Part shown: positions 1-64,000 of the stretch, piece after piece
How the letters are laid out: every line of letters starts with the position of its first letter
Position numbering within the stretch: the stretch's first letter is position 1
Assembly (NCBI GenBank): GCA_024663395.1
Contig: JANFAH010000031.1
Coordinates: 248,001-312,000 of the forward strand
From: Pisolithus tinctorius
Lineage: Eukaryota; Basidiomycota; Agaricomycetes; Boletales; Pisolithaceae
Length of the DNA stretch: 64,000 bases
Direction of reading: 5' to 3'
Program-made: the position numbers and the translations under genes
The notes under the pieces: model-generated
Seen by the model: the letters and a program-made list of their open reading frames with translations, nothing else
Databases searched by the model: none
Told to the model about the DNA's origin: nothing

Positions 1-1
1 C

Positions 2-1072
2 CAACAGATCTCTTGCAATCTGGTTACCGACCTCCCCGTCTCTAATGGGTTTGATTCCCTCTTGGTCATGGTAGACCATGGGCTTACAAAGGGGGTAATT
101 TTAACACCCACGAAGAAAACTGCCTCTGCTGCCAACATCATGGCCTTATTTTTCAAAAAGGTCTACTCCTGCTTTGGGCTGTATGACAAGATTATATCAG
201 ATCAAGGCCCTCAATTCGCCTCAGCATTTGCTAAAGAACTCGCCTCCCTTCTTGAATACTCCCTCACCTTATCCACAGCATACCACCCTCAAACCAATGG
301 AGAAACCGAACATGTCAATCAAGAAGTGGAGACTTATCTCCGCATCTTTTGTCAAAACGACCCCACCTCATGGGTGGACAACCTCCCTATGGCAGAATTC
401 ACACATAACCACTGACCTCATTCTGTCACCCATCAATCACTGTTCTACCTCATGTACAGCTATGAACCAAAACCCCTTCTGTCCCTTATCGTGGACACCC
501 ACCTTCCCACCGCTGAGTCTAGACTCAAGGAACTCCGAAAAGCTAGAGAAGAAGCCCTCGCAGCCCATGACCTAGCCAGAAAAACCATGAAAGACCGCTC
601 ATCATGACCCTTCACCCCATTCCAAAAAGGTGATAAGGTTTGGCTAGAAGCACAAAATTTGAAATGCTCCTATGAAAATAGGAAGCTTTCCCCAAAATGA
701 GAAGGACCCTTCACTATATCTGACGTCCTATCTCCAATCATGTACCACCTTGCGATCCCTGCACAATGGAAGCTCCACAATGTCTTCCATGCTTCCCTCC
801 TATCGCCCTATTGCGAAAATGACATTCATGGACCAAACTTCCCAGCTCCACCACCTGACCTTATCAACGAGGAAGAAGAATATGAGGTTGAAGCGATTGT
901 CAGCCACAAAAGATCTGGCTGTGGCCATGCCTTTCTAGTCAAATGGAAGGGTTATCCTTCATCCGAAAACTCGTGGCAAAAAGAAACACACCTAGAACAT
1001 GCGGATGACACACTCTCCGCTTATAAAAGGCACTTCCCAAAAGACTTCCCCCCCCAGAAACAACCCACTTGA
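2..1072 (+). pseudogene. integrase core + chromodomain of a Ty3/gypsy element, broken by three TGA codons
   Basis: One reading frame runs from base 2 to the TGA at 1070-1072, interrupted by TGA at 413-415, 605-607 and 698-700. It shows the integrase catalytic region (SDQGPQFAS, then [14 protein letters not shown] with the catalytic Glu), the GDKVWLEA segment, and a C-terminal chromodomain (EYEVEAIVSHK, FLVKWKGYPSSENSW). Such chromodomains direct insertion to particular chromatin. From my knowledge of the family, each stop stands where Arg is usual (SSxPFTPF, PKxEGPF), which fits CGA to TGA mutation. No frameshift is needed to join the pieces. The first catalytic Asp lies upstream of the window. 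Confidence 0.85.
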
Positions 1073-1109
1073 CATTCTACCCACACTGTCAGAAACATAA
1101 CCATTGAAA

Positions 1110-2119
1110 TGCCTCCTCGTCGCTACACCTACCCCCATGAACCATCTCGCCGTCATACCCCCTTTGCTCGTCGGCAATGACAGCCTGCTAGCAATCAAAT
1201 GATCGCCTCGTACTGACTCTTCATCACCGATCCTGCCATCGTCGGCACTGTCTATCATGAGGTGGATGAGAACTCCCCTCTTGATCTTGTGTACCATGCC
1301 ACCATCCAAGCCCTTCGGCTTGAAGAACTCTCTCGCTATGTAAACCGCCAGAACCCCCTTCTCTCCCCTGCCCATACCATCTTAAATGAAATCACCGCCC
1401 AGCAGGTTCCCCTGCTTCTCAAGCTCTTTGATGTTCTTGGAGGTGCAGACCTCATATATAATGTCTGTCAATACCCCACATTGATCGCACCCCCTCCTCC
1501 TGGGTCTCGAAGACCCTCGACTGCAACTTCTCCTCTGGCCTCCTCCATGTCCACTTCCCCTCCAGTGTTGTCGCTGTCGTCCTCCCGCTCCTCCTGCTCA
1601 TCTCACTCTCTTTGAAGAGCTGATAGACCTCACACCTGCTGTTTGTCAGGCCCCAACCCACAGCCCTGTGAGTCTCATGACTCCCTGTCTGAGGTAGACC
1701 CCAAGACTGCCTTTGGTGTCTCCCATGCAGAACTCAACTACACATTAAACATCGTCAAAACCCTTGCACAACTACCACCTTCCCCTGTGCTGAACACCAT
1801 GACTGAGTTCGACAGACCTCTTACTCCATCCGACCCCTGCTATCACCAGACGTGCTATGTTTGCTGCTGTCTTGGCCATGTTCATGTCAATTGTGGACTC
1901 TATGAATGCCCCCTTTGCCACGCCACTCGTCCTGGGAATACTCAAGCCCAGTGCCCTTCCTTATGCCCTCATCATCCTTTACAGGACAGAATTGCCACCC
2001 CCACCTTGGTGGATGATCGTACCCTCGTCAGGAGCGAGGATAACGACTTGTACAATAATGATTTTGACTTTGATGACTCCACCATCGGTAACATGACTGG
2101 AGAGCCTTACAGAGAATAG
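1110..2119 (+). pseudogene. post-pol ORF of the gypsy element with a zinc-knuckle-like cluster (degenerate)
   Basis: After the chromodomain ORF an ATG at 1110 opens a short Arg-rich peptide. Fragments in other frames follow: about 1199-1615, with a TGA at 1214-1216, and 1643-2119. The last fragment has a cysteine/histidine cluster around 1840-1935 (CYVCCCLGH, then CGLYECPLC), resembling a zinc knuckle followed by a CxxC pair, and an acidic tail rich in Asp/Asn. A zinc-binding ORF downstream of integrase is unusual for canonical Ty3/gypsy elements. It ends just before the purine tract. Function is unknown, and the frame changes mean the original protein cannot be assembled with confidence. Confidence 0.5.
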
Positions 2120-2156
2120 TTGAAGTCAGGGACTTCAATGCTTAGAAGGGGGGTAA

Positions 2157-2608
2157 TGTTACGTTTCACCCCTATCTTTTCTCTTTTCACTGTATGGTTA
2201 TCATGTGTTTGATCCATTGGACATTTTTCCTTTCTGAGCCATCTTCTCTTTGTTCTGATGGCTCACTATTTCCACCACTGGCATAACTTGCTCTTTACAT
2301 GCCTGGGACATGTGTCATCATTGTTCAACCAATGGCGTAGTTACCTTGTTTACATGCGGATGCCTCATGGTCTGTCTCCCTGTAGTATTTAGACTGCCGG
2401 CTCAAGTCCTGGAACCCCAGACTTGAGCTGCTCAATCATATGCAGCATCTCTCAGAACTTTGCCCTCAGAGTCCCTAACCAGGACCTCTCTTACCAGTGT
2501 TGACCAAATCCTCCATTGTCTACAGAGGTTACTGCAGCCATTGCACAGTAGAAACCAATCGTCTGCATCTGAGCTCTCCCAATGTCTTGACTTCAGTCGA
2601 GCGTAACA
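2157..2608 (+). repeat. 3' LTR (452 bp) of the first gypsy element
   Basis: The LTR starts with TGTTACG and ends with CGTAACA, a perfect 7-bp terminal inverted repeat. It directly follows a purine tract (AGAAGGGGGG, 2144-2153). Only this LTR is in the window. The base after it is the start of unique flanking DNA. Confidence 0.85.
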
Positions 2609-3279
2609 GAGCCTCACCTCAGGCTTCTATTGGGAGAAGACTGAGGTGCACAAAGGAAAAACAATGTGCTGAAGTGACTGTGCTTATGTAAGATATTACT
2701 GGTGTAAGAAATATAATTAATGCACATCAACACCTTTCAATGATGACAGCATGTATCATGCCATCAACAGGCCCATCTATGTGTTGCACCATTATCTATC
2801 TCTTGACAGATGGTCCACACATAATTTTTATTATCTTGCCCCTCCACAGGCCCACACATATGTTGTGACTAAGCAGACTACATGGGGTCCTTATAGTAAG
2901 ATTATTTGAACATGGTAGTCAGAATTTGCTAAGAATATTGACTATTAGCTCTCCAAGGCCAGATTATGTAGGTTTAGACTTTGCAATTATCTCCCCCCCC
3001 TCTAATTTCTTCATTTTTGCAGTAACTATACTTACCCCAACTCGCCTAACCTGAAATCATACAGTAGCACTGCAATTTCACTGATCTTGATCTTGAAAAC
3101 CTTAAAATGGGGAGACAGGGCCATAATACACGCAGTAAGAGAGGCAGGGATAATTGTACACACAACGCAGTAAGTACTATGGTACACGCTGGCAGAAAAA
3201 CACGGACGAAGAATTACAAATAAACGTATCAAGTAAATGGATGAGAGCCTTGTCTTGCCTGCGTACTTGGCGCAGCCGT
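2609..3279. other. intergenic: LTR flank and 3' region of the DUF2235 gene
   Basis: No coding region is recognised. It is AT-richer than the genes and holds a C-rich run near 2990-3001 and short direct echoes of the phrase CAGGCCCA(T/C). It includes the probable 3' UTR of the minus-strand gene ending at 3280. Confidence 0.5.
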
Positions 3280-5435
3280 TAATCCACCCATATAGGTTCA
3301 ACATTGATCTTTGCCTTCGGCCAGTACTTCCCTTTCGTAAGTGTGTCTGCTTCCATCCGGATCTTGACCGATCGATGTATCTTCGGGGTGTGTCGTTTGG
3401 GGATATCGCGTCCCCCACCCATGTTTACCCTGAGGTCAGAAATTCAAACCGGTTCAGCGCACGGGCTTCCGAAGGGAAGACGAGAGTTACGCACTTGACA
3501 TCCCCGATCCACGAGTCATCCTCTCTCTGGTAGCGCTGCTTTTGCGGCAGCATTTCGAGTATCCACCAGTACGGCGCTTCCTCGAGTTGATCGTACATGG
3601 GGCTAAGCGCATCTTTGAGATCCTCCATTTCCTCGCTCACAAAATTGCCTTCAGTAGCACACTGGATTGGCACACCACCATCATGGTACGGTGTACCAGA
3701 GTCAATCTTTTCCGGGAGGAAAGGGCGCTCAAAGATAGCCGGTGGGCGGGGAGTCACCTCGGGGTACAATGTTGAAGGGTCCATGCCAACGTGCCGCAAC
3801 ATCGAGCGGTGGAAGAGAATGCCCACGTTCGTTTTGAAAATTTCCCGAATCATCCACCGGAGAGGGATACGGGCTAGACTGTGTCGGGTACCGTTCTTGA
3901 CGGAACCACCACCGACGTCTGAAACGGAGTTGTGAGTATTAAAACAATGTCAATTCCCGAACTGTTCGAGCTTACCGCAGTGACATCCTGCGAACCATAC
4001 TTCATCGGCATCAGTTTGCGAGATTGACTCGGTGTAGCGACGTTCTCTATCCTGAAGATTTGGTTCCTGGTGGTGCCCATTCAAGCTACTTCCCTCATGC
4101 AGAAGCTTGTCGTGGGGATTTTGAACAGGGCGAGACTTCTTGGTGCTTCGAGGCATTTCCCCTTTCTGGACACCAAACTTATTGTCGGCGTCTGTGGACC
4201 GATTGCAGAAGTTCGGCATGAAGCGCCTGTACAAGGATTCAGATATCTGAGCATCATCATATCGCAAATGTCACTCGGGTACATACGCTCGGTGTTCATC
4301 AAGTGCGAGAGCATGCCTGAAGTAGCGAATCTTGTTGTTTGCTTTTGTAAAAGGCAGCTTGTGAGGGATGATGCCCACAGAGTTAACAGTATCCCTATCC
4401 GAAGTACCCGTATGATACATAAATCAGTGGAACCAAACCCATGACTATCCCAATCAGCTCGAGAAGCTTACCAAACTCCAACGAATTGGACATCAACGTC
4501 GATAGAAAACGCCTTCTTAAATGCCTTACTCTGTTTCCAGCCTTCATCATCATCCTTGCTGTACATTTTGTACGCGAACGGAACCTGCTGGTGGTTGCAG
4601 GGTGGTAAGAGACCCACTTTGTGAAGCCTGTAGTGGGGCTAAGCAAGTGTTCCGGCATACAATACTGTTACGGAAGCCTTACATGCCAGCCAGCGCGCGG
4701 GCAGTGTAGGCGCCTCGCGAAAACCCAAACAGGCATATCCTATCTCCTGCCTCATCTGTAGAGTCGATGTATCAAAATCATCAGTGTCAATATCAAATGA
4801 AGAAATTGAAATGTGAAAAAAAACTCGCAGTTTTGCATCAAGAACTCGTAGCCAGCTGCAGAAAACGAGTTTGTTAGGGGCCACGATAAGGGAACGTGGA
4901 GACCAGAGGCACACCCATGACGTGAGCATCCAGGTTACTCCCCACCATCGCATCGATGGTCTTGGAAAGCTTGGCATAAAGGGGCGTGGCTATTTGAGGG
5001 ATAGTGTACGTGCCTAACCCGGCCTTATGTTGCACCAGTGGTGAGTGGTAATAGACTCCGCCATAATGTGAGCAAGCGTACCTGATAATACACCATTTGC
5101 TGAGAGGGGTCATCCTTTTTCAGCATAGAGAAAAACTGAACGATGTTCGAGTTCTAGAGGTGAGTGGAGGTCAAATGAGTGGTGCAAGAGGACCAAAGAC
5201 AGCGACCACCTACGTCCTCATCGAACTGGTCGCCTGTACCATCAAAGCAGAGCACGAGAGTACGATCATCATCATGAGGGGGGGGGATCACGTCGTCCGG
5301 ATCTTCTGTCATCTCGATGGTCGGACGACTAACGGCGGGAGAATGGGCTCCGTTTGGGATGTCGGGACAGGCATCAGCAGCATGGGATGCCTTGGGAACC
5401 TGCGGCGACGAGGAAGTATTGGTATTGTTCGACAT
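3280..5435 (-). CDS. DUF2235 family alpha/beta hydrolase (Tle1-like)
   Basis: A multi-exon gene starting at ATG 5435; the stop TAA is at 3282-3280. Exon 1 (5435-5214) encodes a Ser/Thr-rich start, then the family hallmark RTLVLCFDGTGDQFDED, ending at a GTAGGT donor. Later exons give VQFFSML, AGLGTYTIPQ, the nucleophile elbow GFSRG (4726-4712) in LFGFSRGAYTARALAGM, the segment SVGIIPHKLPF with FRHALALDEHR, then DVGGG and a C-terminal HRSVKIRME. This is the full order expected of DUF2235, a serine hydrolase fold shared with bacterial type VI phospholipase effectors. The last intron is read as 3424-3382. Substrate is unknown; fungal members are largely uncharacterised. I see no signal peptide. 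Internal splice sites apart from exon 1 are approximate. Confidence 0.85.
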
Positions 5436-5498
5436 GCCTGATGCTACCTCGACAGGGGCTGCGTGGCGTCAATAGACAGAATCACTGTGAACCCTTCT

Positions 5499-5506
5499 TA
5501 TATATA
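5499..5506 (-). promoter_or_regulatory. TATA box of the DUF2235 gene
   Basis: The minus strand reads TATATATAAG, about 65 bp upstream of the ATG at 5435. This is a normal spacing for a TATA box and short 5' UTR. Confidence 0.55.
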
Positions 5507-6482
5507 GCCTGGAGGACATGAGATATGAATGGCACTCGGTTTTTCTTGGGACCCGAATAACGACCATTAAAGGCCAAACCTGTAAAACGATCGAATTACA
5601 GCATACACTTTGGAGAGTTTTTTGAATTGTTTGAGAATTCAGCACGCACTGTTACTCCACGGGTAAGCGCTCTAACTTGACGCTCAGCTTTTGCAGATCG
5701 GCGTGTGCTCAAGTTCAGGCGCGTCATCTAATTTCTTGCCCTGTCACTACTGGCCTCATCCTCGTCTCTCACCGGAAAGAAGGCCGGTGAATGGAACGAG
5801 TCGTATCTATCGGTGTGATTAGTGGCCATTTCTGAAGACTAACTCACCTGGTGGAGCCTCGGAGGTAAGCATCATCCGACGCTGGAGATCGGCACTCCAC
5901 ACGTACCAGACGCCATCCGATCGATCAGTCCCTGTGTCCATCCAAGCGGTTCCGTCATGAGAGGAGCGATTGAGAGACTATAAGCCAACCATACATAGTG
6001 TTCGTATTATCACAAGTGGGGATTCCTAACAATAGTATTCGGCTCAGAAGATAGTTGTAATCAGGTGGAGCCAAACTCAGCGCATGATGAACAATCGCGA
6101 ACACCTACTCCAGCGGCGCTGGGAAGCACAGGTGACATCTGCGGCTAGTGCACTATCCCACTTATGGATTAGTATCCTGTGTATCATGAATCAGCATAGT
6201 GTTCATGGGAGTCTGTACGTGAGGAACAGCGGTGTGGGGGGACACCCAGGGAACTAAGACAACCGTGCTGATACACAGCTCGGGAAAGCCATACTCGAAG
6301 TCCACGAACGCGAGTAAATGTCCTTGCAACCATCAGTTTGACTATTGACATTTGGCGAAGGTCCACTATGTAGATAGTGTTTTTTTCTGCTGTCGACTGA
6401 CGCAAGCCATAAAACGCGAAGACTTGTCCAAACCTTGCAAACCACGAGCACAAAGGGAAAGACCTACACCCTAAAAACTTAC
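5507..6482. other. intergenic plus possible 3' exons of the F-box gene
   Basis: No complete gene is seen. On the minus strand, about 5970-5740 could encode two short spliced pieces, with a GTGAGT...ATAG intron between APP and YDSFHSPAF and a stop at about 5740. These might be terminal exons of the F-box gene or a decayed remnant. From 6482 down to about 6184 another minus frame stays open but does not read like a conserved protein. Confidence 0.35.
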
Positions 6483-8709
6483 ACGGTACACGGTGCTCAT
6501 GTTCATAGAAAGGAACCACTCGTCCACAAGAAGATGCATTCCTCCCACTGAACGGGATTAGTACAAAGATGATCAGAGAAATGCTGACAAACCCACCTGG
6601 GTCGCCTAGTCCCATATGGACCATCACCGGATTCCCATGATCGTGCATCGGATGTTCGAAAGGATCACCATCGTGGTCAAAAAACTCGTCCATGAAACCA
6701 CCAACAAAACCATCGTGGTCTTCCTCTTCCTCCTCTTCGACCTCCTCTTCTTCCTCTTCCTCTTCTTCTTCGTCATATTCGCCAGGGTCAAGTGTGGCAG
6801 GCTCGAGATGAGGTAAATTCGGGTAACCCAGAAATCCATCTATCTCGTCGGTATCAACCTCATCTTCGTTATCGTGGACATCAGGAGTAGCTGCTGCATA
6901 ACTATTGGGATGCAGATCGTTATTGTCATTATTATCTGGCGTTCCCATTTCCGGCTGTGCCACCGGAGGCGGGAAATTCATAGGTGGATGCGCCATCAGC
7001 CCACCAAATAACATCGGGAACCCATTATTTCCGCCTCCCCTATCTGGCTGGGTCTCTTGTCTGCTTGGTTTCCAGTTGAGATAGACGCCCGTTCGGGTGA
7101 TCTGGAGACATGATACGAAGGACAACAGCCGACTGTCCTCAAAGTTGGTGAGACTGCTAACAACAACGCCCGGCCGAGGAGGACGTTCAGCCGTGAGGGT
7201 GCTGAATTCAACTTCGGGAGACACCAAGTAGAGACCTTTGCGCTTTAAATCAAACCTTCAGCGGTTAGATGGAGACAAGCAACGAAAACACTCACCGTAA
7301 CAACTGCAACCTTACCATCTTTCTCCCTCAATGCGAGATATATTGCCGTATCCTGGAGACCGCCACTACTTGGGGGGAAACAAAGCTGTACCGCAATATC
7401 TGGCAGTAAAGCTTCTCCCGAGATGATGCGTTGAAACCCGGGAATGATGATGAGCACCCCACAAATCGTCAACACGGCAATATCTTTTCCGTTGCCTGAC
7501 ACGTGCACTACACAGAAGGGGTGGGTCAGAACGGGGTGAATCCCAACGTCGGAACAAACAAACCTGCCATGAATTGGTCATCCGTAGTTGAGTTCAGATC
7601 TTTTTCCACAAGCCTTTGGCGTTTCATAGCGGAGGAATCGAATGGCGGATGCTCTTCAACATTCCATACTTTTCGGAGGAGATTTCTCGGAGAAAGATCG
7701 TAGACCAGTGCACCACCGCCCCTCTCAAAGATTCTAAGTTGATTTGAGCCGCATATGAACGCATACTTGTCATTCACTTCCACGTAATGGATATGGCCAA
7801 GAGTTTGATGATGGTGCCGTTTTTGGATGCTACCGATGGTTTCAACCAGGCGACCCTGTGAGACGTCCCACAAATAGGCATTTTCTGCAGCCGAAGCCAG
7901 TAAAGTCAGATGCGAGAGGCGGAAAGCTCGAGTGTGTTCTGGCATGCGAAGAAGTGCCCAGGGTCTAAAGTGGCCATGACGAGTCGAAGCATGCCAGCGG
8001 GGGATTCCATCCGTCCACGCCGAAAGCATACCTGAGTCTGGAGGGGATAGAGTACAGTGATCTTCGTTGGATGCATCGAGTGCACGGCGCCAGACTTCCT
8101 TGCAATTGTCGTGTCGGTTGAATATGATGTACCCGTGATCATATTCGCAGTGGGCATATTCAACAACGTGAGACTGCCAAACGCTGTCAGATCAAGGAAC
8201 TTCTCTTTATGAAATATAAGAAAGCGTTTGCTGACGGGAGGAAGACCCCAAAGCGGGGTGTTGCCCTTCAAGTCGGTTACCAAGAGCCCTCCCCTCTGAC
8301 CGGTGGTGATCACTAATCCAAGATCCTCATCGACTTTGATACGATGTACACTAGTCCCGGATGCTGGAAGCTCTTCGATACATGGCGGAACTTTTCCTCT
8401 CCAACCCCATTCTATCTGGAACTCACGACGACCTGAAGAAATTATAAGCACTTGGCTAGGAAGATATGCGGGTAACCAACAAAATGATTTCCAGTCGGTC
8501 CCCGAGCGTGGAGGTTGCAGCGCTAAATCTCCACAATCGCTCTCGTACACTAAGCGGTGAAGGATGGCAGCATTGCGATAGACAGCATTTTCATTCACGG
8601 CTATCAGATCATGCCATGCATGAGACACTTGGGTGATTTTGTGCACGGATTGAATGGGCAGATACGATACAACCTGCAAGGCAATTTCTGCTGGCAGTAA
8701 GTGCAGCAT
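6483..8709 (-). CDS. F-box protein with a WD/beta-propeller-like body
   Basis: ATG at 8709 begins an F-box (LLPAEIALQVVSYLPIQSVHKITQVSHAWHDLI, residues about 3-36), the Skp1-binding part of SCF ubiquitin ligases. The body has propeller-like blades (TTGQRGGLLVTDLKGNTPLW, LASAAENAYLWDVSQGRLV, KYAFICGSNQLRIFERG). Several exons can be chained: a phase-0 donor near 8033 (acceptor unresolved), an intron 7570-7508, one ending just before RKGLYLVSPEVEF, and one after VHMGLGDP leading to GGMHLLVDEW. An uninterrupted acidic run (10 Glu, Val, then 6 Glu) lies near 6730-6780. The last supported exon ends at the donor at 6482; further 3' exons are uncertain. It probably recruits a substrate for ubiquitination; the target is unknown. 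Confidence 0.75.
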
Positions 8710-9349
8710 CGTCGGTTGAATGACTGGTAGATGTCGACCGCTCTGTATATGATGTCAGCTGTCGCGTGTTTGTTTCCCGTCGTGGGGTATTCGGATACCC
8801 CGAAGTTCAAACTCCGACCCCAGAGATAACGAGAGAAGCCATTCGTTGGAGGTCGGAACCACCCGCCATCCGCGCGAAATCGGTAAACTCCACAGCAGCT
8901 AGTATCACCCCCCGCATCCGCGCGGAAGCAGCAATACCGCAACAGCCCCCACCCAATGATCACAGAATATAATAGCGGGATATAATACTAATAATAATAA
9001 TACGGGTAATGAATTAAAGAATGTGTTTGTAGCAGGTTGTAACCTCGAGCTGGGTACAACGGTGAGCTAGTACTGTGGGTATAGCAACAGCCCTATGTTC
9101 AGTGGCAGATGTGATGTCAACGAAGTAGTCAGTCAGCCAGTGTACGGGATTTTTCAGTGATCTAGCCCTGGACTTGATAGGGGCTGTATTTTCACGTGAT
9201 CGCGCACGTGCGATGATGTTATTGGAAGTGGACCAAGGTTTTTTGGACTGCATCTATGGATTCTCTGACAGATTCACAGCGTTTTGATCCCATTTTCTCT
9301 TCGGTTCTCCCTGTTTGCCTTCGTTCGAACTCCACGTTGTTAGAGGGTT
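8710..9349. other. divergent promoter region between the F-box and phosphotransferase genes
   Basis: No gene is supported. It holds an AT-rich stretch (8964-9012, with ATA/ATT repeats) and a pair of CACGTG boxes (9193-9210). The two flanking genes start outward at 8709 (-) and 9350 (+), so control elements for both should lie here. Confidence 0.6.
9193..9210. promoter_or_regulatory. paired CACGTG E-boxes
   Basis: Two perfect CACGTG palindromes (9193-9198 and 9205-9210) are separated by six bases, about 140 bp upstream of the phosphotransferase ATG. CACGTG is the binding site of basic helix-loop-helix factors; in yeast the phospholipid genes are governed by such factors. The link to this gene is inference. 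Confidence 0.5.
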
Positions 9350-11092
9350 ATGGCTTATCTCTCACCATCAGCCTTAAGAAACCTCAAGAAATATGCCTAC
9401 AAGAGTGTAGATGAGTACGTAGGGCTCTTTACCATACTAACCCGGCGTCAACCATTACGCGGTTCGACAGGTCCCTGGTGTCGCGATACATCCTTGCACC
9501 GTACTGGAATTGGTTTATCACCCTTTGGCCGCTCTCTGTTGCACCTAATACTGTATGGATGATCTCCCCTCAGCCACTACCTTGAAGACGGCGTCGCTAA
9601 AATTTCATTGCAGATCACCCTGCTTGGCCTTGCTATCGTCGCGTTTAACGTCCTCACGCTGCTGATTTACGATCCTTTGTATTATACTGATAATGACGGT
9701 CACGGTGGGCCTCCCCAATGGGTTTATTTCACGTATGTGGACTTTGTTGCAATGTGATGCTGTGCTCTTACATCACAATGCAGGTGGGCTATCGGGCTGT
9801 TTATGTACCAAAGTTTTGACGCTGTTGATGGGCAAGGTCTTTCACCTTTGCTAGTTCGCGCCGCTGACCTATGGAGTAGAAAGCAAGCACGGCGTACTGG
9901 CATGGCTGGGCCCCTTGGGGAAATGTTTGATCACGGTTCGTCATCGCGTCTCCACCCGGTCTGGTTACTTACCCGAATTGATCAGGCTGTGACGCAATTA
10001 ATACGACAGTATGTCATTCCTCGCCTTATCGTTGTTGCTTAACTTATAGATTTACAGCTTGAGGTCATCTTGGCTGCCCGAGCTTTGAACTTGGGACGAT
10101 CCTGGTGGACTGTTGTATCACAAGTTGCTACACTCGCAAACTTCTATTTAACCACGTGGGAGGAATACTACACGGGGCAACTATATCTCGGCCCATTCTC
10201 AGGTCCCGTGGAAGGCATCCTCATGATCGTAGCCATCTACACGATCTCTGGCTTATTCGGTACAGGGAACTCCCTACTTGTGGCTTTGATATACTAACCC
10301 GACAAAGGACCCTCGTTCTGGGACAAACGCATCCTCTCTTTTACCCACTTAGATATGATACCTTGGGTAACGAAACATGTGCCGAATATCCGCTTGAATG
10401 AGGCCTTCATGGTATTCGCGGGATTTGGTCTTGCGTTTAACATAGTATCCAGGTATTCTCTACATAGTAGGTTTCGGGTGTTGTGCCGGCACTGATTTCG
10501 CGAATAAGCTACAGAAACGTCCGCAAGGCCATGAAAGCATCAGGGAAATCAAGAATCCGACCATTACTCACCCTTCTTCCCTTCGTGGTATCAGTGACCT
10601 TGCAAGCGTTATGGTTACTCAACCCATCATTCTCCAACTCTGCTATCATCCATTCACCACTGTTCCTCCCGTTTTTGTGTGCTTGGGGTTTGCAGTTCGC
10701 ACATCAGGTAGGGAAGATGATTTTGAGCCACGTCACAAGTTCGCCTTTTCCCGTATGGAACCCGTTGTGGATCTGGAATGCTGTCGGTGTGCTAGATGCG
10801 CATTTACCTCATTTACTGGACAGGTGTGTTATATTCTGTCGTATACAATGCCGTTCACACCACTGTTGCAAGGTCCCCTATCATCCAGTCGACCCCAAAG
10901 CGGACGGCATTGTTCATATACCTAACGCTCGCAGTGTCTTTTCTGGCATACGCCCGATTCTGCACGCTCGTTATCAAGGATATCACAGAATACCTCGGCA
11001 TCGCGTGCTTCACAGTGCGCAAGAAGGACGCAGAAGGTATTTGGCGAGACACGAGGGACATTCAACAGGACGGGTACGTTAAACGAATGTGA
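9350..11092 (+). CDS. EPT1/CPT1: diacylglycerol choline-/ethanolaminephosphotransferase
   Basis: Catalyses the last step of the CDP-choline/CDP-ethanolamine (Kennedy) pathway, moving the phospho-head group to diacylglycerol in the ER or Golgi membrane. Spliced exons give [42 protein letters not shown], then the CDP-alcohol phosphotransferase signature DG-KQ-AR-x8-G-x3-D-x3-D (DGKQARRTG, GEMFDHGCDAIN), complete with all catalytic Asp residues. Several hydrophobic membrane spans follow, to the end QDGYVKRM. The signature requires a GC-AG intron at 9832-9879 (GG|GCAAGG...TAG|A) and another intron splitting DHG/CDAIN. At least seven introns are used. Which head group is preferred cannot be read from sequence. 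The 3' end is 189 bp before the next start. Confidence 0.93.
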
Positions 11093-11281
11093 CGTGAGAA
11101 CTGGATAGAGAATATACGCAGCAACATTTAATAATACCAAGTGTTCATGTAGATACTCAGGTTTGTTTGCTAGACCCTAGACATGATCATTATATACAAT
11201 TGCTTTACCCTCGGTCGGGACGAAGAGGTGTTCGGGGTCCCGTCGAGTCAAGTCATTCCGTGACAATTTACCTGTTCTGAT

Positions 11282-13564
11282 ATGCTGTTGAGATGTGTAC
11301 TCCAGATTCCCTATCGATCTACCATCACTCGTCTCGTCCGAGACACCTCGCGCAAAATGTCAACTGCAGACTCTCTTAGCGCCGAAATCAAAAAGCAAAC
11401 TGCACTTCTGAACGAACTACGCCTTCAAAATAACGATCCCGTCAGATTAGACGCTACAAAGAAGGAACTGGGTGAACTAAAACGGAGGCTGGCCGCGACC
11501 GCCAGGGCTACTGACTCCGCCGCGAATGGAGCGACTGCGGTATCGGGCGACAAAGACGACGCGAAGAAGCGGGAACGGCTTCTGCTTAAAACTGCCAAGG
11601 TCGGTCAAGATTGCTGCTGCCTGCGGAAGTGGGATAGCACAGACTTGAAATCTCGGAACGTGGAATACTCAATTAGGTGCTTTCTATCTTTTCTTCTTAT
11701 ATAGGGAACAAGGGACTATGGGCCTGCGGAGACGTACTGTCGCGACCATACCGAGAGAATAGTGAAGGACGTGTTTATGACATATGGGGGGAGCTGTCTG
11801 GATACCCCCGTGTTTGAGAGGAAGGATGTTCTAGCTGGAAAGTATGGCGAAGACCAGAAACTTATTTTCGACCTGATGGATCAGGGCGGGGAGCAGTTGG
11901 CGTTGAGATACGACCACACAGTTCCGCTCGCAAGATATATCGCCATGTCTGGGGCAACAATTCAGGGCAAGATCTGGCAGGTTGGCAAGGTGTATAGGCG
12001 GGATAGTCCAGTTATGTCGAAGGGCCGGATGCGGGAATTCATGCAGGCCGTACGTTACTCCGCCTTTTACTTTCTGTCTTGGTCTGAAAATATTGGCATT
12101 CTTCAGGATTTGGATATCGTTGGCGCCTGGGATCCTATGATACCGGACGCAGAGATAGTCAGCTTGCTCTGTACTATTCTCTCCAAACTCGAGGTTGGTG
12201 AATTTACCATCAAGGTACTTATATTTTCATTGGCACTCGATTATCGTCTAACCCCATCGTAGATCAATCATCGCAAGATTTTGGACGGTATATTCGAGGT
12301 GTGCGGCGTGCCTCCAGAGAAGATACGGTCAATCTCCTCTGCTGTAGATAAACTGGACAAGGCAGGCCGGCCGATTCAAACATTAAGTCGAGGCCTCGAC
12401 TAACCCTTTCGCAGGTCCCGTGGTCGGATGTGAAGAAGGAAATGACAGAAGAAAAAGGTTTGAGCCCCGAGGTAGCCGATAAAATAGGTGAATACGTCAA
12501 GCACAAAGGTATGGAATACTCTCAGTTGCCTAAATATGAATATCGACGACAATGTTTGCTGCCATAGGTGGACCAGCCCTCCTTGAACAACTCAAAGCCG
12601 ACGAAATTTTGATGTCTAATCCAAGCGCCAAACAGGGTGTGCAGGACATGGAGCTGCTCTTCGCGCTTCTCAAAGCTTACAATAATGTAATCGACAGAGT
12701 GAGTCTCGTTTATTCTCCAAAATGATCAGATTAGTAATAGAGGAGCAGATCTCGTTTGACATGTCGCTGGCTCGAGGCCTCGACTATTATACCGGAATAA
12801 TCTATGAAGCCATCGTAGAAGCGTCCGCCCCTCCGGGATTCAGTGCTGCAAATGCGGTTGTTTCTCCAGTTACAGATGGAGCACCGGCGCCGGCGCCACC
12901 GAAGAAGAAGTCCAAAAAGCCCAAGGCTGAAACCCTCGAGGAGGAGGAAGAAATTGACGAATCTCAAGTGGGCGTTGGGTCGATTGCAGCTGGGGGACGC
13001 TACGACAATCTCGTTGGCATGTTTACATCAGCGGCTGCTGGTGAAGGGAAGAAAGGCGCCTCGTTACCTTGCATCGGCGTTAGCATCGGCATGGACCGGA
13101 TATTCGCCATTATTTGGCCGAAATGGGTGGAGAAGGGGATGCGCAGTAAAGAAACGATGGTGTATGTTATGGCCGCTGGCGATGGGCTACTTGAGGAGCG
13201 TATTAGGCTTGTTCAAGAATTGAGAGAAGCCGGTATAAAAGTTCGTCATTATCGAACATCCGCTACGTGGCATTTATCTGATTTTACACTTCAGACGGAT
13301 TTCCTCGCCAAGAAGAAACCGAAATTACCGGCCCAATTTTCCGCGGCTGAGAAAGACGAAGTCCCATTTGACATTATCCTTGGAGCTGACGAGCTTAAAG
13401 AAGGTCTGGTGACTGTCAAAGAACAGAAGTGGGAGTTCGTCGACGGCAAGAAGGCGAAGGTGCAGTCCACGGAACAGGGTATCAAGGTCAGGCGGGAGGA
13501 ACTGGTTTCCTGGCTTAAGAACACTCCTACATATCTTAACTGGTCGAGCGGAAGACTGATTTAG
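11282..13564 (+). CDS. HTS1: histidyl-tRNA synthetase, cytosolic/mitochondrial
   Basis: Class II synthetase charging tRNA-His. After splicing it shows an N-terminal WHEP-like helix pair ([19 protein letters not shown]), GTRDYGP, motif 2 ([19 protein letters not shown]), the histidine-binding [19 protein letters not shown] and a C-terminal anticodon-binding domain ([15 protein letters not shown]). Two in-frame ATGs exist. The first at 11282 adds a 25-residue Arg-rich stretch without acidic residues except one Asp, typical of a mitochondrial presequence. The second at 11357 (MSTADS) has A at -3. Yeast HTS1 makes both forms this way; the same is inferred here. A low-complexity Pro/Lys/Glu insertion lies between [10 protein letters not shown] and GGRYD. 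Seven introns are used, one of them GC-AG (12362-12414). Confidence 0.95.
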
Positions 13565-14332
13565 AATCCCCTGTAATACCCCAGTGGTACAGTCGAAAAG
13601 ATTATAATGCATAACCTTGGAGAGAAATTTTGATCAGGTATCATATATCATTCACCACCAACTAAATTGCATGCTGATAGCGGTGAATTCTGGAATCTGG
13701 CAGTCCCAATTGCGTATTGTACTTTGTTATGATTGGCGTTACTTGTGTGTCCATGTTTGTCACTTTTTGAAAACCTCTCCACTCTTCACTTCGACACCGT
13801 AGCTGACGCTCATCGGCATTGACAACGACTCCGGGGTCAGCAAGCTATTCAACAATGGATGACGGTACGTCCTCAGCATCAGCCCCGACGGCGACAGCAG
13901 TTTGTGCATTCGATATTTTCTTCTGCCACCGGCACGCAATCCGCCTGCGTACAATGTAGTTCTCCCCCTCCGCCATATCGGCTTTCAGCGTTTCAGCAGT
14001 CCGGTTGAAAAAAAATAACGGCGACAGAAATCAGTTGTCCCAGTAACCAACTAACGTCCGGCTCAAGGCTGGCAAACCCATGCTGTCTGTCTGCTTCGGC
14101 GTTTCGACCGGCGCTTCCAGCTATCCTCTACTATCCACCGACTTTTTCACTTTCGGCAATCATTCTTGGCATTCTACACGAATGCTAGTTTCCATTCACT
14201 CCATGTTATGTCCCCATGCACATCTTCGTTTCCTTCCAGTCCCCCACCGTTTCCCCAAGGAACCGACGTTGATATTTTCTTCCCCTTTTTTCCCGCATCT
14301 TCTTCCCTTTTTCAGCTTGGCAAGCACAAGAT
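13565..14332. other. intergenic: 3' UTR and pyrimidine-rich promoter
   Basis: No gene is supported. The right half is rich in C and T (for example 14255-14320), as in many basidiomycete promoters, and leads to the ATG at 14333. Confidence 0.5.
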
Positions 14333-15249
14333 ATGGCACCTTCGGGTATCAGCATTCCCACCAATGGCTCGGGTGCTCCTGCCGAGGAACCAGTTTGGAA
14401 CGGAGGTGGACGCTCACCAGTAAGGGAACGCGGGGAGCCTCCTCGTCGCTCCAGCAGGAGCATGAGCCCGGGGCGGGACGATAGAGGAAGGTCAGTTGAG
14501 TGTTAATTCAGTGCTGGCTTATAGTGACTCACGCTGTCTGGCCCATAGTCGCGGCGAGGGGGGCCATAACCCCGGCAACAACCTTCACGTCTCTGGTTTG
14601 AGTCACCGGGTCGATACCCGCGATTTGGAGCAGGCTTTTGTCAAGATTGGCCGTGTATGTCTTCGTTTTTTCGGTAAAATACTTGCTAATGTTGTGGTTG
14701 ATTGAATAGGTGAAGAAGGCGTCAGTCATGTACGATCCCCATACTCGTGAATCCCGGGGATTCGGGTTCGTCACTATGGAGACAGCCGAAGAGGCGGATG
14801 CTGCCATTACTGCTTTGAACGCGACAGAGTTGATGGGCAAAGTCATGACAGTTGAAAAGGTACATCGTAGTCTGTAACTCTACCGAGTGAGACGCTGACG
14901 ATACTGTGGCGTGTCAGGCTCGCCGTGGACGTGCTCGTACTCCTACACCTGGGCGCTATTATGGACCACCCAAGCGCTACACACGCAAGTTTTTTTTTTT
15001 TCACAGCGTGGCGGATGTCATTAACCCCTATTTACAGACGAGCGTCCATACGATCCTCGGCCTTACGACAGTCGCTATTCTCGTGACCCTACTCACGATG
15101 AGCGCCGCCGCGGAGGTCGCTACGACGACTACAGAGGCGCCCGCGACCATGACCGAGGACACCGTGAGTATGACCGAGGGTACCGTGACTATGATCGGGG
15201 ATACCGTGACTATGAGCGTGGTGGCCGTTACGATGACAGGAGGTACTGA
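14333..15249 (+). CDS. Tra2-like RRM splicing factor
   Basis: Spliced protein: an N-terminal Arg/Ser segment (SPVRERGEPPRRSSRSMSPG), one RNA recognition motif with RNP2 (LHVSGL) and RNP1 (RGFGFVTM), the linker RTPTPGRYYGPPKRY that resembles the Tra2 linker (HTPTPGxYMGRP), and a C-terminal tail of repeated RGYRDYDRG-type units ending GGRYDDRRY. Tra2 proteins bind exonic enhancers and direct splice-site choice in the nucleus. Five exons are used. The intron at 14985-15037 is GC-AG (C|GCAAGT...TTTACAG|), and using it restores the Arg/Tyr/Asp tail in frame. It converges on the RWD gene, with 115 bp between the stop codons. Confidence 0.88.
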
Positions 15250-15364
15250 TCTATCACGATGCGTCCTCGTATGAATGGTAAATCAAAGAGAACTTTTTGT
15301 TGACAATTTCGTGTATGTATTTCTTGCCTCTGAGTTATTTGAAGACACTACGTGCGTTTTTTAT

Positions 15365-16295
15365 TTACTTTGAACCGCTGCCAATGCCGTGCTGGGTGAT
15401 GTATGATTCCCGTCCCCTCTTTCGCATAAGTTCCAATACGTCTGAAATTTTCTGCACCTCCACCCATCCACCCCTGGCGCTAGCGGCCTGCCCTGATTCC
15501 GGCTCCACTTGCTCAACGAATCTAACCCTGAGTGCCAGCCAATTCATTCCTTTCACGTTCCTTACGAACTCTTCAACGTTCTCCCTCCCTCCTTCGGCGT
15601 AGATCAATCCCGGGTATCCGATCCTCGCAAATCCGGCGATGTGGAGTTCCGACGACCACGCTTTCATAAGCTTGCGTTTTGTCACGGAAACGAGATGATG
15701 CGAAGTAAGCAATGCATGAAAAACTTTCGGTTGATGGGAATGAATCTCAGAAGGCGGGCCTGTGGACGTGGGCAAAGCCAAAGTTTGGTTGTGCTCGTGA
15801 AGTTTGGGGAGTAAGTGAAGAGAAAGTAGCTCGTAAACCGGGAATCTATATAATGGAATAGTGGATGGAATTTTACTGTCACATTTTCCACAGCATTTTG
15901 TGGAGATATTAGTATACTCACTCACTGTCCTGCACTTCTGCTATGCTCTGCGAGATCACTGATTGCCAATGTTCCTGCTGATCACGGGAAATGTTTTCTC
16001 CCCTTACGCACACGTCCGAACATCGTAGTATAGGTCCTTCCGGAACCCGGACCTCAAACCAAACAGGCGAACCGGGAGCCCGTATCGAGATCCTTGCAGA
16101 ACACGGGGGTGTGTCCGCAGTAGGCAGTCCAGTCTCATCGTCTACGCCGTTGTCGAGGGCGTCCAGTAGTGAAGACCAAATGATCACATCTTCGGACGGA
16201 AGGACGAACGAGAAGACTTCTCCGGGCATCAGAGAGCAGCGAATGAGCTGAAGTTCTCGAAGCTGATAATCCAAATCGTGCATTTTCACCGGCAC
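15365..16295 (-). CDS. RWD domain + DUF1115 protein (RWDD2-like)
   Basis: ATG at 16295. Exon 1 encodes an RWD domain (LRELQLIRCSLMPGEVFSF, then ISIRAPGSPVWFEVRVPE). A GTGAGTATAC donor after GACAGTGA joins in phase 2 to FPVYELLSLH; the intron ends at ATATAG near 15848. Exon 2 is the DUF1115 region (TSHHLVSVTKRKLMKAWSSELHIAGFARIGYPGLIYAEGG, later WLALRVRF), ending GIGSGSK. This two-domain order is that of the RWDD2 family; DUF1115 is related to the C-terminal part of splicing factor Prp3. Its biochemical role is not established. A second, broken copy of this gene region is present at 36.1-60.1 kb. Confidence 0.88.
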
Positions 16296-19200
16296 TGACC
16301 GGATGTGTACTCGAGTTGACGTCTACCACAAAATCCTCTCTGCACACTGCCTAGAGCTTCCTAGTAGACGCTGAGTTCCGTCAACCCATGCAAAAGGCGG
16401 GCGCACGCGTACAAGAATGCTGCTCGCAGCGTGGTGGCGGTTGATTGCGTACCACGGCAGCAGACGGCATGAACCCATAGACGGACCGAGGCTCGGCTCA
16501 ACAACGCTGGTTTGGTTTGCGCCTCACTGCGCGCCATCCAAATGATTTAGTGAGTAACCGATAGACTCTTTTTCTATGCTCTGGCCGCTGATCCGATAGT
16601 CGCAACGGGCCGAATTTCATTTCTGAGCCCTCCAACTGTCACTCGCTGAAAGAACACTAGCTCTGCAGCAGGTGAAAAATTTACGTTCTTTCACTAAGCG
16701 GGATTATTCAAGCAAGAGCAGCCTTTACTATCTACGTGCTCAGATTCACATACTCTAATAGTGCCTTGGGGCCTGTGACTCATACAGTAGATGATAAGTA
16801 AGTGATAATCGGTCTTGGACGGCGTTGGATTGGTAAGACACTGTTGAAGTTTTGTTTTAGGCTGCAGCCTTCATCACTGAAGCAATGTTTCAATGTTCTG
16901 ATGTGCCGGAATGGCACACGGGTTGTTTTGGGAACAACGGACGGCACAGTCACGCATCCTGCTGAATGAGATATCTTTCCTTTACAGTTGCCCCTAGCGT
17001 GGTACTACTAAACCATTTCTACTTGGCTTCACCTGACTGTACTCCTCTTTAGTGATTCTACTGCCTCGTGAAACTGATACGTGCGGGCTATGCAAAAGAT
17101 TGTGATGGTGTTTCATCCCGGATATTCTTCTCAGGTACAGTGAGTGTGTTCTATGTTTTCATGAGGTTTTGGTTCAGAGCATGGCCACTCCATGCTCGAT
17201 ATCGCCCTTCGTAAATGTTCTTAGGTAAGTAAACATAAAGTATCACCAGAAAATTTTGGGGCATCATTCTTGGCCAATTTCAGTCGCGACAGGCCAGCTT
17301 TGTGTTGCGAACAAGGCGGAGATCTAACTATTGATTTATTACTGGAGGATGGGCTCGTGAGGTTGGCCAAATCGCGCTCGGCTGTCACATTGCTTAATCT
17401 CCCGTACCTAAGCAACGTGCAGTTGGACCAAAGTGTAATTGCTGTACAAGTACGACTCGAGCAAGATGTACTGGACTCCGCTGGATACCTTGCAGAAAAA
17501 ACAAGAAGGTAGATTGACACTAGAACAGGGCCGTCGCCGCCGGCAGGCACCTTGTTTACCACACCCGAGCATGCTACAGTTGTGAGGTGGCTGATGGGAT
17601 TTGCCGCGCGGACTTGTTGAGGCATGAGGCATATGCGCGGATGTCGAAAAAAGCGTCTCAATTTTCGGGGTGCAGTGACCTTGTAAACAAGGTGATGTAA
17701 ACATTTGTTCATCGTGCGGTCGAGCATGGGGACTGGCCCTCTCCAGCCCTGGAATCTTTCAAACCGAGTTGTAGATAAGCTAGCTGTTCCCTTACTGCGT
17801 AAGTTTATTTAATGTACATGTTCTATACAAACGAATACCTAGACCGCACTAAGTACACCCGCAGGGTCTATTTCCGACCAGTAATGACCATCTCCGTCTT
17901 GGTTCTAACTTCAGGACAGTTTGTTCAAGCTAACGTAGAGATCGATCTCATATTATACGTCCCCAACGTTTTCACCTAGTGGTAGGTTTCTCCTACGTAG
18001 ATGCCTACTGCTCTGCAACTCATGCAATCAAGAATTTGAGCCTGCCGTCTCGGTGACCGTTCTCACTGTGGGGAACAAAACGATAGCTGGACTCAGTTTG
18101 CGTCCATATTACATTATCTTGTGAAGGGCCAGCGTCATTGACGGGGTCCCCGATCCTCCGTGAAGCAGATCAAAGCTTACCGCCTGCTTATAATATATAA
18201 TCCCTCGAGATTACAACGTAACTAGTACGACAAACAAGAGATGAGCGTGTCAGCTCGGGGAACCGCCTCAAGCCCGCCCATTTCCCGACGGGGAACTGCA
18301 GCTCACATTCATTCCCATGATCTTTATTTGATGCATATGCCATATTTAACGACGGTTGGGCAATTGCTCTTGTCACCGATAGTGAAAGATGCTTGGCGGA
18401 CTTTTGTGGGAAGGTGTGATGCAAACTACTGAAGGAGGGGATTCGGACAAGTATCGCCCAAAACGACGACATGGTGGATGGCCATGCATTCATGTACCGC
18501 CCGCTCATGGTTCATTTGTGTCAGGACATTGCACCCCTTCTCAAAAGTTGTCGTTTCAAAATGAAAATCACTATACTGCGGGGATTGAACCCACATGCAT
18601 AGGTAAATAATCCCCCCCCGTAATGCCACAAAGTAATTGGCATGAAGAAGGGAAAAGTGGAATATTCTTACTTAAACCCGTGTTCCCCTCTTATAGCCGC
18701 ACTGATCCGTTACACCATGCGATATCGGCGTGACATGGCCAAAAGTCTACAAGTTCTGTGGGAATAAGTCAGTTTACAGTTCGGCTAGTCTCTCCTAGGC
18801 AAAGACTCAACGGAAGCCAATCGTTCCCTCCAGTTCGGCGGCGTGGCTGTCCATTGACCCAACTCGAAACGCCGCTTATTTATGGTCATGAGCCTCGTTT
18901 CTTGGAACGTTCTGGATACAGGATGTCTTTCCTTCCGACACCTTAACCAAATTAGCATCTACTTTTCAAGTGAGTAGTCATCGTGTGTGAGTATATGCAA
19001 AACCACACGTTGGTCGGAACGGCAACAGTGCCCATCCTCTGGCCGACCTTGATCTTTGCTAATCAAGGTGTACAACCTAATATCTACTCAAGAGTCATCA
19101 TCCACTGACATTTCAGGTGGACCGATGATCCGTTTTCCAACAACACAAGATTCCACGAGACGGCAGGTAGAACCCTTGGGTAAAAATCAAAATATCGTAT

Positions 19201-19489
19201 TCTCTGGTCCTGCGGTTCAACATCTGGGCACATAAACACTAGAGTTCAATGAAATACTGAAACTCCGAAATATGATATTCCGGCATATTTATTTAACAGC
19301 AATAATTGGACAAAAAGAACGAGCCTGGATGGTACATCATGCATCAGAGTTCTTGCGCTGTCCTTTTTTTTTTCTTTTTTCCCAAAAAAACTTGCTGTGC
19401 ACAAGGGTCGAGCGTTTTCGCTATGAGACTGCCCGGAAACTCTTTAAGACGAAGGCGTTTGTCCGGTGGTTCATCTGTTTTATCCCTCC
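16296..19489. other. 3.2-kb stretch without a recognised gene
   Basis: The first 270 bp are the RWD gene upstream region, which is also duplicated (inverted) at 36110-36370. Beyond that I see no conserved coding signal on either strand. The longest minus frame (17727-17221, 168 codons) has no recognisable motif. A tRNA-like pair of A and B boxes lies at 18592-18717 but has no matching acceptor stem. Runs of C (18611-18618) and T (19361-19380) occur. Confidence 0.5.
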
Positions 19490-21054
19490 ATGTCAGATTC
19501 ACAGGTCGACGACATTCGCGACAACGTTATATCGGTTTCCATATCACCGGGTGCTAAACAAGTTGCTTTTGGGGCTATTGATGGCACCCTTACACTTTGG
19601 GACGTCGATCGTCTACAACGTACCTTCCCACCAATGATGGCACACCAGAGTATTATAAACTCTGTACACTATTCTACTGACGGTTGCTTTATTGTCAGTG
19701 CGTCAGACGACCAAACAATTGGGCTTTGGGACGCTGTCACTGGACAGTTACGGAACACATTTACCGGTCATCAGGATGGAGTTATCATCGTAGGATATAT
19801 GGCAGATGCTAGAACCATTGTCAGTCTATCTAGGGATGGGGTCGTCTTTGTCTGGAAAGCAGTCACAGGTGAAGTCGAGCAACAATTCCGAGTTTTCCTC
19901 GATGCCCGTTCTCTCGCTACTCTGTCTCATGATGGCGAGAAGCTGCTCGCAGCTCATAGGAGCGGCGTAACGATTTGGAGTACAATTTCTATGGAGTCCA
20001 TCAAGACCATTACTCTCGACGGCCCTGCGGTCTTGTGCATGGCACTCTCCCAAGATGCTACAAAGGTGGCATTTGGAATGGCCGACAATATCATCTACCT
20101 GTGGGATCTAGAGAAGGACGGTATGGATCCACCTCCCTTAGAAGGCGGCAAAGAACTGCCTGTATATGTAGCATGGTCTCCTGATGGCAGGACTGTATCA
20201 TCTGTGGCGCAGGACGCCACCTTACGGGTTTGGGGTGTGGAGAGTCGAACGTGCATGACAGAGACCTACCGCACGGGGGGGGCCAATTACTTATTCTCCT
20301 GGTGGCACTTTCATAGTTTGCCCTGGCAGTGATGGTTTCCCCGACACTTGGACAGTTCCCCAGGTATGTGTTGATGAAAATATACTGTTGCTGTTCCCTC
20401 ACTTCGCCTTGGAGACGCCTTGTTACTCTTCGACATCTGTGCTGGATGTATGTCTTTTCTGTTATATTGTTATGCGCTGCTTCCCCGGCTAAACTTTGAA
20501 AGTTGCCAGCAACTGCCGTATCTATGCATCGCACAACTGGAGCTGCGGAATCCGATACTTTCTGGATTGTATCTGGTGATGTACGCCGGGCTTAATGGTA
20601 AATTAAATGCTACTCGTACTAACTAATATCAGAACCCGGTTACAAATACCCCGCACTTACAACGTCCAAAAAAGCCGGGGGATCCCCCTGGCCAGAACAT
20701 AGCATCCAGGCCCAAAGCCTTTGTTTCCAAAACCCTGCAAAGACTCTTCTCCCGAGAAAAAGAATCCAATGTAATAGCTCTGGCAAAGTACAAAAATGTA
20801 TGTCTCGGTAGTTATTATAACATCTACATTTTCCTCATTGCCCGCAGCCGGTCGTTGTGGCTTCGGGGACGCGCAGGGGGGTGCCTCAAACAGGGCAGGT
20901 AACAGATATGCTGGATTCCAGGTCGCTTGACATTTTAGACGGTGTAAGCGACGAGTCAGAAGTTCCGCCTGGATTTATGTCCACCGAACCTCGTGTTCTA
21001 GGTTGTTCGATGTGTCGCATAGGTGGGCTATTTCTTGTTTCTCTATCCAAGTAA
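19490..21054 (+). CDS. WD40-repeat protein, copy 1 (one frameshift in a G run)
   Basis: Starts MSDSQVDDI, chosen because copy 2 starts identically. Exon 1 (to the GTATGT donor at 20364) holds about six WD40 blades (GTLTLWDVD, QTIGLWDAVTG, DGVVFVWKAVTG, GVTIWSTI, IIYLWDLEKD, ATLRVWGVES). Later exons match copy 2: LPATAVSMHRTTGAAESDTF, the NPVTNTP exon ending AKYKN, then PVVVASGTRR to the stop at 21054. The frame breaks in a run of eight G at 20275-20282; removing the break restores a segment like copy 2 (PITYSPGG). This is either a recent frameshift or a homopolymer sequencing error. WD40 proteins act as protein-binding platforms; the partner is unknown. Confidence 0.75.
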
Positions 21055-24000
21055 ACTTTACACGGGCGAATTTGCTAGGGTGACAGTTGCAATGGTGATG
21101 AATCTCTCTTCGGCACTGTAGCGTCTTCTTGGCCTGCTTGTGATACATACAGATACACCACACTACTGGTCGCTACATTTCCATTTCCTTGCCCCTTCAC
21201 TCATCCAGGCAGGGGTCTCAGCTCCTGTATAATCACACTATCTTGATTGCATGGTGTTTTCTGGATGGATAAATAAACCAAATTAATTCCATGGGCTGCT
21301 AGCGCTCGAGGTTGGACAACATTCAGCATCCAGCTATGAAGGGGAGATTCTGTTGTAAATTATGTACATGGAAGCCTTTCCGGGCCTTGTAAGGTTCGTG
21401 CATTGTCCACGCGTTGCCATGTCCCTTGCTGAAGGTTTGAGCATAGACCATGGCTCCCAGTCAGATGCGACGGCTCATTTATGATGCATTTGTCATGTGA
21501 GTCTTCTTGTTTGTATCCAATTACATGCTCTGGAAGTGTCTCTCAATAAGGAAAACCACCCACATGCAGGTAAACTTGCCGCCGAACGATATTTGGCGTG
21601 GGCCATCGCGGGCCATTGCGCAATTGCAAGACTGGATTACTTCAGTGCATTGCTTACCAACCGACCATCAAGTGGGAATTGAATGCTTTTAGCTTTCGGT
21701 TTGAGGTTAGTAGGAACTATACAGCATGAGATCAGGACATGCTTTTCCCTCAATGTTCGGTAAGCCTCGCATTCCAAGGTATTTCAACTTCGGCCGGTAA
21801 GAATGCTACTGCGCAATTTCCTTTTAAATGAGAATCTAAGCTCGCGCCCTTAGGGGTCGCACAAGCACTTGTTATCGTACGATTCGTATATACTGCGGGT
21901 CTAGCCCCCATGGGTCTTATGTGTGTGCGTGACCGCCAACCCTATGTCAGTACCTGGCTACAACCAGCCCTCCCGTTTGGTACCTATCAACCCATGCCAG
22001 TCTTCGTCTACTAACTCGTACCTTGCAGTACGACCCGGGCGGCAATAAGTATATAAGTGTTTTTGTGAGTTAATTGCTGCTGCTCGGGTAGGCGGTAGCT
22101 TCGTACTTTGGAACGTAAAAATAAACTAACAACAGTGGTCTCTAAAATGTGTCGTGTGCTTGTGGGCTACTGCATTATTAACTCAACTAAACAGAGCGTA
22201 AGGATGCACGCATGACACTTACATGCACACATACACATATTCCATTTATAAGGACGCTTACTCAGAAGCGGCGGCTGTAACAGGAGCTCGAACATCCCCC
22301 ACCCTGTCCCCAGGCCCTGCTGGGGCGACATCTTACAGTGAAGGGAAATTCCGGGTGGGTGCCAACACCGCAAAGTGATGCGGTGTTTGAATGTCTGCAC
22401 AGCCATTCGGATTCATCCCCTTGCTTCCTCTTGTTAGTTACTCGGGAAAAGAGAATTAATTGCACGTGTCAACGAAGTAGTACTAAGTAGGCGAATACTT
22501 TGTTACAAGGATGTCCAAGTCAAAACAACAATTCCCGACAAGACATGCTGTATCATAGCACAAATCAACTCCGCAGTGGGGAGATGAAGCTCCGGTTTCG
22601 CATAGCTTTTCTAAGTTTATCAATGAATCGTATGTTCCCTCAAGAATGCCAAGGCTACCTTACTATCGGCGATATCAGCAATTGCCCAACCCTAACAAGT
22701 AGCAGGCACACCGAACCAAGAAGACGTGGATTAGGGCCCTACAAAGCGATTTGAACTGTAGTATCCCATAGGAGGATAGGCCAGCCTAAGACGGTTCACT
22801 GAGGCTACGCGTTTATCTCATATTTATTGCAAAAGCTACGTTGCGACTTCGGGTAGCTATATGCCATAAGAAAGCAGTAAACCTCAACCTGCCCGAGAAC
22901 ACCTCACAGGATAACATAACATGGGCGCGAACTGAGTTCAGCTATCGTTTTGCATCCCATGAGAGAAGTCACTGACACGACTGGCTCGACAGGTACGGTA
23001 CGGAATAGGAAGCAACTCCATATCCAGTTTCTCGATTGCGTGAACTGCAGAGCAATAGGCATCTAAGAGAAACCTACCACTGGGTAGTAACCAACGAAAC
23101 GTGCGAAGTTAGACAAAGAGCAGTGCAAGTGGGCGTATTACGCTGAGTCCTCACAGGCTCCCCTAAGATAGGACTGGAGCGGAGATGATCACGATGTGGC
23201 GTGCATTCCGCCGTGTGGGAGGACGGAAAATATGTGCTGATCGGTAATACGTCCTGCGGAGTGTACTTAATGCGGTCAATGATTTTGGTGCGCAATGGAA
23301 TGACCGGCTTATCTGCAGTCCTGCTAGAAAAGCCTGGCCTTAGAGAGGACCAATTTCCATGCTAGACTCTGCTAGGTACCGTTCAAAGGGCAGAAGGAAA
23401 AGAAGCTAGATTGACCTGCATACATTGGATCGTACTTGCAGTCAATTACACATCTTGCTTGACTCGTGCTTGCGCAGCAAATATACCCTGGCCTCTGCGG
23501 CTGTCTGGCTCGGACCGTACGTTGCTTAGGTTCAGGACTAGGTAAGCAAGGTGACAGCCGAAGGCAACTGACGAACCTTCCGAGTGAGACATCAGAAAGA
23601 AGTTAATAGTAAGGCCTCCGCCCCGTTCACACCGGAAAGCTGCCCAGTCATATCAAACAACTGAAACCAACCAAGACCAATCCGATAGTGAGTAGATCAT
23701 TCTTAGGTCATTTTACATGTCCACTTAGCTAGGAATACTGCAAGGGGAGGGTGGTATAGGGTGGCACAGGCCCTAAAAAACTACATAAAGGTTAGGGTAA
23801 GATCCAAGAAGGTACCTGCTGTACCTGAGGTGAAACACAGTCACGATTTTATTGCACACTCTGAATCATTGCCCGTCAGCCTCATAAGGCACATAAGAAT
23901 CGCTAAAGAACTAAATATGAGTGCAAGCAGGTGGATCTGAGCACAAGTCGTTAGTACTGTACTTGGGATAATTGTAAAGGAAGGATTTTTCACTTGACCA

Positions 24001-24191
24001 ACGAAGCGTGAGGGTACCGCCGCCAAAATGTTCCAGCATGTTTGGCATTCCGGCACATTGGAACATTGAAACACGGCAGTAGAGCTAAAAGCCTGAGCCT
24101 AACAGGAAGAGAAAGGGCCTGCACAGTGCTTGCCTTACCAATTCAACGCCGCCCAAGACCGGCCATTACTTACATACCCCAAATGAGTCAA
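21055..24191. other. intergenic, partly a duplicated segment
   Basis: From here to about 22090 the DNA resembles 62813-63830 (shared phrases around ATGTCCCTTGCTGAAGG / ATGGCCCTTACTGAAAG and CATATACTGCGG), so the WD40 duplication extends past the gene. Short exon-like pieces may exist but no protein can be named. From 22090 to 24191 I see no gene or repeat family. Confidence 0.5.
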
Positions 24192-24216
24192 CACCGAGGG
24201 AAGTAAACGCACTGAA
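24192..24216 (+). repeat. left terminal inverted repeat of the DNA transposon
   Basis: 25 bp beginning CACCGAG. It pairs with 35821-35845 with two mismatches, one of them C/T in a CpG. Confidence 0.85.
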
Positions 24217-24525
24217 AACAAGTGCCGCATGTACTGTATAATAGTCCCAAAAGCACCGGATATCAGTTCCACACGATGAAAATCAGTCCCAAATTGTGGC
24301 ACTGATATTTCATTTTTGCTACTAATAACTAGTGCCATGCATCAGTGTCATTGACGTGTTTTTTCAGTGTCAAAACGGTACTGATTTCCAGTCATGTTAG
24401 GCACTTATTTTCCGGAAATTTCCATTGAAGAAGGCACTGATTTTCGCTCACAATGGCACTGATTTTCAGTCAAGAGCGCACTTATCATCAGTCACAAAAG
24501 TACTGTTTCACTTGCAAAGTTAACA
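24217..24525. repeat. left subterminal repeat array
   Basis: Many copies of GGCACTGATTTTC-like and ATCAGT(C/G)CC-like words on both strands, spaced 20-50 bp. The same words recur at the right end. A likely role is transposase binding (inferred from CACTA elements). Confidence 0.75.
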
Positions 24526-24534
24526 TTGATTAGA

Positions 24535-24840
24535 CAGCACATCGACATTAAGTGCTGCTAGGGAATTGACGATACAGATTACTGGGTGCATAGAAGTCCA
24601 AGTAGCACGAGGCGGAAGTGAGTTCCGATGAAAGTGCATAAACAGCGTGGCTGGGGAATCAACAATACACATAGCTGGGTGCATAGAAGTCCAAGCAGCA
24701 CGAGGTGGCAGTGAGTTCCGATGAAAGTGCATAAACAGTGCAGCTGGGGAATCAACAATACACATAGCTGGGTGCATAGAAGTCCAAGAGGTGCGAGGTG
24801 GCATTGAGTTCCAATGAAAGTGCGTAAATGGTCTTGAAAG
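24535..24840. repeat. 93-bp tandem repeat, about three copies
   Basis: The phrase TGCATAGAAGTCCAAG recurs at 24587, 24680 and 24773, exactly 93 bp apart. As 93 is a multiple of three, all three minus-strand frames stay open through the array and can look like a repetitive protein. Confidence 0.85.
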
Positions 24841-24956
24841 TGTCCAAATAAGTTAGCTAAAAGGAAATGAGAGTGGATTGACAAGGCGCAGCCTAGTTAT
24901 GAATGTTCTGTCATGGTTGGCCTCACTGAGTCTTTGATCGAGTAGTGCGATTTGCC

Positions 24957-27900
24957 TTAGCATGTTCCTGTACATTCGACCACACATGAGTCACAAGTGC
25001 AGAAAGGACGGTGATGGGGGTACGACAACTGAATTGCCTTATACTCACTGATGTCACGAGTCTGGCAGTTTGACCTATGCTTGCATTTGGGGCGTGCTGC
25101 TGGACCTGTGTAAGTGGTGATATCTATATCAGTATAACACATTGGAAGCATCGAAGGCAGTACACATGCAGTGGCCACTGGCGGCACTGTTGATTGGGAC
25201 TTGCTGCTCGGCATGACCATCGTGGTCTGTAAGGTTAGTAGTGTTAGTAAGGCACAATGTTAGTGGGATAAAGTGTGTAGTGAATGTTAACCTTCACCTG
25301 CTCTGAATGTAACTTGTTGGCAGCTTGATTGGAATCATCGTCTGTCACAAGTAATTTAACTCTGAGGCAAGGTCGTGGCTAAGGTGAATGGTGTCAGTCA
25401 AGGCACAGCCTACACAGGATGATGGAGTAGGAGATGCCTTCTGTGTTTGCCCTTGGAGTTCCAGCAGAGCCTGAGCGGCATCCCGGGTATCACTTGTCGC
25501 TTCACGTGTCAGGAGCTCCAGTTGCTTTAGTCGAAAGGCGACAATGTTTCTATGAAATATCTCCTCCAACTCTGCATCGTCATCATTTGCGGGGTGGATG
25601 AGGGAACCTGCATCGCTACTTGCAACCATAATCTTGTGCGCCTTGACAACTGTTGTGGGACTGTAATCATCTGCGATCAGCAAGGTCGCTACGTAGGGCA
25701 CCATAAAGTATGTCATGAATTGTGCGAGCAGTAGAGGCCGTATTGCTGCAGTCAACTCTGCTGATGCCGGGAACAGGGCAATGAGGGTGTGCTCGATGAT
25801 TGCAGCTCCCTTGTCGCCATAACTGCTCAGTGTTTACATCAATTTCTGCACAGTTGAAGAAATGAGTTGCATGTTAGGGACGTACTATCCAGCATGCGAG
25901 TGGTCCAGAATTGCTGATCCGGAACACAGTGCTGAGTTCTGCATGCGAGCTGGCTTTTCCAACGTCCACCCATCTTCAACCAAGTCAGCCTCGAAACACT
26001 TCCAGATATGCTGCTGCTTGCGGAGGCTCCTGTTACGAAGAATCGGATCTAGCTGGTCTCGCCACTTGACGATATGCCCTGGAATCTGCTTGAAGTCAAT
26101 CATGCTAATGGGCCAACCTTTTTTCGCTGCAATCTTGAGTTGTTCATATTTCCTATACTCCCTTTTGATCATGGTGCAGATCTGAGCTCCTAACTGGACT
26201 GTCTCGAAGTTATGCCCATGCTGTTTTCAGGTCATGGAAACATATCTTTGTAACGCTGCGAAAAGATCTTGAGGACATTCTGGATGGGACCTTGTCCTGG
26301 CAATATATGCCCAGACATTGTGGTGGGAAGTCATCTTGCGTGATCACAGATGACTGTGTTTCTGCGTTGTCCTCTTCGTCAGTCAAGTCCTGCATGAACT
26401 ACATGAGAACACTGGCTGGCATACACAATAAGTACATCTACAACTCACTTGTAGTCCAAGGGACATGTCGTCCCTTTTCTTCTTCTGTGACCCATCCTGT
26501 GTGAGTATGAGAGCACAAAAATGGAATGCGAAGTTTTGAAGGCACACATACATGACATTCAGAGGCCGCTGGCACCTCTGCTTCATCGGCTTGCTCCCAT
26601 ACTGATGTGAGTGGTCTTGGAGTGCACGACCCATTGCTGATAGATTCCTGAAAGAGTGTGAATGCACAGAGTGAATGACTTTCCAGACCATACCTGTCAT
26701 TCCATTCCCAGCATGCCATTTGCTGCTCGTAGTATGCATGATTGCTGGTTGTCAATTGATTCATCCACCAGCTCATTTCTCTTTCTCTAAACTGTGCGGC
26801 GCATCATGAACATCAGCTCGTGACTACAGCTCAATATACTCGCTCACATTCTTCTGAGTACCACCCAGGCATTGGTGACCCTTATCACCCTTGGCATGCA
26901 TGTTGGGCTGGATGTCATCGTCACTAACAATCGACTTTCTCTGAAAAATGTTCAGGCATCAGTTGCAATCACATACAGCTTACTTCTTCACCGTTTTCTG
27001 TCTGGCTTCCATGTGTTTTGGGTAGACACTCCTCTCATCTTCATCTTCATTGTTGTCATCTTCATCATCGTCTTCATCCCTCTCCATCTAAATGACACAG
27101 AGTGAGCTTGAGATAGTAGATGTTTTTTTACCTACCTTTCTCTGTGTACCCAGAGCGTGTTTGCTGTGCCTGTTACCAGCACCAGCATTGTCTGCATACA
27201 TTTCCTTGGACTCGGACTGGGAGTTGTCTCTCTTTCTCTAAGCGGCATGTAAATAGTTCATGATAGTAGAATGCACATTTGCCTACCTTTTTCTGTGTAT
27301 CCGAAGTACGTTTGATGTGCCTTTTATCGCTGGCATCGTCTGTGTCCATTTCCTCGGACTCAGACTCGGACTCGGACTCGGACTCGGACTCGGACCTCTT
27401 TCTCTAAGTGACACGAAGTGAGTTCGTGATAGTAGAACATGCATGCCTACCTTTTTCTGTGTACCCAAAGTACGCTTGATGTGCCTGTTATCACTGGCAT
27501 TGTCTGTGTCCACTTCCTCGGACTCAGACTCGGACTTGTCCCTCTTTCTCTGAATGACATGGAGTGAGTTCGTGATAGTAGAACACACATGCCTACCTTT
27601 TTCTGTGTACCCGAAGTACGTTTAATGCGCCTGTTAGCACCAGCATCGTCTGCGCCCACTTCCTCCTCATCTTCGTCATTAGACTCTTCTCTCTTCCTCT
27701 AAATGTACCAGGGAATCAACTCAGATCAAAATATAGATAAAAGTAACTGCCAACCCTTGCTTCAGCATTCTCTTTTTGCCTTCATTCAGATGTTGACTGG
27801 TTTTTCAATACCTGGGCAATTAAAGCACGTGCACCCCAGCCTCCCTCACATTGCATGAGGATTTCTGATTCTGCTTGGGCCTAACAATGTGAATCTTGGT

Positions 27901-28331
27901 TATTAGTGGCTATATGCACTTAGAATGTGCTCCCTTACCCTCCAAATGACTTTCTCGACAAGGAGCTTGTCGCTTTGGTGAGAAAGCGAATGACTTGTAT
28001 CCAGGTAGCAGTAGACCAATTTCTGTACAACATCCTATTGAGTAGCATACAGGTAATAAGAATACAATAGTAGGGATGGAGGACGTACTGAAAGGTGATT
28101 GTACATGTCCTTCTTCTCTGTGAGTCCCAAGGCATCTATTAGCTTGTAGCTGCTGCCTCGACCTGCTCGGCCCTTGGGCTTGTTAATCAATCTCAACCGT
28201 TGGTTAGTATGTTTATCTTGCTGTTTTTTCCGCCTCCTCTCCTCTTTTGCATGGTTCTTTCCTGCAGGAAGAGATATGAGATCTAAATGGTACCTGTCAG
28301 TATCGATGAACTCACATTTGTGCACTTCCAA
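24957..28331 (-). CDS. uncharacterised cargo gene of the Plavaka-type element, many exons
   Basis: ATG at 28331 begins MEVHKCEFIDTDRYHLDLIS, then a Lys/Arg-rich stretch and KAGRGSSYKLIDALGL-like residues. Exons continue DVVQKLVYCYLDTSHSLS, AESEILMQCEGG, four tandemly duplicated acidic/basic exons (27698-27136), an Asp/Glu-rich exon, HAYYEQQMACWEWNDR, KREYRKYEQLKIAAKKGWPIS, LLLAQFMTYFMVPYVATLLIADDYS and a final Ser/Pro-rich region near 25220-24957. I have the impression that the MVPYVATLLIADD-type segment recurs in uncharacterised mushroom proteins, but I assign no function. It is divergent from the transposase, 215 bp apart. Exon borders are approximate except in the duplicated block, and the 3' end is uncertain. 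Confidence 0.55.
27136..27698 (-). repeat. four tandemly duplicated phase-0 exons
   Basis: Exons at 27698-27597 (34 codons), 27549-27451 (33), 27403-27287 (39) and 27237-27136 (34) each begin RKR and end in TQKK or TQRK. Introns of 47-49 bp separate them, with GTAGGC donors and TTAG or TCAG acceptors. All are multiples of three and bounded in phase 0, so copies can be added or skipped without a frame change. A Ser-Glu run of seven pairs lengthens the third copy. Confidence 0.85.
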
Positions 28332-28546
28332 ATCCCATGGAGTTCCGATAACGACTCTCCTAATTTATTGATCCTTGACTGCTTCTTGTGCTTCAGCTTT
28401 GTCATTGAGGCTGGAGGCTTGATGGCAGAGATGATATGGCACTTAGGATAACGGATGTAAGCAACGACCTTGGAGTGGCTGTGCTCAGGTCAGGTGATCA
28501 CAGCTTGGTACATGTTGCTAAGTCAGTTAAGTCAAACATACTGACC

Positions 28547-31500
28547 ATGCCTCCAATTCGATCTCCAAGGAGGAAACGTTGTTGGTGCAATCCAGGATGT
28601 GGTGTGCACTTGAGCAGCACTCAGCAGTGGCGTCACTATAAGAAGGCTGTGTCCATGGGGCAACTGGCAGGCATGCGTGACTCTGAAAGCCTGACAGGCG
28701 AAGAAAGCCCCCAACTAGATCTGGCTGAAGGTCAGCTCAACAAGCTGAACATTAAATGATACTAAAGTAATCATCTCAGGTGGTCATTCCCGCCTGGCAT
28801 CTCCATCTGAGTCATCGGACACAACAGGTGTGAGTGGGGTGTCCAAGTCTGAGGCCGACCCCGGAAGTGATGTTCAAGATGATGTATGGGTATGGGCTGA
28901 AGAGCTCGAGGGAGATGATAATGAGCTGCTGGATGAGTTGGAAGACAATGCGAGAAACGAAAGAGAACGAGATCTGTTCACTCTCCGTACGTGCCCAGTT
29001 GCCCTGGCTCTAATGCGTGAACTGATCATGCATCAGGGAATGATATTCTATCAGACAAAGATCGCGACAATATCCGCACATTTAACCTCCTTATGATGGG
29101 CCAAATCACTCGATGTGCATACTCACAGATGCAATTCACTTTCCGACACAAAATGAACCTTGACTCGCAATATGTCATCTTTCAGCGTGTGGCCAAACTA
29201 TCTGGGATCAAACCCCTCTTGGTTGACTGCTGCGGAAATTCATGTGTGGCCTACACTGAAAAATATATTTATCTTCAGTCTTGTCCGTTCTGTCGAGAAG
29301 CACGATTCAACCAGTACGGAAGGCCACGTCGACAATTCATGTATCTCCCGCTTATCCCACAACTGCAAGGGTATTTCCAAAGCATGAGGATGATCAAAAC
29401 GCTCTCATACCGTGCGGATTATGATATTGGGAGAGGAGAGATTGTGGATGTATTCGATGGGAATCATTACCAGTGGCTTCTCCATTGTCGTGTTATTGTT
29501 GATGGAGAAGAGTTACCTCACCAATACTTCTCAGATTCCCAAGACATCGCATTGGGCCTTTGTACCGACAGCTATTTACTCTTCAGGCAGCAATGCAAGG
29601 GCCCATCCGGTACACCACTCCTGTTGCAGAACTACAACCTGCCTCCGCATGTGCGAACTCACAGCAAAAACCTATTGTGCATCGGAATTATTCCTGGCCC
29701 GCACCAACCCAAGGACCTTCATTCTTTTCTCATTCCCCTGGACAATGAATGTGCCGAGCTAGCATACAGCGTCCAGACTTTCGATGCATCCCAGCAAGCC
29801 CTTTTCAAGATGCACGCGTATATCATCGTCAAATCTGGTGATATCATCGCAATTGAGTGCTTCTTAAATCTCAAGGGCCATAACTCAATCTTCCCTTGAC
29901 GTTCGTGCAAGGTGAAAGCTGTTCATGGCTTAGGCAAGACCTATTATGTCCCTCTTCACCTGCCATCTCAAAACCACAGTGCAAGGACCCTCTATCAACC
30001 AGCCCCTTTACGACACCACGATGACTTCTCAGATGTAATGGTGAGGATTGCGGTGGCCGAAACAAAAAAAGAGATGGTGATGATTGCAAAGGAGACTGGC
30101 ATCAAAGGATTGCCAGGCCTGACTCGTGTCAGGTCCTTGGATTACGCACGATCATCCCCATGGGAATGGTTTCATTTGTTCTTAGAGAACATTGTCCCGA
30201 ACCTTGTCGACTTCTGGACGGGCCAATTCAAGGGTCTTGGGACGGGTAATGAAGACTTCAAAATTGCGACCGAAATTTGGGAGGAGATTGGAAAAGAAAC
30301 TGCTGCTGCTCTCCGACACATACCATCTACATTTGTCCGCATGCTCGTGAATATTGCAACAGACCGCTCACTCTTTACGGTGGAGACATGGTGTTTTTGG
30401 TTCGTGCATCTTGCTCCGAAGCTACTGAAGGGGTGCTTTCCCAAAGACAAATACTACAAGCACATGTGCGAGCTAGTGGCAATCATGAAGGCTACTTTAC
30501 AGTTTCACACCCCACACAGACAACTTGACAATATCGAAAGATGTGTTATAGATTGGGTGCAGAAATATGAGAGGTATGCGTGTTTCTGATTCAATTGTAT
30601 CGCAACACTAATTTTTGTCAATAGATACTATTATCAATACAACATCGAACGCCTGCCAGCTTGCACGCTCACAATCCATGGTATTTTACATGTCATACAG
30701 GGTATCCGAGACTGTGGGCCGGTGTGGACCACTTGGACCTTTCATATGGAGCACTTTTGTGGGATGCTCCAGAATACACTCTGTTCATGCAGCCACCCTT
30801 GGAGTAATTTAAATAAAGCATTACTTCATTGCACATACCTGGAACAGTTGTGGATGTGATACAACCTTTCAGATGAGCTTGCAAATGAAGACGAGTGCGA
30901 AGATGACGGTCCAATAGGATATGAACGTGTCCTCAAGGATTGTGAGTATGCACTGATGTCACTTACATGCAAAACTCATTCTCAAACTGACCAGACCCAG
31001 ACCATGTGCTTCGGCCTCCCTATGAGATGGCGCACAAGCTTGATTGTGACCTCCATGAAAGGATCGCACGATACTTGGGACAAGTACTTGGCAAACGAAG
31101 CTCAGAGATCAAGAAACAGCTTCCAGCACTTGTGCTGTTTACAGCAGGCAAGCTTAGGGTCCGCCATGGTGGAGACTTATTTCGGACTAAAGAAGTGTCA
31201 CACAGATTTGGTGCATTAGAGCGGAGGAATTGCTATGTCAGAGTAGGTCCATCATGGTCAGATACTCATAATGTCTCTAGTTACTAAATACCATAGTTCG
31301 AAACAGTGTTTGAGACCTGCACAGGTTCTGTCTTAACCCAAACTGGGTATGGTGACCTAGAAAAAAATAATAGCCCTCGTTTTGCCTGCCACACCGCTCT
31401 TTGGAGAACTCAGAGGCAAAACCATTGTTGTCGCACTTGTTAGACCATGGGACACAGATGGAAAGGTAGCCTCAGAAGAGGTTGTGTTCTTCGAGTCTCG

Positions 31501-31681
31501 AAAAGCAAGGATAATTATGGATATCAGGAGTTTAAGAGCTGTTGTAGGCCTAGTCAAGACACAAGGGAGATGGGGTATCATTGACAGGGCACCTGGGACA
31601 GCGACGACAACCTTCGCAGACAATATGATGGAAGGATATTTACATGATGAACATGGTGACGATGACGACTTCATTTTGTGA
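28547..31681 (+). pseudogene. Plavaka/Tnp2-like transposase with premature stops
   Basis: Begins MPPIRSPRRKRCWCNPGCG, a short Cys-rich head. Splicing at 28731-28779 and 28987-29036 joins an acidic region to SDKDRDNIRTF and the transposase body. Recognisable parts are SCPFCREARF, DVFDGNHYQWL, DIALGLCTDSYLLFR (probable catalytic Asp), NYNLPPHVRTHSKNLLCIGIIPGPHQPKDL, MHAYIIVKSGDI, and CGPVWTTWTFHMEHFCGML with HPWSNLNKALLHCTYLEQL. TGA stops interrupt the frame at 29897-29899 (where the family has Cys in a CxxC) and at 30857-30859. The tail ends EHGDDDDFIL. This copy is therefore unlikely to make an active transposase. Confidence 0.82.
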
Positions 31682-32224
31682 GAGAAGTAGTTGATTCAAT
31701 ATAATACCATATACATGGGAATTCGTGGTGCGACGATGCGCAGGATATTGATACATATATACATACTGGGGAGAGATGTGATCCCTTTCCAGGTGCGAGC
31801 CCTGACTCAGTACACTCCAGATCCAAAAAGCTACCTGAAAGATGTCACAACGGACCTGCACCCACAATAGTCAATGACGTCTCCACCTGAGAAGGTGACT
31901 CCTACAGGTCGTCGACGTCCTCACACAAAGCTGTCCTGGTGGTGATGGAGCCCACACTGCAGCCATAGACAGTGATGGTGGAGCTGGAGATGGGTTGAGA
32001 ACTCTTCGTGATGGGGTAGAAGGTAAGGGCGATGGTGGCAGCTGCAGGAGGGGCTGACTAGGAGGGGGGGCAGGTGGACAGATGCCAAAATGGTGCCAAG
32101 AGCCAACATTGTTGAGCCTGGTGTTACAGGTCCTTGGGGAGGGGAGGCTGGGACGAAGGATAGTGAAAGTGGCATGTTCAGTGGTACTCACCTTGCGCCA
32201 ATTTCATAATGTTCTGGTGTGTAT

Positions 32225-33030
32225 GGATTACTTACCCGCACCAGGGGTGGGCCAAAAAAGACAATGCACCTTCACTCGATCGATGATCTTGAAGCGTCTG
32301 GAACTATCAACTTCTGCGACATTCCCAGTGTGTATCCAGCCGTCCCTCAGCATCTCCTGGGTAGTCTTCTCATCTGATGGATACCATTTCTTTTCACAGG
32401 CCTTAGTAAATGGCAAAGAGGAGACGTACCTTTATAATATCCCATGAAGCAGTTCGGGCCGCAGACACATAACTCTCCATGTGGGTTCGGCTTATTGCTA
32501 GATAAGTAGTTCATTGCTGGAATGTCAACGAGCTTGATCTCGAGAATTGGCTGAGGTGGTCCAATCGTCCCTCCACCAGTTGGGTCTCCCTGCAACGTGC
32601 GCGTACAGACTCCACAATTCTCTGTCATACCATAACTGTACAGAGTCATTAAAGGAACATATTCCAGCGATCTTAAGGCCTTGCTTACCCTGAACGAAAG
32701 TCAGTGAACGAAAAAAAAGAATACTTGTCGTACCTTCTGCAACGTCACAACCGAAAGCAATCTTGAGGAAATCAACTACTTCGCCACTGATGGGAGCCGA
32801 GTCTGTGACCATCAGCAGAATATTACCTCCAAGTACAGCGTGAATCTAGCCAATACGCTGAGTGAGCCATTCTAACACTACATCAACCAACCTGCTACGA
32901 ACCTTGCGGAGCACCAATGCATCCCATGTGCAATTAGGAACGTATTGAGGTGTAGCACAAAGAAGCGACCTGATCAGGAGACACCGGAAGGGGTTCAATG
33001 AGATTTTCCTTGCCATATGTCTCGACTGTA
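32225..33030 (-). pseudogene. captured fragment of a long-chain acyl-CoA synthetase gene
   Basis: Minus-strand pieces read YGKENLIEPLPVSPDQVASLCYTS, CTWDALVLRKV, VTDSAPISGEVVDFLKIAFG, YGMTENCGVC, GGTIGPPQPILEIKLVDIP, GELCVCGPNCFMGYYKG and GWIHTGNVAEVDS with RFKIIDRVK. These match the middle of fatty acyl-CoA synthetases (AMP-binding superfamily) in order. The N-terminal part is absent. The glycine-rich ATP loop after YTS and about 100 residues before WDALVLRKV are missing, and the C-terminal region ends at IDRVKV. Intron remnants separate the pieces. It lies wholly inside the DNA transposon, so it looks like a gene fragment picked up by the element. Confidence 0.85.
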
Positions 33031-33154
33031 CAACTGAAGGTCAGTGTGTGGGCCTGCCTGTCGAAAAAAAAACAATCACAAGTCAATTTTGTGACCACAT
33101 ACCAACTGTCTCCATGTCTGTTGCCTTGAGTGTGAAAACCACGAAGACCTACTA

Positions 33155-33570
33155 CATGATATGGGCGACAGATGTCAGCCAATGGTTTCACGAGCAGGTC
33201 GAGGAGGTCTGGGTGCATGAGCACCAGCTCACAGAAATGGGCAACAGATGTAGGCCAACTATTTCAATGAGCTGAGAAATCATGAACACTTACTCCATGA
33301 TATGGGTGACAGATGTCGGCCAATGGTATCACAAGTAAGGCTCAGCGAAATGGGCAACAGATGTCAGCCAACGGTTTCATGAACAGGTCGAGGAGGTCTG
33401 GGTGCATGAGCACCAGCTCACAGAAACGGGCAACAGATGTAGGCCAACTGTTTCAATGAGCTGAGAAATCATGAACACTTACTCCATGATATGGGTGACA
33501 GATGTCGGCCAACGGTATCACAAGTAAGGCTCAGTGAAACGGGTGACAGATGTTGGCCAGCAGTTTCAAT
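33155..33570. repeat. 189-bp tandem repeat, just over two copies
   Basis: GCACCAGCTCACAGAAA recurs at 33221 and 33410. A shorter inner unit (GGGYRACAGATGTYRGCCAA) repeats about six times inside it. No coding sense is seen. Confidence 0.8.
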
Positions 33571-33726
33571 GATCCTGCAGAGTTAGTATTAGAAGCTGCC
33601 GAGATTTGAACATGCGTGATGTACTGTGGTCGGTTACGTTGTGTGGACCTGTTTTCACATCAACAACACAATTTTCTTGTTGCAAGTTAGCACGTCATGC
33701 ATCAACATTTCGTTAAGGAACTATCC

Positions 33727-35394
33727 ATGGCCAGAACAAGGCAGAACACGAAGAAAACCACGTCCGGTATCGCGCCACGAGTGCAAATCATTCGCACTGC
33801 TTGCGCCACCCCCATCCAACGCGCATCCGTGCAGTCCACCTCAAGGGCTTCAACACTGAGTTCATTGACATCCATTCCATCCTCTTGGGGACAGTCCCCT
33901 CTGGCTGAGGAGTGGCGTAACTGGGTATGTACTATAGGTCCATCCTCCTATCACTGCTAACACGATAAGTAGTATTGCTACCTTTGCCACAATGGAGCTA
34001 AATACTTATTCGAGTGCTATTCCTGCCCTCGTGTCATGTGCGACCCCTGCTTAGGATTAGCGCAGTGGCTCACGGACAAGGCCCATGCCAAGGACATAGA
34101 CTTCCAGTGTCCTGGTTGCCACAAACTCGAAGAGGGTGGTGCGAAGCGCAAAGAGCTACATCCGTACTTCGTGAGTTATTCATTGTTCACAATCTGAATA
34201 GAGCTGACATGAGTCCAAGCCATTCACGTGCACAGTACTCAGGAAGAGAATTCCCATGTTGGATAAGCCAGTCATCATCTTGGGGATTTGTGAAAGGGCA
34301 TCTAAGTCTCAAGTGTGTGCCGAGTCCACCCTTATTCTTGAGCTCGTCTGCACAGGAGTGGAAATTCAAGGTTCATTGCCATCACTCCTCAACACGACCA
34401 TCGAGGAATATCACACAAGCGACTCCCTTCTGTATCAAAAAATAATCTTCGATTTTGGTACGGATCGAAAGTTTAGTTGGTGGAGTACAAGGATCAAAAA
34501 ACTGGGTGAAAAGTTGGGCACATACGCCTTCAAGCACAAGATCATATTCATTACTGTCCATAGCGAAGTCACCTGCAGTGACCTGTTTGCAGGGAAGGGC
34601 GAGAGTGGTGAGGATGTTGCAATGGAGGTTGGCGAGGTATGTGACTGACATGAGGAGGTTACTCTCTCTCATCCGTTTTAGTTCATGAAATGCCTGTTCA
34701 CTTCTCCCCTGCAAAACATGGTCTACGGTTCTATGCTGTTTATGTTGACTTGTGGCCCTGTGGTTTCCTTTGAACAATCATTCGCAGCATTGAAGCAATC
34801 TATCATGCAGTCAGTTATTAATGATTGATCTATGAAGAACCTTACTAACTGTTGCCAAGACTCCGGCCAGAGTATACAGTCGCATTCACCGCCAAGGATT
34901 TCCTCAATGCGGTCGTCAAAATTTTCATCGTGTCGTACGGCGTCAAAGTCTTAATTGAAGGACATGCTCTGGAGAACGTTATCCATGACCTACTCGACGT
35001 CTCACTCGAACTTTGGATGCACACTGACGTGATGCTCTTTCATCTTTCAGGCCTAGGATTGCCAAGGGTGCCATGGTTACTTAGCCCTGCCCCACTCACT
35101 GCCACCCCTCTCCTCGCTATATACAGGTACTCATGGTACCACAGCCATCGGCGCCCATGGGGCACATCTCTATCCATGGGGTGCCTGAAATGTGGTGCCA
35201 TCCGTCCATGGGCACAATCAAAGCTGGACTCTCATCCACCAAGTGGTTATCACCCAAAGACTCGAGTGTCCATGTGCCACAAGTGCGCCTTTGAGGTGCG
35301 TACTCAGCCTCTACCGGTTGAATACGACGTGCTCCATGGTGATCCTACATCTGGGTGGCTCAAATACACCGTTTGCGCTGCAGTGCCACTGTGA
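33727..35394 (+). CDS. H3-tail-mimic protein with eight-Cys PHD/ADD-like finger (transposon cargo)
   Basis: Five exons (33727-33924, 33973-34170, 34247-34636, 34682-34809, 34860-35394) join without a stop into 482 codons plus TGA. Residues 1-18 are MARTRQNTKKTTSGIAPR; after the initiator Met this follows histone H3 ARTKQTARKSTGGKAPR closely, keeping ARTxQ, K9, T11, G13, APR and Q19. Residues 68-115 hold C-x2-C-x9-C-x2-C-x4-C-x2-C-x19-C-x2-C, a cross-brace zinc finger of PHD/ADD/RING type. The body includes LDKPVIILG, IFDFGTDRKFSWW, IIFITVHSEVTCSDLFAG, MLTCGPVV and TVAFTAKDFLNAVVKIF, and ends in a zinc-ribbon-like CLKCGAIRPW plus MCHKCAF. Function is unknown; chromatin mimicry is inferred from the N-terminus. 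An in-frame ATG at 33697 could add ten residues and hide the mimic. Confidence 0.82.
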
Positions 35395-35514
35395 TTTCGT
35401 GCATTTGTCTGTCATTTATACACTTGATACTTCCAAAGTAATGTAATACCGTGTCTGCATGCAATCTCACTTTATTGGTTTGACAACTTGGTGTGAGTAA
35501 ACAAGGTGACAATG

Positions 35515-35820
35515 TCATGTACTAAATATCAGTGCCAGTAAACTTCGAGTACTGAAAGTCAGTGCCTAAAAAAATGTGGTACTGAAAATCAGTGCCTAAC
35601 AAAATGTGGTACTAAAAATCAGTGCCAACAAACTTGGGGCACTGGTTTTCAGTGTTGCAAAATATGTGGTACCGGGAATCAGTGCCAGCAACTGAAATTT
35701 AGTGCTCCAAAAAATGCACACTGAAAATCAGTCCCGCAAAGACAACACTGAAAAGAAGTGCCCACTAGATCAGTGCCAGTGGTACTGATTTTGCTCAAAT
35801 CAGTACCACTGGCACTGATA
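35515..35820. repeat. right subterminal repeat array
   Basis: At least eight copies of a phrase like GTACTGAAAATCAGTGCC, mirroring the left array. It ends in a long hairpin and the right terminal repeat. Confidence 0.8.
35769..35819. repeat. perfect 23-bp inverted repeat with 5-base loop
   Basis: Arms 35769-35791 and 35797-35819 are exact reverse complements; each holds CAGTGCC and GTACTGAT. The loop is TGCTC. It directly abuts the right end of the element. Confidence 0.9.
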
Positions 35821-35845
35821 TTCAGTGCGTTTACTTCCCACAGTG
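35821..35845 (-). repeat. right terminal inverted repeat of the DNA transposon
   Basis: On the minus strand it begins CACTGTG and continues as the left repeat. CAA follows at 35846-35848. Confidence 0.85.
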
Positions 35846-36109
35846 CAAGTGGACCCACAAATGTCCAAGGTACTGCTAGAGAGTCGGTACATGCGAACAC
35901 GAGCGCATATATAGACATCCAAGACAAATGATGTTACTCTTACACAGATAACCACATTCACTGAAGGCACGTAAAATTTCATTCTGTGACAAAGTTAGTG
36001 TTCTTTTGCCAAGTGGCAGTCGGGAAGGACTCCGAGGTGAAATGTGGTTATGTAAATAGAATATGACCGTCAGATCAGTGGCTAAAGCGTGAAGAAAGAG
36101 CCTATCAGT

Positions 36110-36621
36110 CACTCACCCAACCATTTGAATGGCACACAGTGAGGTGCAAGCCAAACTAGCACTATTGAGTCGAGCCTCGGTCCATCTATTGGGCTGCCAT
36201 CTGCGGCTGTGGTATGCGAACAGCTGCCACTACACTGCGAGCAGCGTTCTTGTATGCATACACCCGCCTTTAAATGGGTTGACAGATCTCAGCATCTGCT
36301 AGGCAGATCTAGAAAGTGTGCAGAGGGGATTTTGGGATAGATGTCAATTTGGGTACACATCCAGCCAGCGCCGGTGAAAATGCATGATTGGATCATCAGC
36401 TTCGAGAACTTCAGCTCATTCACTGCTCTCTGATGCAGATGCCCCAAGAGGTCTTCTCATTCGTCTTTCCATCCGAGGATGTGATCAGTTGGTCTTCACT
36501 ACTAGATGCTCTTCACTACCAGATGCCCGTGACAACAGTGTAGACGATGGAACTAGACTGTCTATTGTGGACACACCCTCGTGTTCTGCTAGGATCTCGG
36601 TACGAGTTCTCGGTTTGCCTG
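36110..36621 (+). pseudogene. duplicate of the RWD gene: upstream region and 5' half, interrupted
   Basis: This stretch is an inverted, diverged copy of about 16560-16060. The upstream part matches first (CCGCCTTT...GGGTTGAC, GTGCAGAG-GGATTTTG). Coding remnants of the RWD domain follow (CGAGAACTTCAGCTC, TTCTCATTCGTCTTTCCATC), ending at GGTTTGCCTG. Frameshifts and lost CpG sites make it a pseudogene. It stops at 36621, where element A begins, and resumes at 59629. Confidence 0.85.
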
Positions 36622-36748
36622 TGTAAGTGTACGCTTACTACTCATGCTACCACTACCACTCACACCAACACCACTCACACGCCACTCACTGTCACATCAC
36701 ACTATCACGTCTCCTATCACACCCTCATCTTTCGTCTGGGCATGTGGA
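36622..36748 (+). repeat. 5' LTR of element A, first part
   Basis: Matches 59321 onward until CATGTGGA, where element B is inserted. It continues at 54084. Confidence 0.9.
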
Positions 36749-36847
36749 TGTTACGATATGTACTCTTTTTTCCTTTTCTCTCTTTTCTTTTCGTCTTATC
36801 TAATCTCTTCGTCTTATCTTACCTCTCGGACTCAGCTCGGACCCCAG
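36749..36847 (+). repeat. 5' LTR of element B, first part
   Basis: Matches the start of the 3' LTR at 53705 up to CGGACCCC. Element C interrupts it; the remainder starts at 48347. Confidence 0.9.
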
Positions 36848-36999
36848 TGTGAGTCAAAGTGTGGAAAGTCAAAGTGTGGAAAGGTGGTGAAAACCAACCA
36901 AAACCAACACAAAAGACAAATGTAAAGCGAGTGGTGGTGTGCCTCTGCGGAACCTGGAGTGCAGAAACCTAAATGTGGGGGGAACTTCAAGTAGAGGTG

Positions 37000-37164
37000 C
37001 TCCTGGCGCAAGTCGACGACGAGTTACGCAGGAGAAGATGAATAAGTGATGACTGAGGAGGGGATGCTGAACAGAGTGAAGGTGTTCAGCCGAAAGTACT
37101 TGGGGGTAATGGACTTTTGATAGAATATGCTCCTGGCGCAAGTCGATGACGAGTTACGCAGGAG
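37000..37164. repeat. two copies of the element C palindrome in the 3' LTR
   Basis: At 37000-37034 and 37130-37164 the arms CTCCTG and CAGGAG enclose GCGCAAGTCG and CGAGTTACGC. The 35-base units differ by one C/T in a CpG. Equivalent copies are at 46636-46670 and 46766-46800. Confidence 0.88.
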
Positions 37165-37823
37165 TGAATGGATGACTAAGCAGGTGTGCTGACAGAGCAC
37201 AGATGATACTTCAGATGAAGGTAGATAGACCCTTGATGGAGCCTCAACTACCAATGATATGAATGAAGACAGATAGACTCTTCCGAATGAGCCTCAACTG
37301 TCGACGACAAGATATGCTGAGCTGAGCTGACTTCTGAGTGACTTCTTGATTGATTGTGGGTAGCTAAGTACATGGGGGTTTATATACTGAGGGGGGAGCA
37401 CTGCTTGTGACAAACAAGGCACAAACACTTGGTAAGTAATGAGTAAGGACTGAGTAATCATGATGAGTAAGCGAGAAATGATAAGTAAGCAAGCAAAGAA
37501 GATTGGTAAGTATTGGCAATGAACAAGTCAAGGATAGTCAAAATATCACAAAATGAGTCAAATAGAATCAGAAACTGAGTAAGCGCACTGATATCACATT
37601 AGGGGGTGGCGATGCAAGTTAGATCTCGGCGGAGACATCTCTAGATCCAAAGACGGCATGACAGATGGACGGTGTTTCCAGATAGGGAAGTATTAATTCC
37701 AGAATTGAAGGGCATGAGTCAGGTGTCAAAGGGGGCTAGGGCATTGGGGGTCTGTGGGGCAATGAGAGCATATGCGATCGCGTCTCCCACCCTTCCATCC
37801 TCTCAGCGAAGTTAACAAAAACT

Positions 37824-38381
37824 TCATGGACGGGGTTCTGATGGAGGAGGAGGAGAAGGGGGGACGTCTTCTGCTGGATCTTGCAGTAAGAAGGCAAGAT
37901 GCATGTCATACTCATCATGAATGCGATCAGGGAGGCTGGAGGACAGTAGATTATACTGCAGCTGTCGCAATGCAGGAAGAATGATGGACGAGATTGGAAC
38001 AAAGATGGTGCAGGGAGCAGGGAGGAATGATCCATATGCTTCATCAACCGGGGAGACTGAAATGACCACATAAGACCTTTCTAACTGAGTGACAGACCTG
38101 AGGCGACCAAAGAACGTCCTTCTGGAGGTCATACTGACAAGGAGAACACGCTGACCAAGCTGCATGGGAGGAGACGGGGCTGACAACGATGGGATGAACC
38201 AGGGGGCTTCAGGACGGAAGCTGGTGGGAATGCCTGGCAGATATACGTAGCCACTGTCTCTGGCAAATGAGACAAGCGAGATGACCGACGAAGAGGTGGC
38301 CATGATTGATGGACTTAGCGAAATGAGCGTCTGATGGATGGAGTGCTGTAGAAACACGTAGGGTGTGAGGATCCTCTCCAA
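37824..38381 (-). CDS. LTR-encoded 185-codon ORF (3' LTR copy), function unknown
   Basis: Lies wholly in the LTR in the same sense as gag-pol. An internal start at 38303 (MATSSSV) is plausible. The product would include FARDSGYVYLPGIPTSFRPEAPWFIPSL-type residues, a segment with basic and hydrophobic alternation, and a Pro-rich tail (PPSPPPPSEPRP). No family is recognised. It is preserved in both LTRs with a few missense changes. It could also be an open frame kept by chance because the LTRs are young. Confidence 0.4.
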   Translation of the reverse strand: MERILTPYVFLQHSIHQTLISLSPSIMATSSSVISLVSFARDSGYVYLPGIPTSFRPEAPWFIPSLSAPSPPMQLGQRVLLVSMTSRRTFFGRLRSVTQLERSYVVISVSPVDEAYGSFLPAPCTIFVPISSIILPALRQLQYNLLSSSLPDRIHDEYDMHLAFLLQDPAEDVPPSPPPPSEPRP

Positions 38382-38636
38382 ATTTGGAAGGAAGAATCGT
38401 GGGGCTGAGCACTTTAAGCGAGCATGGGAATGGAGTCGATATCTTTGGAAATGGTGGAGATATGACGAAAACCGGAATGCCGTACACGGGCACTAAAAAC
38501 TTTTAATGCGCGCTTAACTCGCTTCCTCTTTTCTCTTTAGCACTGACGACTCGTTCTTGTGCGAAGGATGACTGTTCACGTCCAACAGTCTTTCTACGCA
38601 TGAGGCCTTTAGTCTTCATCTGCATGCATGGGCATT

Positions 38637-38663
38637 GTGCGCAACTCGTCAACGAGTTAGGCA
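38637..38663. repeat. element C palindrome copy near the 3' LTR edge
   Basis: GTGCGCAACTCGTCAACGAG continues into TTAGGC. The partner copy in the other LTR (about 48274-48299) has GTGCAC, a CpG to CpA change. Confidence 0.85.
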
Positions 38664-38833
38664 GAGTCAGCTGTAACCATGTCCACAACACCTTTGGTGT
38701 GTGACATCCACCGGCAAGAAGAAATGCAATCGTCCCCGATTGCGACCAATGCAGGGAACCCAGGGAAAACAAAAAGAAAAATGAAGGAAGGAATGACAGG
38801 CAATCAGTATCGTAAGAAATGAAAAAAGGGAAA

Positions 38834-41800
38834 TCATGAATAGTCATCTGAGTCGTAGTCGATATTGTTATTGGTTTCTCTGTTTTCATCATCTGTTTCA
38901 TCTTCTTCATCATTGTCGTTGTCATTGTCGTTGTCATTACTGCTGTTATTTTCTTCTTCTTCATCTCTTTCTTCTTCCATAACACTGGGCAAGGGAGTGT
39001 GGCGAGAATAATAGGGAATGAGTCGAAAAGCTGCGACACCTCGAGCAGAAATGGTGCCATCAAGTTCTTTAAGGACGTAGGAGCCTCCCTTGGTGCGACG
39101 AACAACCTCATAGGGACCAAGGTAGCGTGGCTTTGATTTGCGATCCAGTTCCTTCTCTATCTGCGTGTTGCGAACCAATACCAAATCTCCTGGCTCATAA
39201 GCCGACTTCATCAACCGTAAAGCATACCTCTTCTCAAACTGACCCTTGGAGCGTAAACGAGACCTCTGCAAAGTGGTGAAAGCAGCATTGATATCTTCCT
39301 CTCTCTTTTCCAACTGTCGAATGCGAAGTGTGAGAAGCTCTTGAGACGACATTCCAGAGTAGAACCCTTCAACGAGACAGGTGGACTCGAAGAGGTCAAA
39401 AGGCAGGACGGGATCAAGACCATGTAGCAGGAAGTAGGGGCTGAATCCAGTGGAGCGACGAGTAGTGACCTTGTCTGCGAAGAATGCATGATGGACCTTG
39501 GACGGCCAAAGCGAAAGATCTCCTTCACAAGCCTTGATGATAGCCTCTCTGATAACAAAGTGACCACGTTCTACAACTCCATTTGCCTTGGAATTATATG
39601 GGGAGATGCGAATCTGAGGAATGGAGTAGTGCTTCATGAGTTTCTCAAAGGCGCCCTTGACCTCACTGCCATTATCAGTGACAACCTGGGCAATAACACC
39701 ATAACGACAGAAGACTTCTTCCCAGAAGAATTTAGCAAGACTGTCTGCATTGGCATGACGAAGAGCACGACCTTCTGCAGCGAGGGAAAGATCATCTCGA
39801 GCTGCGACAAGATAGCGATAACCACGTGCTTTGGGCATGAGCATGACGTCGACATAGACCTTCATAAAGATTCTGGGGGAAGCAGAAATGGTGATGGGAA
39901 CCTCTGCTTTACGAGTGCTTCGGACCTGGCATTCATGGCAAGAGTGGACATGATGGGCAACGTCTTGGTACATCCGAGGCCAGTAAAAGCGCTGTCTGAC
40001 CGTATGAAAGACTCCAAAGACTCCACGATGACCAAGTTCTTCATGAGCGTGACTGAGGATCTGGACACGGAGATGGGGATCAAAGACGACCTTGGCTGGA
40101 GGATGAGGACCTCGACGTTTAAAGAGCTGGTCTCCATGAAGGAAGAACTGGAGGGATCTGCGAATGAAGCGCTTGCGAGCAGTACTGGAAGGGAATGGGG
40201 GAAGTTCTGTAGTACGAAGGAAGTGCAGGACTCGACGTAAGAGGACATCTTGAGACGTATCATTGGAAAGGAACGATGGGAGGGTAACGGCATATGTGGA
40301 TTCGTGCGCAAGTCGTTGATGAGTTGCGCTGACTGAAGACGGATGGGCATCTGTAAAAAGAATATTCTCCAACCACTCATCAGCCTCTTCTGCATCAGCT
40401 TCGCCTTCTTCATACTCCTCTTCTGTAGGTTGACGTCTGGAAAGGGCATCTGGGGCTCGGTGACGAACAGCAGGGACATGAATAAGCTTAAAATCAAAGA
40501 GAAGTATACCCTCGATCCAGCGATTGACAGTAGTGTTAGGTTGAAGATCTGGATCATTGAGCATACCTTTGATGTACTTCACATCAACCTCTACCCATAG
40601 ATGACGAACGCCGTAGAGATATAGACGGTAGTGACGAAGTGCTCTGAAGAGACCATAGAGCTCGAGCTTAGGCTGACTGTAGCGAGATTCACGTTCATTG
40701 ATGGGGAGTGAACCATAGCGAGCAGGACGTTTGCGACCTTCTTCATCATACAGGGAGAGAACGAATCCAACGGCGATGTTACTAGTGTCAACGGAAAGAA
40801 CAACTGGCAGGTCAGATGAGTAGTCAATGGGGCAAAGGGCAGGAGCAGACGAGACGGCGAGCTTCAAGGCGTCAAACGCATCTTGCTGGGGCTGACCCCA
40901 AACGAACGGAGCACTCTTGCGATAAAGGTCAACAAGTGGGCGAGCCAACTGCGAGTAGTTCTCAATCCAGATACGAACAGTACCACAGAGACCTAGGAAT
41001 GAGCGAACATCTTTGGGCGTAGCGAGCGTTGGCCAGTTGACGACCTTCTTCACCTTGTGGTCGTCAGGAGAGCGACCATGAGGATGGCATGCTTGACCAA
41101 GAATGATAACACGAGGCTGGCAGATCTGAGATTTCAAGCCAGAAAACGTTCCGCCAGCATGAGCAAACCGATGCATGACTCTATGCACGTCTACAGCATG
41201 TTCCCAAATGAAGCGACGTATGCCGGGATTCTCGGGTAACGTTTCGGCATTGCCATCGGCATCTTCATAACGGGTTGCAGGGCCTTTGACTGGCAGATCG
41301 TCGATGAAAACATTGGCAACGTGAGGGACTTCGTCCTGTAGAATGAACGCTGTACAATTCTGAAACTCTGACGGCGAGTTGGTGTAGCCTTGAGGCATGG
41401 CAGTATGGCGCAGTAAGCCAAGAGGCGTCATGAAGGATGTCAGATCTCGGCTATCGGGATGGAGCTGGCGTGCATCAAATCCTGAAAATAGATCAAAGAC
41501 CGTGTAGCATTGACGACCGGCAAACGGCTCCACAAAGTCGTCCAATATTGGTGGAACACCAGCGTCCCGAATTGTAACCCTATTCAGAGGCTGTAGATCA
41601 TGAACGATACGGATCTTGCCATTCTTTTTCATAATGCAAAACCACTTGGAGCGATAGGATGATTGGGCCAGCTCATAGAGACCAGCGGCGATCTTCTCCC
41701 GAAGAAGCTGTATGACACGTTCTCGTATGCCAGGGGGAATTGGAATGTTACGAAACTCCCATGGTTCATGTGGCAGGACAGGAATGATGTAAGGCGAAAA

Positions 41801-42457
41801 ATAGTCCGAACGGAAGTTGCCTCTCTCCGATTCATCGAACGCCAAGGCACGCTCATTAAGCTTCATGACATGCGAAAAAAGTTTTTCCTCTTCTGGCCAG
41901 AGAAAGCCATCAGCGTTAATCTTCATGGAGGTAAGGCGCTCTTGAGTAAGCTTCTTTGTGGGAATGAACACAGGAGGGTGACAAGTGAGAGGTGTGAGTG
42001 ATGCAAGAGGGTCTTCTGGAAACCGGCGCTGGACTCGAGCGTCTTCTGGATAGACTCCAGGCACTGGCTTGACTTTACGATCGACACGCTTGTACGCTCC
42101 ATATACCGGCTGACCTGTTTCATCGGCTGAGTCTTCTGTATCCATAGCAAGGCCTTTTCTAAAATGTAACAAATCAAGAAAGTCAGACAGGGAATAGTAA
42201 AAATGAAGCTGTTTTTCAGTTTTCTGAATAAGAAGGGGATCTGGTGCTTTTGAAGGATTAGATAACGAAGAAGAGAAGACATCAAGATAAAAGGAGCTCT
42301 GGAAATCTGAAACTAAAGGAGGCATAGTAAGTGATGTTACAGGAGTATCTGAGCAAAGAAACGATATCTGTGGGTTTAGGAGTTTAACGACTTCTCGGTC
42401 AAAGTGAGCAGACAAAGAACAAGAGAAACTATAAGTACAAAAGGGGACATTCAAATC
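38834..42457 (-). CDS. element C pol: reverse transcriptase, RNase H, integrase
   Basis: An intact frame of about 1207 codons in the +1 frame relative to the protease ORF. Reverse transcriptase: FSGFDARQLHPDSRDLTSF, MPQGYTNSPSEFQN and the active site FIDD (FIDDLPV). RNase H: VVLSVDTSNIAVGF, ESRYSQPKLELYGL. Integrase: an HHCC zinc region (HEELGHRGVFGVF ... CHECQ), VDVMLMPKARGYRYL (Asp), VVTDNGSEVKGAF (Asp) and GVVERGH (Glu). The GPY motif YLGPYEVV precedes an acidic Asn/Asp tail. The open frame extends upstream to beyond 43075, but homology begins around 42100. The start given assumes a +1 shift at the protease stop. Confidence 0.88.
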   Translation of the reverse strand, partial: DLNVPFCTYSFSCSLSAHFDREVVKLLNPQISFLCSDTPVTSLTMPPLVSDFQSSFYLDVFSSSLSNPSKAPDPLLIQKTEKQLHFYYSLSDFLDLLHFRKGLAMDTEDSADETGQPVYGAYKRVDRKVKPVPGVYPEDARVQRRFPEDPLASLTPLTCHPPVFIPTKKLTQERLTSMKINADGFLWPEEEKLFSHVMKLNERALAFDESERGNFRSDYFSPYIIPVLPHEPWEFRNIPIPPGIRERVIQLLREKIAAGLYELAQSSYRSKWFCIMKKNGKIRIVHDLQPLNRVTIRDAGVPPILDDFVEPFAGRQCYTVFDLFSGFDARQLHPDSRDLTSFMTPLGLLRHTAMPQGYTNSPSEFQNCTAFILQDEVPHVANVFIDDLPVKGPATRYEDADGNAETLPENPGIRRFIWEHAVDVHRVMHRFAHAGGTFSGLKSQICQPRVIILGQACHPHGRSPDDHKVKKVVNWPTLATPKDVRSFLGLCGTVRIWIENYSQLARPLVDLYRKSAPFVWGQPQQDAFDALKLAVSSAPALCPIDYSSDLPVVLSVDTSNIAVGFVLSLYDEEGRKRPARYGSLPINERESRYSQPKLELYGLFRALRHYRLYLYGVRHLWVEVDVKYIKGMLNDPDLQPNTTVNRWIEGILLFDFKLIHVPAVRHRAPDALSRRQPTEEEYEEGEADAEEADEWLENILFTDAHPSSVSATHQRLAHESTYAVTLPSFLSNDTSQDVLLRRVLHFLRTTELPPFPSSTARKRFIRRSLQFFLHGDQLFKRRGPHPPAKVVFDPHLRVQILSHAHEELGHRGVFGVFHTVRQRFYWPRMYQDVAHHVHSCHECQVRSTRKAEVPITISASPRIFMKVYVDVMLMPKARGYRYLVAARDDLSLAAEGRALRHANADSLAKFFWEEVFCRYGVIAQVVTDNGSEVKGAFEKLMKHYSIPQIRISPYNSKANGVVERGHFVIREAIIKACEGDLSLWPSKVHHAFFADKVTTRRSTGFSPYFLLHGLDPVLPFDLFESTCLVEGFYSGMSSQELLTLRIRQLEKREEDINAAFTTLQRSRLRSKGQFEKRYALRLMKSAYEPGDLVLVRNTQIEKELDRKSKPRYLGPYEVVRRTKGGSYVLKELDGTISARGVAAFRLIPYYSRHTPLPSVMEEERDEEEENNSSNDNDNDNDNDEEDETDDENRETNNNIDYDSDDYS
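40305..40329. repeat. element C palindrome copy within pol
   Basis: GTGCGCAAGTCGTTGATGAG continues into TTGCGC. Here it is read in a frame giving ATHQRLAH, unlike the protease ORF copies. Confidence 0.85.
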
Positions 42458-44621
42458 AATCTTCAAAGAGCTGGAGAAATAAATGATGAGATATGGGAGA
42501 AAGTGGAGGAACACATCTGAGTAGATCATCGGACCTGCCTTGAGCTGAACCTGAGGAAGTGGAAGCAGGAAAGTGGTCTGGGTATGAAACTGCTTCGAAA
42601 GGGGGAGGATGAGCTGAGGCTGAGGCAAAACTGACTGCACTGGCAAGGACATGAAGACCGGAACTTGGGAATGCACCTGTGTCCTCTTCATCCACATCAC
42701 CTGAACGGTCCTCTGCAGCTTCCTGCAAATGAGCGATCCATCCAGTAGGGGTACGACACATGACAACATTGTTGTAAGGCTCTGGCATGGCAACTGACTC
42801 TTCACCAACAGCAGCATTAGATATGGCTTGGGGAGCTGAGGGTAGTAATGGCATAGGAAGAGTTGGACTAGAGGAATGCTGATGCCTGCATAAGTCGTCG
42901 CCGAGTTGTGCAGACTGAGGCAAGGACGGGCTAGGCAGATAGAAGCGAGAGCCAATACTAGTGTTGAACATATCAGAGTCAAGTGGCGAAAGTGTGGTGG
43001 GTACATCTGGGGATAGACTGGACAAGTGGTGGGACACGCACAACTTGTCGACGAGTTGCGTGGACTGAGAGTCATGACCTATATCTGAGGATGAACCAGG
43101 CAACTGCACATGGCTGCACAAGTCGTCGTCGAGTTGTGCAGACTGATGATGGGTGGATGGACTGGGCACATATGGATCCCTGCACAACTCGTCGTCGAGT
43201 TGTGCGGACTGAGAGTCATGGCAAGCATCATGGGAAGTAGGGGCAACTGAACCGCAGTAGGAAGTATTGAAGATGGAGAACGTAGCTTCAGAGTCTGGAG
43301 TGACAGTGTCTCTACAGAACAGAAGTGAAGCCTGGTGGGAACCATTGGTGGGCTCTTCCTGAATGATAACTGGATCTGGGGATGGGGGAGAGGGAGTCTG
43401 AGGCGGAGCAGTAATGCCATTAGAAAGTACATGTGAAGCAGGTAGACTCGAGTTAGACGGCAGGTCTGGAGGTGGAGATGCATTGCTCTGAGTGGGAGAT
43501 GCCTGTGGGAGTAGACGAGGATAGAACCTGACATAGGCAGAACCTTCAAGCTCATGGTAATGCTCTAGTGGGGCAGGAACCTGTCGGACCAAGCGAGTAT
43601 CAAGCATAAGGAAGTCTTGGAAGTAGACTCCTGATTCATCAGTACCTCTTTCTCCAGCAAGTGCATGGTTTGAGTCAAGATAAAGGGAGGATAGATGGGG
43701 AGTGCGATGAGCAAGGCTAGTAAGAAGTGAGACAAGTGACTGGCGCTCTTCTCTTCTGATCTGGCGACGAATCTGGGCAAGGGTAGGATTATCCCCCAAT
43801 CCACTCGCATCAGTGGACTGTAACTCCTGGGTAAGCTGATTGACAAACTCCGAAGGAAAGGGACTGGTAGGAGGTGGGAATGCTTGGACTGGAATGGGAT
43901 GGAACACAGGAAAGGCTGAGGCAACATCAAACCCATCTGGGGGTGATTCAGGATACAGCAGAGTAGAATCAAGTGACTGAGGGGGTGACTGCGAAGTTGA
44001 TGGGGGTGGAGTGAAGACTATGGGTGAAACATGATGAGGGGTACCAACTGCTACATCTCTCATAGGTTCATCGGCTTCTTGCTGAGAATGGACAGGCTCT
44101 AGAGTCACCATAAGGGTATCTGCAACAGACCCAAGCTGGCCTTCAGTAACACACATCTCCAGGGGGTGATCTGAATCAGCTCCAAAGACAACATAAGTTC
44201 CAGACTCTCTTTCAACAATGCTAACCGAGTTCCCAAGAGCCCAAGGACGACCAAGTAGGAGATCAAAGCCTGCATTAGTGTCTGGGGCAACGAATAGATT
44301 GGTCCAAGTCTTGGCAGCACCACAGAAGAGAGGGACATCTTGTACCAGACCTTTCAGAGTAGAGATACCTCCTTTTGCATCTTGCATATTGATGGTCTGT
44401 GACATATCGACAGGCATGCGAATGACTGACTGAGCTATACCAGCACGAACAACATTGAGGGTAGATCCAGAGTCAATGACACCTGTTACGCGACGACCAT
44501 TGCAAGTCAGATTGATAGTGATGAGGGGGCTAGAAGTCAAGGCCAAGTAGGAGGATGCAGGAGGAGTTCCTTCAACGGCAGTAACAGACTTGACTGGCTG
44601 AGCCAGGGGCTGTCTCTTGAA
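42456..44621 (-). CDS. element C protease and long Ser/Pro linker
   Basis: This frame follows the gag stop (TGA, 44624-44622) without a frame change and stays open to TGA 42458-42456. Near its start lies a retroviral-type aspartic protease (VTGVIDSGSTLNVV, catalytic DSG; later FDLLLGRPWALG). The rest, over 500 codons, is a Ser/Pro/Gln-rich linker in which QSAQLDDDLC-like peptides recur four or more times, encoded by the palindrome DNA motif. Expression would need read-through of the gag TGA, or the TGA may be a CGA mutation. Confidence 0.7.
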   Translation of the reverse strand, partial: FKRQPLAQPVKSVTAVEGTPPASSYLALTSSPLITINLTCNGRRVTGVIDSGSTLNVVRAGIAQSVIRMPVDMSQTINMQDAKGGISTLKGLVQDVPLFCGAAKTWTNLFVAPDTNAGFDLLLGRPWALGNSVSIVERESGTYVVFGADSDHPLEMCVTEGQLGSVADTLMVTLEPVHSQQEADEPMRDVAVGTPHHVSPIVFTPPPSTSQSPPQSLDSTLLYPESPPDGFDVASAFPVFHPIPVQAFPPPTSPFPSEFVNQLTQELQSTDASGLGDNPTLAQIRRQIRREERQSLVSLLTSLAHRTPHLSSLYLDSNHALAGERGTDESGVYFQDFLMLDTRLVRQVPAPLEHYHELEGSAYVRFYPRLLPQASPTQSNASPPPDLPSNSSLPASHVLSNGITAPPQTPSPPSPDPVIIQEEPTNGSHQASLLFCRDTVTPDSEATFSIFNTSYCGSVAPTSHDACHDSQSAQLDDELCRDPYVPSPSTHHQSAQLDDDLCSHVQLPGSSSDIGHDSQSTQLVDKLCVSHHLSSLSPDVPTTLSPLDSDMFNTSIGSRFYLPSPSLPQSAQLGDDLCRHQHSSSPTLPMPLLPSAPQAISNAAVGEESVAMPEPYNNVVMCRTPTGWIAHLQEAAEDRSGDVDEEDTGAFPSSGLHVLASAVSFASASAHPPPFEAVSYPDHFPASTSSGSAQGRSDDLLRCVPPLSPISHHLFLQLFED
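42886..43206. repeat. cluster of four element C palindromes in the protease ORF
   Basis: Copies at about 42886-42914, 43035-43062, 43115-43140 and 43181-43206, for example GCACAACTCGTCGTCGAG followed by TTGTGC, which is almost perfectly self-complementary. They encode the repeated peptide SAQLDDxLC. Confidence 0.85.
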
Positions 44622-46397
44622 TCACATAAGCTCCTGAAGGTGCTGAGAAACATCCCTAGATGATCCAATGACCTCCCCAACAGATACAGTCAAGGGAGTA
44701 GAAAGAATGCGCTCTACAATGGCTTTAGAGTTGGCAGACTGCAAAAGCGATGAAGACAGGGAAGTGGTAGGAGGGGGCTTGGATTTCTTAGACCTGTCTG
44801 CAGAATCAGTGGCTTGACCAGATGGCTTTGGGACAGTGGCATCTTCCATGATGGCATCATCTCTAGTACCATCAAAGACAGCGGGATGGACATCAACTGG
44901 TACAAAGGCAGGGGCAAGTGGTACTTTCTGTGGAGCAGGGATGGATGCAGAGGATGAGGGCTTTGGCTCCTGACTCTCTTTCTCCTTGCCATGCGAACGA
45001 GGCGGGACAAGGACACTGTCAAAGACAGCCTTTCTCTTTTCTTTGGTAACCTTGTTAGAGCGATCCACAGCAGCAACAAGGGGTTCTTCTTCCAACTCAT
45101 AAATCTCGGCACTAGACTCTTCTTCGGCCTCTTCATGGACAACAAAGCGAACTGCATTGGCAGGCTGAGCAGCAGCTTTAGTGCGTTCATAGGCTTGCAG
45201 GATAGTCTCTTCTCCATTGCGATAGATGCGCTGTCCATTGGGGTAGATGACCCGATGGTTTTCATCACGTGCCAAAGAACCCTTCTGAATGAGATCATTA
45301 ATGGCCTGGCAACTCTCAACACCATGGCCTTCAACACCACAGCCATAACAAGTGATGGTCCTTCTAGCAGGACGGGTCTGGGATGAGGAAGTAGCAGCAG
45401 GGGCAGTGGATGCAGGAGTAGATGCAGGAGCAGGACGAAGGGAAGGAGCACGAAGCACCTTTGCAGCATCAGGATCCATCTTGATAGCACGATAGTAGAG
45501 GAGGGAGTAGTCTGGGTCACTGAGTGACATGCGAGAGAGGGACTTGATTAGGGTCTCAACCTCGTCTTGTTTGCGAGCAGTAGGACCTTCTTTCTCCAAA
45601 TTTTCAAGGTTTCTTCTGGCTTCATGGGAAGGGAGCAGAGGGCGAACACTGTCATCTCTTCCATCTGAGCGATGAGAAGCATTAGGCTGGGCCTGAGGAG
45701 CAGGGGCAGCACGAGGGCCAAGGAAGTCAAGGTCATCTGCATCAAAGCGATCACGGCGAAGGACCTCTTCAGCTGACTGGCATACATCATCATAGGGGAA
45801 TGGCCTGCTAATGTCAAGGTTGGGATCCTTTGTCCTGAGACGAGTTTCAACCAAGCCACGAAAGACTGGGGACAAACCAGCCCAAAAGTAGCAATTATAT
45901 TCATCAACCGATATCCTTCCTTTATTCTTCAACCAACCTCCAATGCGAATGAAGCCACGGTTGTAAGCCCTAAAGTCTTGAAGAGTCATAATGGGCTGCA
46001 TCCTAGACTCCAAAGCAAAGCTCTTGAGATGCCTTTCAAAGAACCTTTCATCTGATAGATCAGCATCAAAGTACTTGAGGAGATCAGCCTTCAAGTTAGC
46101 CCAATCAGGAGTGTAGTAGTGAGCCATTCCTTCAATAATCTCCCTAACACGAGCATTGCAGTACTGGAGGATTGACTCGACCATTTCCTGGTCAGAAGTG
46201 ACATTGTGGTAGGCACAGAGACGTTCATAGTGGTCCAAGAAGGAGCGAACATGGGTATGGTCTCCTTGGAATAATTCAGGGGCAGACTTCATGCCAAGCA
46301 AGGGCATAGTGAGGACAGAGCGAGCAGGGGGAGCAGCCATAGCTACTGGAACTGCTGATGATGTAGGAGGATAGATAGTGGGGATGGTGGATGACAT
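44622..46397 (-). CDS. element C gag
   Basis: 591 codons from ATG 46397. The capsid-like part includes PELFQGDHTHVRSFLDHYERL, HYYTPDWANLKADLLKYFDAD and NKGRISVDEYNCYFWAGLS. A CCHC zinc knuckle (CYGCGVEGHGVESC) follows a Pro/Ala-rich stretch. The C-terminal part is Lys/Glu- and Ser/Pro-rich. It packages the element RNA. The frame continues past its TGA into the protease. Confidence 0.9.
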   Translation of the reverse strand: MSSTIPTIYPPTSSAVPVAMAAPPARSVLTMPLLGMKSAPELFQGDHTHVRSFLDHYERLCAYHNVTSDQEMVESILQYCNARVREIIEGMAHYYTPDWANLKADLLKYFDADLSDERFFERHLKSFALESRMQPIMTLQDFRAYNRGFIRIGGWLKNKGRISVDEYNCYFWAGLSPVFRGLVETRLRTKDPNLDISRPFPYDDVCQSAEEVLRRDRFDADDLDFLGPRAAPAPQAQPNASHRSDGRDDSVRPLLPSHEARRNLENLEKEGPTARKQDEVETLIKSLSRMSLSDPDYSLLYYRAIKMDPDAAKVLRAPSLRPAPASTPASTAPAATSSSQTRPARRTITCYGCGVEGHGVESCQAINDLIQKGSLARDENHRVIYPNGQRIYRNGEETILQAYERTKAAAQPANAVRFVVHEEAEEESSAEIYELEEEPLVAAVDRSNKVTKEKRKAVFDSVLVPPRSHGKEKESQEPKPSSSASIPAPQKVPLAPAFVPVDVHPAVFDGTRDDAIMEDATVPKPSGQATDSADRSKKSKPPPTTSLSSSLLQSANSKAIVERILSTPLTVSVGEVIGSSRDVSQHLQELM

Positions 46398-46477
46398 AGT
46401 AATGAGATATCAAGTGGTTTTTTAGAGACAAGTTTCAACAGGCTGAGTGAGCAGGGTTCTTGATCCAGGAATAACCA

Positions 46478-46496
46478 CCCCTCGTGGTGGGCTCCA
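46478..46496 (-). other. candidate primer-binding site of element C
   Basis: Two bases after the 5' LTR, the minus strand reads TGGAGCCCACCACGAGGGG. Its complement ends in CCA, as a tRNA 3' end would. Which tRNA cannot be told here. Confidence 0.5.
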
Positions 46497-46498
46497 GA

Positions 46499-48342
46499 TG
46501 TGAGTCAAAGTGTGGAAAGGTGGTGAAAACCAACCAAAACCAACACAAAAGACAAATGTAAAGCGAGTGGTGGTGTGCCTCCGCGGAACCTGGAGTGCAG
46601 AAACCTAAATGTGGGGGGAACTTCAAGTAGAGGTGCTCCTGGCGCAAGTCGACGACGAGTTACGCAGGAGAAGATGAATAAGTGATGACTGAGGAGGGGA
46701 TGCTGAACAGAGTGAAGGTGTTCAGCCGAAAGTACTTGGGGGTAATGGACTTTTGATAGAATATGCTCCTGGCGCAAGTCGATGACGAGTTACGCAGGAG
46801 TGAATGGATGACTAAGCAGGTGTGCTGACAGAGCACAGATGATACTTCAGATGAAGGTAGATAGACCCTTGATGGAGCCTCAACTACCAATGATATGAAT
46901 GAAGACAGATAGACTCTTCCGAATGAGCCTCAACTGTCGACGACAAGATATGCTGAGCTGAGCTGACTTCTGAGTGACTTCTTGATTGATTGTGGGTAGC
47001 TAAGTACATGGGGGTTTATATACTGAGGGGGGAGCACTGCTTGTGACAAACAAGGCACAAACACTTGGTAAGTAATGAGTAAGGACTGAGTAATCATGAT
47101 GAGTAAGCGAGAAATGATAAGTAAGCAAGCAAAGAAGATTGGTAAGTATTGGCAATGAACAAGTCAAGGATAGTCAAAATATCACAAAATGAGTCAAATA
47201 GAATCAGAAACTGAGTAAGCGCACTGATATCACATTAGGGGGTGGCGATGCAAGTTAGATCTCGGCGGAGACATCTCTAGATCCAAAGATGGCATGACAG
47301 ATGGACGGTGTTTCCAGATAGGGAAGTATTAATTCCAGAATTGAAGGGCATGAGTCAGGTGTCAAAGGGGGCTAGGGCATTGGGGGTCTGTGGGGCAATG
47401 AGAGCATATGCGATCGCGTCTCCCACCCTTCCATCCTCTCAGCGAAGTTAACAAAAACTTCATGGACGGGGTTCTGATGGAGGAGGAGGAGAAGGGGGGA
47501 CGTCTTCTGCTGGATCTTGCAGTAAGAAGGCAAGATGCATGTCATACTCGTCATGAATGCGATCAGGGAGGCTGGAGGACAGTAGATTATACTGCAGCTG
47601 TCGCAATGCAGGAAGAATGATGGACGAGATTGGAACAAAGACGGTGCAGGGAGCAGGGAGGAATGATCCATATGCTTCATCAACTGGGGAGACTGAAATG
47701 ACCACATAAGACCTTTCTAACCGAGTGACAGACCTGAGGCGACCAAAGAATGTCCTTCTGGAGGTCATACTGACAAGGAGAACACGCTGACCAAGCTGCA
47801 TGGGAGGAGACGGGGCTGACAACGATGGGATGAACCAGGGGGCTTCAGGACGGAAGCTGGTGGGAATGCCTGGCAGATATACGTAGCCACTGTCTCTGGC
47901 AAATGAGACAAGCGAGATGACCGACGAAGAGGTGGCCATGATTGATGGACTTAGCGAAATGAGCGTCTGATGGATGGAGTGCTGTAGAAACACGTAGGGT
48001 GTGAGGATCCTCTCCAAATTTGGAAGGAAGAATCGTGGGGCTGAGCACTTTAAGCGAGCATGGGAATGGAGTCGATATCTTTGGAAATGGTGGAGATATG
48101 ACGAAAACCGGAATGCCGTACACGGGCACTAAAAACTTTTAATGCGCGCTTAACTCGCTTCCTCTTTTCTCTTTAGCACTGACGACTCGTTCTTGTGCGA
48201 AGGATGACTGTTCACGTCCAACAGTCTTTCTACGCATGAGGCCTTTAGTCTTCATCTGCATGCATGGGCATTGTGCACAACTCGTCAACGAGTTAGGCAG
48301 AGTCAGCTGTAACCATGTCCACAACACCTTTGGTGTGTGACA
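46499..48342 (-). repeat. 5' LTR of element C (1844 bp)
   Basis: Twin of 36848-38706. The palindrome copies are at 46636-46670, 46766-46800 and about 48274-48299. A minus-strand ORF at 47460-48017 matches the LTR ORF of the other copy. Confidence 0.93.
47460..48017 (-). CDS. LTR-encoded 185-codon ORF (5' LTR copy)
   Basis: Same ORF as 37824-38381, with Arg for Gln (VTRLERS) and Val for Ile (CTVFVP), both from CpG transitions. It lies upstream of gag in the same orientation. Function is unknown. Confidence 0.4.
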   Translation of the reverse strand: MERILTPYVFLQHSIHQTLISLSPSIMATSSSVISLVSFARDSGYVYLPGIPTSFRPEAPWFIPSLSAPSPPMQLGQRVLLVSMTSRRTFFGRLRSVTRLERSYVVISVSPVDEAYGSFLPAPCTVFVPISSIILPALRQLQYNLLSSSLPDRIHDEYDMHLAFLLQDPAEDVPPSPPPPSEPRP

Positions 48343-48346
48343 CCGG

Positions 48347-48643
48347 TCTGGGCCTCACCTCACCTCTGCCTTGCTTTCCCCTTCTGGTACGTTCCGCTCC
48401 ACTATGATATCATTATGACATCACTATGATGTCATGGACCTCATGTACGCCTCACCGTTGCCTCATGTACTGTAGTATAAGTACCGTTGCTCAATCGCCC
48501 GACTAGCTCTAAGCTAGTTCATTTGGGTCTTCGAGTCCTAAAGTTGCCTGCTTCTAAACCGTCTCCTCTTTTCTCTTTCTCTTCTTCTCTGTTGGTTCTT
48601 GGTGCGAGCCTACAACAAACCCTGTTGTTTAGGTCTCGTCACA
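48347..48643 (+). repeat. 5' LTR of element B, second part
   Basis: Continues the LTR from TCTGGGCC to TCGTCACA. It has a 22-bp extra unit (near 48410-48435) absent from the 3' LTR. Confidence 0.9.
48476..48521 (+). promoter_or_regulatory. element B promoter: TATA box and predicted RNA 5' end
   Basis: TATAA at 48476-48480 is followed, 35 bases from its start, by AAGCTAGTTCA (48511-48521). That word is complementary to the site just after the LTR, so it is probably close to the transcription start, as in self-priming Tf1/sushi elements. Confidence 0.6.
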
Positions 48644-48645
48644 CT

Positions 48646-48656
48646 TGAACTAGCTT
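48646..48656 (+). other. self-priming primer-binding site of element B
   Basis: TGAACTAGCTT starts two bases after the LTR and is the exact 11-base complement of 48511-48521. No tRNA-type TGG start is present. Confidence 0.65.
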
Positions 48657-48663
48657 CTCATCG

Positions 48664-49068
48664 TTGTACCCTCGCACCGCTGTCACCATTCCTCGCTTCC
48701 TTCGCGAAGGCTCGTGGGTGTACTCGCCAAGTCCCCCAGCCTCTGAACCCAACCCAAACCTCTTTGTCCCATATATCCCTGAGCGTCGCTCGCTCACCCC
48801 GCTTTTCGATCACAACCTCTACCCCCTTCCACCTCCACCCTCCTACCCTTTTTCCATCAAATCCGTCTTCCCCTGCTCACTCCCTGCTGAACCACAGCAA
48901 CCTCGTTACAACCTCCGCCCTCGTCACACACTAAAACGTCCAGATCGCTATGGAAGGAATTCACGACCAGCTTACCGAGCTCCGCAACACTCTCGACGCT
49001 CTTCGAGACGAAAACTACAGACTAAGCAACGAGCTAAGAGATGCTCAAGGAACAATCGCGACCATTGA
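48664..49068 (+). CDS. Pro-rich ORF overlapping the gag start of element B
   Basis: 134 codons in a frame different from gag, overlapping it by about 118 bases. It is rich in Pro, Ser and Arg and contains RYNLRPRHTLKRPDRYG. No family is recognised. It may be a leader ORF or chance. Confidence 0.25.
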   Translation: MYPRTAVTIPRFLREGSWVYSPSPPASEPNPNLFVPYIPERRSLTPLFDHNLYPLPPPPSYPFSIKSVFPCSLPAEPQQPRYNLRPRHTLKRPDRYGRNSRPAYRAPQHSRRSSRRKLQTKQRAKRCSRNNRDH

Positions 49069-50008
49069 GGGTCAGCGAAACCAGTGGAACGCCCTCCCCA
49101 CCGATGTCATTCAGAGGAGGATTGAAGTGATGGCCGACCCGGGTCAGTACACCGGTGATCGCGCCAAGTTCTCAGAATGGTGGGTGAAGATGAAGGTATG
49201 GGTCGCGCAGAATAGGACCGCCCTACCAACCGCCCAAGATAAATGTACTGCGGTATGGTCCCGCATGACAGGTCCTGTAGCTGGAAGGTTCGCTCAGGCC
49301 AAATTCTCGCTTGCTATCGTCACTGGAGTATGGCCTGACACAGCCGAGATGATAGAAGATATCGACAGGTTCTTCGCCCCTCAGACAGACGTAGAGTGGG
49401 CCAAGGCACAGATGCGCACTATGCGCCAAGGAAACTCCCGCTATGAAGAGTTCTACGCCAAGTTTGAGTCCCTCAAGGTACAGGGACGTGTCACTGATGA
49501 AACCGCTGGCTTCTTGCTGGAGAATGCTGTCCATCCCGCTATTGTAAAAGAGGCCCTAAGGAGGGGATATACACAGGGCAACTATCTCCAAATGACCGTC
49601 GCGTTTCGAGAAGCCGCCCTTGCCAGGGACCGCTTCAAACTTCTATATAATCACTATCCCGACGAACCCGCTACCCACTCCTCCTACAACCGCCCTTCGT
49701 ACTCCCCCCATTTCACTCCTACTGGCACTCAACCCGGTCGTGGCGCCCCCATGGAAATTGGCGCCGCTCGTTTCCCTCCTCGCCCTGTCCCCTCTCATAT
49801 AAAGTGTTTCGATTGTCAAGGGAATCACTTCAAACGTGATTGCCCTCATGCTAAAAGAAAGGGCCCTGCTAGGCCCAACATACAGGAGGTTACACAGGAA
49901 GCGCAGGAGACCGCTCTTCGTCAAATGTCGTTCGAAGAGATGCAAGCCTTCTTCTACGACAAACAAATCAACGAGATGAAGAGCCAGGGAAAAGAGTTCG
50001 GCCAGTAG
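48950..50008 (+). CDS. element B gag
   Basis: 352 codons. An N-terminal coiled-coil (MEGIHDQLTELRNTLDALRD) is followed by the capsid region (KFSEWWVKMKVWVAQN, FFAPQTDVEWAKAQMRTMRQG, EEFYAKFESL), a linker and a CCHC knuckle (CFDCQGNHFKRDC). It ends FGQ-TAG. The frame overlaps pol through the frameshift signal at 49987. Gag forms the element's RNA-containing particle. Confidence 0.93.
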   Translation: MEGIHDQLTELRNTLDALRDENYRLSNELRDAQGTIATIEGQRNQWNALPTDVIQRRIEVMADPGQYTGDRAKFSEWWVKMKVWVAQNRTALPTAQDKCTAVWSRMTGPVAGRFAQAKFSLAIVTGVWPDTAEMIEDIDRFFAPQTDVEWAKAQMRTMRQGNSRYEEFYAKFESLKVQGRVTDETAGFLLENAVHPAIVKEALRRGYTQGNYLQMTVAFREAALARDRFKLLYNHYPDEPATHSSYNRPSYSPHFTPTGTQPGRGAPMEIGAARFPPRPVPSHIKCFDCQGNHFKRDCPHAKRKGPARPNIQEVTQEAQETALRQMSFEEMQAFFYDKQINEMKSQGKEFGQ

Positions 50009-50028
50009 AGGATCGGGTCTCCACTGGC
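49987..50028 (+). promoter_or_regulatory. programmed -1 frameshift signal between gag and pol (element B)
   Basis: In the gag frame the bases split as G GGA AAA (49987-49993), a canonical slippery heptamer. Seven bases later a hairpin can form: GCCAGT (50001-50006) with ACTGGC (50023-50028), plus inner GGA/TCC. The -1 frame is open from here through the gag stop (50006-50008) into protease. Confidence 0.75.
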
Positions 50029-53000
50029 TACGTATATAATAAGTTTTCTGTCTTAGGCGTTGACAATCCCTCTACCGAGCAGGATATATTTAACTCGGAG
50101 ATTACTGTGCCATCTGAAGAGGCGACCCCAGTGGGCGCGGCCGCGGATGTAAAACTACCGGTGCTTAATTCCTCTTGCAATAAAAATAAAAACACGCCTA
50201 TCCAGAGAACAAAAGAAACCCCGAAAATAAGGACGGCAGATCCTAAGGCCGAGTTAGAGTTGGAAGTGGTATTAGAGGGACGAGAAAAGAAGTGGAATGT
50301 AAAAGCGTTGGTGGATTCAGGAGCCAACGATACCTTTCTGGACAAGAAATGGGCCGACGAGAATAACGTTCCTCTGATCAAGCTTGGTCGACCTGTCGCA
50401 GTCCTTAACGTTGATGGCACTCCTAACGTCGCAGGAAACATCACACATATTGCCTCCCTCGTCATGAACTATCAAGGACACCGAGAGTCTGTCTGGGCTC
50501 AGGTTACCACGCTCGGCACGCATCCGCTCATACTCAGCTACACTTGGCTACGAAAACACAACCCAGAAGTGTGTTGGGAAACCAAGCAGGTGAAGCTGTC
50601 CCGCTGTCCCCGCGAGTGTCACGACCTCGCCCCAAAGACAAGAGCAGAAAGAATAGCTGAAGAACAAGAGGCACAGGATATGGAGTATCTCTATCCGAAG
50701 CTTCGTTCCACCAGGATCCGGACCGGTACTACAGAAGAACTCGTCCCAAAGGAGTATCATCAGTACCTGAAGGTCTTCTCAAAGGAAGAGTTGGAAAGGA
50801 TGCCGCTTCGTAAACCCTGGGACCACGCCATCGATCTTAAAGAAACCTTCACTCCCAAACGTGGCCGTCTCATTCCACTCTCTGTTGAGGAACAAAAGGA
50901 GGTGTCGGATTTCCTTGAGGATCAGTTACGAAAGGGATACATCCGTCCCTCAAAATCCCCTCAAACATCCCCTGTGTTCTTCGTTCCAAAAAAAGATGGG
51001 AAAAAGCGTATGGTGCAGGATTACCGGTACCTCAATGAGCACACGGTGAAGAATGCATACCCTCTCCCTCTTATTTCTCAGCTTGTCGACAAGCTTAAGG
51101 GCTGTAAGCTCTTCACCAAGATGGATCTCCGATGGGGATACAACAATGTTCGTGTAAAGGAAGGAGACGAGTGGAAAGCCGCCTTTGTTACTCATAAAGG
51201 CGCTTACGAACCACTGGTCATGTACTTTGGCCTCTGCAACTCGCCGTCCACCTTTCAAAACATGATGAATGATATCTTCGGTGACATGGAGGACGTTCTT
51301 GTGGTCTATATCGACGACCTGATGATCTTCACGAAAACGGATGATGAGAGGGAGCACGACGGAATAGTCCTGGAGGTACTAAGGAGATTAGAAGAAAATG
51401 ACCTCTTCGTCAAACCGGAGAAATGCTTCTTCAAACAGAAGCAGGTAGAGTTCTTGGGCATGGTGGTTGGAACTGAGGGGGTCAGCATGGATGAAAGTAA
51501 GGTCAAAGCCATAACCGAGTGGCCGGTTCCTACAAAGGTCCGCTCGGTACGAGCCTTCTTGGGCTTGGCAAACTTTTACCGGCGCTTCATCAAGGACTTC
51601 GCACAAATCGCTCGTCCCCTCAACGACCTTACAAGAAAAGATCAGCTCTGGACCTGGGGGTCCCGAGAGCAACAGGCCTTCGACACTTTGAAACTCGCCT
51701 TCACCACTGCCCCTGTTCTTGTGTTCCCGGATCAGGACAGGGAGTTCCGTCTAGAAACCGATGCCTTGGACTTTGCCACTGGTGCTGTCCTCTCCGTGAA
51801 ATGTGAAGATGACCTCTGGCGACCTGTTGCCTTTTATTCCCATTCCATGTCCCCCCTGAACGAAACTACCAGGTTTTCGATAAAGAGATGCTGGCCATAA
51901 TTCGTGCTCTGGAAACATGGCGACATTACCTCGAAGCCACCCCTTACCAGTTTGAAATCTGGACTGACCACGCTAACCTCCAGTACTTCATGAAGGCACA
52001 GAATCTGGATCGCCGCCAGGCACGCTGGGCCCAGTATCTCTCCCGTTTCAACTACAAGCTGGTCTATAAGCCCGGGTCTTCAATGGCCAAGGCTGATGCC
52101 CTTTCTAGAAGGGAGGATCACGAACCAAAAGGGTCGGACAATCAGGGGGTTACGTTACTCAACCCCTCTAGAGTGGCAGCCACCTTGGTGATAGGAGAAG
52201 ACGTCGACCTCGACCTTGCCCTGAAGTCTGCCTCCTCGGTAACACCACAACCAGAGGGTTCGGTCCTCAGAGAAGGACTGTACGTTTGTCAGGGAAAGGT
52301 CTATGTTCCGCCCGCCGTCAGAATCCATTGTCTTGAGAAGCACCATGACACCCCACTTGCAGGACATCCTGGCTGGAAGAAAACCCTGGAACTCGTCTCT
52401 CGCAACTATGTCTGGCCTGGGATGACTGCCACTGTTAAGGACTATGTCTCGGCATGTCACCGTTGCCAGATGGCTAAAAGTTCTAGAGTCCCTCCTGCAG
52501 GAAGGCTCCTTCCCAACCCTGTCCCAGAACACCCCTGGACTGATATCTCGGTTGACTTCATGGAGTTACCAGAGGCACAGGGCTTCGACAACGTCATGGT
52601 GGTGGTGGACAGGTTTTCAAAAGAGGTGGTCTTTGCTCCCACTACGAAAGAGGTTTCCTCGTTACAAACGGCGGAACTCTTCCGTGACCATGTGTGGACC
52701 CAACATGGCCTCCCTTCCTCTGTCATCTCCGATCGCGGTCCTCAGTTTACCAGTGCGTTCACTACTGAACTCTGCAAAATGCTTGGGGTCAAACCCAAGC
52801 TCTCCACTGCCTTCCACCCTCAGACAGATGGTCAGACAGAACGTCTCAACCAGGACCTGCAACAGTACCTCCGCCTCTTTGTCAACGACCGACAGGGTTC
52901 TTGGCCTTCTTGGCTTAAAGTTGCCCAGTTCTCCTATAACAATAAGCGACAGGAGTCTACTGGCAAAAGTCCCTTCTCGGTCACCCATTCCTACACCCCC

Positions 53001-53693
53001 AGGATGGGCGTCGAACCTTTCCTCTCCAAAGCAGAGGCAGCCACGGATCACGCTGTTGACCTCGCTAAGGTGTTGGAGGACACAAAGAAGGCTTTGAACA
53101 AAGCTGCGGAGCAGATGAAGGTGTCTGCAGATGCGTCTCGTTCTGACGCCCCTTCCTACTCGACTGGTGACATGGTTTGGCTGGAAACCTCCCGCATCTC
53201 CCTCTCTGGCCACCCTTCCAGGAAACTCACAGAACGGTGGATTGGCCCTTACAAGGTTGTTTCACTCAAACCCAATGCGGTAGAGTTAAAACTTCCTAAG
53301 ACTCTCAAGATCCACCCGGTTGTTAATGTTTCTCGGGTCAAGCCGTACAAAGGCCCTTTGGAAGGACAAACTGTCACTCGCCCAGGACCGGTAGTGGGAC
53401 ATGAAGGCGACGAGGAGTTTGAAGTGGACTACGTCGCTGATTCTCGCCTGAAAAGGAACAGGCTTGAGTACCTCGTCCATTGGAAGGGGTATCATGATGA
53501 AGATCGCACTTGGGAACCCGAGTCCACTTTGAAGTCTGCCCCTGGTGCTGTCTGGGACTTCCATCGTCGCAACCCTTCTGCTCCTCGGAAACTCCGTGGC
53601 ATGGACTCTTCTCTCTTTTCCTCCCTCTTCCGTCCTCTCGAGAACTTCACCGACACTGTCCCAACCTTCAATCGCCTGGAAGTCGATTTCTAA
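49993..53693 (+). pseudogene. element B pol: protease, RT, RNase H, integrase, chromodomain (single 1-nt frameshift)
   Basis: Protease (LVDSGANDTFLD), reverse transcriptase (PVFFVPKKDGKKRMVQDYR, YIDD in VVYIDDLMIF), RNase H (FRLETDALDFATGAVL, later EIWTDHANLQYF), integrase (H-H-C-C with HHDTPLAGHPGW and CHRCQ; VDFMELP, VISDRGPQFTSAF, TDGQTERLNQ) and chromodomain (EFEVDYVADSRLKRN, YLVHWKGYHDEDRTWEPES). The frame breaks once, in RNase H: six C at 51851-51856 where seven would restore SPPERNYQVFDKEMLAI. After 51888 the rest is open to TAA 53693. Apart from this base the element is coding-complete. Confidence 0.88.
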
Positions 53694-53704
53694 GGAGGGG
53701 ATAG
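53690..53704 (+). other. polypurine-rich tract of element B
   Basis: TAAGGAGGGGATAG overlaps the pol stop and directly precedes the 3' LTR. It would prime plus-strand synthesis. Confidence 0.6.
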
Positions 53705-54078
53705 TGTTACAATATGTACTCTTTTTTCCTTTTCTCTCTTTTCTTTTCGTCTTATCTAATCTCTTCGTCTTATCTTACCTCTCGGACTCAGCTCGGACCC
53801 CGGTCTGGGCCTCACCTCACCTCTGCCTTGCTTTCCCCTTCTGGTACGTTCCGCTCCACTATGATATCATGGACCTCATGTACGCCTCACCGTTGCCTCA
53901 TGTACTGTAGTATAAGTACCGTTGCTCAATCGCCCGACTAGCTCTAAGCTAGTTCATTTGGGTCTTCGAGTCCTAAAGTCGCCTGCTTCTAAACCGTCTC
54001 CTCTTTTCTCTTTCTCTTCTTCTCTGTTGGTTCTTGGTGCGAGCCTACAACAAACCCTGTTGTTTAGGTCTCGTCACA
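53705..54078 (+). repeat. 3' LTR of element B (374 bp)
   Basis: Starts TGTTACAATATG and ends TCGTCACA. It differs from the 5' LTR by a 22-bp indel and two CpG transitions. Confidence 0.93.
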
Positions 54079-54083
54079 GTGGA

Positions 54084-54288
54084 TCCCTGCTGTGTTGTAC
54101 TGTTTGGATCCTGGGGTATATATACCGGTGCTACATGTATGCGCAGGGACATCCTTTCTTTCCCTCTTTCTCTCTCTATCATCTTGTATCAGCATATACG
54201 CTTGGTTGTTCAATCCACACACCTGTCCACATTCTGTTGTTGCTGCGATCCGTCCTGAGTGTGCTCACCCCTACTGTGGTGAGTTCCA
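54084..54288 (+). repeat. 5' LTR of element A, second part
   Basis: Resumes at TCCCTGCTGTG and ends GTGAGTTCCA. It contains a TATATATA (about 54117) and a stretch of about 24 bp absent from the 3' LTR. Confidence 0.9.
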
Positions 54289-54312
54289 CTTTTTTTGAAC
54301 ATGCCATAGCAT

Positions 54313-57300
54313 GTGTTGACGCCTGGTAAAGGTGTCAAACTGCTGTCTCGTCGCATCCCCTCTGTCCCTGTCCCCTTGACTACGAGTAGTCAAGGGAATC
54401 ACCCCCTGCCAGCGACATCACTGTCATCCCCACTGTCCTCGTCTTCGTCCTTGCTGTCTCAGTCCCGTGCTGCCTCTCTTCCACTACTGTCTATGCCACC
54501 GCCTGTGGCCCCATCTAGTGTCAACCCATCCCCATCTACCTCTCCTGCATGTGTTCCCTCCCCACACACTCCCACACCAGTGTCTCCTGCTTCCACCGAC
54601 AGCTCCTCATCATCAGACAGTTCCATGACAGTCTTTCCTGTTATCATAATGTCGTCAACACAGTCCCAGACAGCACGGTGCGAGAATACTGCACCTGGTA
54701 AGACCCCTCCCTTCTTGACAGTGGGCGATATTACCCTGGAAGGCTTGCGGAGCTGGGAACTGGGCTGCAAAAACTACTTTAGGCTGAAGAGTGTAGCAGA
54801 GGATGTTCAAGTCGCTAAAGTTGCTGGCCATCTCCTGGATCCTCGTGTACAAGATTGGATCAGTAACAACAGTACCTGGCTGACTGCCCTGACCTTCTCC
54901 AAGTTTATGGATGAGGTTCATACATATTGGCTCCCCAGTGATTGGGTGGAAGCTATCCAGCAGAAGATGCTGTCGTCGACACAGGGTAGTAAGGCCTTTC
55001 ATCTGTGGGCCGTTGAGGTAGAGAGCCTGAACGTTCTGTTGCGAGGAAGCGAGTTCCACCTTACCGAAGATCACCTCCGTTTCCACTTAGAGTCACACAT
55101 GCACCCAGACCTTACTGCAGAATATCGTCTAACCACTGCTCGTCGTGAGAAATGATTCCGTGCTTGGCTTGACTTGGTCCGTCTCTTAGACAAGAAACGT
55201 GTTCATGATGCTGCAAAGCTCGACACGGCTCTCCGTAAGAAGCCCTTCCAGCCTAGTCGCTCAGCCAACACTACTGCACCGGGTTCAAAGGTACCAGACA
55301 GTCGTGCTCGTACTCGTCCTCCTGCCCTTACAGCCAAGGAGCACCAACTCCTCCGTGATAATGCTGGTTGTTTCAAATGTCGTCGTCTCTTCCAAAATCA
55401 CACCATGCATAACTGCCTGAATGATTTCCCAGATGCAAAAAACTACAAGGCGCTGACTGCCACTGATGTCAAGGCTGCTCAGAGGAAACGTGCAAAGCCA
55501 GTTGCTGCTGTTGTTGAAGAGGAGCCAGTGGCAAAACATGCCCACATTACTGAAATCGATGACAACATGGATGCCATTGCGGTTGTTATGCCTTTGGCTG
55601 CCCTTGGAGATGGGACTGACTCAGGTGAAGAGTACGTTGCACCTCTTTCAGTCCCCCACCTTCAATGGTCCTGCCTTCTTGAAGGGCCTAATTTGACCTT
55701 CCCCTTGCCCATAAAAGCACTGATTGACAGTGGTTCGCATTTAGTTCTGATTGATGAAGGTCTTGTCTCAAAGCTGGACCTCCGGCATCGTCAACTACAT
55801 AAGTCCCTTAATGTTTCGGTGGCGCTTTCCTCTGGCGATCAAGAGATCATGTCCTTACAGAGTTATGTCGTTCTGTCTTGCCTTTCTTCTGATATACGTT
55901 TTCGTTCACATTCCATTCGTGCAATCATCGCACCCCATTTGTGTATGCCACTCTTGTTGGGGCTTCCTTTTCTCTCACATAATGGGCTCATTATCGATCA
56001 CGCTCTCCGCACATGTGTTGATAAAAATACTGGTTATGATTTAATGAATCCTCCCCCAGTTTCTGTCCCCACTCCCCCTCAGGCAGTGACCCCTACTGTT
56101 CAAGCTGTTAAACAACTTAAGAAGGCAGTTCTAGAGGAACTATGCAGTGTTTTACCCAGGCATCATGAACTTGTTGAGGTAGCGGCAACTCTGGTTTGTG
56201 GGGTGGATATCATTGGCGCAGTACAGCATCGCATTGCAGTTCTCGCTGCTGCCGAGGAGCTGACAAAGCGTGATGCATGACTCAAGGACGAGTTCGCTGA
56301 TCGCTTCCCTGTCGACATCCTGCCCACGGATGCCCTACCTGATGATGTCCTTTTCCACGTACAGCCCAAGGATGCCAACAAGGTAATTCAACTTCGGTCG
56401 TATGACTGTCCCAAGAAGTATCATGAAGCATGGAAGATGTTACTACAGCAGCACCTTGATGCAGGACATTTACGGCCTTCCAATAGCACTCATTCTTCAC
56501 CAGCCTTCATCATTCTGAAGGCAGACCCTACAGCATTACCCCGCTGGGTGAATGACTTTCAACAGCTCAATCTGAATACTGTACCAGACAATCATCCGCT
56601 ACCCTGCATCGATGAGATCCTTCGTGATTGTGCTAAGGGCAAGTACTTCGCAAAACTAGATATGACTAATGCGTTCTTCCAGACCAAGGTCCATCCAGAT
56701 GACATCAAGTGGTTGGCCGTACACATGCCTTGGGGCCTGTACAAATGGACTGTGATGCCCATGGGGGTATGCAACACCCCTGCGGTTCATCAACATCACA
56801 TGTCCGCTGCCCTCCGCCATTTGATTGGTCGCATCTGCCACGTCTACCTTGACGATATCATTATCTGGTCACAGACACTTGAGGAGCATGAACGCAATGT
56901 TCGTGCAGTACTTCAGGCCCTCTGCGATGCTAAGTTATTTTGTTCTCTTAAAAAGACACAGTTGTTCTGTACTGAGGTGCTTTTCCTTGGCCACCGTGTC
57001 TCTGCTCAGGGGATAGAGCCAGACTCCTCCAAGATCGCAAGGATTCTCGACTGGCTGGTCCTGCGATCAGTAACTGACATGCGTGCCTTCCTTGGACTCG
57101 TCCATTACGTCGCCGACCATCTCCCCAATCTCATGGAATATACACGTATCCTGAACACACTAACGACCAAAACTGCGGAGCTCAAGTTCCCAGTCTGGAC
57201 CAATGACCATCAGTGGGCCTTTCAGGCCATCAAGGATCTAGTAGTCAGCCCCCACTGTTTGATGACAATTGACCACAACAACCCAGGTGATAACCACATT

Positions 57301-59169
57301 TTTCTTACATGTGATGCATTGGACTTTCATACAGGGGCGATCCTATCTTGGGGACCTACATGGGAGACTGCACAGCCAGTTGCCTTCGACTCTACACCTC
57401 TGCGTGGTGCAGAGCTCAACTACCCCATGCATGAAAAGGAACTCCTCGCCATCATCCACGCCCTGAAGAAGTGGAGGGTCGAGCTACTCAGTGCCCCAGT
57501 GGTCGTGTATACAGATCATTGTACTCTCCAGAATTTTGCCCTACAGCACGACCTTTCCCAATGCCAGGCCTGGTGGCAGGAATATATGTCACAGTTTGAC
57601 CTGTCTATCCATTATGTTCCAGGCGAGCGTAATGTGGGCACTGATGCGCTGTCTCGTCACTCAGATGATGTTCCCCCTGTAGCCACAGTGTCAACCATTG
57701 AGGTGGACAAGTCATTAATGGTAGAGATATTGAAAGGTTATACGGAAGATCCCTTCTGTAGGCGCCTCTTCTCTCTTCTTGACTCCCTCCCCGGGCTGCA
57801 GGAACGTGATGGCCTGTTGTACCTTGTGGGTTGTCTAGTGATTCCCTGCATACACTCTCTTCGTGAATGCTTCTTCCACCTTGCCCACAATGCCTTAGGC
57901 CACTTTGGTACGGATAAGACATATGCAGCCCTACAAAACTCCTTTTACTGGCCTAACATGCACCACGATCTTGCATCCACGTACATCCCTGCTTGCACTC
58001 ACTGTATGCACAACAAGTCTCTGACTACAGCACCTGCAGGTCCCCTACACCCCTTGCCAGTCCCCAACGCTCGTGGTGACTCGGTCACCATTGACTTCAT
58101 CGGGCCCTTACCAGAGGACCACGGCTTCAACATGATCGTCACCATGACGGACCATCTCAGTGCAGACATGTGTCTTGTACCTTGTCAGAGTTCCATCACC
58201 ACCACAGAATTTGCCTCCTTATTCTTCGACCACTGGTATTGCGAGAATGGTCTCCCCTTGGAGATTGTCTCAGACCATGATAAGCTTTTCGTATCTCACT
58301 TTTGGAAGTCACTTCACAAACTGACAGGTGTCAAGCTCAAGATGTCGTCGTCTTATCACCCTCAGACAGATGGGGCAAGTGAGCGTACCAATAAGATGGT
58401 TAACCAATGCATCCACTTCCACGTCGAGCGTAATCAGAAAGGCTGGGTCAAGGCCCTGCCTAGGGTACATTTCCACATCATGAACACACTTAATAATAGC
58501 ACAGGGTTTTCACCCTTCCAACTACATCTTGGACACTCGCCTTGTCTCTTGCCCCCTGTCTCTACCTCAGAGACCAGCACGGATGACCACAGCGATGCTG
58601 CCAGTTTCCTGGCTCGTTTGGATATGGACGTTCTTGAGGCTCGCGATAATCTTCTTGTGGCTAAGGTGGCTCAAGCCCATGCGGCCAATCGCTGTCGTGT
58701 CCCCAACCCGAGGTTTTCAGTTGGGGACAAGGTTTGGCTATCTACAAAGCATCATCATCATGAATATATTGCTAATGGTACCAATCGTGTAGCTAAATTT
58801 ATGCCTCAATATGATGGGCCATATACCATCTTGTCAGCTTCCCCAGAGATGTCTACATACGTCCTGGACATGCCTCGTGCGTCAAGTGCATGCAACACAT
58901 TCCATGTTAGCCAACTACATGCCTTCGTGCCCAATGACATGATGCTCTTTCCCTCACGTGAGCTGCCTCGCCTGGGCCCTGTGGTCACGGCAGATGGCCA
59001 GCTGGAGAATTTGATTGAGCGGATATTGGACGAGAAGCGGGCTGGAAGGTCGAAGAAGTATTTGGTGCAGTGGTTAGGGTTTGGTCCAGAGGATGATGAG
59101 TGGTTGATGAAGAAAGAATTGGAGGATTGTGAAGCATTGGACGTCTGGGAAAGGGAACACCCACCGTAG
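54313..59169 (+). pseudogene. element A gag-pol, one frame broken by two TGA codons
   Basis: All parts lie in a single frame of about 1619 codons, with TGA at 55153-55155 and 56278-56280. Gag: a Ser/Pro-rich N-terminus, then LEGLRSWELGCKNYFRLK and a zinc knuckle (CFKCRRLFQNHTMHNC). Protease: ALIDSGSHLVLID. RT: LDMTNAFFQTKVHPDD, YLDD. RNase H: HEKELLAIIHAL. Integrase: HNALGHFGTDKTYAAL, CTHC, VTIDFIGPLPED, IVSDHDKLFVSHF (a His where Arg is usual), TDGASERTN. Chromodomain near the end: KKYLVQWLGFGPEDDEW. Both stops read naturally as mutated CGA (Arg). The element needs no frameshift, unlike B and C. Confidence 0.9.
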
Positions 59170-59320
59170 AGGGTCAGCAGTGGAGGAAAGATGCTGAAGA
59201 GTTGGAGGTTTAGATCAGGGTTGGAGGTTAGATCAGTGACAAAGAAGAAGTTGATGAAGAATTGTTCGCTCGCGCTCACCCCTCTTCCCCCCAGTTACTC
59301 TTTTTTATGGGTTGGGAGGG

Positions 59321-59628
59321 TGTAAGCATATGCTTACTACTCACGCTACCACTACCACTCACACCAACACCACTCACGCGCCACTCACTGTCACATCACA
59401 CTATCATGTCTCCTATCGTGCCCTCGTCTTTCGTCTGGGCATGCAGATCCCTGCTGTGTTTATACTGGTGCTACATGTATGCACAGGGACATCCTTTCTT
59501 TCCCTCTTTCTCTCTCTATCATCTTGTATCAGCATATATGCTTGGTTGTTCAATCCACATGCCTGTCCATGTTCTGTTGTTGCTGCGATCTGTCCTGAGT
59601 GTGCTCACCCCTACCATGGTGAGTTCCA
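59321..59628 (+). repeat. 3' LTR of element A (308 bp)
   Basis: Begins TGTAAGCATATG and ends GTGAGTTCCA. It is preceded by a G-rich tract (GGTTGGGAGGG). It differs from the 5' LTR by one deletion and about 16 CpG sites. Confidence 0.92.
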
Positions 59629-60094
59629 GCCTGTTTGGTTGAGGTCCGGGTTCCGGAAGAACCTATAGTATGATGTTCGGACGTGTGCGTAAGGGGAGAA
59701 AACATTTCTCGTGATCGGCAGGAACATTGGCAATCTGTGATCTCGCAGAGCATAGCAGAGGCGCAGGACAGTGAATAGGTATACTATATCTCTACAAAGT
59801 GCTGCGGAAAATGTGACAGTAAAATTCCCTCCACTATTCCATTACATAGATTCCCGATATACGAGCTACTTTCTCTGCACTAATTCCCCAAACTTCACAA
59901 GCACAACGACAATTTGGCTCCGTCAACGTCCACTGGCCCGCCCTCCGAGATTCATTTTTATCAAACGGAAGTTTTTCATGCTTGCTTACTCCACACCACC
60001 TTGTTTCCGTGAAAAATCGCATGCTCATAAAAGCGTAGTCGTCAGAACTCCGCTTCGCCGGGTCCGCGAGGGGCGGATACCCGGGATTGATCTA
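59629..60094 (+). pseudogene. duplicate of the RWD gene: 3' half, truncated
   Basis: Starts with the target duplication GCCTG, then TTTGGTTGAGGTCCGGG, and follows the parent gene (minus strand, about 16070-15605) through the intron (ACAGTAAAATTCC) into DUF1115 coding DNA. It ends at GGGATTGATCTACG, about 240 bp before the parent stop. Frame-disrupting changes are present (for example ACAGTGAATAG before the donor). Confidence 0.88.
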
Positions 60095-61239
60095 CGTGAG
60101 ATTCGTGAGATGAAATACTATGAAATCTAGTGTAGAATAACTTGGTCTTAAGCTGACGAACGAAGAAGTACGTCCCTTGCTTCCCGCGAAGTGGAAGATC
60201 ATGATCAGACCTTAAATCAAGGACGCCACCACCATGACATTAAGGAGCTTGCTGACATTCGCACGCACTGAGTCGATGGGTGACGTTGATTCACTCCTGC
60301 GTGTATACCATTCTGGCATCCAACGCGGTGAACCTGCCGTCGGCCAGAAGGAGGCCCTTGAGCGGTTGTTGCGCCAGCATCGTGAGGCCGCAGCTAGGGA
60401 GAGGGCAGACTCCCTCCTAACCTCTGTTTCGAGTGTGAGGCTACATAGGGCTAAGTGGATTCTACTTACCTAAAGCTGGTCATGGCCGGGATGATCCGTT
60501 GTATCATACCAAAAGCCCTCCGGGCGCTCCTACAAGTACAAACACGAGCCACCGCAACGGTTCACGTCACGGCAGGTCACGAGGTGCGGTGGCACTGCGG
60601 TGGCCCCACCGGCAGGTGCCGGGGCGTGACAGCGGAGCGTCTGTTCTCGGATTTCACGAGAGATAACCGGTTCATGATTCACATAAGAGCAATGATTCCC
60701 AATCTAGTTGGCCCGGCTCTTTCGGTTGATCAACGGCGACGCGAATGTAGCCCAAAAGTATCGGTACACGGCATAGAAGTCTATTATTATGGTGAAAATG
60801 CTTGCACAACACAGCAAGAGCGGCGCGGTTGTCCATTGTACTGGTGCTGGTCTGACTCGAGCGCGTCCAATCCAGCGGTTTAAAATTCTGCTTAGGAGGA
60901 TGATCCCGATTTTGGAAGCTGCGCTGGAATGTGCCGACCACCACTATAGTGAAGGATGAACGGACCGGTATAGATCCAGGGAGTGTTTTTCAAGTCACCG
61001 CTGGCATGGCCGGGATGATGCTGACACCTTCCACTCCAAAACATCGCAGACCAGTTTGACTACATTCGCTGTGGGCTTCCATTGGCGTAGTATGTGTAAC
61101 GATGTGTGGGGCACACATCGTGCATTCTAGAGAATGGTGACCATACACTATTGGTTGTCTCTGAATCACAAGGCCGACCCTAAAAATTCTTTATTTAGGA
61201 TGTAAGTGTTTATCCGTTGGTCCATCCTTTCTTTCTCCC
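60095..61239. other. intergenic region before WD40 copy 2
   Basis: A 79-codon frame (60234-60473) with a helix-like run of Glu, Arg and Ala is the only open stretch of note, and no family is recognised. The last 50 bp before 61240 resemble those before copy 1. Confidence 0.45.
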
Positions 61240-62812
61240 ATGTCAGATTCGCAGGTCGGCGACATCCACAACAACGTTACGTCGATTTCCATATCACCTA
61301 ATGGCAAACATGTTGCCTTTGGGGGAGTTGGTGGCACCCTCACACTTTGGGACGTTGATCGTCGCCAACGTATCTGCCCACCAATAATGGCACACCAGGG
61401 TATCATCAACTCTGTATGTTACTCTGCTGACGGTCACATTGTTGCCAGTGCGTCGGACGACCAAACCATTGGGCTCTGGGATACCATCACTGGACAATCT
61501 CTATGGAAAACATTTACCAGTCATCAAGATGGAGTTATCATCGTGGGATTTATGGTGGATGCTAGAACCGTTGTCAGTCTATCTAGGGATGGGGTCGTCC
61601 TTGTCTGGAAGGTAGCCATGGGCGAAGTCGAGCAGCGATTCCGCGTTTCCCTTGACGCGCGCTCTCTGGCCACTCTTTCTCATGATAGCGAGAAGTTGCT
61701 CGCAGCTCACAGGAGAGGCATAACGATTTGGGACACGATTACCATGGAGTCCGTCACGACCATTTCTCTCGAAGGCCCTGCAGTCCTTTGCATGGATCTT
61801 TCCTTGGACGCCACGAAGGTGGCATTTGGAATGGCTGACAATAGCATCTGCCTATGGGACCTTGGAACAGATAACCTGGATCCAACCCACTTAGAGGGCG
61901 GCAAGGATTTGCCTTTGTATGTAATATGGTCTCCTGATGGCAAGACTGTGTCATCTGTGGCGCAGAATGCCGCCTTGCGAGTGTGGAGCGTGGAGAGCGG
62001 ACAATGCATGTCAGAGAGCTACACAACGAGGGGCCCAATTACATATTCCCCTGGTGGCAGATTCATCATTTGTCCAGGGGATGATAGCTCCCCTGACATT
62101 TGGGAAGTTCCTGAGGTATGTGCTGATGAAAATATATTGTTGCTGTTCCCTTACTTCGCCATGGAGATGCCTGATCACTCTTCGACATTTTTACTGGATG
62201 TATGTCTCCTCTGTCATATTGTTATGCACCATTTCCCCGGCTAAACTTTAATAGTTGCCAGCAGCCGGGGTATCCATGCGCCACACAACTGGAGCTGCGG
62301 AATCCGATACTTTTTGGGGTGTATCTGGTGATGTATGCCCGGCTTATCAGCAAATCAGATGCTACTCGTACTAACTGATACCAGGTTCCAGTCACAAATA
62401 CCCACCAGGTACAACGTCCGAGGGAACTGGAAGGTCCCGCTGGCCAGAACACACAATCCAGGACTAAACGCTTTTTTACCAAAACACTACAAAGGCTCTC
62501 CGCCCGAGGGAAAGAATCCGAAGGAATAGCTATGGCGAAGTACAAAAATGTAAGTTTCGGTTGCTGTAGCATCCCCGTTTTCCTTATTTCCAATAGCCAG
62601 TCGTTGTGGCTCCAGGTACGCGCAGGAGCGTGCCCCCAAGGAGACACGTATCGGTTACGCAGGATTTCAGAACCTCAGCTATTCCAGATAGTGTAAGCGA
62701 TGAGTCAGAAGTTACGCCCCGACGTACGTCCAACGAGTCTATGGTTCCGGGCTGTCTGCCGTGCCGCGCGAGTTGGTTCTTCTTTTCGTTTTTGCTGTCC
62801 AAGCCAACTTGA
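61240..62812 (+). CDS. WD40-repeat protein, copy 2
   Basis: Four exons: 61240-62115 with about six WD40 blades (GTLTLWDVD, QTIGLWDTITG, DGVVLVWKVAMG, GITIWDTI, SICLWDLGTD, AALRVWSVES), then LPAAGVSMRHTTGAAESDTF, the VPVTNTHQVQRP exon ending AKYKN, and PVVVAPGTRRSV to the stop at 62812. The first exon is uninterrupted, unlike copy 1, so this may be the functional member. The exon 1 donor GTATGT is conserved between copies. WD40 propellers scaffold protein complexes; the partner is unknown. The C-terminal Ser/Arg-rich part is probably disordered. Confidence 0.8.
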
Positions 62813-64000
62813 CACGTGCGAATCTGTCAGGGTGATAGTCTCAATGGTGTTACATCTCCCTCAGTCAGTGCAACATTTTCTCGGCCACCACCTTACCCCC
62901 GACGTCGACATTTCCTTTTCCCTGTTTCTTATCATCACACCTCAACTCTTGTACAATCACACCGCCATCGTTGCATGGTGTTTTCTGGGCAAGAAAACAA
63001 ACCAAATTATTCCGTAGGATGATGGGTGCCTAGGTTTGGTTGATGTTGAGATATCGGATATGATGGGAAGCGCTGTCGTAGGTAGTGTGGAGGCCTTTCC
63101 TGGCTTCGTAAAGTTCGCGTATCAGCCACGCACGGCCATGGCCCTTACTGAAAGTTCCTCTTCGACCCACTTGAGGTGAGTTTGGCACGTGAGTGTTCCC
63201 ATTTGTATCTGATCCCGTGCACGACCCGGAGGTGTTTCTCAGCAGGGGAGACTTTGCCGCTGAATACTATCTGACGTGGCACATCGGACCATCACACGAA
63301 AGGTTCGATCCCTTTAGGGCCAACCTCCTTGGGGAATTTCCTCGGCCTCGTCGGAAACACACATCTGCTAATGACCGACTGTTGGGTGGAGATAGTTTTC
63401 CTGTCTGTAAGGTTAGTGGGCACTTCCCAACGCGAGATCATGACACGATTTGCCTCGATGTCCGGCAAAGTTCGTATTTCACGGTATTTTGACTTCAGTC
63501 GGTAAGTTTATTTACAGTGCTGCGGTGTTAAATCGAGAGGAATTTGGGTCGCCCAGGCCCTCATCACATATACTGCGGATTCGGGCCCCCTGCGGCCTTA
63601 TGAATGTGTGCATGTGCTCTTGCTTGCGAACAGTGCCTGCCAATGCTATGGCGGTACTTGTTTGGGACCCGCCCTACTGTTGGTATGTACTAACCCATGC
63701 TGGTTTAACTCGTCTTGGTCCATCAACTCGTGTTTCTACAACCCTGCTGGCAATGAATACTCTTCCAGCTTGGCTGCTGCTTGGGTAGGCGACATCCTCA
63801 TGCTTTAGGAGTGCAGTAAACTAAGAACAGCGTGTTATGCACTTCAGCCCTGATTTTGGCTAATATCAATAATGCCGGAGATCGCAGGCTACAAATACAT
63901 GCCGTGGCCCTGACCAAAGTACACCACCAGATGCCCTTATCCAAGCCCTCCCACCAGACGTCCAATAACTTCACAAAATTCAAGGTGCATTTGTAAATAT
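62813..64000. other. duplicated flank downstream of WD40 copy 2
   Basis: To about 63830 the DNA resembles 21060-22090. A spliced Cys- and Ser-containing ORF may lie around 63600-63810 but cannot be named. The last 170 bp show nothing recognisable. Confidence 0.4.

Follow-up and report, generated by a model that had tools for sequence, protein, structure and literature searches.

Why should a gene inside a DNA transposon begin with an imitation of the histone H3 tail? The window examined here, a 64,000-nucleotide stretch of the Pisolithus tinctorius genome, holds such a gene, and the encoded protein begins MARTRQNTKKTTSGIAPR / MARTRQNTKKTTSGIAPRVQ, with 11/19 residues identical to H3. This protein is very probably a member of an undescribed Agaricomycete family whose parts are, in order, an H3 tail imitation (H3 positions 1–17 plus L20), a flexible linker, a PHD finger of H3-reader type, a caspase/CHAT-fold domain with a kept His/Cys pair, and a zinc ribbon. 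Subfamilies A and B of this family lie in or beside CACTA transposons. The preliminary description of the locus had recognized the tail, the finger, and the transposon-borne setting, all of which stand, but had overlooked the caspase/CHAT-fold domain in the middle of the protein.

The gene, its start, and its CACTA element

The exons of the window gene (33727–33924, 33973–34170, 34220–34636, 34682–34809, and 34860–35394) are intact, as described earlier, and join in frame without a stop across four GT-AG introns of 45–50 nt. Public record P0001 (BKA82DRAFT_32498, named Pisolithus tinctorius) has the same start, and residues 1–384 of its 438 are identical to those of the window protein, after which its C-terminus differs. 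ATG 33727 had been taken as the start, with an upstream ATG at 33697 as the alternative. The other subfamily A copies favor 33727: all eight examined read ACG or ACA in place of the upstream ATG and have an in-frame stop just upstream of that site, so we regard 33727 as the ancestral start and ATG 33697 as a late change. The upstream ATG is shared only by the C125 copy, in which the 3444 bases compared show no difference from the window copy. Features of the window are collected in Table 1; repeat arrays like the one just upstream of the gene also precede B and F copies.

Table 1. Features of the window, with positions counted from its first nucleotide
Feature	Position	Strand	Remarks
CACTA/EnSpm-like DNA transposon holding the gene	24192..35845	+	11,654 bp; imperfect terminal inverted repeat and CAA flanks
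RTC4-like domain frame	25348..25833	-	PF14474, E 1e-7; inside the transposon near its left end
Transposase frame	29021..30856	+	PF02992 Transposase_21; two stop codons
Minisatellite array	33161..33568	+	189-bp unit, 2.2 copies; just upstream of the gene; Tandem Repeats Finder
Gene of H3-tail/PHD/caspase-like protein	33727..35394	+	5 exons, 491 aa
Histone H3 tail imitation	33730..33780	+	residues 2–18 (H3 positions 1–17)
All-cysteine PHD finger	33976..34119	+	C68 to C115, eight cysteines; 12-finger profile matches SP140, CHD4, ATRX, AIRE
Caspase/CHAT-fold domain	34313..35061	+	~residues 164–381, introns included; 20-residue offset from P0006 model
His246, candidate catalytic histidine	34559..34561	+	end of core strand; H in 183/186 aligned members with a residue there
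Cys295, candidate catalytic cysteine	34751..34753	+	end of core strand; C in 169/170 aligned members with a residue there
C-terminal zinc-ribbon-like CxxC...CxxC	35182..35286	+	from sequence; first CxxC in 10/12 aligned members
LTR-type retrotransposon polyprotein	38834..43078	-	1414-aa open frame; reverse transcriptase, RNase H, and integrase domains

The gene is indeed transposon-borne, lying 0.45 kb inside the right end of its element. The element ends in CACCG on the left and CAGTG on the right, its inverted repeat is 86% identical over 35 nt, and a 3-bp duplication, CAA, stands on both sides. A Transposase_21 match above the curated cut-off (29021–29896, E 5.7e-16) was the only one listed when four frames of the transposase region were scanned against Pfam, and it occurred in one frame. 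This frame continues with stops at 29897 and 30587, which is consistent with the transposase having been called broken. The assignment to the Plavaka type, however, has to be replaced. Plavaka termini read TGT..ACA or CATCA..TGATG with a 2–3 bp duplication, according to PMC12730594, and the ends found here are not of that kind; CAC..GTG termini, an inverted repeat, a 3-bp duplication, and a tnp2-type transposase instead make this a CACTA/EnSpm-like element.

The right terminus recurs five times in the genome, always next to a subfamily A locus, of which there are 11. Within 32 kb of one of the 128 Transposase_21 matches, a distance set after the distances were seen, lay 9/11 A, 5/5 B, 0/2 B-like, 0/4 C, 2/4 D/E, and 3/40 F loci. 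For A, B, and B-like loci together this amounts to 14/18 against ~9% expected per locus, counts in which loci such as C31/C125 and the four near-identical B copies are non-independent. On the strength of these neighbor counts, we consider that A and B travel with CACTA elements. Subfamily F, which is not tied to Transposase_21, has spread in another repeat with minisatellites at its sides; three F copies compared were 95–97% alike over 3–4 kb, with long minisatellite arrays on their flanks.

Copies of the element also differ from one another in a characteristic way. Relative to the window copy, 79/81 differences in the C14 copy and 104/106 in the C46 copy were transitions, with 53 and 56 CpG transitions, respectively. 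CpG transitions between copies point to past cytosine methylation of the element, and because its copies bear this methylation-like signature, the element seems to live under silencing. When the window gene at 33727–35394 was set against sister copies L052 and L053, nearly all differences were transitions, and the majority of these fell at CpG.

The H3 tail in related fungal proteins

The window tail matches H3 at positions 1, 2, 3, 5, 9, 11, 13, 15, 16, 17, and 19, the same identities as in the earlier alignment. Over H3 positions 1–17, a script counted 10/17 matches; the chance of at least 10/17 at a fixed site is ~7e-8 if a 7.5% match per residue is assumed. We then examined 189 distinct related records, drawn from the matches listed in protein searches (for one search, the best 120 of 131). 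A 17-mer with at least 8/17 H3 residues was present in 119/189, compared with 0/189 reversed and 3/3780 shuffled sequences. In these 119 records, the 17-mer follows the first Met in 57, an internal Met of a longer gene model in 52, and no Met in 10, so that it stands directly after a Met in 109/189 records and at the annotated start in 57 of these. The likeness to H3 thus exceeds chance and falls at an exposed end. The homologs carry better tails than the window protein, two of them reaching 16/17, which upholds the earlier reading as an H3 imitation and shows it to be real and conserved. The remaining 70/189 records had no 17-mer with at least eight matches, and many begin downstream of the tail or are partial. 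Record P0006, for example, begins at H3 Lys4. In P0032, P0033, and P0046, the tail seems lost or eroded; P0032 and P0033 are seemingly complete records with most of it gone.

The H3 residue is retained at K4 in 54/63 distinct tails, at K9 in 58/63, at A15 in 57/63, and at R17 in 53/63, but at K14 in only 10/63. Of 76 longer tail segments, 51 have Val at position 18 and 60 have Leu at position 20. From these counts, the methylation-type lysines K4 and K9 are retained, and the acetylation-type lysines K14 and K18 mostly are not. Position 8 is Lys in 23/63 tails, P16 is replaced by Lys in 8/63, and R17 by Pro in 8/63. The fungus's own H3 genes (L038, L039, L040, and L042) read ARTKQTARKTTGGK, with Thr at position 10, where many tail imitations have Thr, Val, or Ala.

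The same genome has 12 places that match a DNA pattern for M-ARTKQTA exactly. Four are true histone H3 genes, and the other eight belong to this protein's subfamilies B (tail MARTKQTAKKSACGTATR) and C (tail MARTKQTAKKVTGGHAPR or ..GLAPR), with four places each. One further copy, D, begins MPRTKQTAKKSNGGVAPR, and the E copy (L046) has a drifted tail, MVRTRSSTKNAKGGSASR. Subfamily F, with the tail MVKTKQTAKKTTGGRAPR, shares an identical 26-base start at 40 genome sites (L054–L059 among the loci); it has Val-Lys instead of Ala-Arg at positions 1–2 and keeps T3-K4-Q5-T6-A7 and K9. Genera with relatives include Pisolithus, Suillus, and Boletus, checked as Boletales, and Scleroderma, which we take to belong to the same order. 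Beyond Boletales, the matches listed include Lyophyllum shimeji (Agaricales; tail MARTKQTARKATGEPAPRKEL) and Irpex rosettiformis (Polyporales; tail MARTKQKPKKSTGGHAPR), so that tail-bearing relatives span three fungal orders, two of these through one species each. Public gene models often skip the finger exon wholly or partly (P0012, P0104, and P0122), miss that of subfamily F, or, in P0007 and P0011, extend the N-terminus well upstream of the tail.

In the relatives compared, the tail is the best-conserved segment. Mean pairwise identity over 66 pairs from 12 diverse members, hand-chosen and all tail-bearing, was 0.68 for the tail against 0.34 for the finger and 0.28 for the caspase-like domain, in a set where the P0122 gene model has no finger and the P0011 and P0029 models are faulty. 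In the same 12 members, identity was 0.25 after the finger, 0.17 at the C-terminus, and 0.13 in the linker. We take the tail to be real because it is the best-kept part in these relatives from three orders. Comparison of A, B, C, and D within one genome over H3 positions 1–16 gave pS of 0.70–1.11 and pN of 0.18–0.34; synonymous change in the tail has nearly reached saturation between subfamilies, and nonsynonymous change is low. The E tail is looser (pN 0.41–0.52 to other subfamilies). We claim selection only between subfamilies because drift within subfamily A is near neutral once transitions and CpG sites are allowed for, and the element's own copies may therefore be decaying. Simple dN/dS values of 0.34 (C14) and 0.43 (C46, with one stop) had suggested purifying selection among recent A copies, but a transition-aware neutral N/S of ~1.6 compares with observed values of 1.14 and 1.53, which are not clearly non-neutral, and this suggestion was dropped.

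The PHD finger and the caspase/CHAT-fold domain

All eight cysteines of the finger (residues 68, 71, 81, 84, 89, 92, 112, and 115) were found where a cross-brace finger had been placed. They are invariant or nearly so in 12 chosen fingers. In an alignment of all 191 sequences, the corresponding columns are gapped in 39–102 and not always Cys, with gaps that stem at least partly from gene models skipping the exon. A profile of the 12 fingers matched structures in the PDB at E values from 3.1e-6 to 2e-3, including SP140 (3.1e-6), CHD4 (5e-6), ATRX (1.8e-5), AIRE (1.9e-5), PHF21A, TRIM24, and others. The six proteins named are H3-tail readers, and the match to their PHD fingers agrees with the H3-reader type proposed earlier. 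When a whole-protein profile of 44 relatives was used, the best PDB match was 3a1b (E 2.1e-5), in which H3.1 and the DNMT3A ADD share one chain, followed by CHD4 and ZMYND8 and, more weakly (E 0.01–0.03), by H3 itself and ATRX. A full ADD has a GATA-like finger before the PHD; PF21255 was touched in 2/44 members, weakly (best E 0.0078), and no separate second finger was identified in these 44.

Gene models had suggested that Val-Lys tails go with loss of the finger, since the finger pattern was seen in 0/20 of them, compared with 38/87 Ala-Arg tails and 4/12 others. We dropped this idea because finger coding is present in the DNA of three F copies, apparently with one more short intron before the last cysteine pair.

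For the middle of the protein, a caspase fold (clan CD) is predicted in models of two relatives that are 45% identical to each other. The model of P0006 places H266 after strand 258–265 and C315 after strand 309–314. Judged in this way from strand ends, His and Cys stand at the ends of core strands as a candidate dyad, and the pair is kept in 161/165 members. The best structure match was SAVED-CHAT. Whole-model Foldseek TM-scores were low (0.22–0.24). The catalytic His of caspases is usually followed by Gly, the HG motif; here, Ser or Thr follows in 12/12 aligned members, and because HG is lacking we have assigned the protein to neither the caspases nor the CHAT proteins. No Pfam family scored above its cut-off in the window protein or in seven diverse relatives (P0110 touches PHD at 15.3 bits, cut-off 24), and 44 relatives drew only weak scattered matches (best E 0.0072), with no curated family for the middle domain. 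NCBIfam likewise gave nothing above cut-off for eight members, and the zinc-ribbon-like part matched no curated family above cut-off.

Two AlphaFold2 models, one beginning at H3 position 4 and the other keeping the initiator Met, did not show the tail docked on the finger. Residues 1–10 are disordered in both (mean pLDDT 35 in the model lacking Met-Ala-Arg-Thr and 27 with Met kept). Within the N-terminal 90 residues, only 11–20 are ordered in the first model (mean pLDDT 73); in the second, the same stretch is disordered (pLDDT 33).

Possible roles of a built-in H3 tail

The tail had been proposed to serve self-binding or chromatin mimicry, roles that we can only infer. As the best explanation of the whole we tentatively favor a caspase-like protein that responds to chromatin and has an H3 ligand built in. 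A tail and an H3-reader finger, both conserved, share one chain with an enzyme-like domain, which suggests a finger ligand replaceable by real H3. A shade more tentatively, the mechanism would run as follows. Removal of the initiator Met would expose a free Ala-Arg-Thr-Lys end, and the tail could then occupy the PHD finger of the same or a neighboring molecule, the occupied finger determining which state the caspase-like domain adopts. Real H3 tails would compete for the finger when their Lys4 is unmethylated, so the protein would dock on Lys4-unmethylated nucleosomes, where the putative protease would switch state. The likely use for the transposon would be cutting or displacing chromatin or silencing proteins. 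This reading is favored by the well-conserved tail with its K4 and K9, the reader-type finger, the 3a1b match, the caspase fold with its His/Cys pair, and the silencing signature. Against it stand the Val-Lys tails of subfamily F, which keep finger coding and are not predicted by strict Ala1/Arg2 docking; the drifted E tail and the near-loss of the tail in P0032 and P0033; the disorder of residues 1–10 in both models; and, for the enzyme, Ser/Thr after His, low TM-scores, and a middle domain with no curated family. According to PMC10393158, the enzyme domain of DNMT3A is blocked by the ADD domain of the same protein and freed by H3K4me0, so that there an H3-reader module sits beside an enzyme domain that it can gate. 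The family differs in having a caspase-like rather than a methyltransferase domain and a built-in ligand, and its gating is our proposal. That transposons have spread a whole class of such chromatin-gated caspase-like proteins, with their own H3 tail as intramolecular ligand, sensing Lys4 state and switching proteolysis of silencing factors, we consider doubtful.

Nearly as likely as the built-in-ligand mechanism, and like that broader claim on the unlikely side, is a decoy acting in trans. The tail would imitate H3 toward the host's Lys9 methyltransferase, HP1-type proteins, Lys4 writers, or an LSD1-type demethylase, recruiting or titrating them near the transposon, and the finger and caspase-like domain would act separately, for example by finding chromatin and cutting a captured partner. 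Retention of K4, K9, and their surroundings but mostly not of K14 and K18 fits this idea, as does subfamily F, which keeps T3-K4-Q5-T6-A7 and K9 without A1-R2 and so suits partners other than the finger. Lys at H3 position 8, as in 23/63 tails, is thought to weaken recognition by Lys9 methyltransferases, which speaks against a decoy, and the presence of tail and H3-reader finger in one protein would be left unexplained. The CpG decay of the copies means that counter-silencing would pay, and TET/JBP genes with a presumed role in escape from silencing are present in other DNA transposons of fungi (PMC12730594).

Less likely is a substrate-imitating prodomain, in which the caspase-like domain would clip H3 tails and its own H3-like N-terminus, as a pseudosubstrate, would keep it shut or be self-cleaved near Arg17. 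Conservation of A15–R17 and L20 beside a variable linker and the ordered residues 11–20 of the first model are what this improbable reading has in its favor; the disorder of that stretch in the second model and the Lys and Pro substitutions at P16 and R17 (8/63 tails each) count against it. We give slightly less credence still to a host conflict sensor, an immune-type caspase-like protein whose H3 tail is bait for enzymes of intruders or selfish elements, with the transposon copies as captured host genes. The caspase/CHAT fold with SAVED-CHAT as best match, the strong multiplication in Pisolithus, and the 4/4 subfamily C loci with no Transposase_21 match within 32 kb would agree with a sensor, but no receptor or NTPase domain was seen in the protein, and 14/18 A, B, and B-like loci lie near such matches. 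A tail with no role, either left over from a captured H3 exon or resembling H3 by chance, is very improbable: recent A copies do drift almost neutrally and some members have lost the tail, but reversed and shuffled controls exclude chance, and the tail is conserved across orders, with synonymous sites saturated, and kept more strongly than the protease-like domain.

The modules of the protein each have known relatives, but no such family or natural protein of this make-up was found in the open-access literature among the matches listed, or in the Pfam and NCBIfam scans, in a survey that beyond this genome covered the protein database. The family resembles PDB 3a1b, which we take to be a construct made for crystallography, in joining an H3 tail to an H3-reading ADD/PHD module in one chain, but 3a1b has the true H3 sequence and no caspase-like domain. 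Its finger shares the pattern CxxC.dGG...C..CpR with the H3-reader PHD fingers of SP140, CHD4, ATRX ADD, AIRE, PHF21A, and TRIM24, and Cys, as in ATRX, rather than His serves as its fifth ligand. H3-reader fingers elsewhere are known to bind H3 in trans; unlike these readers, the family holds an H3-like tail within the same protein. Its identity to SAVED-CHAT and caspases is ~5–13%, and it lacks the HG motif, SAVED and CARD parts, and any curated family match.

The histone mimics known so far are mainly short motifs, carried by viruses and by a small number of host proteins. Influenza NS1, SNAIL SNAG, and G9a, like the present family, have a short H3-like peptide in a non-histone protein; here, however, the imitation spans residue 1 to ~20, has been conserved between fungal orders, and is joined to an H3-reader finger and a caspase-like domain. 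Proteins of a widespread fungal family begin by imitating the first 17–20 H3 residues, and this imitation shares its chain with a finger of tail-reading type. If tail and finger interact, the protein would be a naturally occurring chromatin sensor that brings its own ligand and is coupled to a caspase-like domain; it would give transposons a new means of meeting silencing and would be nature's version of the crystallographers' H3-ADD fusion, used by mobile elements. Short peptides and a single recombinant domain could put the tail-finger idea to a direct test. The TET/JBP-bearing DNA transposons of fungi (PMC12730594) likewise carry an additional gene directed at the epigenetic layer, but the protein in this family is a different one, which would act, if at all, through histone recognition.
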